The notes under the pieces: generated by a model | The model's input: only the letters and a program-made list of their open reading frames with translations | Told to the model about the DNA's origin: nothing | Database searches by the model: none | Made by a program: the position numbers and the translations under genes | Shown: piece after piece, positions 1 through 34,977 of the stretch | Layout of the letters: every line of letters begins with the position of its first letter | Numbering within the stretch: the stretch's first letter is position 1 | From: a virus | Strand: one strand, 5' to 3' | Virus record (IMG/VR): IMGVR_UViG_3300027733_000010 | Location: 1-34,977 of that record | DNA: 34,977 nt

Positions 1-127
1 CGTCCCCTTGATCTGCCATGTATCCGACCGCCACATTAATCCATCGCCAGACACGGGCGATCGACTTGGCTTTTTTCTTTTCGTAGTTTGAACTCATTTG
101 GAAAGCAAATCGATGGCCGCGTCTAAA
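1..127. repeat. 127-bp terminal direct repeat, left copy
   Basis: Bases 1-127 are identical to 34851-34977. A repeat of this odd, k-mer-like length at both ends of a contig is what de Bruijn assemblers leave when they close a circle, so the unique genome is probably 34,850 bp. The copy holds the first 97 bases of the gene that begins at 34947 and the 3' end of the gene ending at 94, in the same reading frames as at the other end. A true short terminal repeat of the virion DNA is possible but less likely. Confidence 0.95.
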
Positions 128-264
128 CGCTTGCGATAATTATGGACTTCAGGGATCAGGCCAGGCGAAGCTTCTTCAGCTTCCTCCCATCCTTCCAGGG
201 CGTAACCAGCCAGGTCGTGAAGAAGATCCAGGATCTCCCTGCGTTGCTCAGGAGTCAGAGTCAT
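94..264 (-). CDS. small hypothetical protein, 56 aa
   Basis: I do not recognise this protein. The start MTLTPEQRREILDLL at 264 overlaps the end of the upstream gene by 17 bases; an alternative ATG at 300 would add 12 residues and overlap more. The sequence is helical and acidic (GWEEAEEASPG), followed by a second helix ending AIDLLSK. Its TGA overlaps the ATG of the join-spanning gene. It is probably an accessory protein made from the polycistronic run of short genes. Confidence 0.6.
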   Translation of the reverse strand: MTLTPEQRREILDLLHDLAGYALEGWEEAEEASPGLIPEVHNYRKRLDAAIDLLSK

Positions 265-433
265 GGCTTTCGACGATGTAACGAAGGCGATCCAGGCCAC
301 GGCAAGCTTCGCCGTTAGTCAGGAGCTCAGGATGATCTTCCAGGACGCGGACAGCTTCAGCCGCCTGGTCTATGCTCAGGGGAGCTTGAACGCCCACTGC
401 TATCGAGTAAGCCAGATAAGGAGTCATTTTCAT
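248..433 (-). CDS. small hypothetical protein, 61 aa
   Basis: I do not recognise this protein. It starts MKMTPYLAYS, has one helical segment (SIDQAAEAVRVLEDHPELL) and contains no membrane segment or metal motif. It lies 5 bases after the gene ending at 439 and overlaps the next start. The two leading methionines leave the exact start open by two codons. Position and frame conservation with its neighbours are the only support. Confidence 0.6.
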   Translation of the reverse strand: MKMTPYLAYSIAVGVQAPLSIDQAAEAVRVLEDHPELLTNGEACRGLDRLRYIVESHDSDS

Positions 434-438
434 GTAGA

Positions 439-759
439 TCAGTTCAGGCCAGCCGTCAGGCGGCGAACGTATTTGTTTGTGATCTTCTTCTGCTCTTCAG
501 ACTCCCAGACAAACTCGGAGTCGTCGAGATCATCGAGAGCGTCGATGGCGGCTGACTCCAGGCGTTTGCCTTTCTTGATGTGCAGAGAGAAGCCGTCCTG
601 GGTCGTGACGTAGGCCTCGGGGAAACCCAGGAGCTTGTGGAAGCCAGCCAGGAGCTTGATCGCCTTTGGCTGATCATTCACCAGGAAGCTGATCGTCGGC
701 TTGCTGGCCGTCTCGAGCGTGTAACAGGTTTTATTGAGCATGGTTTTATGGTTTGGCAT
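439..759 (-). CDS. hypothetical protein with duplicated start region, 106 aa
   Basis: I do not recognise this protein. The body is a mixed alpha/beta domain (PTISFLVNDQPKAIKLL, then AYVTTQDGFSLHI) and the C-terminus is charged (DDLDDSEFVWESEEQKK). An 18-bp tandem repeat covers the start, so two in-frame ATGs, at 759 and 741, each have the same C/A-rich leader. The two starts differ by the six residues MPNHKT. The second copy at 741 may be the ancestral start. Confidence 0.7.
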   Translation of the reverse strand: MPNHKTMLNKTCYTLETASKPTISFLVNDQPKAIKLLAGFHKLLGFPEAYVTTQDGFSLHIKKGKRLESAAIDALDDLDDSEFVWESEEQKKITNKYVRRLTAGLN

Positions 760-774
760 GGTTTTATGGTTTGG
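739..774. repeat. 18-bp perfect tandem duplication of a leader plus start codon
   Basis: Bases 739-756 and 757-774 are identical. Read on the minus strand, each unit is a C/A-rich leader followed by ATG. The duplication keeps frame and places two equivalent start sites in series upstream of one gene. Confidence 0.95.
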
Positions 775-780
775 AGGAAA

Positions 781-1005
781 TTAGATCTTCGTGCCGTCCA
801 TGTGTCCCCACATGTCGGAGTCCGCCTCTTCGGTGATCTTGATCTGGTGGGCAAGATCCATGGACAGCTTCTCGGCTTCAGGAGAGTCAGCGATGCTGAT
901 CTTCTGATCATTCAGATCCATCAGCTTCTCCTGGTAAGCTTCAGCGAGTCGCATCAGCTTGCCCAGACGGGAGATCAGGATGGTTCGGTCGTTCATTTCG
1001 ATCAT
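781..1005 (-). CDS. small helical hypothetical protein, 74 aa
   Basis: I do not recognise this protein. It is almost entirely helix-forming and charged (LGKLMRLAEAYQEKLMDLND, then AEKLSMDLAHQIKITEE), consistent with a short coiled-coil. ATG codons at 1005 and 996 are both possible. The leader on the minus strand is C/A-rich (ACAAACTACAAAAGAAC) with no Shine-Dalgarno sequence. A 17-bp stretch of its upstream region is shared with the leader of the next upstream gene. Confidence 0.65.
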   Translation of the reverse strand: MIEMNDRTILISRLGKLMRLAEAYQEKLMDLNDQKISIADSPEAEKLSMDLAHQIKITEEADSDMWGHMDGTKI

Positions 1006-1022
1006 GTTCTTTTGTAGTTTGT

Positions 1023-1039
1023 GAGATTTAAAAGTGGAT
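1023..1039 (-). promoter_or_regulatory. intercistronic leader module, copy 1
   Basis: The 17 bases here are identical to 1346-1362 and sit the same way, between the stop codon of one gene and the C/A-rich leader of the next. The minus strand reads ATCCACTTTTAAATCTC. The TTTAAAT core could serve as a -10-like or unstructured A/T element. Confidence 0.5.
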
Positions 1040-1326
1040 CAGGCGAGGATGGAGATCATTTCCTCGTCGGTGATCGACCTGGACTTCAGGATGGTTTTCC
1101 CTGCATCGTTCACGAAGAACTTTTCCTTGTAAGTCAAACCCACGTTAATGCGGAAAGGTTCGTTGCCCTTCTGCATCGCGACGATCTGGCTGGTGGCGAG
1201 ATACGTATGGGCATCGCCCCTGGACAAGTGTTCCTTGATGGGCCAGATAATGACAGTAAGGGAACCGTATTTTTCGACGGTGGCATCCTTGAGGTTAAAC
1301 TGATCTAGAGAGCTGATGGTTTTCAT
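1039..1326 (-). CDS. hypothetical protein, 95 aa
   Basis: I do not recognise this protein. It has alternating beta-strand segments (GSLTVIIWPI, HTYLATSQIVAM, FRINVGLTYKEKFFV) that resemble a small beta-barrel or OB-like fold, and an acidic helical end. The ATG at 1326 follows a C/A-rich leader (AAACCACAAACGAACAC). It lies in the run of short genes downstream of the lysis-type block. A nucleic-acid-binding role would fit the strand pattern but cannot be shown from sequence alone. Confidence 0.7.
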   Translation of the reverse strand: MKTISSLDQFNLKDATVEKYGSLTVIIWPIKEHLSRGDAHTYLATSQIVAMQKGNEPFRINVGLTYKEKFFVNDAGKTILKSRSITDEEMISILA

Positions 1327-1345
1327 GTGTTCGTTTGTGGTTTGG

Positions 1346-1362
1346 GAGATTTAAAAGTGGAT
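1346..1362 (-). promoter_or_regulatory. intercistronic leader module, copy 2
   Basis: This is an exact copy of 1023-1039, upstream of the gene starting at 1326. It directly follows the stop codon of the 53-aa gene upstream. The repeat suggests duplication of a gene-leader unit, or a selected processing or translation signal. Confidence 0.5.
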
Positions 1363-1523
1363 TACTTGGAGCTGTTCTTGAGCTTGATAATCTCTGCGGA
1401 GATCTTCTTGAACTGCTCTGAGAGCGCGCGGTGCTTCTTGCTTCCTTTGGCGTAGCTCTGCATGTTAGCCCAGATAAAACTGTATTCTTTATCGAGCTTC
1501 TGGATTTGGTCGGTGGTTTTCAT
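1362..1523 (-). CDS. small lysine-rich hypothetical protein, 53 aa
   Basis: I translated this frame by hand. It starts MKTTDQIQKLDKEYSFIWAN and ends in a Lys-rich helix (EIIKLKNSSK). Sixteen lysine or arginine residues make it strongly basic, so DNA or RNA binding is possible. The ATG at 1523 follows the leader CAACCCAAACCCACAA, which is identical to the leader of the gene starting at 33604. It is the first gene after the 194-base gap that follows the holin-like gene, so it may open a transcription unit. Confidence 0.7.
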   Translation of the reverse strand: MKTTDQIQKLDKEYSFIWANMQSYAKGSKKHRALSEQFKKISAEIIKLKNSSK

Positions 1524-1717
1524 TTGTGGGTTTGGGTTGGTAGATCAGAGAAAGGGGCAAACATGGCTCCCCGTAAAGGATTATTTGCATCCTGGATCAT
1601 TTTTCTTTCTCCCCTGCCAAAAGGCCGAAAGCCCACGTCTTTTGCCAGCCGCCGCCGCCAGGATGACGTCCAGGATGCCCGTAGAAGCGTTTTGACGACC
1701 TACCCCTGCCCTACCCC
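1524..1717. other. 194-base intergenic region between the lysis-type block and the small-gene run
   Basis: No convincing gene lies here. The minus strand begins with G-tracts (GGGTTAAGGGGTAGGGCAGG) just after the holin-like stop. Inverted 10-mers GCATCCTGGA and TCCAGGATGC at 1587-1596 and 1669-1678 are separated by 72 bases. A 26-codon frame at 1520-1600 ends by overlapping the next ATG. I see no clear sigma70 promoter or U-tract terminator, although its position suggests a transcription boundary. Confidence 0.5.
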
Positions 1718-2026
1718 TTAACCCTTCGACTTCCCCTGCTTCCTGATCCACGCCAGGCCAGCATCCACCAGCTCAGGCGATGCGTAGCCAGCCATGCCAG
1801 CCGCCGCGTATCCCAGGCCAGGATTAGAGAAATAAGACTGAGTCGCCAGGCCGACCAGCAACGAAGTCAGGCCAGCCACGCAAGTCCGCCTTGCGATGTA
1901 TCCCACCGTGTGCCGTTCCGTCGAGCAGAGATAACGCACAACCCAGGACACCGCACCGATGCCGATGCCGATGATCAGATCCCTCAGACTGACCGGGACG
2001 TCGTCGGGTTGCGGAGCTGGACTCAT
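1718..2026 (-). CDS. putative holin, 102 aa
   Basis: This is a small membrane protein with hydrophobic segments at about residues 16-34, 46-62 and 68-82 and a basic tail (WIRKQGKSKG). The segment GLGYAAAGMAGYASPELVDAGL followed by a basic C-terminus resembles LydA/P2-type phage holins, which form the inner-membrane lesion that starts lysis. I chose the ATG at 2026 because it overlaps the upstream TGA (ATGA); an upstream start at 2056 would add ten residues. It is the last gene of the envelope-targeting block. Family assignment rests on topology and general resemblance only. Confidence 0.6.
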   Translation of the reverse strand: MSPAPQPDDVPVSLRDLIIGIGIGAVSWVVRYLCSTERHTVGYIARRTCVAGLTSLLVGLATQSYFSNPGLGYAAAGMAGYASPELVDAGLAWIRKQGKSKG

Positions 2027-2343
2027 TTGATGATCCTCCGATAACCGAGCCGCCACATCGCCTCAGCCATTTTCGTTGCGCTGGTCTCGACCGTGTTCTC
2101 GTCCAGGAAGGGAAGGCAATCATGCATCAGCTCATGCACGACCGTATCGATCATTTCGTGCTCTGGCTGGCGTGGGTCGATGTGAATGTCCCCAGTTCCC
2201 TTCCAGCAATAACCGAAGGGAGTTTTGCTCCCCGATGCATGCGTAGGCCTGGACTTCCCCAGGATGCGGAAAGTGAAATGCGGTTCCTTGTAAAGAACCG
2301 CTGGCGGGTCAAGCTTTGGGCGGGGATTGCTCATCAGACTCAT
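2023..2343 (-). CDS. HExxH zinc metallopeptidase-like protein, 106 aa
   Basis: Residues 70-74 read HELMH, the zinc-binding HExxH motif, inside the helix TVVHELMHDCLPFLDE; Glu82 or Glu86 could be the third ligand. The N-terminal half has beta segments (HFTFRILGK, GYCWKGTGDIHI). The protein is about the size of minimal SprT/WSS1-like or phage-encoded zincin domains. It lies between a spanin-like lipoprotein and the holin-like gene, so cleavage of peptidoglycan cross-bridges or of an envelope protein is an inference. Starts at 2343 and 2334 are both possible; each overlaps the upstream gene. Confidence 0.65.
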   Translation of the reverse strand: MSLMSNPRPKLDPPAVLYKEPHFTFRILGKSRPTHASGSKTPFGYCWKGTGDIHIDPRQPEHEMIDTVVHELMHDCLPFLDENTVETSATKMAEAMWRLGYRRIIK

Positions 2344-3031
2344 GGACGGAGTCCTTCACGCGATCATAAAACCACCAGACGCCAAGTCCAGCGACAGCCG
2401 CCAGGAAAGATCCAGCGACGATGGAGAAATAAGGAGATCCGAAGAAAAACGGCAGAGCTCCTGCAAACGCTCCGCAGAGAATGATGGGCGCTCCAGCTCT
2501 GACTCCCACGAACGCGCAGACAAGTCCGCCCACGACCACCAGGCCAGAACCAGTCATCGTCCAGATGTTAGCCGCCGCGTCCTGCTTTACACGGTCCATC
2601 TCGTTCATCAGATCAGCGATGCGATCATCCTTTAGCTTTGAAACGCGAGCCGCTTCCTTTTGATCAGCTTCCATCTTCGCCCAGTTAGAGTCAATCTGAG
2701 CCAGAAGCTTTTGACCGAAAGCCACCGCTGAGGCGTAGTCCTTTTGATCTGCTCTCGATGCCCGCTGTCTCGCCAGGGCGACGCTCTCATCTGAAGGCCT
2801 GGGAAGATAGGAGAGAGCCACGGATGTTTCAGCTTTGACGACCTCTGGCTTGTCTGCGTTCTCCCTGGCAACAGTGACCGCCGCCGCCACATGCGAGTCC
2901 GACTTGTCAATCTGGCTTCCAACCGTGGTCATGTTTCCTGCGGTCGTAGGAGCTGACGGCTGAACTGGCAGGGGAGCAGGAGAGCTCTCGCATCCGACCA
3001 GGAACAATCCAGCCAGGATCAGGACTCGCAT
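2309..3031 (-). CDS. lipoprotein with C-terminal membrane helices, spanin-like, 240 aa
   Basis: The N-terminus has a lipoprotein signal peptide with lipobox LVGC (Cys14). It is followed by a Pro-rich linker, a charged helical region at about residues 82-153, and three hydrophobic segments at about 161-178, 181-198 and 203-222, then a charged tail. A lipid anchor at one end and membrane helices at the other is the architecture of unimolecular spanins (T1 gp11 type), which join and fuse the two membranes at lysis; three helices instead of one is unusual. The ATG at 3031 overlaps the upstream TGA (TGATG). Confidence 0.6.
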   Translation of the reverse strand: MRVLILAGLFLVGCESSPAPLPVQPSAPTTAGNMTTVGSQIDKSDSHVAAAVTVARENADKPEVVKAETSVALSYLPRPSDESVALARQRASRADQKDYASAVAFGQKLLAQIDSNWAKMEADQKEAARVSKLKDDRIADLMNEMDRVKQDAAANIWTMTGSGLVVVGGLVCAFVGVRAGAPIILCGAFAGALPFFFGSPYFSIVAGSFLAAVAGLGVWWFYDRVKDSVHESDEQSPPKA

Positions 3032-3135
3032 CACTTTGAAGTGATCTTGATGTAAAGCTCGCGGGCCTTGTCAGCCAGGAAGTCCTTGAAGACGCCAGCG
3101 GTGAAACCCAGGAAGAAAAGGATGACGTAGGACAT
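3031..3135 (-). CDS. 34-aa single-pass membrane microprotein
   Basis: The frame reads MSYVILFFLGFTAGVFKDFL and continues as a short amphipathic basic tail (ADKARELYIKITSK). The first about 15 residues form one hydrophobic segment. It starts 4 bases after the tail-fibre stop and its TGA overlaps the ATG of the lipoprotein gene, so translation is probably coupled. Membrane microproteins next to lysis genes are often pinholins, antiholins or spanin partners; which one, if any, cannot be told here. Confidence 0.6.
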   Translation of the reverse strand: MSYVILFFLGFTAGVFKDFLADKARELYIKITSK

Positions 3136-3139
3136 GAGA

Positions 3140-5089
3140 TCAGGGAGTAGAGACGAACCTCATGCCCATTCGGTAGGTGCTTCCGTTGAACGAGACAAGC
3201 AGCTCATGCGTGTCCGCTCCACCGCTGTGGGCCTGAATGCCGTTAATCTTGAATTGCTGGGTTCCGTTGAACGTGATGCTGGTCGCCTTGATCGAACCGA
3301 CGATCTCGACTTTGTTCGTAGGACTGAAAGTGGAGGGATCCACACCGACGCCGACAGAGCCGTTCTGATCTACGACGAACGCGGTCGTGTCTGGGTTCGT
3401 GGAGTCCTCGACGACCAGGGCGGGGAAAGTCCCTTTCTGAGTGATGCGAACAGCCGCAAGCGTATTGCTCGTCGTGTCGAAAACCTGGGGAGCCGAAAAA
3501 GTATTCGTCAGATTGTTCGTCGTGCAATAATAGGTCGCAGATCCGACCTTGTAAGAAACCTTCGGGGAAGTGGCGTTTGAGATCCAGAAGTCTCCGCTGA
3601 CAGCGTTGGTCGCGTTAGGATCAACAGTGCCGCCCAGGTTCAGCGTTGGAGTCTGAGATCCAGCGACAGTTGCGAGATTTACTTTGCCCGTAAAGGTGGC
3701 TCCAGAAAGTTGAGCGTAAGGAGCAAGGGCGGACGAAGTGATGTAACCTTGTGAAGTCACGAACGACTGCGTGGCGTAGGACGACATCCCGCTGATAGTC
3801 TGATAGGTGCTGGCCGCAGTAGCCGTGGTTAAATATGGGGTAAGGGCAGACGAAGTGATGTAACCCTGTCCAGTCACCCATGCTTCTGATGCGATTACAT
3901 TACCAAGAGAAGAAGTGGAAGTGCTGTAACGGAACTTATCAGACTGGAACCAGAAGCGTCCAGGCAGAGGAATAGAGTCTGGGTTAGTACCGCCGCCAAA
4001 GGTAAGACGGTTGTAGATGTCGAAGGCCAGATAACCTTGCGAAGTCACGAAAGACTCCGTGGCGTAGACTTGTCCAGTAACCCAGGACTCAGTGGCGTAG
4101 CCAGTCAGAGCTCCGCTGACGTAACTTGAATCGACGAAACCAGATGGGTTGCTGATGCTATAATAAAGTCCGTCTGCCGTTCCTTGATCCAGGAAGCCAG
4201 CAGGATTGCTCGCGTCGTATTTGGCATCAAGAGCTCCCTGAAGATCAGTCTGATTGGACAGAGTTCCAGTCACCGAACCCCACGCAACGGTCCCAGCGCC
4301 GCCCGTGTAAGCGGTTGTTTGAACACTGGAGTCGGGGAACGTGATGCCAGCCGGAGAGACCTTCATGTGGCTTGCTCCGTCGTAAGTGTCCAGGCCGTCA
4401 AAATTGACCATCGTTCCCTTCGTGTGATCAGAAGAGAGCTGAACGCCAAAAAAATCAGACGACATTTCGGTGTCGTAAGTCATTCCGACGCTTGTGATAG
4501 AGCCAGTCATGACTCCGCCAGAAAGAGAAAGATAAGATCCTAGCTGAGACGTAACCCAGGACTCGGTGGCGTAACCGTTTAGGATGCTAGGTCCGGGATA
4601 ATGAACCGTTTGTTTTCCAGACTGAAAAGTGATGCCGTTCCATTCAACCGTAAGAGCATAGCCGCCTACGGATGAATTATTTAACTGAAGATAAGAAGGA
4701 ATAAGGACTGCCGTATTCGTTGAGCCGTCCCATGTGCGATAACCAGATCCGTTGCTCGACTGGATGTCGCCCGTAATGTAACCGCCAGATTTAGCGAGAT
4801 AAGTTGATGCGGCGGTCGCGCTGGTCAGATAAGGAGTCAGAGCCGAGTTGGTAATGAAACCTTGGCTCGTAACGTAAGACTCCGTAGCGTATGCGGACAG
4901 GTCGATGCTGATGGTCTGAGTTCCGGCATCGTAAGAAAGAGGGGCGTCAGCATAGACGACCCCTGGCTGTCCTGGGTTGCCTTGCGGTCCTTGCGGGCCT
5001 GGGATACCTTGCGGGCCTGGAGTCCCGATCGTAAAGATCAGGGATCCAGTAGGGGAAGCAGGAGTAAGAGTCAGTTCGATGTTAGCCAT
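3140..5089 (-). CDS. tail fibre with collagen-like and repeated ATESWVTSQGY modules, 649 aa
   Basis: Residues 22-43 are collagen-like Gly-X-Y triplets (GPQGIPGPQGPQGNPG). The remainder carries at least six spaced repeats of the type ATES(W/F/Y)VTSQGYITSSAL(T/A)PY, often followed by TATAAST, a pattern common in trimeric tail fibres. The C-terminal part (VGVGVDPSTFSPTNKVEIVG, then GIQAHSGGADTHELLVSFNG) looks like the host-contacting tip. It is the last virion gene and overlaps the upstream tail gene by 8 bases. No chaperone-type autocleavage motif is evident. Confidence 0.85.
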   Translation of the reverse strand: MANIELTLTPASPTGSLIFTIGTPGPQGIPGPQGPQGNPGQPGVVYADAPLSYDAGTQTISIDLSAYATESYVTSQGFITNSALTPYLTSATAASTYLAKSGGYITGDIQSSNGSGYRTWDGSTNTAVLIPSYLQLNNSSVGGYALTVEWNGITFQSGKQTVHYPGPSILNGYATESWVTSQLGSYLSLSGGVMTGSITSVGMTYDTEMSSDFFGVQLSSDHTKGTMVNFDGLDTYDGASHMKVSPAGITFPDSSVQTTAYTGGAGTVAWGSVTGTLSNQTDLQGALDAKYDASNPAGFLDQGTADGLYYSISNPSGFVDSSYVSGALTGYATESWVTGQVYATESFVTSQGYLAFDIYNRLTFGGGTNPDSIPLPGRFWFQSDKFRYSTSTSSLGNVIASEAWVTGQGYITSSALTPYLTTATAASTYQTISGMSSYATQSFVTSQGYITSSALAPYAQLSGATFTGKVNLATVAGSQTPTLNLGGTVDPNATNAVSGDFWISNATSPKVSYKVGSATYYCTTNNLTNTFSAPQVFDTTSNTLAAVRITQKGTFPALVVEDSTNPDTTAFVVDQNGSVGVGVDPSTFSPTNKVEIVGSIKATSITFNGTQQFKINGIQAHSGGADTHELLVSFNGSTYRMGMRFVSTP

Positions 5090-5408
5090 TGGCGAGAGTG
5101 ATCTCCTGGTCGATTACTAGACGCACCGTGGTAGAAGAAAAAACGACCCCATCAAAAGAACAGCGCAAGTCGATGGCGGCGGTTCCTACGTCCCACTTGG
5201 CAGTCGTGGAAGCGTCCGCGTAAAGCGTCACCGTAAGCATGTCCTCGCCAATGGAAACCGCCAGGGGCCAGCGGCGTTTGGAGTGATCCTGGATCTCCGA
5301 TTCGATGGTCACGCCAGTCAGATCAGCAGGATCACCAGATCCAGGGACATAAGGCCCGGAAGCCGTAAAGGTTTGCCCTCTCTTCCAGATAATAGTCGGC
5401 GCCGTCAT
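5082..5408 (-). CDS. small beta-rich tail protein, 108 aa
   Basis: The sequence starts MTAPTIIWKRGQTFTASGPY and is made of short beta strands (LTGVTIESEIQD, MLTVTLYADAST, STTVRLVIDQEITL) typical of an Ig-like or upper-fibre-attachment domain. Position immediately before the tail fibre suggests a baseplate or fibre-connector role. The start is preceded by one of five copies of the 15-bp element TTGACTSCSGCGTAG. Confidence 0.7.
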   Translation of the reverse strand: MTAPTIIWKRGQTFTASGPYVPGSGDPADLTGVTIESEIQDHSKRRWPLAVSIGEDMLTVTLYADASTTAKWDVGTAAIDLRCSFDGVVFSSTTVRLVIDQEITLANG

Positions 5409-5412
5409 AACC

Positions 5413-5429
5413 CTACGCCGCAGTCAAAA
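5413..5429 (-). promoter_or_regulatory. virion intercistronic element, copy 5413
   Basis: This is an identical 17-mer (TTTTGACTGCGGCGTAG on the minus strand) ending 4 bases before the ATG at 5408 in the tail region. The spacing to ATG equals that at the other two TTTT-type copies. Confidence 0.8.
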
Positions 5430-5440
5430 CCCCATTAAAA

Positions 5441-5857
5441 TCAGGAAACGGCAATCAACCCTTCGACCGATGCGACGAAAGATGGAGGATAATCTGGATC
5501 AGAATAACTGAAGAGCTGTCCAGTTCCAGTGTTTGCATCTGCATCGACAGCGAAGGAAGTCCCCTCATCTAAAGTAATTGTTTTACCCAGGAGAAAAGCG
5601 AACGTCTCATCAGTAACTCCGAAAACAAAAAAACGACCAGTCCCTTCGCCTTCTGGCAGGACTCCAGCTCCTGGATAAAAAAAATAAAGAGCAGTGTCGG
5701 TAATTAACAGGGAACCGTTTTCCATGATCATCCATAAGTCTGGATCGAATGGCGGGTATTCCCTGTTTGAACCTTGACCGTAACCAGATCCAGAGCTCAA
5801 CACGGTGAACGGATAAAAAAACGCAACCCACCCCACTTCTGGAACTTGATACGCCAT
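5441..5857 (-). CDS. hypothetical tail-region protein, 138 aa
   Basis: I do not recognise this protein. It is rich in Gly, Phe, Tyr and acidic residues (WVAFFYPFTVLSSGSGYGQG, then DPDYPPSFVASVEG), lacks Cys and Lys-rich patches, and looks like a beta-structured virion component. Its ATG overlaps the TGA of the preceding tail gene (TGATG). The gene is followed by a 32-base gap holding the shared 15-bp virion-gene element. Confidence 0.7.
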   Translation of the reverse strand: MAYQVPEVGWVAFFYPFTVLSSGSGYGQGSNREYPPFDPDLWMIMENGSLLITDTALYFFYPGAGVLPEGEGTGRFFVFGVTDETFAFLLGKTITLDEGTSFAVDADANTGTGQLFSYSDPDYPPSFVASVEGLIAVS

Positions 5858-7455
5858 CAGACTCCTGCGTAATAATACGTTGCCGTGTTAGTCCCAATCT
5901 TGATACGGCTCGCCCAGACAGATCCACGCACCAGCTGAGACACCGTGCCGTCTGTCTGAATGTGAGCGATGCCAATGTAGCCGTAATCATCATCGTCCGT
6001 AGGAATAGACGCTCCGTTTTCGATGGTTACGTTTTCAGGATCAGGGAATAAAACATTGGGACTCTCTCCAGTAGTCCCGATGGCAACCCAGACGAAAGTT
6101 TCCTCTCCGTCTGCCACCGTGATCAGTTCATCCAGGTTTGACGGAATGATGTTATTGACCATGCCCTCGCAAACCTCGTAGTCGGTGCTTCCCTCGGCCG
6201 CGCTGTATTTCTTAACCTTGAAAGGAGAACACACGTTAGCGACATAAGCAGGAAACGTGACTGTCCCCTGGACGGCCTGATCAATCAGCCAGACATCAGC
6301 TGAATACGGTTGCGTTGCGCTACCGATGTAAATCGCCTGGGCGGTATAATCGCCACCAGGATCGATGTTGGAAGGAAGCACGACTGGGCATGCATCGGTG
6401 TAATCCACCGACCGCCCTACCCATAACTTATAAATGGAACTAGGAACTCCATCAGCCGTAACGGTAACGCGGAAGAGCCAAACGTCGTAATCCGTGTCGT
6501 TTTCAATCGGGCCAAAATAACCAGCTTTATTGCACCAGGGCGTGATCTCCTGATAACCGTTCACTGGATCGCAACCGAGATCAATTTCGTTGATCAGCTC
6601 CTGCTGGATGCATTCGCCTGATCCTTCTGGCGGCGTCAGAACGGTTCCTTTTGCCACTCGCAAAACCCAGAAAGGATCACCAGCTGGATCGGGGTTTTGA
6701 TTGATCACATCGACCTGGAATTGAGAAGGACGAACAGGGGCAGGAAGAGTCTGAGATCCGATGAGCTCCTGGTTCACGTCGAACACTTCGTTCTCCGTAT
6801 CCCATGAAATGAAAGCAATCGAAAGAACCTGGAGCGTGTATCCAGTAAAGGGCAAGTCGATGCCAGGCGGAGTCCCGTCTGATCCATAGGCCACGAACCC
6901 GCCTGACGGGTATTCGTAATCGTCAGTCGAGGCGATGTAAAAATAGCTTTTAAACTTTTTACGGTCCTCGCTCTGGATTTGCATCAGATAAACGCCGTAA
7001 TCAGAACCTTCATCGAGGACGACATAGCCATCGCTATTCATGAAGATGGATGAAGGATCTTCACCAGGGACGATGCTGACAGGGGATCCATCGAACACTT
7101 CCGTAAAAGAAATCTGATCCGCCTGATGCTCGTTCTGATAAGCCATCGTTCCGCTGACGATCTGAAGAGTCCATAATTTTCCACCGCCCTCAGCCGCAGA
7201 CTCTTCGACCACGCACTTGAATTGATTGTAATAACTGGATCCACCCGCCTTGATCATTTCGTTGTCCGTCTGGTAGATCTGAGATCCTCCAGCCAGGAAA
7301 GAGACGACCTGCCCTTCACCGATGTAGGGCATTGGAAGTCCGGCCTGAACGCCTTGAGCCAGGTCGTTAAGCTGTTTTGAAAGAGCCGCTTCGTCCCCCG
7401 CCTCGAAGCGTGAATTAAAACGTGAACCAGCTCCCCTGAAACCGATGTCGTCCAT
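5857..7455 (-). CDS. large tail or baseplate structural protein, 532 aa
   Basis: I chose the ATG at 7455 (MDDIGFRGAGSRFNSRFE), one base after the upstream stop; a longer frame from 7509 would overlap the previous gene. The N-terminal 60 residues are helical, and the rest is acidic and beta-rich with repeated Tyr/Asp/Gly turns and several Cys (CDPVNGYQEITPWC, then VCSPFKVKKY). Position between the tape-measure region and the fibre suggests a baseplate hub, a tail-tip protein or a carbohydrate-binding adhesin. No enzymatic motif was seen. Confidence 0.75.
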   Translation of the reverse strand: MDDIGFRGAGSRFNSRFEAGDEAALSKQLNDLAQGVQAGLPMPYIGEGQVVSFLAGGSQIYQTDNEMIKAGGSSYYNQFKCVVEESAAEGGGKLWTLQIVSGTMAYQNEHQADQISFTEVFDGSPVSIVPGEDPSSIFMNSDGYVVLDEGSDYGVYLMQIQSEDRKKFKSYFYIASTDDYEYPSGGFVAYGSDGTPPGIDLPFTGYTLQVLSIAFISWDTENEVFDVNQELIGSQTLPAPVRPSQFQVDVINQNPDPAGDPFWVLRVAKGTVLTPPEGSGECIQQELINEIDLGCDPVNGYQEITPWCNKAGYFGPIENDTDYDVWLFRVTVTADGVPSSIYKLWVGRSVDYTDACPVVLPSNIDPGGDYTAQAIYIGSATQPYSADVWLIDQAVQGTVTFPAYVANVCSPFKVKKYSAAEGSTDYEVCEGMVNNIIPSNLDELITVADGEETFVWVAIGTTGESPNVLFPDPENVTIENGASIPTDDDDYGYIGIAHIQTDGTVSQLVRGSVWASRIKIGTNTATYYYAGV

Positions 7456-7456
7456 G

Positions 7457-8332
7457 TCAGAAAATGGATTCGGCCGTTTGGTAGATGTCGAGATCCCATC
7501 CGTCGTCACCAGCTACCAGGACATCGTAAACGACTTTCACTCCAGCAGGAGAAGATGGAGTGCCGATGGTTTCGATCTGAACGGAAGTCAAAAGCAACGC
7601 CTGAGCCGTAGGGAAATCTGAAACAGTAAAGGGAGGGACAAGCGTTTCGACGTCGCTCCCAGCGATAATGTTGCCGATGTTATTAAACATGAGGATCGCT
7701 CGATCACTCTCGTCGTCGCTAAAGAACATCGTTCCGCGAATGTTTCCTTGAGGACGCAGGAACTGACGCACTCCGCCCTTAGGGTTAATGATGTTCTTAG
7801 GAAAACCGAAACCGTTGAACTTCCACGTCTCGCCCACGGTGCCGTCACCGTTGTCCGTGGATTGCTTAACAAAAATCGGCCAGTTAGCCGCGTTCAAGTG
7901 GATCCCGTTATCTCCAGGAGATCCAGCCAGCGGGCCAGAAACCCATCGACCATCGTGCAACGTAAAATTGGGATGCGTCTCAATCGGTTGAGAGGAAGTG
8001 TTTGCGACGCCGCTAACCTGGGCGTCCGTGTATCCGATACCGCGCGCGACGCCCATGTAATCGATGGTCATCATAGCCACGCCGCCCTTTGAATAAGCGA
8101 TGGCGTATTTGTAAGACTTCATGCTGAAACCGATGTCTTCTGGGTAATCGATGCCAAGGGATACGGTGTCGATCGCGTCGGTGATGTTGGCTGAAGAAGA
8201 GTCCAGGGCGAACGTAAGCTGAGCTTGCGCCAGGCCGAAGGCATCGATGTGGATCTGTCCCTGCGGCTGGCGAGATCCTGGGTTTTCGAGCTGATTGCCG
8301 AAGTCGATGCGGGTGGTAGATGGGGTCGGCAT
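7457..8332 (-). CDS. tail-tip or distal tail protein, 291 aa
   Basis: I chose the start MPTPSTTRIDFGNQ at 8332 because it begins 4 bases after the tape-measure stop; upstream extensions run into that gene. The protein mixes beta segments (AQLTFALDSSSANITDAID, IHLNAANWPIFVKQ, ILMFNNIGNIIAG) and ends WDLDIYQTAESIF. Its slot just after the tape measure is where siphoviruses encode distal tail or tail-tip proteins. Similarity to a named family is not evident by eye. Confidence 0.75.
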   Translation of the reverse strand: MPTPSTTRIDFGNQLENPGSRQPQGQIHIDAFGLAQAQLTFALDSSSANITDAIDTVSLGIDYPEDIGFSMKSYKYAIAYSKGGVAMMTIDYMGVARGIGYTDAQVSGVANTSSQPIETHPNFTLHDGRWVSGPLAGSPGDNGIHLNAANWPIFVKQSTDNGDGTVGETWKFNGFGFPKNIINPKGGVRQFLRPQGNIRGTMFFSDDESDRAILMFNNIGNIIAGSDVETLVPPFTVSDFPTAQALLLTSVQIETIGTPSSPAGVKVVYDVLVAGDDGWDLDIYQTAESIF

Positions 8333-8336
8333 AAAA

Positions 8337-9557
8337 TTATTTGTTCGCAGGGACGATCCTTTTGTTCGTAGTGTTAGGAGCCACGACTGCGTCCTTGAGC
8401 TGAGTAACGGACTCTGCGGTTTTCTTAGTCGCGTCCAGCATGTCTTCCTGGTAAGTTCCAGAAAGGATGGATCTGACGTCACCGCCACCGATCTGCTGAA
8501 GTGAAGATGCGGACATTACCATGCCGACATCAGGCCCGGTTGCGCCTTCTTTCTTTTTCTTCCTTTCTTCCTCCAGGACTTCCAGCGTATGTTCAAACCC
8601 GACTGGCGGGGCGACGCCTTCCGTTAGTGGCTTTTCTTTAAATCGTTTAACCCATTCTTTCTGCCATTCGAGATCCAGGCCTTTAGACTTAAGACGCTTT
8701 GATAGATCTCGACGAAAGTCTTCGCTTGAAGCCACGTTACGTTCTGCGGTCGGCCGATCGGCCTCTTCCCAATTTTGCTTTGCCATGTGTTCCGCCATGA
8801 CTTGTTCCCTGGCCTCGCTTGCCGATAGCATCGCTTGTTTATCGGTGTCCTTAATTGCTCGCCATAGGCCTTTAAAAAATCCACCGACTTTGGATGAACG
8901 CGCGTTGCCTCGACGTTCCGCGGCATCCTCAGCTTGGATCTGGCCCTCGGAATAAGTCTTACTCCCCTCCGTGATTTCCTTGATCTGCTCTTTACCCATG
9001 CGGATGATCGGCATCAGCTCACGACCAGATCTTCCGAAGATGGCGGTGGCGTTTGCCGCAACGAGATAAGCGTTTCCAGTTTCCTCGAGCTGATCAGCCA
9101 AAGCTTCCAGGACTTCGGTGGCCGTAATGGTTCCAGCCGTGATCCTTTCATTACCGAAGCCAAGTTCGCGAAGAACTTTGCCAGCTCCGCCTGCGTCCTT
9201 TGATGCGTTGCCCATGTATTTGGAAAACAATCCCAGGGACCTGCCGACGGTCTCAAAACTGACGCCGACAATCTTTCCAATCTTTCCGATTTTTTGGAGC
9301 TCGACGGCGCTCGCACCAGTGACGTGCATGGCGTGGATCAGCTCTTTGAAATAATCTCCAGCTTCTGAGAACTTGTCCATCAGTTTGCTGAATACCGCAC
9401 CAGCGGCGAACATGCCACCGATGGATCCCATGATCGAGGAATTGAACTCTCCCATCCATCCGCTCATGGCGCTCCCTGCTCCTTTGGCGGCTCCCTCTGC
9501 GCCTTTAGAGACGTCAGAGAAATCTCCACCGAACTTAATTTTTACGTCGTCGGCCAT
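8337..9557 (-). CDS. tail tape-measure protein, 406 aa
   Basis: The N-terminus is Gly/Ala-rich with a hydrophobic helix (SIGGMFAAGAVFSKLMD). The middle contains a segment typical of phage tape measures (ANATAIFGRSGRELMPIIRM). The C-terminal half is helical and charged, with LQQIGGGDVRSILSGTYQ near the end. Tape measures set tail length at roughly 1.5 angstroms per residue, so 406 residues would imply a short tail near 60 nm. It follows the assembly-chaperone-like gene by 3 bases. Confidence 0.8.
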   Translation of the reverse strand: MADDVKIKFGGDFSDVSKGAEGAAKGAGSAMSGWMGEFNSSIMGSIGGMFAAGAVFSKLMDKFSEAGDYFKELIHAMHVTGASAVELQKIGKIGKIVGVSFETVGRSLGLFSKYMGNASKDAGGAGKVLRELGFGNERITAGTITATEVLEALADQLEETGNAYLVAANATAIFGRSGRELMPIIRMGKEQIKEITEGSKTYSEGQIQAEDAAERRGNARSSKVGGFFKGLWRAIKDTDKQAMLSASEAREQVMAEHMAKQNWEEADRPTAERNVASSEDFRRDLSKRLKSKGLDLEWQKEWVKRFKEKPLTEGVAPPVGFEHTLEVLEEERKKKKEGATGPDVGMVMSASSLQQIGGGDVRSILSGTYQEDMLDATKKTAESVTQLKDAVVAPNTTNKRIVPANK

Positions 9558-9560
9558 AAA

Positions 9561-10127
9561 TTATTTTTTGGACTGCATGAGTTTATGCTTTTCCATAGCT
9601 TCCCATTCGACATCAGAAACGATCTGGATGTCTGATCCTGCCGCGCGCGCGTGGGCCATGTGAAGCCAGATGGCGGCGGACTCTGGCATCGTCCACGCTT
9701 CCTCGGTCGTGTGGCCGTTGCGAACCAGACAAGCGACCACTGACAGTTCCCAGGGGAAACCCTTGTCGTCCGAACTTGATTTGCCTTCCTTCTCCCAGAA
9801 GCGCGGCCAGAGCGATTGATCCCTGAAATAGATCATGAGCTTGTAAGCTTCCGTCTTAAGCAGACGCTTGCTCATTCTCATGCGACGCAAATGATAACCG
9901 TCACGCCAGGACATCGGGCGACGGACTTCTTCCAGCTCAATCGTGGATAAGATCCTGACGGCCTGGATTACATCAGACGCTCCGAACTCTTTTTCCGTTG
10001 ATAGGATTGGAGAACCGATGGCCTGGAGCGCGATCCTATGCCGTAGGCAAAATGGAAGAAGACGCCGACCGCAGACTTCGATGGTCGGTTGCAGGATTGT
10101 CGCCGCTTGTGTCCACCGCGAAGTCAT
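9561..10127 (-). CDS. putative tail assembly chaperone, 188 aa
   Basis: The protein is mostly helical (ASDVIQAVRILSTIELEEV, then LLKTEAYKLMIYFRDQSLW). It ends in a basic segment after VEWEAMEKHKLMQSKK. It lies between the small tail-tube candidate and the tape measure, the slot of the lambda G/GT chaperones. I see no second overlapping frame or slippery heptamer giving a longer frameshift product, so it may work as one polypeptide. The assignment rests on gene order. Confidence 0.6.
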   Translation of the reverse strand: MTSRWTQAATILQPTIEVCGRRLLPFCLRHRIALQAIGSPILSTEKEFGASDVIQAVRILSTIELEEVRRPMSWRDGYHLRRMRMSKRLLKTEAYKLMIYFRDQSLWPRFWEKEGKSSSDDKGFPWELSVVACLVRNGHTTEEAWTMPESAAIWLHMAHARAAGSDIQIVSDVEWEAMEKHKLMQSKK

Positions 10128-10137
10128 CGGCGGTCTA

Positions 10138-10149
10138 TGCCCTTGCGGG
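10138..10149 (-). promoter_or_regulatory. small GNRA hairpin after the tail-tube gene
   Basis: The minus strand reads GCCC-GCAA-GGGC immediately after the TAA of the gene ending at 10151, with no U-tract. A 4-bp GC stem with a GCAA tetraloop could stabilise the upstream 3' end or damp translation of the chaperone gene. Confidence 0.35.
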
Positions 10150-10150
10150 C

Positions 10151-10489
10151 TTAAGCGATCTCCTGATACTTGACCAGCTTCAGCGTAACCTTGCGGAAAC
10201 CGTTGTTCGTGCCAGAGTCGCTCACATCCTTGATGATGTAATTAATGCTATCGTAGTCGAACTGCATGCCGATGTCCGGAATAGTCGCTTCAGTCTTCAG
10301 GATGCCGCTGATGGAAGTCTCGATGCGAAGATCATCCAGGCGATCAGTGATCACACGGCCAGTCTCGTCCATAACTTCCACATCCAGGGCGGCCTTCTGG
10401 CTGATGTCATCGCTCTGAAGCGTGACGAAGTTAGCAACGTCGTAGAGTCCGAAAACGTGGGCAACGCCAAAAGTTTGAGGGAGAGCCAT
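10151..10489 (-). CDS. putative major tail (tube) protein, 112 aa
   Basis: This is a compact beta-rich protein (LYDVANFVTLQSDDISQ, then YDSINYIIKDVSDSGTNNG and VTLKLVKYQEIA). It follows the tail-terminator-like gene and precedes the chaperone and tape measure, where lambda V sits. It is much shorter than classical major tail proteins, so a tail-completion role is an alternative. Its start is preceded by a copy of the TTGACTCCCGCGTAG element, whose TGA is the stop codon of the upstream gene. Confidence 0.55.
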   Translation of the reverse strand: MALPQTFGVAHVFGLYDVANFVTLQSDDISQKAALDVEVMDETGRVITDRLDDLRIETSISGILKTEATIPDIGMQFDYDSINYIIKDVSDSGTNNGFRKVTLKLVKYQEIA

Positions 10490-10507
10490 AGGTGCGAGAT
10501 CTTAGTC

Positions 10508-10523
10508 CTACGCGGGAGTCAAG
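10508..10523 (-). promoter_or_regulatory. virion intercistronic element variant, copy 10508
   Basis: The minus strand reads CTTGACTCCCGCGTAG. The TGA within it is the stop codon of the tail-terminator-like gene, and the next ATG is at 10489. It differs from the TTTT-type only by two G/C swaps in the middle. Confidence 0.75.
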
Positions 10524-10965
10524 CCGGAGGATAGACAGCCGCCAGCTCATAAGTCAGGGCGTTCCCGTAGCGTCTATCGGCCACGGCCTCTTCATCAGAT
10601 TTGATCCATGCATGGTAAAGCTGTCCCTGAGTCCAGGCCGACTTAAGTCCGTCAAGATCCTGCATGATAGCTTGAACATTCTCCACCCGTTCCCGATGCA
10701 TCGCCAGAGCTTCCGCATCAGTAGGGGCGTCGTCCGCAGATGAATAGACGAAGATCTTGATGGTAAGGGAAAAGTTACCCAGGGGGCGAGCTTGCAGATC
10801 CACATGCGACTCGGCCGACTCAGCGTAAAGGATAACGGCAGGTAAAGTCCTGATCTCATACGTCTGGCCGATGTTCACCTGGACTCCAGGAAGCATGCTG
10901 GCGTTCGTCGTGAACCAGGCCTTAATGGATTGCTCCGTGATTGTTCTGATGCCGTAGGTCGTCAT
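10519..10965 (-). CDS. putative tail terminator protein, 148 aa
   Basis: I chose the start MTTYGIRTITEQSIKAWFT at 10965, 4 bases after the upstream stop; a start at 11016 would overlap that gene. It has the alpha-beta pattern of lambda U-like terminators: an N-terminal helix, then PAVILYAESAESHVD, FSLTIKIFVYSSADD, then a helical Asp/Glu-rich stretch and YELAAVYPPA. Its position, after a Z/gp10-like gene and before the tube candidate, fits a tail terminator. Confidence 0.6.
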   Translation of the reverse strand: MTTYGIRTITEQSIKAWFTTNASMLPGVQVNIGQTYEIRTLPAVILYAESAESHVDLQARPLGNFSLTIKIFVYSSADDAPTDAEALAMHRERVENVQAIMQDLDGLKSAWTQGQLYHAWIKSDEEAVADRRYGNALTYELAAVYPPA

Positions 10966-10969
10966 GTGT

Positions 10970-11854
10970 TTAAAAGGATTGTCTGCTGGCGGCTGTCTGC
11001 CCTTGAGCAGTGGCAAGCCAGAGAGGGATCTGTTTCTTCTTAAGCTCCTGGATCATCTTCACTCTCATCGCATGCATGCGATAGCTCAAGGCGGACTTCA
11101 GGAGTCCAGAAGGCATCGCTCGCCTGCCGACCGTGTTCCCGATGGTCACGGTGGGCATCATCGGCTTATTAAGATCAGGGAGTCCGATGGCATAGGCCTC
11201 GCCTTCGGGTTGCTTAACCCAGGCGGGAGCTCTGACTTCCTTAGCTCTGATCTTCTGAGCCGCCCACCAGTAACCAGACTTCATGATGCCGACGTCGTCG
11301 AACTTGCGTTTCATGTATTGTTCGATGTTTCTTTCCTTAGGCACGATGGCGAAAATCCCTTTGGCTTTCTTGGCATAATCCTGGAGCCCGCCCTTGCCGT
11401 CGTATTTACGATGGCGATTATGGAGCTTGCTCATCTGGGAATAATCACCGTTCTCGATGAACACGACAGATCCTGATGCCGGGTATTTTCGTTGAAATGA
11501 CTCCCATCGTTTCATCGGGCTCTTTCCATCTTCATGCTTTCCGTGCGCCTTCTCCCACATCTTGAAAACTTCCAGTTTACCGATGGCCGTGATCTGGTTC
11601 TTCGTGGCAAAGGCAACGGGCTGGAACATTTTGAAGACTGCGGCCTGAACATTTGCCATGCCCTTTTTCTTAGCAGTGGAAGCCAGGCCAGCGCCAGAGC
11701 TGACAGACGGTCCAGTGATCTTCGCCAGATCCATGCAAAACAATCCAGCTTGTTCGCGGACTGTTTCTCCCAGATCTTTCCCCAGGACTTTTGCGTAGTC
11801 GTGTAGGTGCGCCATCAGCTGAGACGCATCGGTGTGTTTAACCTTAAGCTTCAT
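10970..11854 (-). CDS. neck or tail-completion protein, gpZ/gp10-like, 294 aa
   Basis: The protein is basic and helical throughout (HDYAKVLGKDLGETVREQAG, then KRKFDDVGIMKSGYWWAAQK), with a C-terminus MIQELKKKQIPLWLATA. Minor tail protein Z and HK97 gp10 have a similar N-terminal helix and the same place between head-tail joiner and tail terminator. At 294 residues it is longer than lambda Z (192), so it may include an added domain. The first base overlaps the last of the upstream stop (TGATG). Confidence 0.55.
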   Translation of the reverse strand: MKLKVKHTDASQLMAHLHDYAKVLGKDLGETVREQAGLFCMDLAKITGPSVSSGAGLASTAKKKGMANVQAAVFKMFQPVAFATKNQITAIGKLEVFKMWEKAHGKHEDGKSPMKRWESFQRKYPASGSVVFIENGDYSQMSKLHNRHRKYDGKGGLQDYAKKAKGIFAIVPKERNIEQYMKRKFDDVGIMKSGYWWAAQKIRAKEVRAPAWVKQPEGEAYAIGLPDLNKPMMPTVTIGNTVGRRAMPSGLLKSALSYRMHAMRVKMIQELKKKQIPLWLATAQGQTAASRQSF

Positions 11855-12198
11855 CAGCCAGCTGGCCCGGCCTTTGTCTGGACGCGGGCAATTACCCAGG
11901 CCGAGGGCGGGCGATCAGTTATGGAGACGATACGGTATTGCTTACCGTTGAACGTGACGAGGTTTCCATAGACCACGACCCCAGGACGTGCCTCGACATC
12001 AGACTTCAGGAACTTCACATCGTAGGCCGCAGAGTCCAGGAAGCCACCAGTCTCGAGATCCTGCTGAACCACTGGTTCGCTCATCAGGACATCAAAGGAA
12101 GTGGGAGTGCCGTTGCCCTTTTGGACAGTGACGGCCTTAGGGATCTCTGCCAGGATCTCCCCTGCGTCTGATGCCCATTCGTCCTGGATGATGCCCAT
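11854..12198 (-). CDS. head-tail joining protein, FII/stopper-like, 114 aa
   Basis: The protein is small and beta-rich (TSFDVLMSEPVVQQDLET, VVVYGNLVTFNGKQYRIVS, AWVIARVQTKAG). The segment in which a strand pair precedes GKQYRIVSI is typical of phage head-completion/stopper proteins such as lambda FII. It is the first connector gene after the two inserted cassettes. Its start is preceded by the TTGACTGCGGCGTAG element and by a G-quadruplex-like repeat. Confidence 0.65.
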   Translation of the reverse strand: MGIIQDEWASDAGEILAEIPKAVTVQKGNGTPTSFDVLMSEPVVQQDLETGGFLDSAAYDVKFLKSDVEARPGVVVYGNLVTFNGKQYRIVSITDRPPSAWVIARVQTKAGPAG

Positions 12199-12202
12199 GG
12201 CT

Positions 12203-12219
12203 CTACGCCGCAGTCAAAA
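12203..12219 (-). promoter_or_regulatory. virion intercistronic element, copy 12203
   Basis: The minus strand reads TTTTGACTGCGGCGTAG and ends 4 bases before the ATG at 12198. It is identical over 17 bases to the copies at 5413-5429 and 18158-18174. It does not fit a sigma70 promoter, because the -10 position would fall inside the gene. Confidence 0.8.
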
Positions 12220-12225
12220 GGCCAT

Positions 12226-12250
12226 GGGTAGGGGTAGGGTAGGGGTAGGG
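12226..12250 (+). other. G-quadruplex-capable telomere-like repeat
   Basis: The plus strand holds five G-runs of 3-4 separated by TA, as GGGTAGGGGTAGGG followed by TAGGGGTAGGG. This fits the classic intramolecular G-quadruplex pattern. It lies between a terminator and the first connector gene, with the G-rich strand being the template strand for transcription. Confidence 0.8.
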
Positions 12251-12259
12251 CATGCAAAC

Positions 12260-12280
12260 GCCTGGACGGGCTTCCCAGGC
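12260..12280. repeat. inverted repeat GCCTGG-n9-CCAGGC
   Basis: A six-base perfect stem with a 9-base loop lies between the terminator and the G-tract repeat. The stem is the same as in the leader hairpin at 12647-12664, so it may be a remnant of a third similar leader. No U-tract follows. Confidence 0.45.
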
Positions 12281-12297
12281 CTGTCTATTGACGTGCC

Positions 12298-12335
12298 AAA
12301 TAAAAGACCCCACCAGGTTTCCCTGGTAGGGTCTT
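12298..12335 (-). terminator. rho-independent terminator of cassette A
   Basis: On the minus strand a 14-bp stem (AAGACCCUACCAGG paired with CCUGGUGGGGUCUU, one G-U pair) closes a GAAA loop and is followed by UUAUUU. It lies 5 bases after the stop codon at 12341 and would separate the cassette from the head-tail genes. Confidence 0.85.
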
Positions 12336-12340
12336 GATCT

Positions 12341-12625
12341 TTACTCTGCGTCGTCCGCAGATCCAGCTTCCACGCTGTCGAGATTATGGAGGATCTCGTT
12401 CATCGTTTCTCCCAGGACGCATCCACGGCCTTCGTAATTGAAGGCGGGCTTCAGGCGAACCCAGATGGTTCGCATGTTACCTCCGAACGTGGGGAGCTCA
12501 GTCCATGCATAAGCTACCACCGGGGTGGCGAGCTTCTTAGGAATGAACTCCAGGAGCTTTGCCTTCTGCTTTTCAGTCAGAGGGCGAGCGGCGGGATCTT
12601 GCGGGTCGTATGCTTTTGTGGTCAT
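12341..12625 (-). CDS. moron-like cassette protein A, 94 aa
   Basis: I do not recognise this protein. It starts MTTKAYDPQDPAARPLTEKQ, has a basic helix (KAKLLEFIPKKL), beta segments (VAYAWTELPTFGGNM, RTIWVRLKPAFNYEG) and an acidic tail (SVEAGSADDAE). I chose the ATG at 12625 because it directly follows the C/A-rich leader shared with cassette B. It is a single-gene unit with its own promoter, folded leader and terminator, inserted between capsid and connector genes. High or separately timed expression is likely; decoration, exclusion or host-takeover roles are all open. Confidence 0.8.
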   Translation of the reverse strand: MTTKAYDPQDPAARPLTEKQKAKLLEFIPKKLATPVVAYAWTELPTFGGNMRTIWVRLKPAFNYEGRGCVLGETMNEILHNLDSVEAGSADDAE

Positions 12626-12646
12626 GTGTTTTGTGGTTTGGTTTCC

Positions 12647-12664
12647 CCAGGCGGTTAGGCCTGG
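12647..12664 (-). promoter_or_regulatory. leader hairpin of cassette A
   Basis: A stem of CCAGGC with GCCTGG and a 6-base loop lies about 22 bases before the ATG at 12625. The equivalent place in cassette B has a 7-bp stem with a GCAA loop, so structure is kept while the loop differs. Confidence 0.65.
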
Positions 12665-12703
12665 AAAGGTTTTCACGACCTGGGCGATACGTGAGAAAGA
12701 ACA

Positions 12704-12724
12704 GTAAGGAAAACTTAACCTTAC
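12704..12724. promoter_or_regulatory. dyad GTAAGG-n9-CCTTAC at the start of transcript A
   Basis: A perfect 6-bp inverted repeat lies directly downstream of the predicted -10 box, covering roughly +1 to +21. It is part of a 36-base block (12691-12726) identical to 13291-13326. It could be a repressor operator or a 5'-terminal mRNA hairpin. Confidence 0.75.
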
Positions 12725-12759
12725 ATCTTTATCCTATAACGTGGGGTCGTCTGCGTCAA
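12725..12759 (-). promoter_or_regulatory. sigma70-type promoter of cassette A
   Basis: The minus strand carries -35 TTGACG at 12759-12754, a 17-base spacer and -10 TAGGAT at 12736-12731. Expected transcription start is near 12724. The geometry is identical to promoter B exactly 600 bp upstream, although the spacer sequences differ. Confidence 0.8.
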
Positions 12760-12803
12760 GGTTTTATTTTCAACCCATTTTCCAGGAGCTCCGAAATCAT
12801 GAC

Positions 12804-12838
12804 AAACAAAAGGCCCACCAGGTTTCCCTGGCGGGCCT
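12804..12838 (-). terminator. rho-independent terminator of cassette B
   Basis: The minus-strand stem GGCCCGCCAGG pairs with CCUGGUGGGCC (one G-U pair) around a GAAA loop, followed by UUUUGUUUG. It lies 5 bases after the stop codon at 12844 and upstream of promoter A. Confidence 0.85.
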
Positions 12839-12843
12839 CGTTC

Positions 12844-13224
12844 TTATTCTCCGAGCAAACCTTTGGCGGCGAGCTGATCCTTGGCGAGCTTCACCAGGGC
12901 GGGCAGATGCTTCTTAGCTTCAGCCATCGTCCTATGCTCCCAGCGAACCGTCTTGCGGTTGGCTTCCCAGATCCCATCTCGCTTCCAGCAGAGCTCCCTG
13001 TTTCGGAAGTTATCTTCTGGAGCGTAGCCGCCTTTGAAGTTCACCAGGTCGGTGATCTCATACATCGCCGCGCTCAGGGAGACGTATTCCACGCTGGACG
13101 TGGATCCGCCACCGAATGAGATCCCGATGCAGGGGTCGGCACTTACGACTACCCACTTGTTCGGCAGGTTCGTCTTGATGCGGACGCTTTCAGGTTTGTC
13201 GTTCTTCGTTCGTTTTGTGGTCAT
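12844..13224 (-). CDS. moron-like cassette protein B, 126 aa
   Basis: I do not recognise this protein. It starts MTTKRTKNDKPESVRIKTNL, has a beta-rich centre (KWVVVSADPCIGISFGGGST, then VEYVSLSAAMYEITDLVNF), a Trp-rich segment (ELCWKRDGIWEANRKTVRWE) and an alanine/lysine helix at the end. Like cassette A it is a one-gene unit with its own promoter, folded leader and terminator, and both proteins begin MTTK after a near-identical leader. The rest of the two proteins does not look alike, so the regulatory part was duplicated or recruited separately from the coding part. Confidence 0.85.
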   Translation of the reverse strand: MTTKRTKNDKPESVRIKTNLPNKWVVVSADPCIGISFGGGSTSSVEYVSLSAAMYEITDLVNFKGGYAPEDNFRNRELCWKRDGIWEANRKTVRWEHRTMAEAKKHLPALVKLAKDQLAAKGLLGE

Positions 13225-13245
13225 GTGTTTTGTGGTTTGTAGATC

Positions 13246-13263
13246 CCAGGCCTTGCGGCCTGG
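13246..13263 (-). promoter_or_regulatory. leader hairpin of cassette B
   Basis: A perfect 7-bp stem, CCAGGCC with GGCCTGG, closes a GCAA tetraloop on the minus strand, about 22 bases before the ATG at 13224. It matches the position and stem of the cassette A leader hairpin. Confidence 0.7.
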
Positions 13264-13303
13264 AAAGTGATCATGACCCGAGCGAAGCTTGTGAGAAAGA
13301 ACA

Positions 13304-13324
13304 GTAAGGAAAACTTAACCTTAC
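13304..13324. promoter_or_regulatory. dyad GTAAGG-n9-CCTTAC at the start of transcript B
   Basis: This is an identical copy of the dyad at 12704-12724, within the 36-base perfect repeat 13291-13326. It again begins right after the -10 box. Confidence 0.75.
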
Positions 13325-13359
13325 ATTTTCATCATAAGAAATCCAATCGACGACGTCAA
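13325..13359 (-). promoter_or_regulatory. sigma70-type promoter of cassette B
   Basis: The minus strand carries -35 TTGACG at 13359-13354, a 17-base spacer and -10 TATGAT at 13336-13331, a near-consensus promoter. It lies between the capsid-gene terminator and gene B and should drive gene B alone. Confidence 0.85.
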
Positions 13360-13390
13360 GGATTTTTTTTTGGCTCGATTTTTTGCGACG

Positions 13391-13420
13391 ACAAAAAAGG
13401 CCTCGGTTTCCCGAGGCCTT
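13391..13420 (-). terminator. rho-independent terminator after the major capsid gene
   Basis: The minus strand has a perfect 10-bp stem (AAGGCCUCGG with CCGAGGCCUU) around a GAAA loop, followed by UUUU. It lies 23 bases after the capsid stop and insulates the capsid operon from cassette B. Confidence 0.88.
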
Positions 13421-13443
13421 GATGAAGTCCTGGATGTCCAGGA

Positions 13444-14358
13444 TTAGAGATCCGAGATAACGACTCGGAGAGCGGCGTCAGGATTACCGACGGACTGACC
13501 GATGATCCAGGAAGCAGAGAGGTTCGACAGACCCTTAGTCCAATCGTACCAGCTACGGAGCGAGAAAGCGAAACCGCTATCAGGATCCTGGACGGTGATC
13601 TGTTCGCCACCGCCAGTAGTCGGAGCGGCCGGAACGCGCGTCACGATGACATGGCCTTCGCGACACGAAGCGATACCGTTCAGATGTTCGCCAGCAGGAG
13701 CGGCGCTGAAACCGTTATATTCGTAGATGTCGATGCCATGGAGACGACCGACCTTGCCATCGCGGATCACGGACGTGTCACCGATGGAGAGATACTGAGC
13801 GACAGAAGCATCCTGGAGAAGCTGGCCGAAAGCGTCAGGCGAAAGCAGGAGCGCTCGATCAGAGAAGGGCAGGTTCGCCTTCGTCATAGCAGTGGCGGCG
13901 TTAGCAATCGCCACGCGGTTGAAATTGGCCTTCGTGCCGGAGTAGGCGATGCCAGCATAATTAGCGGCAGTGGTTTCAGCCAGGACGCCATCGAAGAGGG
14001 ACTTCACAGTGGCGTTCGCCATCGGAGCGATGAACACGCGACGAAGCATGTCCAGGGAGATCGTGGCGACTTCGGTATCAGTGAAAGCAGTGGCGACGTA
14101 GTTATGATCAGCGAGAGTGATCGCGACATCAGTGGCATCAGCGTCTTCAGGAACGAAGCCGTTGGCGCGCACGTAGGTGCTAGCCGTGAACTTGTTAGCG
14201 AAGCGGGTGTGGACGACCTGGCCCTTTTCAGCGACGTAGCTGGAGAAGTCGGTCGTGACGATTTTGTTCAGCGGCGCGAGGACGGGAACAAGGGTGCGAA
14301 GGGTTTCGGCCGCAACGAACTGCGGAGCCAAACCCTGATTGAGAACATTATTGCTCAT
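13444..14358 (-). CDS. major capsid protein, 304 aa
   Basis: The N-terminus (NVLNQGLAPQFVAAETLRTL) and the pattern KIVTTDFSSYVAEKGQVVHT followed by MLRRVFIAPMANATVKSLFD match phage coat proteins of the P22-coat/HK97-fold type. The region PFSDRALLLSPDAFGQLLQD and HGIDIYEYNGF is the usual A-domain signature, and the C-terminus ends ALRVVISDL. It lies after the protease and scaffold-like genes and is followed by a strong terminator, consistent with very high expression. The leader is C/A-rich without a Shine-Dalgarno sequence. Confidence 0.85.
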   Translation of the reverse strand: MSNNVLNQGLAPQFVAAETLRTLVPVLAPLNKIVTTDFSSYVAEKGQVVHTRFANKFTASTYVRANGFVPEDADATDVAITLADHNYVATAFTDTEVATISLDMLRRVFIAPMANATVKSLFDGVLAETTAANYAGIAYSGTKANFNRVAIANAATAMTKANLPFSDRALLLSPDAFGQLLQDASVAQYLSIGDTSVIRDGKVGRLHGIDIYEYNGFSAAPAGEHLNGIASCREGHVIVTRVPAAPTTGGGEQITVQDPDSGFAFSLRSWYDWTKGLSNLSASWIIGQSVGNPDAALRVVISDL

Positions 14359-14394
14359 GGTTATTTTTTAATGGATTGGGTTGAAATTGATTGA

Positions 14395-14622
14395 TCAAGC
14401 GACGCCCTTAACGGTGACGACTTTAGGAGCCGACACTTCCTGGCGAACTTTGAAACTCTGAGAAACATCGAAGGCAAACGTGCCGTCGGCGGTTTTCTTC
14501 AGTGCGATGGAATAGCCGATCCTGGTGATCCCTTTATTGGCGTTGGCATCAGAAACGATGTCGTTCCAATTAGCCGCCAGGAGCTCACCGAGCTTGGCTG
14601 AAATAACGTCAGGGGCGGACAT
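14395..14622 (-). CDS. small head-region protein, 75 aa
   Basis: The ATG at 14622 overlaps the scaffold-gene stop (TGATG). The sequence has an N-terminal helix (PDVISAKLGELLAANWND) and beta segments (IGYSIALKKTADGTFAFDVS, then APKVVTVKGVA). It occupies the slot of the lambda decoration gene D, between scaffold and capsid genes, but does not clearly resemble gpD. It may instead be a small assembly or regulatory protein; the family is not recognised. Confidence 0.7.
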   Translation of the reverse strand: MSAPDVISAKLGELLAANWNDIVSDANANKGITRIGYSIALKKTADGTFAFDVSQSFKVRQEVSAPKVVTVKGVA

Positions 14623-15083
14623 CACTTGATGCCCAGATGGGCGACGATCTGCGAACGGTTCTTATTGTAAAACGCGAGCTTTTCAGCAGGATTGCTGATA
14701 ACGAGATACTCGTTCCAGGTTTCCTCAGGGGACTTGACGGTGGCCGCATCGGACGCAGAAATCTCTACGGGAGTAACACCGACAGAGGCGACGATGTTCG
14801 CGGCCTTCTTTCCGACGGACTCAATCTGCGAGACGGCCTGGGTTTTGATCTCTTCAGCGGAAGCGAGAGCTTTGCTGAGTTCTTCGATCTTAGCGATGGC
14901 AGAGTCACGCTCAGAAACAAGCGCAGAGCTGGCTTCTAGCTTCTCGACAGCCGTGGCGTATTCAGCCGCCAGCGTGTCATTCTTCGCCTTCAGTTCAGAG
15001 ATCTCTTTCGCCATGGTTTCAGCTTCACCAGACTTAGTCGTGAAGGCGGACTTTAAGGCCTTAAGGGATTGCTCGAGAGTCAT
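14622..15083 (-). CDS. scaffold-like coiled-coil protein, 153 aa
   Basis: Residues about 5-95 form a long charged helix suited to a coiled coil (ETMAKEISELKAKNDTLAAE, then KIEELSKALASAEEIKTQAV). A Pro/Ser linker is followed by the C-terminal segment PEETWNEYLVISNPAEKLAF, a motif seen in phage scaffold-region proteins. Position between protease and capsid genes fits an internal scaffold removed by the upstream S49 protease. The start is preceded by the CTTGACTCCCGCGTAG element. Confidence 0.7.
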   Translation of the reverse strand: MTLEQSLKALKSAFTTKSGEAETMAKEISELKAKNDTLAAEYATAVEKLEASSALVSERDSAIAKIEELSKALASAEEIKTQAVSQIESVGKKAANIVASVGVTPVEISASDAATVKSPEETWNEYLVISNPAEKLAFYNKNRSQIVAHLGIK

Positions 15084-15102
15084 GTGGCTTCGTGATTTGA
15101 GT

Positions 15103-15118
15103 CTACGCGGGAGTCAAG
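15103..15118 (-). promoter_or_regulatory. virion intercistronic element variant, copy 15103
   Basis: The minus strand reads CTTGACTCCCGCGTAG, identical to the copy at 10508. Here too its TGA is the stop codon of the upstream gene, the head protease. The next start is the scaffold-like gene at 15083. Confidence 0.75.
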
Positions 15119-16325
15119 CGACGCCCCTGGAGCGGTGCTTTTTAGATCCAGACTTGTCATGTTTGGCGTCAGTCTCGACGGCCTTTTCGCCAGCTTCATC
15201 CTCATCCTCAGCTTCGCTTTCAGATTTCTCAGACGGCTGAGGTTCGACGCCATCCTGGTCGCCTTCCTTATCTTCCGCCTTAGGGGTTTCATCCTCGTCC
15301 TCGGGGTGCTCGTCCTCGTCGTCGTCGTCGCGCTCTTCATCATCATCGACTGGCTTCTTAGCCGCCTCAATCTTGATCCCTGCCAGAGCACGGGCCGAAG
15401 CGAACTTTGACATTTCATCAGCTTCCCCTTCCTGGCCTTCAGAAACGAGCTCGGAGATCTCATGACGTTCATCATTCTCTTCGTCTGCTTCCATCTGGGC
15501 GGCGACCGACGCGCTCAGGGACTCCATCAATTCATCGAAGCCGTTGATTAGGGAGGTTACTAGTCCAGCTTCTGCTCCACGTTTGCCAGAGAACATCTGG
15601 CCTTCCATCGAGCTATCCTCGACATAAGAACGCACCGACTTAACCGCTTCCTTGAAATCCGCATGGATGTCCTCGACTTCCTGTTGAAGCATGCGTCGCT
15701 GGTTCTCATCCAGGGAGGTTCCAGGGATCCCTGCGCCCTTAAACGCGCCCGCCTTGATCACGTCCATGCGAACGCCTTCCATGCGGTAAGCTTCAGACAT
15801 GTCGGGGAAGGCGATGTAAACGCCGACAGAGCCGACAGAAGAAGAAGGCGTGGCATAGAACTGCGACGCCTGGGATCCAAGCCAATAGGCCGCAGAGCAA
15901 CATTCAGAAGCAGTGAAAGCGATCACTTCCTTCGGGAAGTCCTTGATCCGATTTGCCAGCTCAGGGACTCCGACAGAAGTGCCGCCAGGGGAGTCGATGT
16001 CTAGGATCACCGTCTTGATAGAGCTATCGCGAGCGCACTCTTCCAACATTTCCTCGATGTCATGAACATCGCAACAGCCGCAAAGGGACTCAAGCTCAGA
16101 CAGGTTCTTTCCGATCACGCCCTTAATCGGGACAATCGCGTAGGGCGGAAACTTTTCGAGGGTCGGCTTGGCTCCGAAGATAGCCGCCAACATGTCGCCC
16201 ATGTCAGACATCTTCGCATCCATAGGGATCTCGATGTCACCGACGCGATTAAGATAGGCCTCGGCCTGGGCGGGCTGGATCAGCAGGGGGCGCTGACTCT
16301 TGAAATCTTTTGAAAGGTTACGCAT
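15114..16325 (-). CDS. S49-family head maturation protease, lambda gpC-like, 403 aa
   Basis: The ATG at 16325 lies 4 bases after the portal stop. The SppA-like core includes VILDIDSPGGTSVGVPE (about residues 106-122), the nucleophile Ser144 in ECCSAAYWLGSQ, and the general base Lys196 in AGAFKGAGIPGT. This gives the Ser-Lys dyad of signal-peptide-peptidase-type procapsid proteases. After residue about 300 comes a long highly acidic, low-complexity tail (DDDEERDDDDEDEHPEDEDE) ending in a basic KKHRSRG. The tail may act as a built-in scaffold segment. It should trim scaffold and portal inside the prohead. Confidence 0.88.
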   Translation of the reverse strand: MRNLSKDFKSQRPLLIQPAQAEAYLNRVGDIEIPMDAKMSDMGDMLAAIFGAKPTLEKFPPYAIVPIKGVIGKNLSELESLCGCCDVHDIEEMLEECARDSSIKTVILDIDSPGGTSVGVPELANRIKDFPKEVIAFTASECCSAAYWLGSQASQFYATPSSSVGSVGVYIAFPDMSEAYRMEGVRMDVIKAGAFKGAGIPGTSLDENQRRMLQQEVEDIHADFKEAVKSVRSYVEDSSMEGQMFSGKRGAEAGLVTSLINGFDELMESLSASVAAQMEADEENDERHEISELVSEGQEGEADEMSKFASARALAGIKIEAAKKPVDDDEERDDDDEDEHPEDEDETPKAEDKEGDQDGVEPQPSEKSESEAEDEDEAGEKAVETDAKHDKSGSKKHRSRGVA

Positions 16326-16329
16326 AGAT

Positions 16330-17880
16330 TTATTTATTCTTATCGGCAGGGAAAGGAGTGAAGGAAGTCGTGGCCGGGGACGGTTCGTCTCCGAGAGTCT
16401 GGTCGATGTCCATTGGATTGTTTGACGGCTGGTAAAGCATGGAAACAGGGACGCCAAACTCTGCGGCCGTGTCCTTGATCAGCTTAGCATCGGAAGCACG
16501 ACGGCGGATCTCTTCCCTGGGATCCATGCCCTGCTCTGCGAAGTGGTCGGACAGCGTCTTGAGTCCCATCGCGATGTCCTTCTGGTTTGCAGACGCCTCG
16601 CGACCTGCGTCAACAGTGACACGTCTGGGAGTTACCCAGTTCACTTTACTCCATTCGTCATTCGCAGGAAGATCACCGTTGGCGATGGCGTTGCCGATCA
16701 CGTAACCCCACACGGGAGTCAGGAAACGAGTCATGAACATGTGCTGACGAGCTCCGAATTGGCGCTCAGCTTTAGAAACGACGAGGCGAATAGCCGCGCC
16801 TCCGATGCCGTTTGGATCTGCCGTGAACTGATAGGGAAGGACGCCAGCCGTTGAGTCCTTCTGAAGATGTTCGATAAATCCGGTAAAACTTGCGTTTGGC
16901 CGCTGACTTTGGAAACTTTCGAGCTTCTCGCCAGGAGCGAGCGAAAGGATCTTTCCACCGATGAAAGAACCGACCTGCTCAGGGTTGTCGTAGACGCCTT
17001 GAGGATAATCCTGCGGACGCATGCCGAACGCCTCAAAGTCTGCCGTGCTTCCGTCGAACTGCGGGTTTTCCCTGGTGATCGTCCTGGTGATGTCAGAAGA
17101 TGTTTTGACGGCCAGCTTCTCCATCGAAAGGATCTCCAGGATGTCGATCAGATTATTGATCGAATGTTGAAGTGGGGAATACGCACGGGCTCCAGAGACG
17201 TTCTCTGCATGATGAACGTGCATGATAGAGTTAGAAGGGATCAGTCGAGTCGTGCCGTCAGAACGGATCACGTTGTAACCGACGACCGCCCCGAACTTAT
17301 TGAAAAGGATCCCGTCAAACATGCCCTCGGGTGCGCCGATTGCCGCCGCCGAAACTCCGACTCGGTGCGACTCAATCAGCTGGATCTTCGCCACCCCATC
17401 AGAGGAATAAGTTTTGAGGACGAAGATTTCACCGTCCACATCGACCTTTCGACATGCGATCTGCTGAGCTTCCCAAAAATTGAAACGTCCAGTGATGTCG
17501 CAGGGACGGTTTGCCCAATCGTTAAAATAAGCTTCCGCCTGGGAGTTCCATGCTTCATCAGCTGACGACGCCTGAGCTCGGATCCCGTCACCGATGGAAT
17601 AGATCACGTTATCCGAGATCATCTGGCGAATGAGTCCAGAGTTCACCGCCAGCCAACGCATTTTTCGCGTAAGCTCCTGGCGGTCGAAAGTCGTCATGAC
17701 TTTCTTTTGATCAGCGGGCCATGGCGTATTTACCCACTGGCGTTTGTTGGAATATTTGGCTCCCTCAAATTGAGAGAAGATCCCTGATCCGCCTCCACCG
17801 AAGCCGTCTGCCCTTGCCTTTAGGCCTTTGCCTTTGGCTCGGGCCTGGTGGGTAATCTTCTTTTTCGGTGATTTCGGCAT
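16330..17880 (-). CDS. portal protein, lambda gpB family, 516 aa
   Basis: The length and motifs match lambda-family portals: TRKMRWLAVNSGLIRQMISD near the start, then a DGEIFVLK strand after FNFWEAQQIACRKVDVDG, and the clip/stem region around IMHVHHAENVSGARAYSPLQ. The C-terminal part (NWVTPRRVTVDAGREASANQ) is the usual wing/crown segment. The dodecameric portal forms the DNA channel at one capsid vertex. It follows the gpW-like gene by 6 bases, as in lambda A-W-B-C order. Confidence 0.9.
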   Translation of the reverse strand: MPKSPKKKITHQARAKGKGLKARADGFGGGGSGIFSQFEGAKYSNKRQWVNTPWPADQKKVMTTFDRQELTRKMRWLAVNSGLIRQMISDNVIYSIGDGIRAQASSADEAWNSQAEAYFNDWANRPCDITGRFNFWEAQQIACRKVDVDGEIFVLKTYSSDGVAKIQLIESHRVGVSAAAIGAPEGMFDGILFNKFGAVVGYNVIRSDGTTRLIPSNSIMHVHHAENVSGARAYSPLQHSINNLIDILEILSMEKLAVKTSSDITRTITRENPQFDGSTADFEAFGMRPQDYPQGVYDNPEQVGSFIGGKILSLAPGEKLESFQSQRPNASFTGFIEHLQKDSTAGVLPYQFTADPNGIGGAAIRLVVSKAERQFGARQHMFMTRFLTPVWGYVIGNAIANGDLPANDEWSKVNWVTPRRVTVDAGREASANQKDIAMGLKTLSDHFAEQGMDPREEIRRRASDAKLIKDTAAEFGVPVSMLYQPSNNPMDIDQTLGDEPSPATTSFTPFPADKNK

Positions 17881-17886
17881 GATGAA

Positions 17887-18153
17887 TTAAAGGCCTCGGA
17901 AGTTCCAGAGTCCGTTATAAACGCGGACGCGATCAATCGATCCGTATTGAGCAGGATCCTTGATCTGAAGGGCGTAACGACATTCGATAAGCGTCGTCTT
18001 GATGTCCATCGGGAAGGTTTTAGAAACGGACGTGCCGCTGTCCGTGTAAGTCATCATCGTCTTTCCTTCCATTAAAAGCGCGGCGGCTTTATCCGCAATC
18101 GCTTCGATGCGAGCTTGTGAAAGAATAAGAAAACATCCTGACGCCTGAGCCAT
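17887..18153 (-). CDS. gpW-like head-tail joining protein, 88 aa
   Basis: This is a small protein with an N-terminal helix (QARIEAIADKAAALLMEG) and two short strands (TMMTYTDSGTSVSKTF), ending with an Arg/Asn-rich turn (VRVYNGLWNFRGL). Size and place between large terminase and portal match lambda gpW, which closes the portal channel before tail joining. An upstream 130-base gap holds an inverted repeat and a copy of the virion intercistronic element. Confidence 0.7.
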   Translation of the reverse strand: MAQASGCFLILSQARIEAIADKAAALLMEGKTMMTYTDSGTSVSKTFPMDIKTTLIECRYALQIKDPAQYGSIDRVRVYNGLWNFRGL

Positions 18154-18157
18154 AACC

Positions 18158-18174
18158 CTACGCCGCAGTCAAAA
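18158..18174 (-). promoter_or_regulatory. virion intercistronic element, copy 18158
   Basis: This is an identical 17-mer ending 4 bases before the ATG of the gpW-like gene at 18153. The seven bases from the end of the element to the ATG (GGTT plus ATG) also match the copy at 5413. Confidence 0.8.
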
Positions 18175-18180
18175 CGAAGG

Positions 18181-18215
18181 CCAGGATCGTGACTCAATAG
18201 AGCAGAGGATCCTGG
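18181..18215. repeat. 8-bp inverted repeat with 19-base loop
   Basis: CCAGGATC at 18181-18188 is perfectly complementary to GATCCTGG at 18208-18215. There is no U-tract on either strand, so it is not a standard terminator. The stem contains both a GATC and a CCWGG word, which are common throughout this genome. Confidence 0.6.
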
Positions 18216-18283
18216 TGCCGCCCCGTCAGACCATGCCCGGACAAACGAGGTGCGACCTGACTTTCGCTGGTCGTTGTGCAAAG

Positions 18284-20098
18284 TCAAGACTCGCTGACAG
18301 GTTCTTCGGACTTCTGCTCCAGGACATCCTCCGCGCGGCCAGTCAATCGCCAGGCCAAAGCGGGAAGGATCATGATAACCTCGCAATCCCAGAAATGATT
18401 ATCCTTGTTCACGACGTCCCAAAACGGCTTTCCGTTGGTCGCGATGGTTCTCCGCTCAGACTTCATCTGATCCTTATAATCGTCAGAGACGTCCCCTGGG
18501 ATCATGTGTTTCCCTCTTTTGATCAAAGCGGCCAGGACATCCTTCAGGCGTAGATTAGAAAAATAGAACCGTTTGACACGCTTGTTCCCGACCGCCTCTA
18601 CGACAGGGGCAGAGTAAGGCCTGAGCTCAGTCTTAAGTCCTGCGGGAGTCTTGACCCGCCAGGCGAACTCGTTGCGCTGGTCGCCTCGCGTGGCAACCCA
18701 TCCGTTCGTAGCACAAGCCGCCAGGACTTCATCGGGCTGGTAGCCGGAGTCGATGAATACGTTGGCCGGATGAACGCCGTATTTTTTATGCGCGTCGATG
18801 AGCTGAGGCCAGTTAAAGCAATAACCGCAATCAATCAGTCGAGATCTGCCGTCCCCAGACCATCCTCTGACAGCCCAATAAAATCCACGCTTCTGAACGT
18901 CGACGCCCATGAAACGCATCCGCACAAAGTCAGGAGCCGCCCTTAACTCAGGCGTTAAAAGATGGAAAGCCGTAGGCCTACCGCCAACGAACCCGCCTTC
19001 CTGATCCCAATCCTCTCCCATCTTAAAGTCCCCTGGACGGGCTTCGGTCTTGATCTCGTCTGGCTGTTCTTCGTATTTCTCCGCCAGGCGTTTCTGAATG
19101 AAGATGCGTAGCGGTTCCTCGTCGCCGTATTCTTCGATGGCTTCCTTTGCCTTGATCATCATCACCGCAAGCTCTCCCCAGGACATCGTTGCGACGCTGT
19201 TCCAGTGAAGGCCTACGTAACTTGCGTTGCTCGATGGCTTCGTTGGGACGAACTTCCCTTTGGCGTTCGCTTCCAATCGTGTTGCGTTAGTGTCCGGCAG
19301 TCGCGCCTTGCACGACGCGCACTCGAAAGTCGTCCCCTGGGAAACCTTGATCAGATCCCATTCATCATTAACTTTTGCATCTTCAGGAAACTTGATCTGC
19401 GCCCACGCCCACGGTTGCACATGGCCGCATGCAGGACAGCTCATGTTCCATTCGCGCAAGTCGGTGGACTCATGAAGCTGATGGAACTCCTGACCGTCCA
19501 CGCCTCCCTGCGACATCATGATCCGCTTCCCCATCCAGCCGAAGGCCGTCACTCGAGCTGAAGCTTCAGCCAGATGTCCAGGGGGCGCCATCCAACATTC
19601 GTCGGCAATAACATAACGCAGAGAAAGACGCTGAAGGTTTGTCTCGTTATGGATGCCTCGGCAGTAAATCGTCATGCGATCAAAGTCAGTGGTCGTTGAT
19701 CTTTCCATGTCATCGCCTTTGAACTTTGCCTTCACTGGCGGGCAATTATTCCAGACAGGCCTGAGATAACGGATTGAAAAGTCCTTCGCTTCGGAGTCCG
19801 TGGCCTGGAGGATCATGGTCGGTCCTGGCTGGTTAGCGATAACGTAGCAGGAGAACAATCGAGCCAACAGTGATTTGCCAGACTGGATGCTCGCCAAGAC
19901 AGTGAGCAGACGTGTCTCAGGATCAGCCGCAATCCTAAGCGCCTCAGCGATCCAGGGAGTGCGCTCAGCTCTGAACGGACCCGGCATCGGTGAGTCGGGG
20001 ATCGCCAGGACGTTGGCTTCCAGCCATTCGACTGGATCTCCTGAGTAAGCAGGACGTAGGACGTTGCGCCCTATTTTCAAAAGTTCTTCCTTATTCAT
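18284..20098 (-). CDS. terminase large subunit, GpA family, 604 aa
   Basis: The ATPase half contains Walker A ASIQSGKS (residues 69-76) and Walker B VIADE (163-167). A zinc-ribbon-like segment has CPACGH and CASCKA pairs. The nuclease half shows MGVDVQKRGFYWAVRGW and VFIDSGYQPDEVLAAC. These features and the length fit the lambda GpA family, which pumps DNA into proheads and cuts it. It overlaps the small-subunit gene by 8 bases. A lambda-type terminase suggests cos packaging, although no cos site was identified. Confidence 0.95.
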   Translation of the reverse strand: MNKEELLKIGRNVLRPAYSGDPVEWLEANVLAIPDSPMPGPFRAERTPWIAEALRIAADPETRLLTVLASIQSGKSLLARLFSCYVIANQPGPTMILQATDSEAKDFSIRYLRPVWNNCPPVKAKFKGDDMERSTTTDFDRMTIYCRGIHNETNLQRLSLRYVIADECWMAPPGHLAEASARVTAFGWMGKRIMMSQGGVDGQEFHQLHESTDLREWNMSCPACGHVQPWAWAQIKFPEDAKVNDEWDLIKVSQGTTFECASCKARLPDTNATRLEANAKGKFVPTKPSSNASYVGLHWNSVATMSWGELAVMMIKAKEAIEEYGDEEPLRIFIQKRLAEKYEEQPDEIKTEARPGDFKMGEDWDQEGGFVGGRPTAFHLLTPELRAAPDFVRMRFMGVDVQKRGFYWAVRGWSGDGRSRLIDCGYCFNWPQLIDAHKKYGVHPANVFIDSGYQPDEVLAACATNGWVATRGDQRNEFAWRVKTPAGLKTELRPYSAPVVEAVGNKRVKRFYFSNLRLKDVLAALIKRGKHMIPGDVSDDYKDQMKSERRTIATNGKPFWDVVNKDNHFWDCEVIMILPALAWRLTGRAEDVLEQKSEEPVSES

Positions 20099-20699
20099 CC
20101 TTTGAAAGATCCGCCCTTACGCGGAGCGCCCATGCTTCCAGGACTTTGACCGCCTTCGCTGGATTGTCTGGGTTGCAAGCTTCCGCCACATCGAGAGCCA
20201 GCTTGTCCAATCGGTTCACGAAGTCCCCTGCAAGTTTCCTCATCGCATCAGCTGAGTCAGCCGCACGAATGTATTCCCTATTCATTAACGCCAGGCGATC
20301 AGCTTCCGCCTTCAGCTTCGTCAGAGTGTTCACCGTTTTGTCGTAGGAAGCATAAAGCCGGGACTGTTGCGGCGATCCAGACTTCACCGATTTGATGTAT
20401 TGATTGCGAGAGATCTGCACCAGGATGCGCTGGCGTTCGATGATAGAGTCAAAGGTTTCCAGGACTGTTCCGTTCCCCTTATCGTCAGGGACTTCCGTGG
20501 ACTCAGCAGGAGCTTCGGCCTGAGAGCTTCCGTCCAGCTTGTAATCGGAAGGCGGGATCCCAGTGGACAAATGGCGTTGAGCTCTCCACTTCTCCGCCTC
20601 TTCGATGCTATCCAATGGCATGCCCTCGGAGACGAGCTGAGAGATACGCCCAGGCGAAAGCTCCCATCGCTCCGCCAGGATCTTTTGGCTGATCGACAT
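20091..20699 (-). CDS. terminase small subunit, Nu1-like, 202 aa
   Basis: The first 40 residues form a DNA-binding helix-turn-helix (SQKILAERWELSPGRISQLV), as in lambda Nu1. An acidic Ser/Pro linker follows, then a long helical C-terminal region (TVNTLTKLKAEADRLALMNR, then DFVNRLDKLALDVAEACN) able to form a coiled coil with the large subunit. The ATG overlaps the stop of the glycosyltransferase gene (TGATG). It selects the packaging site on concatemeric DNA. Confidence 0.85.
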   Translation of the reverse strand: MSISQKILAERWELSPGRISQLVSEGMPLDSIEEAEKWRAQRHLSTGIPPSDYKLDGSSQAEAPAESTEVPDDKGNGTVLETFDSIIERQRILVQISRNQYIKSVKSGSPQQSRLYASYDKTVNTLTKLKAEADRLALMNREYIRAADSADAMRKLAGDFVNRLDKLALDVAEACNPDNPAKAVKVLEAWALRVRADLSKDE

Positions 20700-21553
20700 C
20701 AGCTGAGTTTCTTAAAGTTTTCAGTCAGGATCACTGGAACGGTGTTGCGCCAGCGAACTTTGTGATGAATACGCGGGCCGCTCCCTCCATCCAAGACTGA
20801 GATCTTCACTGACGACGGCTGATAGATCACCGAATAGAATGTTTTGACGTATGTTCCGCTGTCCAGATACAGCTCCGTAAGTCCGCCGCTGTTAGATTGA
20901 GTCCGCTTCTGCTTTAGACAGACTTTCATCACCGTCAGGAAAATCCCTCCGCGCACTCCATTATCAACGTATGAATTAACGTCCTCGTTGATCCGACCGA
21001 AGAACTTGAAAGGCCTGTCCGTGGAGCAAAAAAAGCTGTTCATCGCCTTACGCTTTGGCTTGCGCCATGCAGATCCCTGGTCGCCGCCAACGTAGTCACC
21101 GCTCTGAGCCATCGCGATGGTCAAGGCCGGGATACTGATGTAATAATCCATCATCACATCCATCAGGGCGTCCAGGTCGACGAGCCGCTTGTCCACGTAG
21201 TTCCCCTGGTGATCTGCCATGTGGCGGAAATCCGTGTAATCATCATCGAGCATAATGAAATAACGGATGCCCAGATCCTTAGCGATGTCGAAGCATGCGT
21301 TCCGTGCATAAACCACCCCACGACGTCCTGGGAAGTTATCTCCGATGTCCGTGTAGCCGGCCGCTTTTTCCTTATCAAAAACGTAAAGCTCATCGCCAAA
21401 CTTTTCACGATACTCTTCATGCGACTGATCTTCGTTGTCGATGATCACGACGATGCGTCCCGTGTATCCCAGGCGGCGCAAAGTTTTGTAAGTGAAAACC
21501 TTATTAGCCCGTCCGTGCGTAAGGATGAAAGCGGCGAAGTCTTTATGCTTCAT
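20699..21553 (-). CDS. TET-associated-type glycosyltransferase (DNA base glycosylation), 284 aa
   Basis: The GT-A-like fold is visible: FILTHGRANKVFTYKTLRRLG (start about residue 10), IVVIIDNEDQS, then VVYARNACFDIAKDLGIRYF followed by the DDD sugar-nucleotide/metal motif at residues 103-105 (MLDDDYTDF). This HGRA...YTG...ARNA...LDDDY series matches TET/JBP-associated glycosyltransferases (TAGT), which add sugars to 5-hydroxymethyl pyrimidines in phage DNA. I chose the ATG at 21553, which overlaps the ParB-domain gene by 11 bases; a longer frame from 21655 lies inside that gene. The presumed product is sugar-decorated bases that block host nucleases. Confidence 0.8.
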   Translation of the reverse strand: MKHKDFAAFILTHGRANKVFTYKTLRRLGYTGRIVVIIDNEDQSHEEYREKFGDELYVFDKEKAAGYTDIGDNFPGRRGVVYARNACFDIAKDLGIRYFIMLDDDYTDFRHMADHQGNYVDKRLVDLDALMDVMMDYYISIPALTIAMAQSGDYVGGDQGSAWRKPKRKAMNSFFCSTDRPFKFFGRINEDVNSYVDNGVRGGIFLTVMKVCLKQKRTQSNSGGLTELYLDSGTYVKTFYSVIYQPSSVKISVLDGGSGPRIHHKVRWRNTVPVILTENFKKLS

Positions 21554-22349
21554 CGTCTTCCTTCTCCTGGGAAGTTTCATGTGCCGCCGCGTAGATGTCT
21601 TCGATCTGCTTTGACAGTGCGACATAACCGCCCTCGATGGCCTTATTGAAATCAATAATCACAAGGGCCGAAGCTTCCATGAGCTCCTGGACTTCCTTCG
21701 TGGCGTGGCAGTAATATTCAGCGATGTTCTGGTAATCGAAGATCACATGACGCTGGGCCGCTTGCATCAGGAAGGCCTTTTCCTCTTCCGTGGCTCCAGA
21801 CTCTAGGATCTTATCAGTCAGCTCTTCCATCTTCTTTTTATCAGTCAGGATGGAAAGATCCGGCTTCTCTCCCCTTGGCTCGTAAATCGGTGTGTCGATC
21901 TTCTTAGTGTAATAACCAGGATCAGAAGGATCTTCATGTTCTCCCATCAGCGCCGCAAGATCCTCAGGACTGAAACCGATTGCGTCCATGTCCACCAGGC
22001 CAGCTTCCTGGATCGCCATCAATTCAATCTTCAGGAGCTCATCGTTCCATCCTGCGTTCAGCGCCAGCTTGTTATCAGCCAGGACGTAGGCCTTCACCCG
22101 CTCTGGAGTCAGATGCTTCAGCTTGATCACGGGGACTTTTTCCAGGCCTAATTTCTTAGCCGCCATCAGACGACCGTGACCAGCGACGACAGTTAAATCG
22201 TCTTGAACTAAAATGGGATTATTAAACCCGAACTCGCTGATGCTTTTCGTCAGCTGTTCCACTTGCTCAGCAGAGTGCGTCCGAGCGTTGTTAGCGTAGG
22301 GTTTAAGATCCTCAGTCGGGATCATAATCACTTCGTGGAATGGGGTCAT
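21543..22349 (-). CDS. ParB/Srx-N domain protein paired with the glycosyltransferase, 268 aa
   Basis: Residues about 8-95 are a ParB N-terminal domain: PTEDLKPYANNARTHSAEQV, then NPILVQDDLTVVAGHGRLMA with the GHGR nucleotide-binding motif at 57-60. The C-terminal domain (RHVIFDYQNIAEYYCHATKE, then ALVIIDFNKAIEGGYVALS) is not the partition HTH domain. It overlaps the glycosyltransferase gene, so the pair is probably translated together. ParB-N domains in phage modification loci have been proposed to act on DNA or nucleotides; a role in guiding or priming base modification is inference. Confidence 0.8.
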   Translation of the reverse strand: MTPFHEVIMIPTEDLKPYANNARTHSAEQVEQLTKSISEFGFNNPILVQDDLTVVAGHGRLMAAKKLGLEKVPVIKLKHLTPERVKAYVLADNKLALNAGWNDELLKIELMAIQEAGLVDMDAIGFSPEDLAALMGEHEDPSDPGYYTKKIDTPIYEPRGEKPDLSILTDKKKMEELTDKILESGATEEEKAFLMQAAQRHVIFDYQNIAEYYCHATKEVQELMEASALVIIDFNKAIEGGYVALSKQIEDIYAAAHETSQEKEDDEA

Positions 22350-22472
22350 GGATTGTTCAGAGTTTAGAGTTTAGAGTTTTGACTAAAATCACACATTTTT
22401 CAGGTAGAGTCGGAACCACCCGTGCGACAGGGGTAGGGAGCCAATAGATTTCTTCATGGGGTAGGCCGGAAA
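22350..22472. other. 123-base gap upstream of the ParB-domain gene
   Basis: The 3' part on the minus strand is an A/C-rich leader made of three AAACTCT units (22359-22379). Two GGGGTAGG words lie at about 22430 and 22458. A 22-codon frame (MKKSIGSLPLSHGWFRLYLK...) is present but too short to support. No clear sigma70 promoter was found, although the unit boundary suggests one. Confidence 0.45.
22359..22379. repeat. three tandem 7-bp repeats in the ParB-gene leader
   Basis: AGAGTTT on the plus strand (AAACTCT on the minus strand) occurs three times without gaps, ending 9 bases before the ATG at 22349. It is another form of the unstructured A/C-rich leader used by this phage. Confidence 0.85.
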
Positions 22473-23153
22473 TCAGCGTGAAATGCCGCGGAGAATGGAA
22501 GAGATCCGCATGTTATTAACCTCATCCTCTGGCCTCATGAACCTGGAAGGATCCAAACCGAGACGACGCAGGAGCTTGCGACACCTCAGGGACACTGCCG
22601 CACGTGACATCTTATGACGCTTAGCCAGGACTGTCATCTTCGGAGGTTTGCCTTCACCGACCACGATGCGAATGATGTCAGCATGAAGACGCATGGCTGG
22701 ATCAGTGGATCCATCCAGGCCTTCCAGCAGGAAGTGGAGCGTGGCTCTCAGGCGTATGGAAGCCAGCTCAAGCTCTGCCAATCGTGGGTCGATGCCCTTG
22801 CCTTCTTCCTCCCTGGCCTGGACTTCATCCAGGGTCGGATTAGTGAGCTCTCGATTTAGTGCGAACGACCCCATCCTTTGCATCACCCGATTGAATGACT
22901 CTTCCTCATTCCGTTGGAAGTCGAAATGATTGCCGTTCATCCTGGATCTGCTTTCCAGAGCTTCCCCATCGCCAGGGGCATCGGCCCTAAACGCACCAGA
23001 AGCGATCAAGGATCTGCGTTCCTGATCAGATAAACGCTTCCACCAAAGGGAATACTCGCGATTAATTGTTTTCTCGGAGCTCAATCGATTAGGTCGTCTG
23101 GTTTCGTGTGATTTCGAGCAGATCGACCAGGTTTCGAGCGTTATCGAGCACAA
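22473..23153 (-). CDS. helix-turn-helix regulatory protein, up to 226 aa
   Basis: The C-terminal 60 residues contain an HTH (MTVLAKRHKMSRAAVSLRCR) followed by a basic stretch (KLLRRLGLDPSRFMRPEDE), similar to sigma-region-4 or terminase-small-type HTHs. The middle is acidic and helical. The N-terminal residues from the ATG at 23153 are encoded by the 10-bp TCG array and may not be translated; a TTG at 23084 (SSEKTINREYSLWWKR) would give 203 aa and start just below the array. Its place between replication and late genes suggests a transcription regulator, perhaps of late genes. Confidence 0.65.
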   Translation of the reverse strand: MCSITLETWSICSKSHETRRPNRLSSEKTINREYSLWWKRLSDQERRSLIASGAFRADAPGDGEALESRSRMNGNHFDFQRNEEESFNRVMQRMGSFALNRELTNPTLDEVQAREEEGKGIDPRLAELELASIRLRATLHFLLEGLDGSTDPAMRLHADIIRIVVGEGKPPKMTVLAKRHKMSRAAVSLRCRKLLRRLGLDPSRFMRPEDEVNNMRISSILRGISR

Positions 23154-23286
23154 TCGGCCAGATCGGCCAGCTTTCGATGACTTTCGGATGAGTCGAATAG
23201 GTTTCGAGCGTTTTCGAGCAAAGCGAACGCAATCGAACAGCTTTCGTTTCAGAAAGGCCGTTTCGATGCAAATCGATTGGGTCGGT
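23075..23286. repeat. phased array: TCG(A) every 10 bp
   Basis: TCG occurs at 23075, 23086, 23095, 23105, 23115, 23124, 23135, 23145, 23155, 23164, 23175, 23185, 23194, 23205 and 23215: fourteen steps of 9-11 bases averaging exactly 10. It continues more loosely at 23234, 23245, 23264, 23274 and 23283. Most units are TCGA. A longer 70-bp period is visible: GGTTTCGAGCGTTWTCGAGC begins at 23131 and again at 23201. A step of 10 is not a codon multiple, so the repeat acts at the DNA level. It could be a replication origin, a cooperative operator or a bent-DNA site. Confidence 0.85.
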
Positions 23287-23330
23287 TGTCAAGCGGTTCT
23301 ATTCGGAACACCGCTTTTCAATACGCAATT

Positions 23331-23660
23331 TCAATCTTTCACGTTATTGATCCAGATCTTCCTGGCTGGATCATAACTGATCAGGCCTAATCGAACAGCT
23401 TTCGTCTTGAATGACCGTGGCTGAAAACCGAAGTCCTGGGCCGTCATAAAACATCGCTCTTTAAGCTGATCCTGGGTTATCTCCTTAGGCCATTCGCTGA
23501 CGTAACCCTTAAGCTTCTGGTTTCTTCCCTGGTAGGTCGCCCTTGCCGACGCTATTGCCCGTAGTCTGGTCTGCTCCATGGCTTCTGGTTTCTCCCTCCA
23601 GAGGCGTTTCCATAGCTTCAGGAGTCTGATCCTGGGGTTAGGATGATAATCGCTCATCAT
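23331..23660 (-). CDS. winged-helix-like DNA-binding protein, 109 aa
   Basis: The protein is basic. Its C-terminal half (TQDQLKERCFMTAQDFGFQP, then SFKTKAVRLGLISYDPARKI) has the helix-turn-helix-wing pattern of small winged-helix proteins. ATGs at 23660 and 23657 are both possible; the first overlaps the upstream stop (ATGA). It lies directly upstream of the phased array and downstream of the helicase, the usual site for an origin-binding or loader protein. The gene starting at 25482 carries a similar TKAV(K/R)L core. Confidence 0.6.
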   Translation of the reverse strand: MMSDYHPNPRIRLLKLWKRLWREKPEAMEQTRLRAIASARATYQGRNQKLKGYVSEWPKEITQDQLKERCFMTAQDFGFQPRSFKTKAVRLGLISYDPARKIWINNVKD

Positions 23661-23821
23661 CGGCCTGGCTTGGCTGAGGATCCTGGGGCGAAGGGAGCCC
23701 ATCCAGGGCGAACCTGAAGCCCTAATCTCTGAAAGAGATTACGGTGTGGCTCCCTGGTTTTGACCATGCGTCCTGGACGCCCCTTAGGGGTGGGGTTGTG
23801 GTCTGGGGTAGGGTAGGACAT
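23657..23821 (-). CDS. small proline-rich hypothetical protein, 54 aa
   Basis: The frame starts MSYPTPDHNPTPKGRPGRMV, 4 bases after the helicase stop, and ends APFAPGSSAKPGR. Its TGA overlaps the next ATG. Part of the start region is a GGGGTAGGG word, which encodes the YPTP segment on the minus strand. It is basic and rich in Pro, Gly and Arg, so it is probably disordered. It could be a real linker gene or a chance frame. Confidence 0.45.
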   Translation of the reverse strand: MSYPTPDHNPTPKGRPGRMVKTREPHRNLFQRLGLQVRPGWAPFAPGSSAKPGR

Positions 23822-23825
23822 GGGA

Positions 23826-25151
23826 TCACCAGCTCCGTGGCTTCTGAGGGGATCTGGAAGGGGTTTGCGGGGCATCCTCAGAAGGCGTCCCCTCCCCTGG
23901 CTGAGCGTATTCCCATCGGATCTCGCCCTTGGCTCTGGCATGGCGGATGCTGATCTCCCCTGCAAAGTCCCCGACCGAGTTCTTCAGGCCAGCTCTTCCT
24001 CGCCTCTTCGTCAGTCCGAACTTAAAGATTGGCTCTTCCCCTTGCTGACGCACCAGAACTGCCACTTCGCGAAAATAATTGACGAACTCGGAACTCCCCG
24101 CCCCTGAGTAAGCCAGGTCGGCCACTGTCTGCCCTTCCTTGTCCTTTGCCGCCCGTGGCTTCGTCGTGTGATGCATCGCGATCAGGACTGCCTGGGTTTC
24201 CACCAGGACTTTATTCAGATCATGACGAAGGAACTTTGAAGCCGCCTGTTGATCTGCGATGTCGATGCCAGCAAAAGACAGAAGAGGATCGACGAAGATC
24301 AGGTCGGCCCTATGCTGGACGATCAAATCCCTCAGCATGCCAGGGAAGGCGTCGCCCACTGAATTGATGTCACGAAAGATCGCCAGGTTTTCCTCCAGGG
24401 CGTTCTTCTCATCAGGCCAGAGCTGAGCTCCAGCCACGACATCCTGATACGCCTCCGCCACGTCCCCGAAGTCATTTTCCGCCTGGACGATAACGATACG
24501 CAAGGGACGCTTTGCCTTGATGCCGAAGAAGTCCTTGCGGCCACCGACAGACCAATGGACAGCCGCTTGCATCATCAGGGACGACTTGCCGACTCCAGCT
24601 TGTGAGACGATCAGGGCGGATCCGCCTTTGCAGAGCCATCGATTACCCAGGACAGTGTTAGGATCATTCATGCGATCAAAAGCCAGGAGCTCATCCGCAA
24701 TCATCTTGACCGGGACGCCAGACTTCTGGCCTCGTCCCTGGACTGCTTTCAGAGATCCTTCCGTGTAAGCCAGGAGAGTCTCGGGGTCGGTGGCAGGATC
24801 GGCAGAAAGCTCCGCTGTCTTTTTCGCCACCGTGTTGATGTGACGCAGAACCGACTGACGCCTGACTTCATCTGCCCATGCGGGATTGATCAGTGAAGAT
24901 CCCACCAGGGAAGTGATCTCCGAGACATAGAAGGCCTCGACGGTGGATTTGCGTTCCCGCAGACGCATCGTAACGGTCAGCTCATCAGCCGTCACATTTT
25001 CTTCAGATAAGGAGAGGATCGCTGAGGCGATGTCCTGATGCTTTGGCTCCAGGAAGTCCGAAGGGATTAGGTTCGGAGGAAAAGGAAGTGAGTCCCTCAG
25101 GACTCCGCCGAGAAGAAAACGCTCGACGTCGGTGTTTTGTGGATTGGGCAT
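23826..25151 (-). CDS. replicative helicase: DnaB N-domain plus RepA-like ATPase, 441 aa
   Basis: Residues about 1-100 are a DnaB N-terminal helical domain (TDVERFLLGGVLRDSL, then DVASAIL-like LSLSEENVTADELTVTMRL). The ATPase domain has Walker A SQAGVGKSS (183-191), Walker B ADLIFVDPLLSF (about 282-293) and the sensor-type VLIAMHHTTKPRA, as in RepA/AAA_25 hexameric helicases. The C-terminus is Pro/Ser-rich. It should unwind the phage replication fork. It lies between two small winged-helix-like genes and near the phased TCG array, suggesting a local origin. Confidence 0.88.
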   Translation of the reverse strand: MPNPQNTDVERFLLGGVLRDSLPFPPNLIPSDFLEPKHQDIASAILSLSEENVTADELTVTMRLRERKSTVEAFYVSEITSLVGSSLINPAWADEVRRQSVLRHINTVAKKTAELSADPATDPETLLAYTEGSLKAVQGRGQKSGVPVKMIADELLAFDRMNDPNTVLGNRWLCKGGSALIVSQAGVGKSSLMMQAAVHWSVGGRKDFFGIKAKRPLRIVIVQAENDFGDVAEAYQDVVAGAQLWPDEKNALEENLAIFRDINSVGDAFPGMLRDLIVQHRADLIFVDPLLSFAGIDIADQQAASKFLRHDLNKVLVETQAVLIAMHHTTKPRAAKDKEGQTVADLAYSGAGSSEFVNYFREVAVLVRQQGEEPIFKFGLTKRRGRAGLKNSVGDFAGEISIRHARAKGEIRWEYAQPGEGTPSEDAPQTPSRSPQKPRSW

Positions 25152-25179
25152 GGGTTAAGGGAAAGGGGTTTGATGTAGA

Positions 25180-25482
25180 TCAGGGACGTCGTCGATGTCT
25201 AATCAAATGCGTCGGCTTCCTGGACGGGGGGCCGTAATGATCCAGGAGACGCAGTCGCCCTTTTGTGATTACACGAAAGCGACGTATTTCCAGGATGTTA
25301 AGTTTGACGGCCTTCGTCAGATAAATCCGCCCCTGAGCTTGAGAGAGCTTCCATTTTTTGCACCAGTCTTCACGTTTCAGAAAACCGGGGTCAGGTTTCA
25401 CGGCGGACTTATTAATTTCTGCCAGGACAGCGGAAAGGATCGCGTCCGCGTTTCTTCTGTAAGCCATGCGTGAAGCTTTCAT
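25180..25482 (-). CDS. winged-helix-like replication-region protein, 100 aa
   Basis: I chose the ATG at 25482 because it overlaps the upstream TGA (ATGA). The sequence is very basic, with the core REDWCKKWKLSQAQGRIYLT followed by KAVKLNILEIRRFRVITKGR, a helix-turn-helix and wing pattern. The final HLIRHRRRP is Arg-rich. It lies immediately upstream of the helicase gene, so it may bind the origin or load the helicase. The core resembles the gene starting at 23660, suggesting an old duplication. Confidence 0.6.
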   Translation of the reverse strand: MKASRMAYRRNADAILSAVLAEINKSAVKPDPGFLKREDWCKKWKLSQAQGRIYLTKAVKLNILEIRRFRVITKGRLRLLDHYGPPSRKPTHLIRHRRRP

Positions 25483-25652
25483 TCGTTTGTCCTTCCTTCC
25501 AGATAATCGCATCGGTTCTGAAGTGTCTCGACCTCGGCCTTGAGGCGGGCGTTCTCTTCCTTAAGTTTGACCATGTCTTCCTTAGCTAACCTTGCCGCAT
25601 AAAGAAATACGGTCAGATAATCAAGTTCGCCAGGATCTCTTTCGTGGTTCAT
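25479..25652 (-). CDS. short coiled-coil protein, 57 aa
   Basis: The frame starts MNHERDPGELDYLTVFLYAA at 25652, where the ATG overlaps the metallophosphoesterase TGA (ATGA). The second half is a leucine-heptad coiled coil (KLKEENARLKAEVETLQNR). Its own stop overlaps the next ATG. It is probably an oligomeric adaptor; no function is assigned. Confidence 0.7.
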   Translation of the reverse strand: MNHERDPGELDYLTVFLYAARLAKEDMVKLKEENARLKAEVETLQNRCDYLEGRTNE

Positions 25653-26416
25653 TTGCGTAATCCTTTCGGTGGAGTCCAGACGGTGAGATCTGACTGCCAG
25701 AGCCAGCGATCGCCGATGCGGTGGATGATCCAGGCCTTCCAATCTTTCCCCTGGAACCAGCCAGCGATGAAACCGTTGTTCCATCTGGCCGTGCCGAGAT
25801 AATTTGATGCGTAATCCATGTCGTCGATCCTGCATAGGCAAGGCGACATGTAAGCCGCACCGCCTCCGTGCTTTGGCAGATTGACCTGGTGGCCCGTGTG
25901 TCCATGTCCGCACATGAACAGTCCGCCTTCTTCAGCGTAATGCATGCCCATTTTAGTCAGGTTCGTGCCGATGCCGTGATGAGCAGAGATCGGGCCGACA
26001 CGCAGAAGTCCGAGCTTATGATGATAAGGGAGGATCCGCCTGGCTCCCGCCTTGTAAGCTTCACGATTGATCCTGGCTTCCAGGTCGGAGCAATAATCCC
26101 TGACGACAGCCGCAGGATGTGATCTCGCCATGTGCGTCAGTCTGTATTCGTGATTTCCCTTGAGCAGATACGTCGGGCGGAACTTATGCAAAAAATCGAT
26201 GCCATGTTCCACGTCGTCTTTCAGGGACTCAGCTCCCTCGGTGTCAGACATCGCCCCTTTACGAAGTGAACGCATGTCAAAGTGGTCGCCTCCGGCGATC
26301 CTCAGATCTGGTTTAAAGTCCTTACAATAGGCGTAAAGAGCTTGCAGACTTTCATCGTCGCACATGTCCCCATGTGAGTCTGAAGCGAAGACGAACTTCG
26401 TGGGTTTAGTGGTCAT
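25649..26416 (-). CDS. calcineurin-like metallophosphoesterase, 255 aa
   Basis: All hallmark motifs are present in order: SDSHGD (residues 12-17), AGGDHFD (about 41-47), KGNHE (about 91-95), HHG (about 144) and GHGHTG (about 170-175). Such enzymes hydrolyse phosphodiesters or phosphomonoesters with a di-metal centre; in phages they include nucleases, nucleotide phosphatases and cyclic-nucleotide phosphodiesterases. It lies beside the dNMP kinase and recombination genes, so nucleotide or DNA-end processing is plausible. A role in degrading cyclic-nucleotide defence signals is possible but unsupported. Confidence 0.88.
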   Translation of the reverse strand: MTTKPTKFVFASDSHGDMCDDESLQALYAYCKDFKPDLRIAGGDHFDMRSLRKGAMSDTEGAESLKDDVEHGIDFLHKFRPTYLLKGNHEYRLTHMARSHPAAVVRDYCSDLEARINREAYKAGARRILPYHHKLGLLRVGPISAHHGIGTNLTKMGMHYAEEGGLFMCGHGHTGHQVNLPKHGGGAAYMSPCLCRIDDMDYASNYLGTARWNNGFIAGWFQGKDWKAWIIHRIGDRWLWQSDLTVWTPPKGLRK

Positions 26417-26422
26417 GAGAAA

Positions 26423-26812
26423 TCATCTGGAACACTTGAGAGGATCAACATGTTCAGGCGGAAAAAGATTATAGATCTTCGTCTGTCCAGGAGGCGGTGG
26501 AAACGCAGATTTGATCCTAAAGGAAAGGCCGTAGGCCTGGACTTCCTCGACGCTCATCTGCATCATTTCCGCAGTGTCCTTTAGGCCTATGCCCAGGCGG
26601 AAAGCTTCCCTGATCAGCACGGCAGGATCATAAGGGATAGATTGACCTCGATCGATGGCCGGACCTGTCCTAGAATGAGTCGTGTCGTCCTTTGAACACG
26701 CCAGGAGAAAATGAGCCCGTGCCAGGGATAGACCGAGGATCTCGCACCGCTCCTGGAGATCCAGTGGGCGTCGGGGTGAATTGTCGCAGACCATCTCGCC
26801 GTCAGAGTCCAA
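26423..26812 (-). CDS. hypothetical protein with HTH-like segment, 129 aa
   Basis: I do not recognise this protein. It begins acidic (MDSDGEMVCDNSPRRPLDLQ), and the segment AFRLGIGLKDTAEMMQMSVE resembles a helix-turn-helix recognition region. The C-terminus is Pro-rich (PPPPGQTKIYNLFPPEHVDP). The gene overlaps the dNMP-kinase gene by 11 bases and ends 6 bases before the metallophosphoesterase gene, so it is in the same transcription unit. Confidence 0.65.
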   Translation of the reverse strand: MDSDGEMVCDNSPRRPLDLQERCEILGLSLARAHFLLACSKDDTTHSRTGPAIDRGQSIPYDPAVLIREAFRLGIGLKDTAEMMQMSVEEVQAYGLSFRIKSAFPPPPGQTKIYNLFPPEHVDPLKCSR

Positions 26813-27380
26813 GCTGTCGAGCCAGGTTCTTTCCTTCGCTGAGAATTGATGGTTTGCTATCAGGTTTGAAGCCGTAGTTCACATGCACGGGGACGTTGCG
26901 AACGATCTCCCCGATGGATTTTCCTTCTTCTTCGTTGGCCGCTTCTACTCCAGCCGTCGTCACCTGGACGGTGTAGATCTTCCATTCGTCACCGAGGGCG
27001 TAATTCACGATGGTCAGTTCATTCATGTATCGCCAGTCGGAGCAGATCACCGTCACGTCTTCATCTGGAAACCGTTTGGCGTCCCGCATGCATTGGCGCG
27101 TGAAGGCGTGGGCGAAAACATCGCGGTCGATAGATCTGGCAAACATGCCAGCCGCTACCAGGAACTCGCGATGCTTAACCTTGAATGACTCATTACGGAA
27201 AGTGCGGGATGATCCGCTTCCTCCCAGATCCAGGACTTGCAGATAACAGTCGCATGCATGCTTAAGCATGTCCGCGAAATTAAGACGAACGCTGGGCCGC
27301 TTGGCTCCGAGCTCAATCCCTTCAGCCAGGGAGTCCTTCCCCGCACGTGCGTATCCAGTGATCAAGATGATTGCTTTCAT
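26802..27380 (-). CDS. deoxynucleoside monophosphate kinase, 192 aa
   Basis: The N-terminal P-loop is GYARAGKDS (residues 9-17), the form used by phage dNMP kinases of the T4 gp1 type, followed by LNFADMLKHACD and the region VICSDWRYMNELTIV. These enzymes phosphorylate dNMPs, including modified ones, for DNA synthesis. In phages with altered bases, such a kinase lets modified nucleotides enter the dNTP pool. The length is near that of small gp1-like kinases. Confidence 0.8.
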   Translation of the reverse strand: MKAIILITGYARAGKDSLAEGIELGAKRPSVRLNFADMLKHACDCYLQVLDLGGSGSSRTFRNESFKVKHREFLVAAGMFARSIDRDVFAHAFTRQCMRDAKRFPDEDVTVICSDWRYMNELTIVNYALGDEWKIYTVQVTTAGVEAANEEEGKSIGEIVRNVPVHVNYGFKPDSKPSILSEGKNLARQLGL

Positions 27381-27400
27381 GCGAGGAAGGATTTGATGGA

Positions 27401-27880
27401 TCAGAACGGGACTTGTTCTTCGGCCCCGGAAGAGAACGACTCAGGAACGTCGGCGGACTTTCCGTAGATCTCACCGCTGACGGGAGTGATTTTCGTCAGC
27501 TTGTAGTTAAACTGCATCTTTCCGTTCCACTCCTTATCGGGAGTGACATCCAGTTCGATGGTCGCCTTCTTACCGAAAGCGGGAGAAACATAACGGATCA
27601 GGTTTTCCACGTTCATGGAAGAAGGCGGTTCAGGGGCGAAGCTTCCAGTGAGCTTGCCCACCAGCATCGCCAGGCCTTTGCCGTATTCGACAGAGTAATT
27701 TTTCGTCATGCAGTTACCGTCACCGTCCACGAAGAACAGGCGGCAGGAAGCGAAGTTACGCTTGTTCAGCTTGAAGCGTTCCGACAGCTTTTCTTCTTTC
27801 GGTTTGATCATTTTCAGGATGTAAGTCCCGCTCTTCTCGATGTTCTTGAGAGGCGGGAGTTCGTTGTTATGCGGGTTCAT
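27401..27880 (-). CDS. single-strand DNA-binding-like protein, 159 aa
   Basis: I chose the ATG at 27880, with the leader CAAACCCATAACATA; an upstream frame from 27994 enters the neighbouring gene. The body is beta-rich (SGTYILKMIKPKEEKL, then FASCRLFFVDGDGNCMTKNY and WNGKMQFNYKLTKITP). The C-terminal tip EEQVPF after an acidic/Ser stretch mimics the SSB tail DDDIPF that recruits repair proteins. It lies between the exonuclease and the kinase genes, consistent with an SSB serving replication and annealing. Confidence 0.65.
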   Translation of the reverse strand: MNPHNNELPPLKNIEKSGTYILKMIKPKEEKLSERFKLNKRNFASCRLFFVDGDGNCMTKNYSVEYGKGLAMLVGKLTGSFAPEPPSSMNVENLIRYVSPAFGKKATIELDVTPDKEWNGKMQFNYKLTKITPVSGEIYGKSADVPESFSSGAEEQVPF

Positions 27881-27930
27881 TATGTTATGGGTTTGATGGG
27901 AATAGGAAATGAGAGTGAAAGGGCAGATGG

Positions 27931-28047
27931 TCATTTGCTCAGGATCTTGATGGCGGCGGCCAGCAGAGTCGCACGATAAGCCAGACCGATGCAAGCCGTA
28001 AAACAGCCAGCCGACACTTCAGCGAAATCTTTTGCGAAGGATGACAT
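27931..28047 (-). CDS. 38-aa membrane-type microprotein
   Basis: The frame MSSFAKDFAEVSAGCFTACI continues as GLAYRATLLAAAIKILSK. The central 20 residues are hydrophobic with two Cys, then a basic end. It starts 2 bases after the exonuclease stop and ends 50 bases before the SSB-like gene. Spacing and composition support a real microprotein; function unknown. Confidence 0.5.
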   Translation of the reverse strand: MSSFAKDFAEVSAGCFTACIGLAYRATLLAAAIKILSK

Positions 28048-28049
28048 GA

Positions 28050-28856
28050 TCAGGCGAACTGGATAGGGGTTGCGGACTTGGCAGGAGCGTTGATGTCCAG
28101 GACTTTGACTTCAGATCCATAACCAGGCCATTCGTCCAGGGCGACGCATGACTTGTAAGCTTTCAGGCCCGCCTCAAAATCCATGGCCGCATAAGTCATG
28201 AGCTCAGGCCCGAGCTCGTAAATTGCGAACTCAAAAGGAGCTTCCTTTTCAGCCACGATGAAACGAAACCCTTTGATGCGTTCACCGAAGGCCGCTTCAT
28301 AGGCCAGGCGATAGAAATAGGCCTGGAGATTATAACGATACGACCTGACGGACTGAAGGAAACCCTTGGCCGATGCGTCTTCGCTCGTCTTGAGATCATA
28401 CAGATAACCGTCAGATCCGACAGCGTCGATGGCGGATTTCAAAATCGTGCCGCAATAATCCACCGAGAACATGAGTTCGGTGGCAGTGAACGTGACGCCC
28501 AGGGACTCCCTGGCCTTGATCATGGATCCAGCCACGCGGTCGCACATGTCCCATTCGTCAGCCGACACGATGGTTTTCCCGACAGACGAAGCTACGAAAA
28601 CCTCGTAAGCCGCTTTGCCTTCTTTAGTGCGACGATCCAGGCCATCAGGAGTCACGGCGTATTTTTCATGAGCCGGGACTTCTTCCAGCACGATGTGATG
28701 AACCAGGGAGCCGACACGCAAAGCTTTGGACTCGGTGCGGTCAGCGTTCAGGGACGCCTTATAATGGGCCGGGGACTTCAGGAGCTCTTTCATCCCGGAA
28801 CAGTTAATGGCTTTCGTTGCGTCGTAATCGGCGCGGGTTTTAATGATGTTAGGCAT
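28050..28856 (-). CDS. RecE/lambda-exo-type PD-(D/E)XK exonuclease, 268 aa
   Basis: Motifs match RecE-like exonucleases: a histidine segment GSLVHHIVLE (about residues 49-58), Asp144 in KSAIDAVG, the D-x-K pair 154-156 in YLYDLKTSED, and NLQAYFYRLAY (Q178...Y) behind it. Such enzymes resect dsDNA 5' ends to give 3' tails for an annealing protein, here the ERF gene nearby. The leader is C/A-rich (AAACCCAAACCCAAACAAAA) and the ATG is at 28856. Confidence 0.85.
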   Translation of the reverse strand: MPNIIKTRADYDATKAINCSGMKELLKSPAHYKASLNADRTESKALRVGSLVHHIVLEEVPAHEKYAVTPDGLDRRTKEGKAAYEVFVASSVGKTIVSADEWDMCDRVAGSMIKARESLGVTFTATELMFSVDYCGTILKSAIDAVGSDGYLYDLKTSEDASAKGFLQSVRSYRYNLQAYFYRLAYEAAFGERIKGFRFIVAEKEAPFEFAIYELGPELMTYAAMDFEAGLKAYKSCVALDEWPGYGSEVKVLDINAPAKSATPIQFA

Positions 28857-28887
28857 GGGTTTTGTTTGGGTTTGGGTTTAGGGAAAA

Positions 28888-29118
28888 TTAGTTCTTATTC
28901 TGATCCTGGCAGATCTCCAGTTCGGAGTCGCCAGTGGACTCAGCTCCGACGTAATAACATTCGGGAGCGTTGATCTCCTTAGCTCTCTTGCGAAGGGTTT
29001 TGTCGTCGAAGATCAGGGAGTCCACGAAGTCGTTACCAATTTCTTCGGCAGACTCGACATCGTCAGCAGTGACGCGGATCTTGATCATTACGTATTCGGT
29101 GCGGATGTAAGCGGGCAT
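28888..29118 (-). CDS. small acidic hypothetical protein, 76 aa
   Basis: I do not recognise this protein. Sequence MPAYIRTEYVMIKIRVTADD is followed by an acidic helix (VESAEEIGNDFVDSLIFDD) and an end rich in Glu/Asp (STGDSELEICQDQNKN). The alternating strand-helix layout suggests a small alpha/beta fold. The leader is C/A-rich (CCCAAACTATAAACCC). Confidence 0.7.
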   Translation of the reverse strand: MPAYIRTEYVMIKIRVTADDVESAEEIGNDFVDSLIFDDKTLRKRAKEINAPECYYVGAESTGDSELEICQDQNKN

Positions 29119-29142
29119 GGGTTTATAGTTTGGGGAAATAGA

Positions 29143-29487
29143 TTAAAGATCATCCTCTTCAGGATTAGCTTCAGCGATGTGCTGAGCCAGGGAGTCGCAA
29201 GACTCGATAGCATCAGACACGGCCTTTTCACATTGGGCAAGCGTGTTCTTCATCACTTTGACGGAAGAATTGATCCGCTTTAAACGGTCATAAAGTGGCT
29301 TCAGATCTGCCACGTTGTCGAAGCTCTGGTTCGTGGTTCTCAGATGTTCACGCTGAGCGGCCTTGATGTCGTCCAGGAGATGTCGGGCATCATCGCCCAC
29401 GATCTCAGTGTCGCAAAAATACTCAAGCGATCCGAGCTGATCGTCTATGTTCTTTAGATGTCTGGCGAAGCTTTCTTTACTGGTCAT
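29143..29487 (-). CDS. helical hypothetical protein, 114 aa
   Basis: I do not recognise this protein. It is predicted helical and acidic throughout (ESFARHLKNIDDQLGSLEYF, then LYDRLKRINSSVKVMKNTLA and AVSDAIESCDSLAQHIAEAN), suited to a coiled coil. It follows a C/A-rich leader (TTAACCATAACACGACC). No catalytic residues stand out. Confidence 0.7.
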   Translation of the reverse strand: MTSKESFARHLKNIDDQLGSLEYFCDTEIVGDDARHLLDDIKAAQREHLRTTNQSFDNVADLKPLYDRLKRINSSVKVMKNTLAQCEKAVSDAIESCDSLAQHIAEANPEEDDL

Positions 29488-29500
29488 GGTCGTGTTATGG

Positions 29501-29758
29501 TTAAAGACGGACTTCCTGGAGCTGAAGATCCTTTGAAGTCCTGATGAAGAAACGCACGTTCACTGGAGCTTTAAGCGAAGGGGAATTGTCACGCTTCCAG
29601 GAAAAAAGTTTCTCAGTGAATTCGGCAAGCCGCATCGATTTGATCTCGCAATAAGGGACGCTGTCCAGGAAGATAAAAAGGGCGAAAGGTTCAGGAGTAG
29701 ATGCCGCGAGCTTGTAAATTGAGGACGGTATCGGTTTCGGTTTATTGATGATCTTCAT
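29501..29758 (-). CDS. small alpha/beta protein, tandem paralogue 1, 85 aa
   Basis: The core FALFIFLDSVPYCEIKSM, then LAEFTEKLFSWKRDN and VNVRFFIRTSKD, is similar to the gene immediately upstream (29755-30009): both have ALF(I/L), FTE(K/E)L(F/W)(S/K)WKR and an NV(R/E)F strand. The pair overlaps by 4 bases. The fold could be a small strand-helix-strand domain; no family was recognised. Confidence 0.7.
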   Translation of the reverse strand: MKIINKPKPIPSSIYKLAASTPEPFALFIFLDSVPYCEIKSMRLAEFTEKLFSWKRDNSPSLKAPVNVRFFIRTSKDLQLQEVRL

Positions 29759-30009
29759 ACGGCGTTAGGATTAAAGCGAGAAAAGAATTGTCCATGCTTT
29801 GCCCAGAACTCCACGTTGCGACCTGAAACGCGGACTTCCTTCCTCTTCCACTTCCAGAGCTCTTCGGTGAACGAGTCGCGATCCCAAACCACAAACTCGG
29901 GATTTTCTACACGCCCGTCTATTACCAGGAAGAGAGCATGACTCTCCCTGGGCATTTTAGAAGCCATGTGAGACATGGACGTGGGAGGATTGGCAGGGAT
30001 CTCTGGCAT
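29755..30009 (-). CDS. small alpha/beta protein, tandem paralogue 2, 84 aa
   Basis: The protein carries HALFLVIDGRVENPEFVVWD, then DSFTEELWKWKRKEV and NVEFWAKHGQFF, matching its downstream neighbour in order and spacing. A longer Pro/Met N-terminus (MPEIPANPPTSMSHMASK) is unique. Tandem duplication of a small early gene followed by divergence is the simplest explanation. Confidence 0.7.
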   Translation of the reverse strand: MPEIPANPPTSMSHMASKMPRESHALFLVIDGRVENPEFVVWDRDSFTEELWKWKRKEVRVSGRNVEFWAKHGQFFSRFNPNAV

Positions 30010-30260
30010 CAGCGTGACTTAAACAGTTTAGCGAGAACTTCGTTAACGCGATCCAGATCCTCCCTGGTCGCCTGAAGCTCCTTACGGAGTCCTTCGTTTT
30101 CCTCCAAGACCCGAAGCCACTTGGCCTCGAAATCCCGGGCCTCGATGCAGTAATAATTCGACACGGCTTTCAAGCGTTCCGTCTGGGTTTTGTAATTATG
30201 GAGCTCAAGTCGGAGATGCGTGATCTCCCTTAAGTGATCGCTGTCTTCATGTCTGCTCAT
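30009..30260 (-). CDS. coiled-coil protein, 83 aa
   Basis: I chose the ATG at 30260 (MSRHEDSDHLREITHLRLEL), 4 bases after the upstream stop. Nearly the whole protein is heptad-like helix (NEGLRKELQATREDLDRVNE). The TGA overlaps the ATG of the paralogue gene (TGATG). It may be an oligomeric accessory protein; no function assigned. Confidence 0.65.
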   Translation of the reverse strand: MSRHEDSDHLREITHLRLELHNYKTQTERLKAVSNYYCIEARDFEAKWLRVLEENEGLRKELQATREDLDRVNEVLAKLFKSR

Positions 30261-30264
30261 GTGA

Positions 30265-30660
30265 TCAGATGCTTTTGTCGTCCCCATCGACATCCTCGAT
30301 GCGATCTGCAAAGTGTTCCGCTTCTGACTTGATGCACGGGAACTCTTCAGCGAGCCGACGCAAAGTCAGGACGAGATCCCTGAGTCTGAAATTACAGATC
30401 TCGTCGTAGGTCGCTTCAGACTGACGCCTCTGTTTCCTCAGATCATATGCGTCACCGTCATGCCGAAGCATACGCTGGCAAGCGCACCAGGCCGTCAGCT
30501 GAAGCAGGTTCAAGATCATGTCGTGACGCTCATCTTCTCCGTCAAGCTCATCGACGAACTTGATCATCTTTTTCCCGTCCAGTTCAGGATCAAAGTCCAC
30601 CAGGATGGACTTAAGCCAGGCGGCATCCACGCCGAACTTTTCTTCGTCGAACTTGCTCAT
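30265..30660 (-). CDS. hypothetical protein following the ERF gene, 131 aa
   Basis: I do not recognise this protein. It is acidic and helical (AAWLKSILVDFDPELDGKKM, then RRLAEEFPCIKSEAEHFADR) with a Trp/Cys segment (LLQLTAWCACQRM). Its ATG overlaps the ERF stop (ATGA), so it is probably translated with the annealing protein. It could be an annealing cofactor, but that is inference from position only. Confidence 0.65.
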   Translation of the reverse strand: MSKFDEEKFGVDAAWLKSILVDFDPELDGKKMIKFVDELDGEDERHDMILNLLQLTAWCACQRMLRHDGDAYDLRKQRRQSEATYDEICNFRLRDLVLTLRRLAEEFPCIKSEAEHFADRIEDVDGDDKSI

Positions 30661-31241
30661 TTGGCGATGGCCTTGAGGAAGGCGACCTGGTTCTCGGTGA
30701 TCACGGCCTGGTGCTCGCTACTGAGGGACGCAAGAGGATGGTCGTCAGATAACCATCCTTTAGAAACCAGATACGCCTTCGCCCTATCAAGCTTGTCTGC
30801 TGGAATAAAACTCCACCAGTGACCGCTGGCCTGAGCCGTAGTGCGTCGGGCAGGAGCTGAAGCTTTAGCTCCATCATCATCGATGTCCGTGGAAATACCG
30901 CAAGCGGTCTGGATGGACTGACGACGCAGATAAGTGATCGCGGAACCGAGCTTCTGGGCATCCAGGCCTTCCGCCTTAATTGCCAAGGATCCAGCTTCGT
31001 GAGTCATGCCGTCGGCATGCAGGAAGACGGTGGCGACGCGAACTTGTCCATCAGCAGAGTGAAGGGACTGATGCACGGCCAGGTTATGTTTAGACGCTTC
31101 CGCCTTCACGGTGTCCAGGATCTCAGCCAACGAAGCGTAGCGAGACTTGAAAGCCGGGTTGATGCGGTCTGCGGCGACGTTGCCGATGGCGTTCAGGAAG
31201 TTCACCAGATCCTGACGTGATGTGTTTTGTTCTTTAGGCAT
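30657..31241 (-). CDS. ERF-family single-strand annealing protein, 194 aa
   Basis: I chose the ATG at 31241 after the leader CCTCAAAACCATAAACCC. The ERF signature is present: KSRYASLAEILDTVKAEASK near residue 33, then GSAITYLRRQSIQTACGIST at about 99-118 followed by DIDDDG. ERF proteins anneal complementary ssDNA and work with a 5'-3' exonuclease, here the RecE-like gene at 28050-28856. The C-terminal region (HWWSFIPADKLDRAKAYLVS) is likely a partner-binding domain. Confidence 0.85.
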   Translation of the reverse strand: MPKEQNTSRQDLVNFLNAIGNVAADRINPAFKSRYASLAEILDTVKAEASKHNLAVHQSLHSADGQVRVATVFLHADGMTHEAGSLAIKAEGLDAQKLGSAITYLRRQSIQTACGISTDIDDDGAKASAPARRTTAQASGHWWSFIPADKLDRAKAYLVSKGWLSDDHPLASLSSEHQAVITENQVAFLKAIAK

Positions 31242-31263
31242 GGGTTTATGGTTTTGAGGAAAG

Positions 31264-31728
31264 TTAATTAATGGCTCCGCGAAGTCCTGCGTCAAGGATC
31301 AACAGGGCGTCTGCCGTGGCGAGCGTTACGCCGTTGCCAGGATAGATCTCCGAAGCTTTTGCCTTCAGCTTATTCTTCCACTGCGTCGTGGTCTGCTCTC
31401 CCTTCGTGCCGACTGGATGTGCTTTCTGCCAGGCCTGAGGGCGAACGGGGTGGATCTTCATGCCGAGGGCGACAGCCGCTCCATAGCAAACTCCGTAATT
31501 CAGCATAAGCTTGCCGATGGCAGATCCTGGAATGTTCTTCCCAGCGAACAATGGCGGAAGCTCGATGTAAAGGATCACGACTGGAGCTTTCTTCGACAGA
31601 TCTGCCAACAGCGAGCAAACATCGAAATCAGTCGGGGGCATCCTCGTCGCAGTGGTCTTTCCAGCATGATGCCAGCAGACTCCGCCGTTCACTCCTGGAT
31701 CGATTGCGATGAAAATAATGTCGCTCAT
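31264..31728 (-). CDS. RuvC-like Holliday-junction resolvase, 154 aa
   Basis: The RNase-H-fold motifs are present: Asp10 in FIAIDPGVNGG, Glu56 in ILYIELPPL, and Asp140 in ATADALLI. The order, spacing and length fit bacterial/phage RuvC-type crossover-junction endonucleases. It should resolve branched recombination intermediates before packaging. The ATG overlaps the upstream TGA (ATGA). Confidence 0.85.
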   Translation of the reverse strand: MSDIIFIAIDPGVNGGVCWHHAGKTTATRMPPTDFDVCSLLADLSKKAPVVILYIELPPLFAGKNIPGSAIGKLMLNYGVCYGAAVALGMKIHPVRPQAWQKAHPVGTKGEQTTTQWKNKLKAKASEIYPGNGVTLATADALLILDAGLRGAIN

Positions 31729-32000
31729 GCTTTTGTTTTGAGATCATTAATCTCCTGACGCAACGCTAAACATGTCCCCTTGCTCAGAGCTTCCAGGTTC
31801 AGGAACCGTTCCTGGTCCATGTAGTAAAGGCCGATGAGCGTGGCACGATTGGTCGCCAGGGTCGGATCCTTCATGACTTCCAGCATTAAGGCGTTAATTT
31901 TAGAATGAGCTTCCCTGGCTTTCATTCTGTAAGTCCTGACATCTTCCTGGGTCGCCTTGAGGATGGACTTCCTATTCGCTATGCGATGTTCGTTGGTCAT
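31725..32000 (-). CDS. helical hypothetical protein, 91 aa
   Basis: I chose the ATG at 32000, two bases after the lysozyme stop; a TTG at 32006 is possible. The sequence is basic and helical (NRKSILKATQEDVRTYRMKA, then LYYMDQERFLNLEALSKGTC). It lies between the endolysin and RuvC genes with overlaps on the downstream side. No family was recognised. Confidence 0.65.
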   Translation of the reverse strand: MTNEHRIANRKSILKATQEDVRTYRMKAREAHSKINALMLEVMKDPTLATNRATLIGLYYMDQERFLNLEALSKGTCLALRQEINDLKTKA

Positions 32001-32002
32001 GA

Positions 32003-32431
32003 TCAAAAGGTTTTAACCAGGCCTTCGACACGCCTGGCGTAAGGGTTAAGTCGGAAGCCACGGGCCTGAGCTCCAGCGAAGCCGCAGTTCCAGCAGAGGG
32101 CGATCTGTCCTGGGGTGGGACTCCTTACCCCTACCCGTTGCAATCTCGCCGCCAGGACGGAAAACAAGGCCTTGGCGACCCCTTCCTGGACTCCAGCTTC
32201 ACGCCAGCGTGATCTGGACAGCTTAGGCAGTCCCATGGCTTCCCTGAAGGCGTTGGCATCCTCCCAGGCCTGGGCATGGATCTGCCAAGCTCCCAAGGCA
32301 AGTCCACCGTCCCCGACAGCCCGTAGATCTGCACCAGACTCGACCAGGGCGATGGCCCGCAGGATCCTGGCAGAGTCATCGCTGGCTTCCAGAAAGGACG
32401 CCAGGAGAAAGATGGAAAGGATGAGCTTCAC
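32003..32431 (-). CDS. secreted lytic transglycosylase-like endolysin, 142 aa
   Basis: The GTG at 32431 overlaps the upstream TGA (GTGA) and gives a clean signal peptide, MKLILSIFLLASFLEA. A longer frame from an ATG at 32506 would add 25 polar residues overlapping the previous gene. The catalytic region ILRAIALVESGADLRAVG has Glu31, followed by GLALGAWQIHAQAWEDAN, the E...GxxQI pattern of SLT-type lysozymes. It would cut glycan strands after export. It is separated from the holin-like gene by several early genes, which is unusual for a lysis cassette. Confidence 0.75.
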   Translation of the reverse strand: MKLILSIFLLASFLEASDDSARILRAIALVESGADLRAVGDGGLALGAWQIHAQAWEDANAFREAMGLPKLSRSRWREAGVQEGVAKALFSVLAARLQRVGVRSPTPGQIALCWNCGFAGAQARGFRLNPYARRVEGLVKTF

Positions 32432-32709
32432 GAAAGTGTCCTGGTAACGACTGAACCGCAGAAAGGTTCTACGCCAGCAGTGAAGCTGTATGTTATGCCA
32501 ATCCATCCACCAGCCGCAACATAAGGTTCAATCTTAACGTCCAGGGCGTTGTTAGCTTGCATGATCCTGGCATAATGATCGCAGAGTTTCCTGGCCCGAG
32601 GGAGTCCAGTCCTGGCTGAGCAGATGTCCCCTGCAACGATGCGATCGTTGATCTCCCCTGACTCGATAAACAGCTGACGCATAATGGATAGATGGATCCC
32701 AGATTTCAT
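32428..32709 (-). CDS. hypothetical protein upstream of the endolysin, 93 aa
   Basis: I do not recognise this protein. It has a helical N-terminal half (GIHLSIMRQLFIESGEINDR, then RKLCDHYARIMQANNALD) and a hydrophobic Gly-rich C-terminal part (YVAAGGWIGITYSFTAGVEP). Its stop overlaps the endolysin GTG start, so it probably couples endolysin translation. Confidence 0.65.
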   Translation of the reverse strand: MKSGIHLSIMRQLFIESGEINDRIVAGDICSARTGLPRARKLCDHYARIMQANNALDVKIEPYVAAGGWIGITYSFTAGVEPFCGSVVTRTLS

Positions 32710-33047
32710 ACGTTGCGAAAATAGAAGCCATCGACCTCGAAATGATCATACATAAGATCGCGGGAGAACTTTTCCCAATCGAAGTAAATCTCCAGCTGGT
32801 GCGTATGTCTTCCGTTGGCCGGCAGACAGCTGAACAAGCCAACGCTGTCCGCATAATCATAAGCGAACTTTAGGTCGGTGGCGTATTCTCCGACGAAGGC
32901 CTCGTCAGCTTCCCTCAGATGCTTAAGCTCTGGATCGATGATGTTCATGTTATGGCAATAAGCGAGCATCGCTTCTGGCCCGATCGTGATGTCGTTTCTG
33001 GGATAAAGCTCCAGGATCTGATCCTTGATGTCTTTAGGTTTCTTCAT
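32706..33047 (-). CDS. hypothetical protein, 113 aa
   Basis: I do not recognise this protein. It starts basic (MKKPKDIKDQILELYPRND), has an acidic aromatic centre (FVGEYATDLKFAYDYADSVG) and a C-terminal segment with HTHQLEIYFDWEKFSRDLMY. Two His near the middle of the C-terminal half do not form a recognised metal motif. The stop overlaps the next ATG (ATGA). Confidence 0.65.
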   Translation of the reverse strand: MKKPKDIKDQILELYPRNDITIGPEAMLAYCHNMNIIDPELKHLREADEAFVGEYATDLKFAYDYADSVGLFSCLPANGRHTHQLEIYFDWEKFSRDLMYDHFEVDGFYFRNV

Positions 33048-33048
33048 G

Positions 33049-33132
33049 TTATTTGATCCAGGAGAGAACCAGAAAGAGCAGACAGATGCAGACAGGGATC
33101 AGAACAGCGTCAGCGAAAAGATCGTAGCTCAT
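33049..33132 (-). CDS. 27-aa single-pass membrane microprotein
   Basis: The frame reads MSYDLFADAVLIPVCICLLF followed by LVLSWIK, one hydrophobic segment with a short basic end. It starts 8 bases after the upstream stop and ends 1 base before the next ATG. Like the 34-aa gene at 3031-3135, it begins MSY and fits tightly between genes. Function unknown. Confidence 0.5.
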   Translation of the reverse strand: MSYDLFADAVLIPVCICLLFLVLSWIK

Positions 33133-33140
33133 GGTCGGGA

Positions 33141-33359
33141 TTATTTGGAAATGTTGATGGTCGTTTTATTCGCCTCGCGGAGCTTGCGGAGGATCGCCTG
33201 GGTTTCAGCGATCATTTCGTCAGCGCGGATCAGGATCTCCACTTCGTTGATCTCCCAGGGGTGGCTGGTCAGGTTCGCCAAGTTCCGCAGGACGAACATA
33301 GCGTCTTGCGTGTGGACGTAGATCTTGCGGGCCGTGTTCTGAATGTCTTGATTGCTCAT
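33141..33359 (-). CDS. helical hypothetical protein, 72 aa
   Basis: I chose the ATG at 33359 after a C/A-rich leader (CAAACCCACAAAAAAGCAAA). The sequence is mostly helix (NTARKIYVHTQDAMFVLRNL, then EIAETQ-like IRADEMIAETQAILRKLR) with a polar end (EANKTTINISK). No family recognised. Confidence 0.7.
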   Translation of the reverse strand: MSNQDIQNTARKIYVHTQDAMFVLRNLANLTSHPWEINEVEILIRADEMIAETQAILRKLREANKTTINISK

Positions 33360-33391
33360 GGTCGTTTGCTTTTTTGTGGGTTTGTGGAAGA

Positions 33392-33604
33392 TCAGAGGAC
33401 GCCGACGCCATGCTTCGACATGAACTTGCGGCAACATTTGCAAGTGACGTTGAGAGACTTCAGATGATTGTAGACGCGCGCGTGGAGGTTCGTCTTGCTA
33501 TCGCAGACAGGTTTCTGGGTTTCAGCGTCAACGAGATGACGAAGCGTTCCCGTAATTCCGATGGAGGCGACTTTGTAGCTGGCGGTTTTGGTGGTCATGG
33601 TCAT
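33392..33604 (-). CDS. small Cys-containing hypothetical protein, 70 aa
   Basis: The ATG at 33604 (or 33598) follows the leader CAACCCAAACCCACAA, identical to that of the 53-aa gene at 1523. The C-terminal segment SLNVTCKCCRKFMSKHG has a CxCC...H cluster, and a further Cys lies in KPVCDSK; this could bind one zinc. A small zinc-binding regulator is possible but unproven. Confidence 0.65.
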   Translation of the reverse strand: MTMTTKTASYKVASIGITGTLRHLVDAETQKPVCDSKTNLHARVYNHLKSLNVTCKCCRKFMSKHGVGVL

Positions 33605-33666
33605 TTGTGGGTTTGGGTTGATGACTGAGAGATAGAAGCGAGGCCTGTTCCCTGTAAAGCGTTGAT

Positions 33667-33682
33667 TTGAAATTATTTTCAA
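33667..33682. promoter_or_regulatory. 16-bp A/T palindrome after the methyltransferase gene
   Basis: TTGAAA-TTAT-TTTCAA is a perfect inverted repeat overlapping the stop codon of the methyltransferase-like gene, in the 74-base gap before the gene starting at 33604. It could be an operator; the minus-strand TTGAAA also resembles a -35 box, but the -10 position (CTTTAC) is poor. Confidence 0.4.
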
Positions 33683-34290
33683 GGGAGGTTTCCCCACTGA
33701 TCTGCCATCGCTTTTGCCACGCCCAGGAACGTCCTGGAGCTTTCCTTTGCGTTCTTGCTGATCCCTCGGCTAAAGGCCTGTCCTCGCCGCCTTCCGCCCG
33801 TATTGGACGGCAAATAGGGTTTCCAATCGGAAAGCACGTCAGTGGGAACCAGGGGCGGGAGTCCCTTCAGCCATAGCAGAGTTCGCTTGGAATAAGGATG
33901 ACCGAACTGATACGGCTGGATCGCCTGAGTCGGTTCAGGGAGTCCGTAGATCTTCATCGGGGTGGGGTTTTCGATGCAGATCTTAGGGCAGTTCAGGTTC
34001 AGGAAAAGCTCGAAGAACTTTTTTGCTTCAAGGCCTTTCTCGTAGCGTTCCTGATTGATTTTCCCTCCGCCATAAAGCCAGCGAGCTCCAGCCCGCGAAA
34101 GAAACGTGCAGGGAGGATGAGCGATGATCAGATCCCACTTCATGCCCATCAGATCTCTCACGTCTCCCACATGATGCGGACCAGGAGTTTCCGTCTCTTG
34201 TAAATCACACGACATCGCGAAGTGTCCTCGGGCGATGAACGCATCACGCACACGGCCAGAACATTCGCAAGCGACAAGAACTTTTATCAT
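33679..34290 (-). CDS. C5-cytosine-methyltransferase-like protein, 203 aa
   Basis: The N-terminus IKVLVACECSGRVRDAFIAR is the SAM-binding motif I. The catalytic Pro-Cys motif IV is AHPPCTFLS (Cys61), and motif VI is ICIENPTP (Glu107-Asn-Pro). The protein is short, without an obvious target-recognition domain, and belongs to a common phage family of uncertain specificity. It would place 5-methylcytosine, or a related mark, on DNA. Together with the glycosyltransferase at 20699-21553 it could supply the base that is later decorated. The ATG overlaps the upstream stop by 4 bases. Confidence 0.7.
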   Translation of the reverse strand: MIKVLVACECSGRVRDAFIARGHFAMSCDLQETETPGPHHVGDVRDLMGMKWDLIIAHPPCTFLSRAGARWLYGGGKINQERYEKGLEAKKFFELFLNLNCPKICIENPTPMKIYGLPEPTQAIQPYQFGHPYSKRTLLWLKGLPPLVPTDVLSDWKPYLPSNTGGRRRGQAFSRGISKNAKESSRTFLGVAKAMADQWGNLP

Positions 34291-34556
34291 TTGGTCGCCT
34301 CCGTTTCAATCGGCTTTGCATCTGGGTTGCAAGCCCGGCCAGCCAGGATGTCGTCATAAAGATCAGCGACCCTTTCCCTGAGCTTCCTGATCTCAGCGGA
34401 TTGATCCTGGATCACTCTTGAGTCGATGGAAAGCTGATGATCAGCCAGATCTCCCCACTCGACCAGGGCGTTGATAATCCGATGAAGCTCCAGGGCGGTA
34501 GTCCAGGGGTTGATCCACCAGAACCGCGGCAAATGATCAGGACGCAGGATCTTCAT
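34287..34556 (-). CDS. hypothetical protein with coiled-coil segment, 89 aa
   Basis: I do not recognise this protein. It starts MKILRPDHLPRFWWINPWTT and contains a heptad-like helix (VIQDQSAEIRKLRERVADLY), ending acidic. It overlaps the join-spanning gene by 20 bases and its stop overlaps the methyltransferase-like start (ATGA), suggesting co-expression with that enzyme. Confidence 0.65.
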   Translation of the reverse strand: MKILRPDHLPRFWWINPWTTALELHRIINALVEWGDLADHQLSIDSRVIQDQSAEIRKLRERVADLYDDILAGRACNPDAKPIETEATK

Positions 34557-34947
34557 CTGGTTCAGATTTAGAAGTGATGAGCAAACCGTTGCCCTCGAAA
34601 GAATAGATGTTAAAACTGATCCAATCGATAGCGTCGTCGGTGCTTTTAATGCCGTGAGCTTTCTTCACCGCAGGGATCAGCTTATAATAATCATAAACAG
34701 GCCAACCGCTGTTCGTGTAGCCGACTTTCGCCTTATCGAAGATCTTGCGCGGCTCCAGGATGATGCCAGGGAAATCAGTTTCCACTTGGCTTGGCTTATC
34801 AAGTCTTAGCAAAGCATCGAAAGCGTTTTCCAGTCCCTCGCATGCTTTATCGTCCCCTTGATCTGCCATGTATCCGACCGCCACATTAATCCATCGCCAG
34901 ACACGGGCGATCGACTTGGCTTTTTTCTTTTCGTAGTTTGAACTCAT
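34537..34947 (-). CDS. hypothetical protein spanning the genome join, 136 aa
   Basis: I do not recognise this protein. It has a basic N-terminus (SSNYEKKKAKSIARVWRW), an aromatic-rich middle (GWPVYDYYKL) and an acidic end (SKSEPDEDPAS). Its ATG lies inside the terminal repeat, so bases 1-97 hold a second copy of its first 32 codons. On the circle it follows the small gene ending at 94, whose TGA overlaps this ATG. Its last 20 bases overlap the next gene. The intact frame and the coupled spacing on both sides support a real gene; no function is assigned. Confidence 0.75.
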   Translation of the reverse strand: MSSNYEKKKAKSIARVWRWINVAVGYMADQGDDKACEGLENAFDALLRLDKPSQVETDFPGIILEPRKIFDKAKVGYTNSGWPVYDYYKLIPAVKKAHGIKSTDDAIDWISFNIYSFEGNGLLITSKSEPDEDPAS

Positions 34948-34977
34948 TTGGAAAGCAAATCGATGGCCGCGTCTAAA
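34851..34977. repeat. 127-bp terminal direct repeat, right copy
   Basis: This is an exact copy of bases 1-127. Joining the two copies makes the gene starting at 34947 overlap the stop codon of the gene ending at 94 in an ATGA arrangement. That is the usual spacing in this genome and supports real circularity. Confidence 0.95.

Follow-up and report, generated by a model that had tools for sequence, protein, structure and literature searches.

Two probable tandem morons behind a shared leader, between the capsid and connector genes of a phage likely to infect Verrucomicrobia

Layout of the locus and its phage

Downstream of its major capsid protein gene the virus record studied here (34,977 bp, all of which we call the window) carries two one-gene units, cassettes A and B, each with a sigma70-type promoter, a leader of about 100 nt and a terminator, and a connector-like gene follows (Table 1). 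The coordinates confirm this arrangement as set out in a preliminary description of the DNA, together with the third terminator it had placed at the close of the capsid gene and the 600-bp offset it had noted between the units, whose control regions are direct repeats in register (80 nt at 80% identity with a spacing of 600, and 55 nt at 84% with a spacing of 599). The exactness of the 600-bp spacing is in our judgement probably fortuitous, the ORFs and the intergenic stretches being unequal in length. The cassette A promoter is unique for its consensus score on both strands of the window, while that of cassette B is weak and alone would not stand out; it is placed as the cassette A promoter is within the duplicated control region. 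The three terminators head the list of 11 from a 10-kb scan, and since terminator-like sites are frequent by chance (11.1 expected) what gives these three weight is how long their stems are and where they lie.

Table 1. Features of the cassette region, in order of transcription on the minus strand
Feature	Position	Strand	Details
Major capsid protein gene (upstream neighbour)	13444..14358	-	phrog_283 (major head protein), E 1.1e-27
Terminator after capsid gene	13397..13420	-	10-pair stem, T-rich tail
Cassette A promoter	13331..13359	-	TTGACG-17-TATGAT; no other site in the window reaches 10/12 consensus matches
Cassette A leader	13225..13324	-	Repeat shared with cassette B and L003; RNA fold z = -5.2
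Cassette A leader, H1	13304-13324	-	
Cassette A leader, tail	13292-13303	-	
Cassette A leader, start-codon-pairing arm	13272-13278	-	
Cassette A leader, H2	13246-13263	-	
Cassette A ORF, P0002	12844..13224	-	126 aa, pI 9.4, orphan; first four codons are part of the conserved leader element
Cassette A terminator	12810..12839	-	13-pair stem, T-rich tail
Cassette B promoter	12731..12759	-	TTGACG-17-TAGGAT; 9/12 consensus matches; position relative to leader as in cassette A
Cassette B leader	12626..12724	-	Repeat shared with cassette A and L003; second hairpin H2; RNA fold z = -2.5
Cassette B leader, H1	12704-12724	-	
Cassette B leader, start-codon-pairing arm	12674-12680	-	
Cassette B ORF, P0001	12341..12625	-	94 aa, pI 5.4, orphan
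Cassette B terminator	12304..12335	-	14-pair stem, T-rich tail
Connector gene (head-tail attachment / head closure-like; downstream neighbour)	11854..12198	-	PF05354, E 2.6e-4, below Pfam cut-off; adjoins capsid gene in 72 relatives

In the annotated frame both cassette ORFs use codons as the rest of the phage genes do, and the five alternative frames score lower, which supports both as real genes. With a GC content of 56%, against 57.5% for the capsid gene and 53.2% for the window, the ORFs match the phage in composition as they do in codon usage and so do not point to a recent foreign origin; the leaders alone are AT-rich (42-45% GC). As the preliminary description had it, P0001 and P0002 share an MTTK start and otherwise show no similarity, their alignment score falling below the shuffle mean. 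The shared start comes from ATGACCACAAAA, which is identical at the nucleotide level in the two cassettes and in a third found in a related phage (locus L003, see below) and belongs to the conserved leader, so that it gives no sign of protein kinship. Common ancestry of P0001 with the L003 protein was likewise rejected (score below the shuffle mean), and for P0002 and the L003 protein a weak C-terminal similarity, reached by 12 of 1000 shuffles, was insufficient to claim it. Neither P0001 nor P0002 had a match in 48 related records or by a pattern scan of IMG/VR, and searches of protein families, defence models, solved structures, and phage and plasmid collections gave nothing usable; AlphaFold models, made without alignments, were of too poor quality for a fold search. 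Each of the three cassette proteins has been found in one phage only.

The genome has a 127-bp direct terminal repeat and all its assignable genes lie on the minus strand. They include genes for a terminase, a portal, an S49-type head protease and the major capsid protein, and elsewhere ParB-like, DnaB-like, Erf-like, exonuclease and Holliday-resolvase proteins are encoded. The nearest named phage is Verrucomicrobia phage P8625, a lytic siphovirus (PMC4642752), which gives the top terminase match (24% identity) and is the sole named phage to match the capsid protein (28.5% identity). As no capsid relatives were found in host genomes, the host, likely a member of the Verrucomicrobia, is deduced from P8625 alone. 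The scan of 40 ORFs recognised neither an integrase nor a repressor, and the phage is probably virulent, although the missing integrase match is no proof of a lytic lifestyle.

Several further features were observed in the genome. Matches to a glucosyltransferase of the HMC-glucosylating family (phrog_842, 20699-21655, minus strand) and a deoxynucleoside monophosphate kinase (phrog_139, 26802-27380, minus strand) together hint at modified phage DNA, and there are matches to an anti-restriction protein (phrog_2059, 32706-33047, minus strand) and a DNA methyltransferase (phrog_757, 33679-34290, minus strand). An A-rich, non-Shine-Dalgarno start context like AAACCATAAAACCATG is common to several non-structural genes (minus-strand starts at 756-773, 29114-29138 and 31237-31261). 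The motif TTGACTnnnGCGT(A/T)G precedes late genes, both in the window (minus strand, near 5406-5430, 10501-10525, 12196-12220, about 15100-15117 and 18151-18175) and in L003-L080; in 766 kb it has 163 copies on the capsid strand and 0 on the opposite strand, 80 of the 163 lying exactly 4 nt ahead of an ATG.

The capsid-connector interval in related phages

A scan with the capsid protein yielded 78 related loci, 72 of which also hold the connector gene; several of the contigs are near-identical, so the number of independent cases is smaller. In 58 of the 72 the interval between the two genes measures 73-174 bp and contains no gene, with a terminator-like stem usually visible after the capsid gene, and the sequence past the cassette B terminator resembles that past the relatives' single terminator in a junction alignment. 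Compared with related phages, then, the cassettes are missing from most, and far from being conserved in all relatives their place is without any gene in those 58. The other 14 carry a longer insert, most commonly an ATP-dependent DNA ligase (PF01068, E 4e-19; 10 inserts: L018, L023, L036, L050, L051, L055, L058, L059, L060 and L062). Small ORFs behind sigma70-type promoters occur in L050, L062, L070 and L071, where a second kind of cassette leader has its own inverted repeat, TATTCCAATCAAGGAATA, where transcription is predicted to start, and at least two of the ORFs behind it are unrelated in sequence; the L020 insert has short ORFs in both orientations. Such varied cargo in 14 of 72 relatives marks the capsid-connector site as an insertion hotspot.

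L003 (IMGVR_UViG_3300042377_000412) carries just one cassette, in which the same leader precedes the gene of a third orphan protein, 106 aa long. Compared with L003 the empty site is clean in L008, L011 and L024, placing the insert between TTTTGTTTGCGCGC and GTTTGACCCCTCTGG. These comparisons also bear on whether both genes might be lineage-specific head accessory proteins, for decoration or cement, that happen to own promoters. Their position directly after the capsid gene would suit such a role, and phage morons are known to include decoration genes (PMC4378225). However, the genes are missing from most relatives with 84-95% identical capsid proteins, the L003 protein differs even though its capsid protein is 95% identical, and DNA ligase is among the other cargo at the site, which makes this explanation very unlikely.

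A leader shared by three unrelated genes

The 33-mer GTAAGGTTAAGTTTTCCTTACTGTTCTTTCTCA occurs twice in the window and once in the L003 phage, and is absent, at up to 3 mismatches, from the 47 other records. The 21-nt leader hairpin was absent from the genome collection and host genomes, a covariance model of the leader found no further copies (rough E-values otherwise at least 0.23), and Rfam gave no match at gathering score in the window. The loose hairpin GTAAGG-N9-CCTTACTGTT turned up at 15 loci besides L002 without the tail and promoter context, and a start-region pattern matched L106 without such a leader; both were treated as chance. In all three copies 34 nt at the predicted transcript start, comprising the hairpin and a pyrimidine tail, are identical. 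No other exact match shared by the window and L003 is as long, and those within the capsid gene all fall short of it; at third codon positions the two capsid genes are 58% identical.

The three leaders, the only sequences on which the structure is based, share a predicted fold in which hairpin H1 and an unpaired pyrimidine-rich tail are followed by a start-codon stem around hairpin H2. H1 starts 6-8 nt past the predicted -10 box and is a perfect 6-bp inverted repeat, GTAAGG-N9-CCTTAC, at the predicted start. The arm GGUC(A/G)U is predicted to pair with AUGACC, start codon included, and the mean unpaired probability round the start is 0.22-0.23; such occlusion is not unique, the two cassette genes ranking 4th and 5th of 42 starts. 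Among the three sequences a single compensatory change occurs in H2 (A-U to G-C) and a single G-U change in the start-codon stem; with so few sequences covariation is not significant by column shuffle (160/500). An outer stem runs on into the codons past ATGACCACAAAA, where the sequences differ per copy. Its native arms pair at -9.1, -6.7 and -7.6 kcal/mol, whereas swapped arms give -1.6 to -4.6, with per-copy shuffle p values of 0.05, 0.03 and 0.14, so that a matching of arm to cargo is suggestive only.

A perfect inverted repeat at the predicted start in three of three copies might act as a DNA operator, with a host or phage repressor silencing the cassettes until induction and the RNA fold of H1 being incidental; a different inverted repeat, TATTCC-N6-GGAATA, stands at the equivalent place in L050, L062, L070 and L071. 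The 9-nt loop and the 12-nt non-palindromic tail are nevertheless as invariant as the arms, and the ORF scan recognised no repressor, so we consider an operator unlikely. Alternatively the leader could modify RNA polymerase like the put RNA of phage HK022, giving readthrough of the terminators that feeds the connector operon, given that each added cassette brings another terminator upstream of the connector gene. This seems hardly credible, as cassette-free relatives carry a terminator-like stem there too and get by with no such leader, and the layout does not look like that of put RNA.

Interpretation and comparison with known systems

Taken together, the two units are promoter-ORF-terminator insertions absent from most relatives, as morons are defined (PMC4378225), which bears out the preliminary reading of them as moron-like. 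From the sequence comparisons we consider it probable that the hotspot between capsid terminator and connector gene has here, in a probably virulent Verrucomicrobia phage, received two tandem morons controlled by a shared leader. That two phages have this leader ahead of three different orphan ORFs suggests a persistent control region with changing cargo. Judging from the promoter sequence, the cassettes would be transcribed by host sigma70 polymerase, separately from the capsid operon and probably at an early stage of infection. The 5'-terminal H1 may then slow 5'-end-dependent mRNA decay, in the way that a 5' hairpin impedes RppH and stabilises mRNA (PMC3997798), and the start-codon-pairing stem may keep translation low or conditional until opened by the ribosome or a factor, as start-pairing leaders of T4 e, soc and homing endonuclease genes might lead one to expect (PMC3014915); we infer both kinds of control for the cassettes by analogy. 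New cargo would recombine in at the leader and terminator repeats, plausibly via the Erf-like annealing protein of the phage (30657-31295). The cassette proteins themselves would act as small host-takeover or counter-defence accessories and not as essential head parts. Host-type promoters and the lack of recognisable lysogeny genes suggest early action, and in our judgement, which is not a result, host takeover or counter-defence is the most likely function and is favoured over decoration.

Beyond this, we tentatively propose, as a possibility we hold to be less probable than the moron reading itself, that the leader is a new portable regulatory RNA, consisting of a 5' hairpin, an invariant tail and a start-codon-pairing stem with an outer arm matching the first codons of each cargo, behind which unrelated accessory genes are swapped and all answer to one common trans factor (a host protein, a small RNA or a phage protein). 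Morons are already a known kind of element; the novelty lies in unrelated cargo genes having a structured leader in common. The case is compact, and what is conserved and repeated in it is the moron's control element and not its cargo. If this is true, further accessory genes could be searched for by way of the leader, which would also offer a likely means by which phages swap cargo and an RNA element open to testing in a phylum with little-known phage gene control; the hotspot is likewise a place to mine for accessory functions.

In P8625, a distant relation, consecutive short ORFs are annotated after the capsid gene. Arbiol et al. (2010) reportedly described the PeSPEARs of T4-type phages, mobile regulatory cassettes in which repeats of an early promoter and a stem-loop would help variable genes to be shuffled; our cassettes would resemble them in this respect, but lie in an unrelated phage and at one hotspot in the head operon. 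The 5'-terminal stem-loop stabilisers of ompA and papA (PMC3997798) similarly place a hairpin at or near the transcript 5' end, a start that is a prediction here. In the leaders of T4 e, soc and I-TevI and Aeh1 mobE (PMC3014915) the start region is also stem-paired in phage mRNAs, some of them accessory or mobile; however, the late transcript of T4 e begins inside the stem and so escapes it, whereas the start predicted here lies upstream of the whole structure, and the gene e mechanism is therefore not directly transferable. Lastly, the morons of lambdoid and other phages are likewise single ORFs with their own promoter and terminator between genes that are adjacent in relatives (PMC4378225). 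The usual though not required moron trait of deviating base composition is absent from our cassette ORFs, and in contrast to classic morons these form a tandem pair with duplicated leaders, in which one leader stands before different ORFs.
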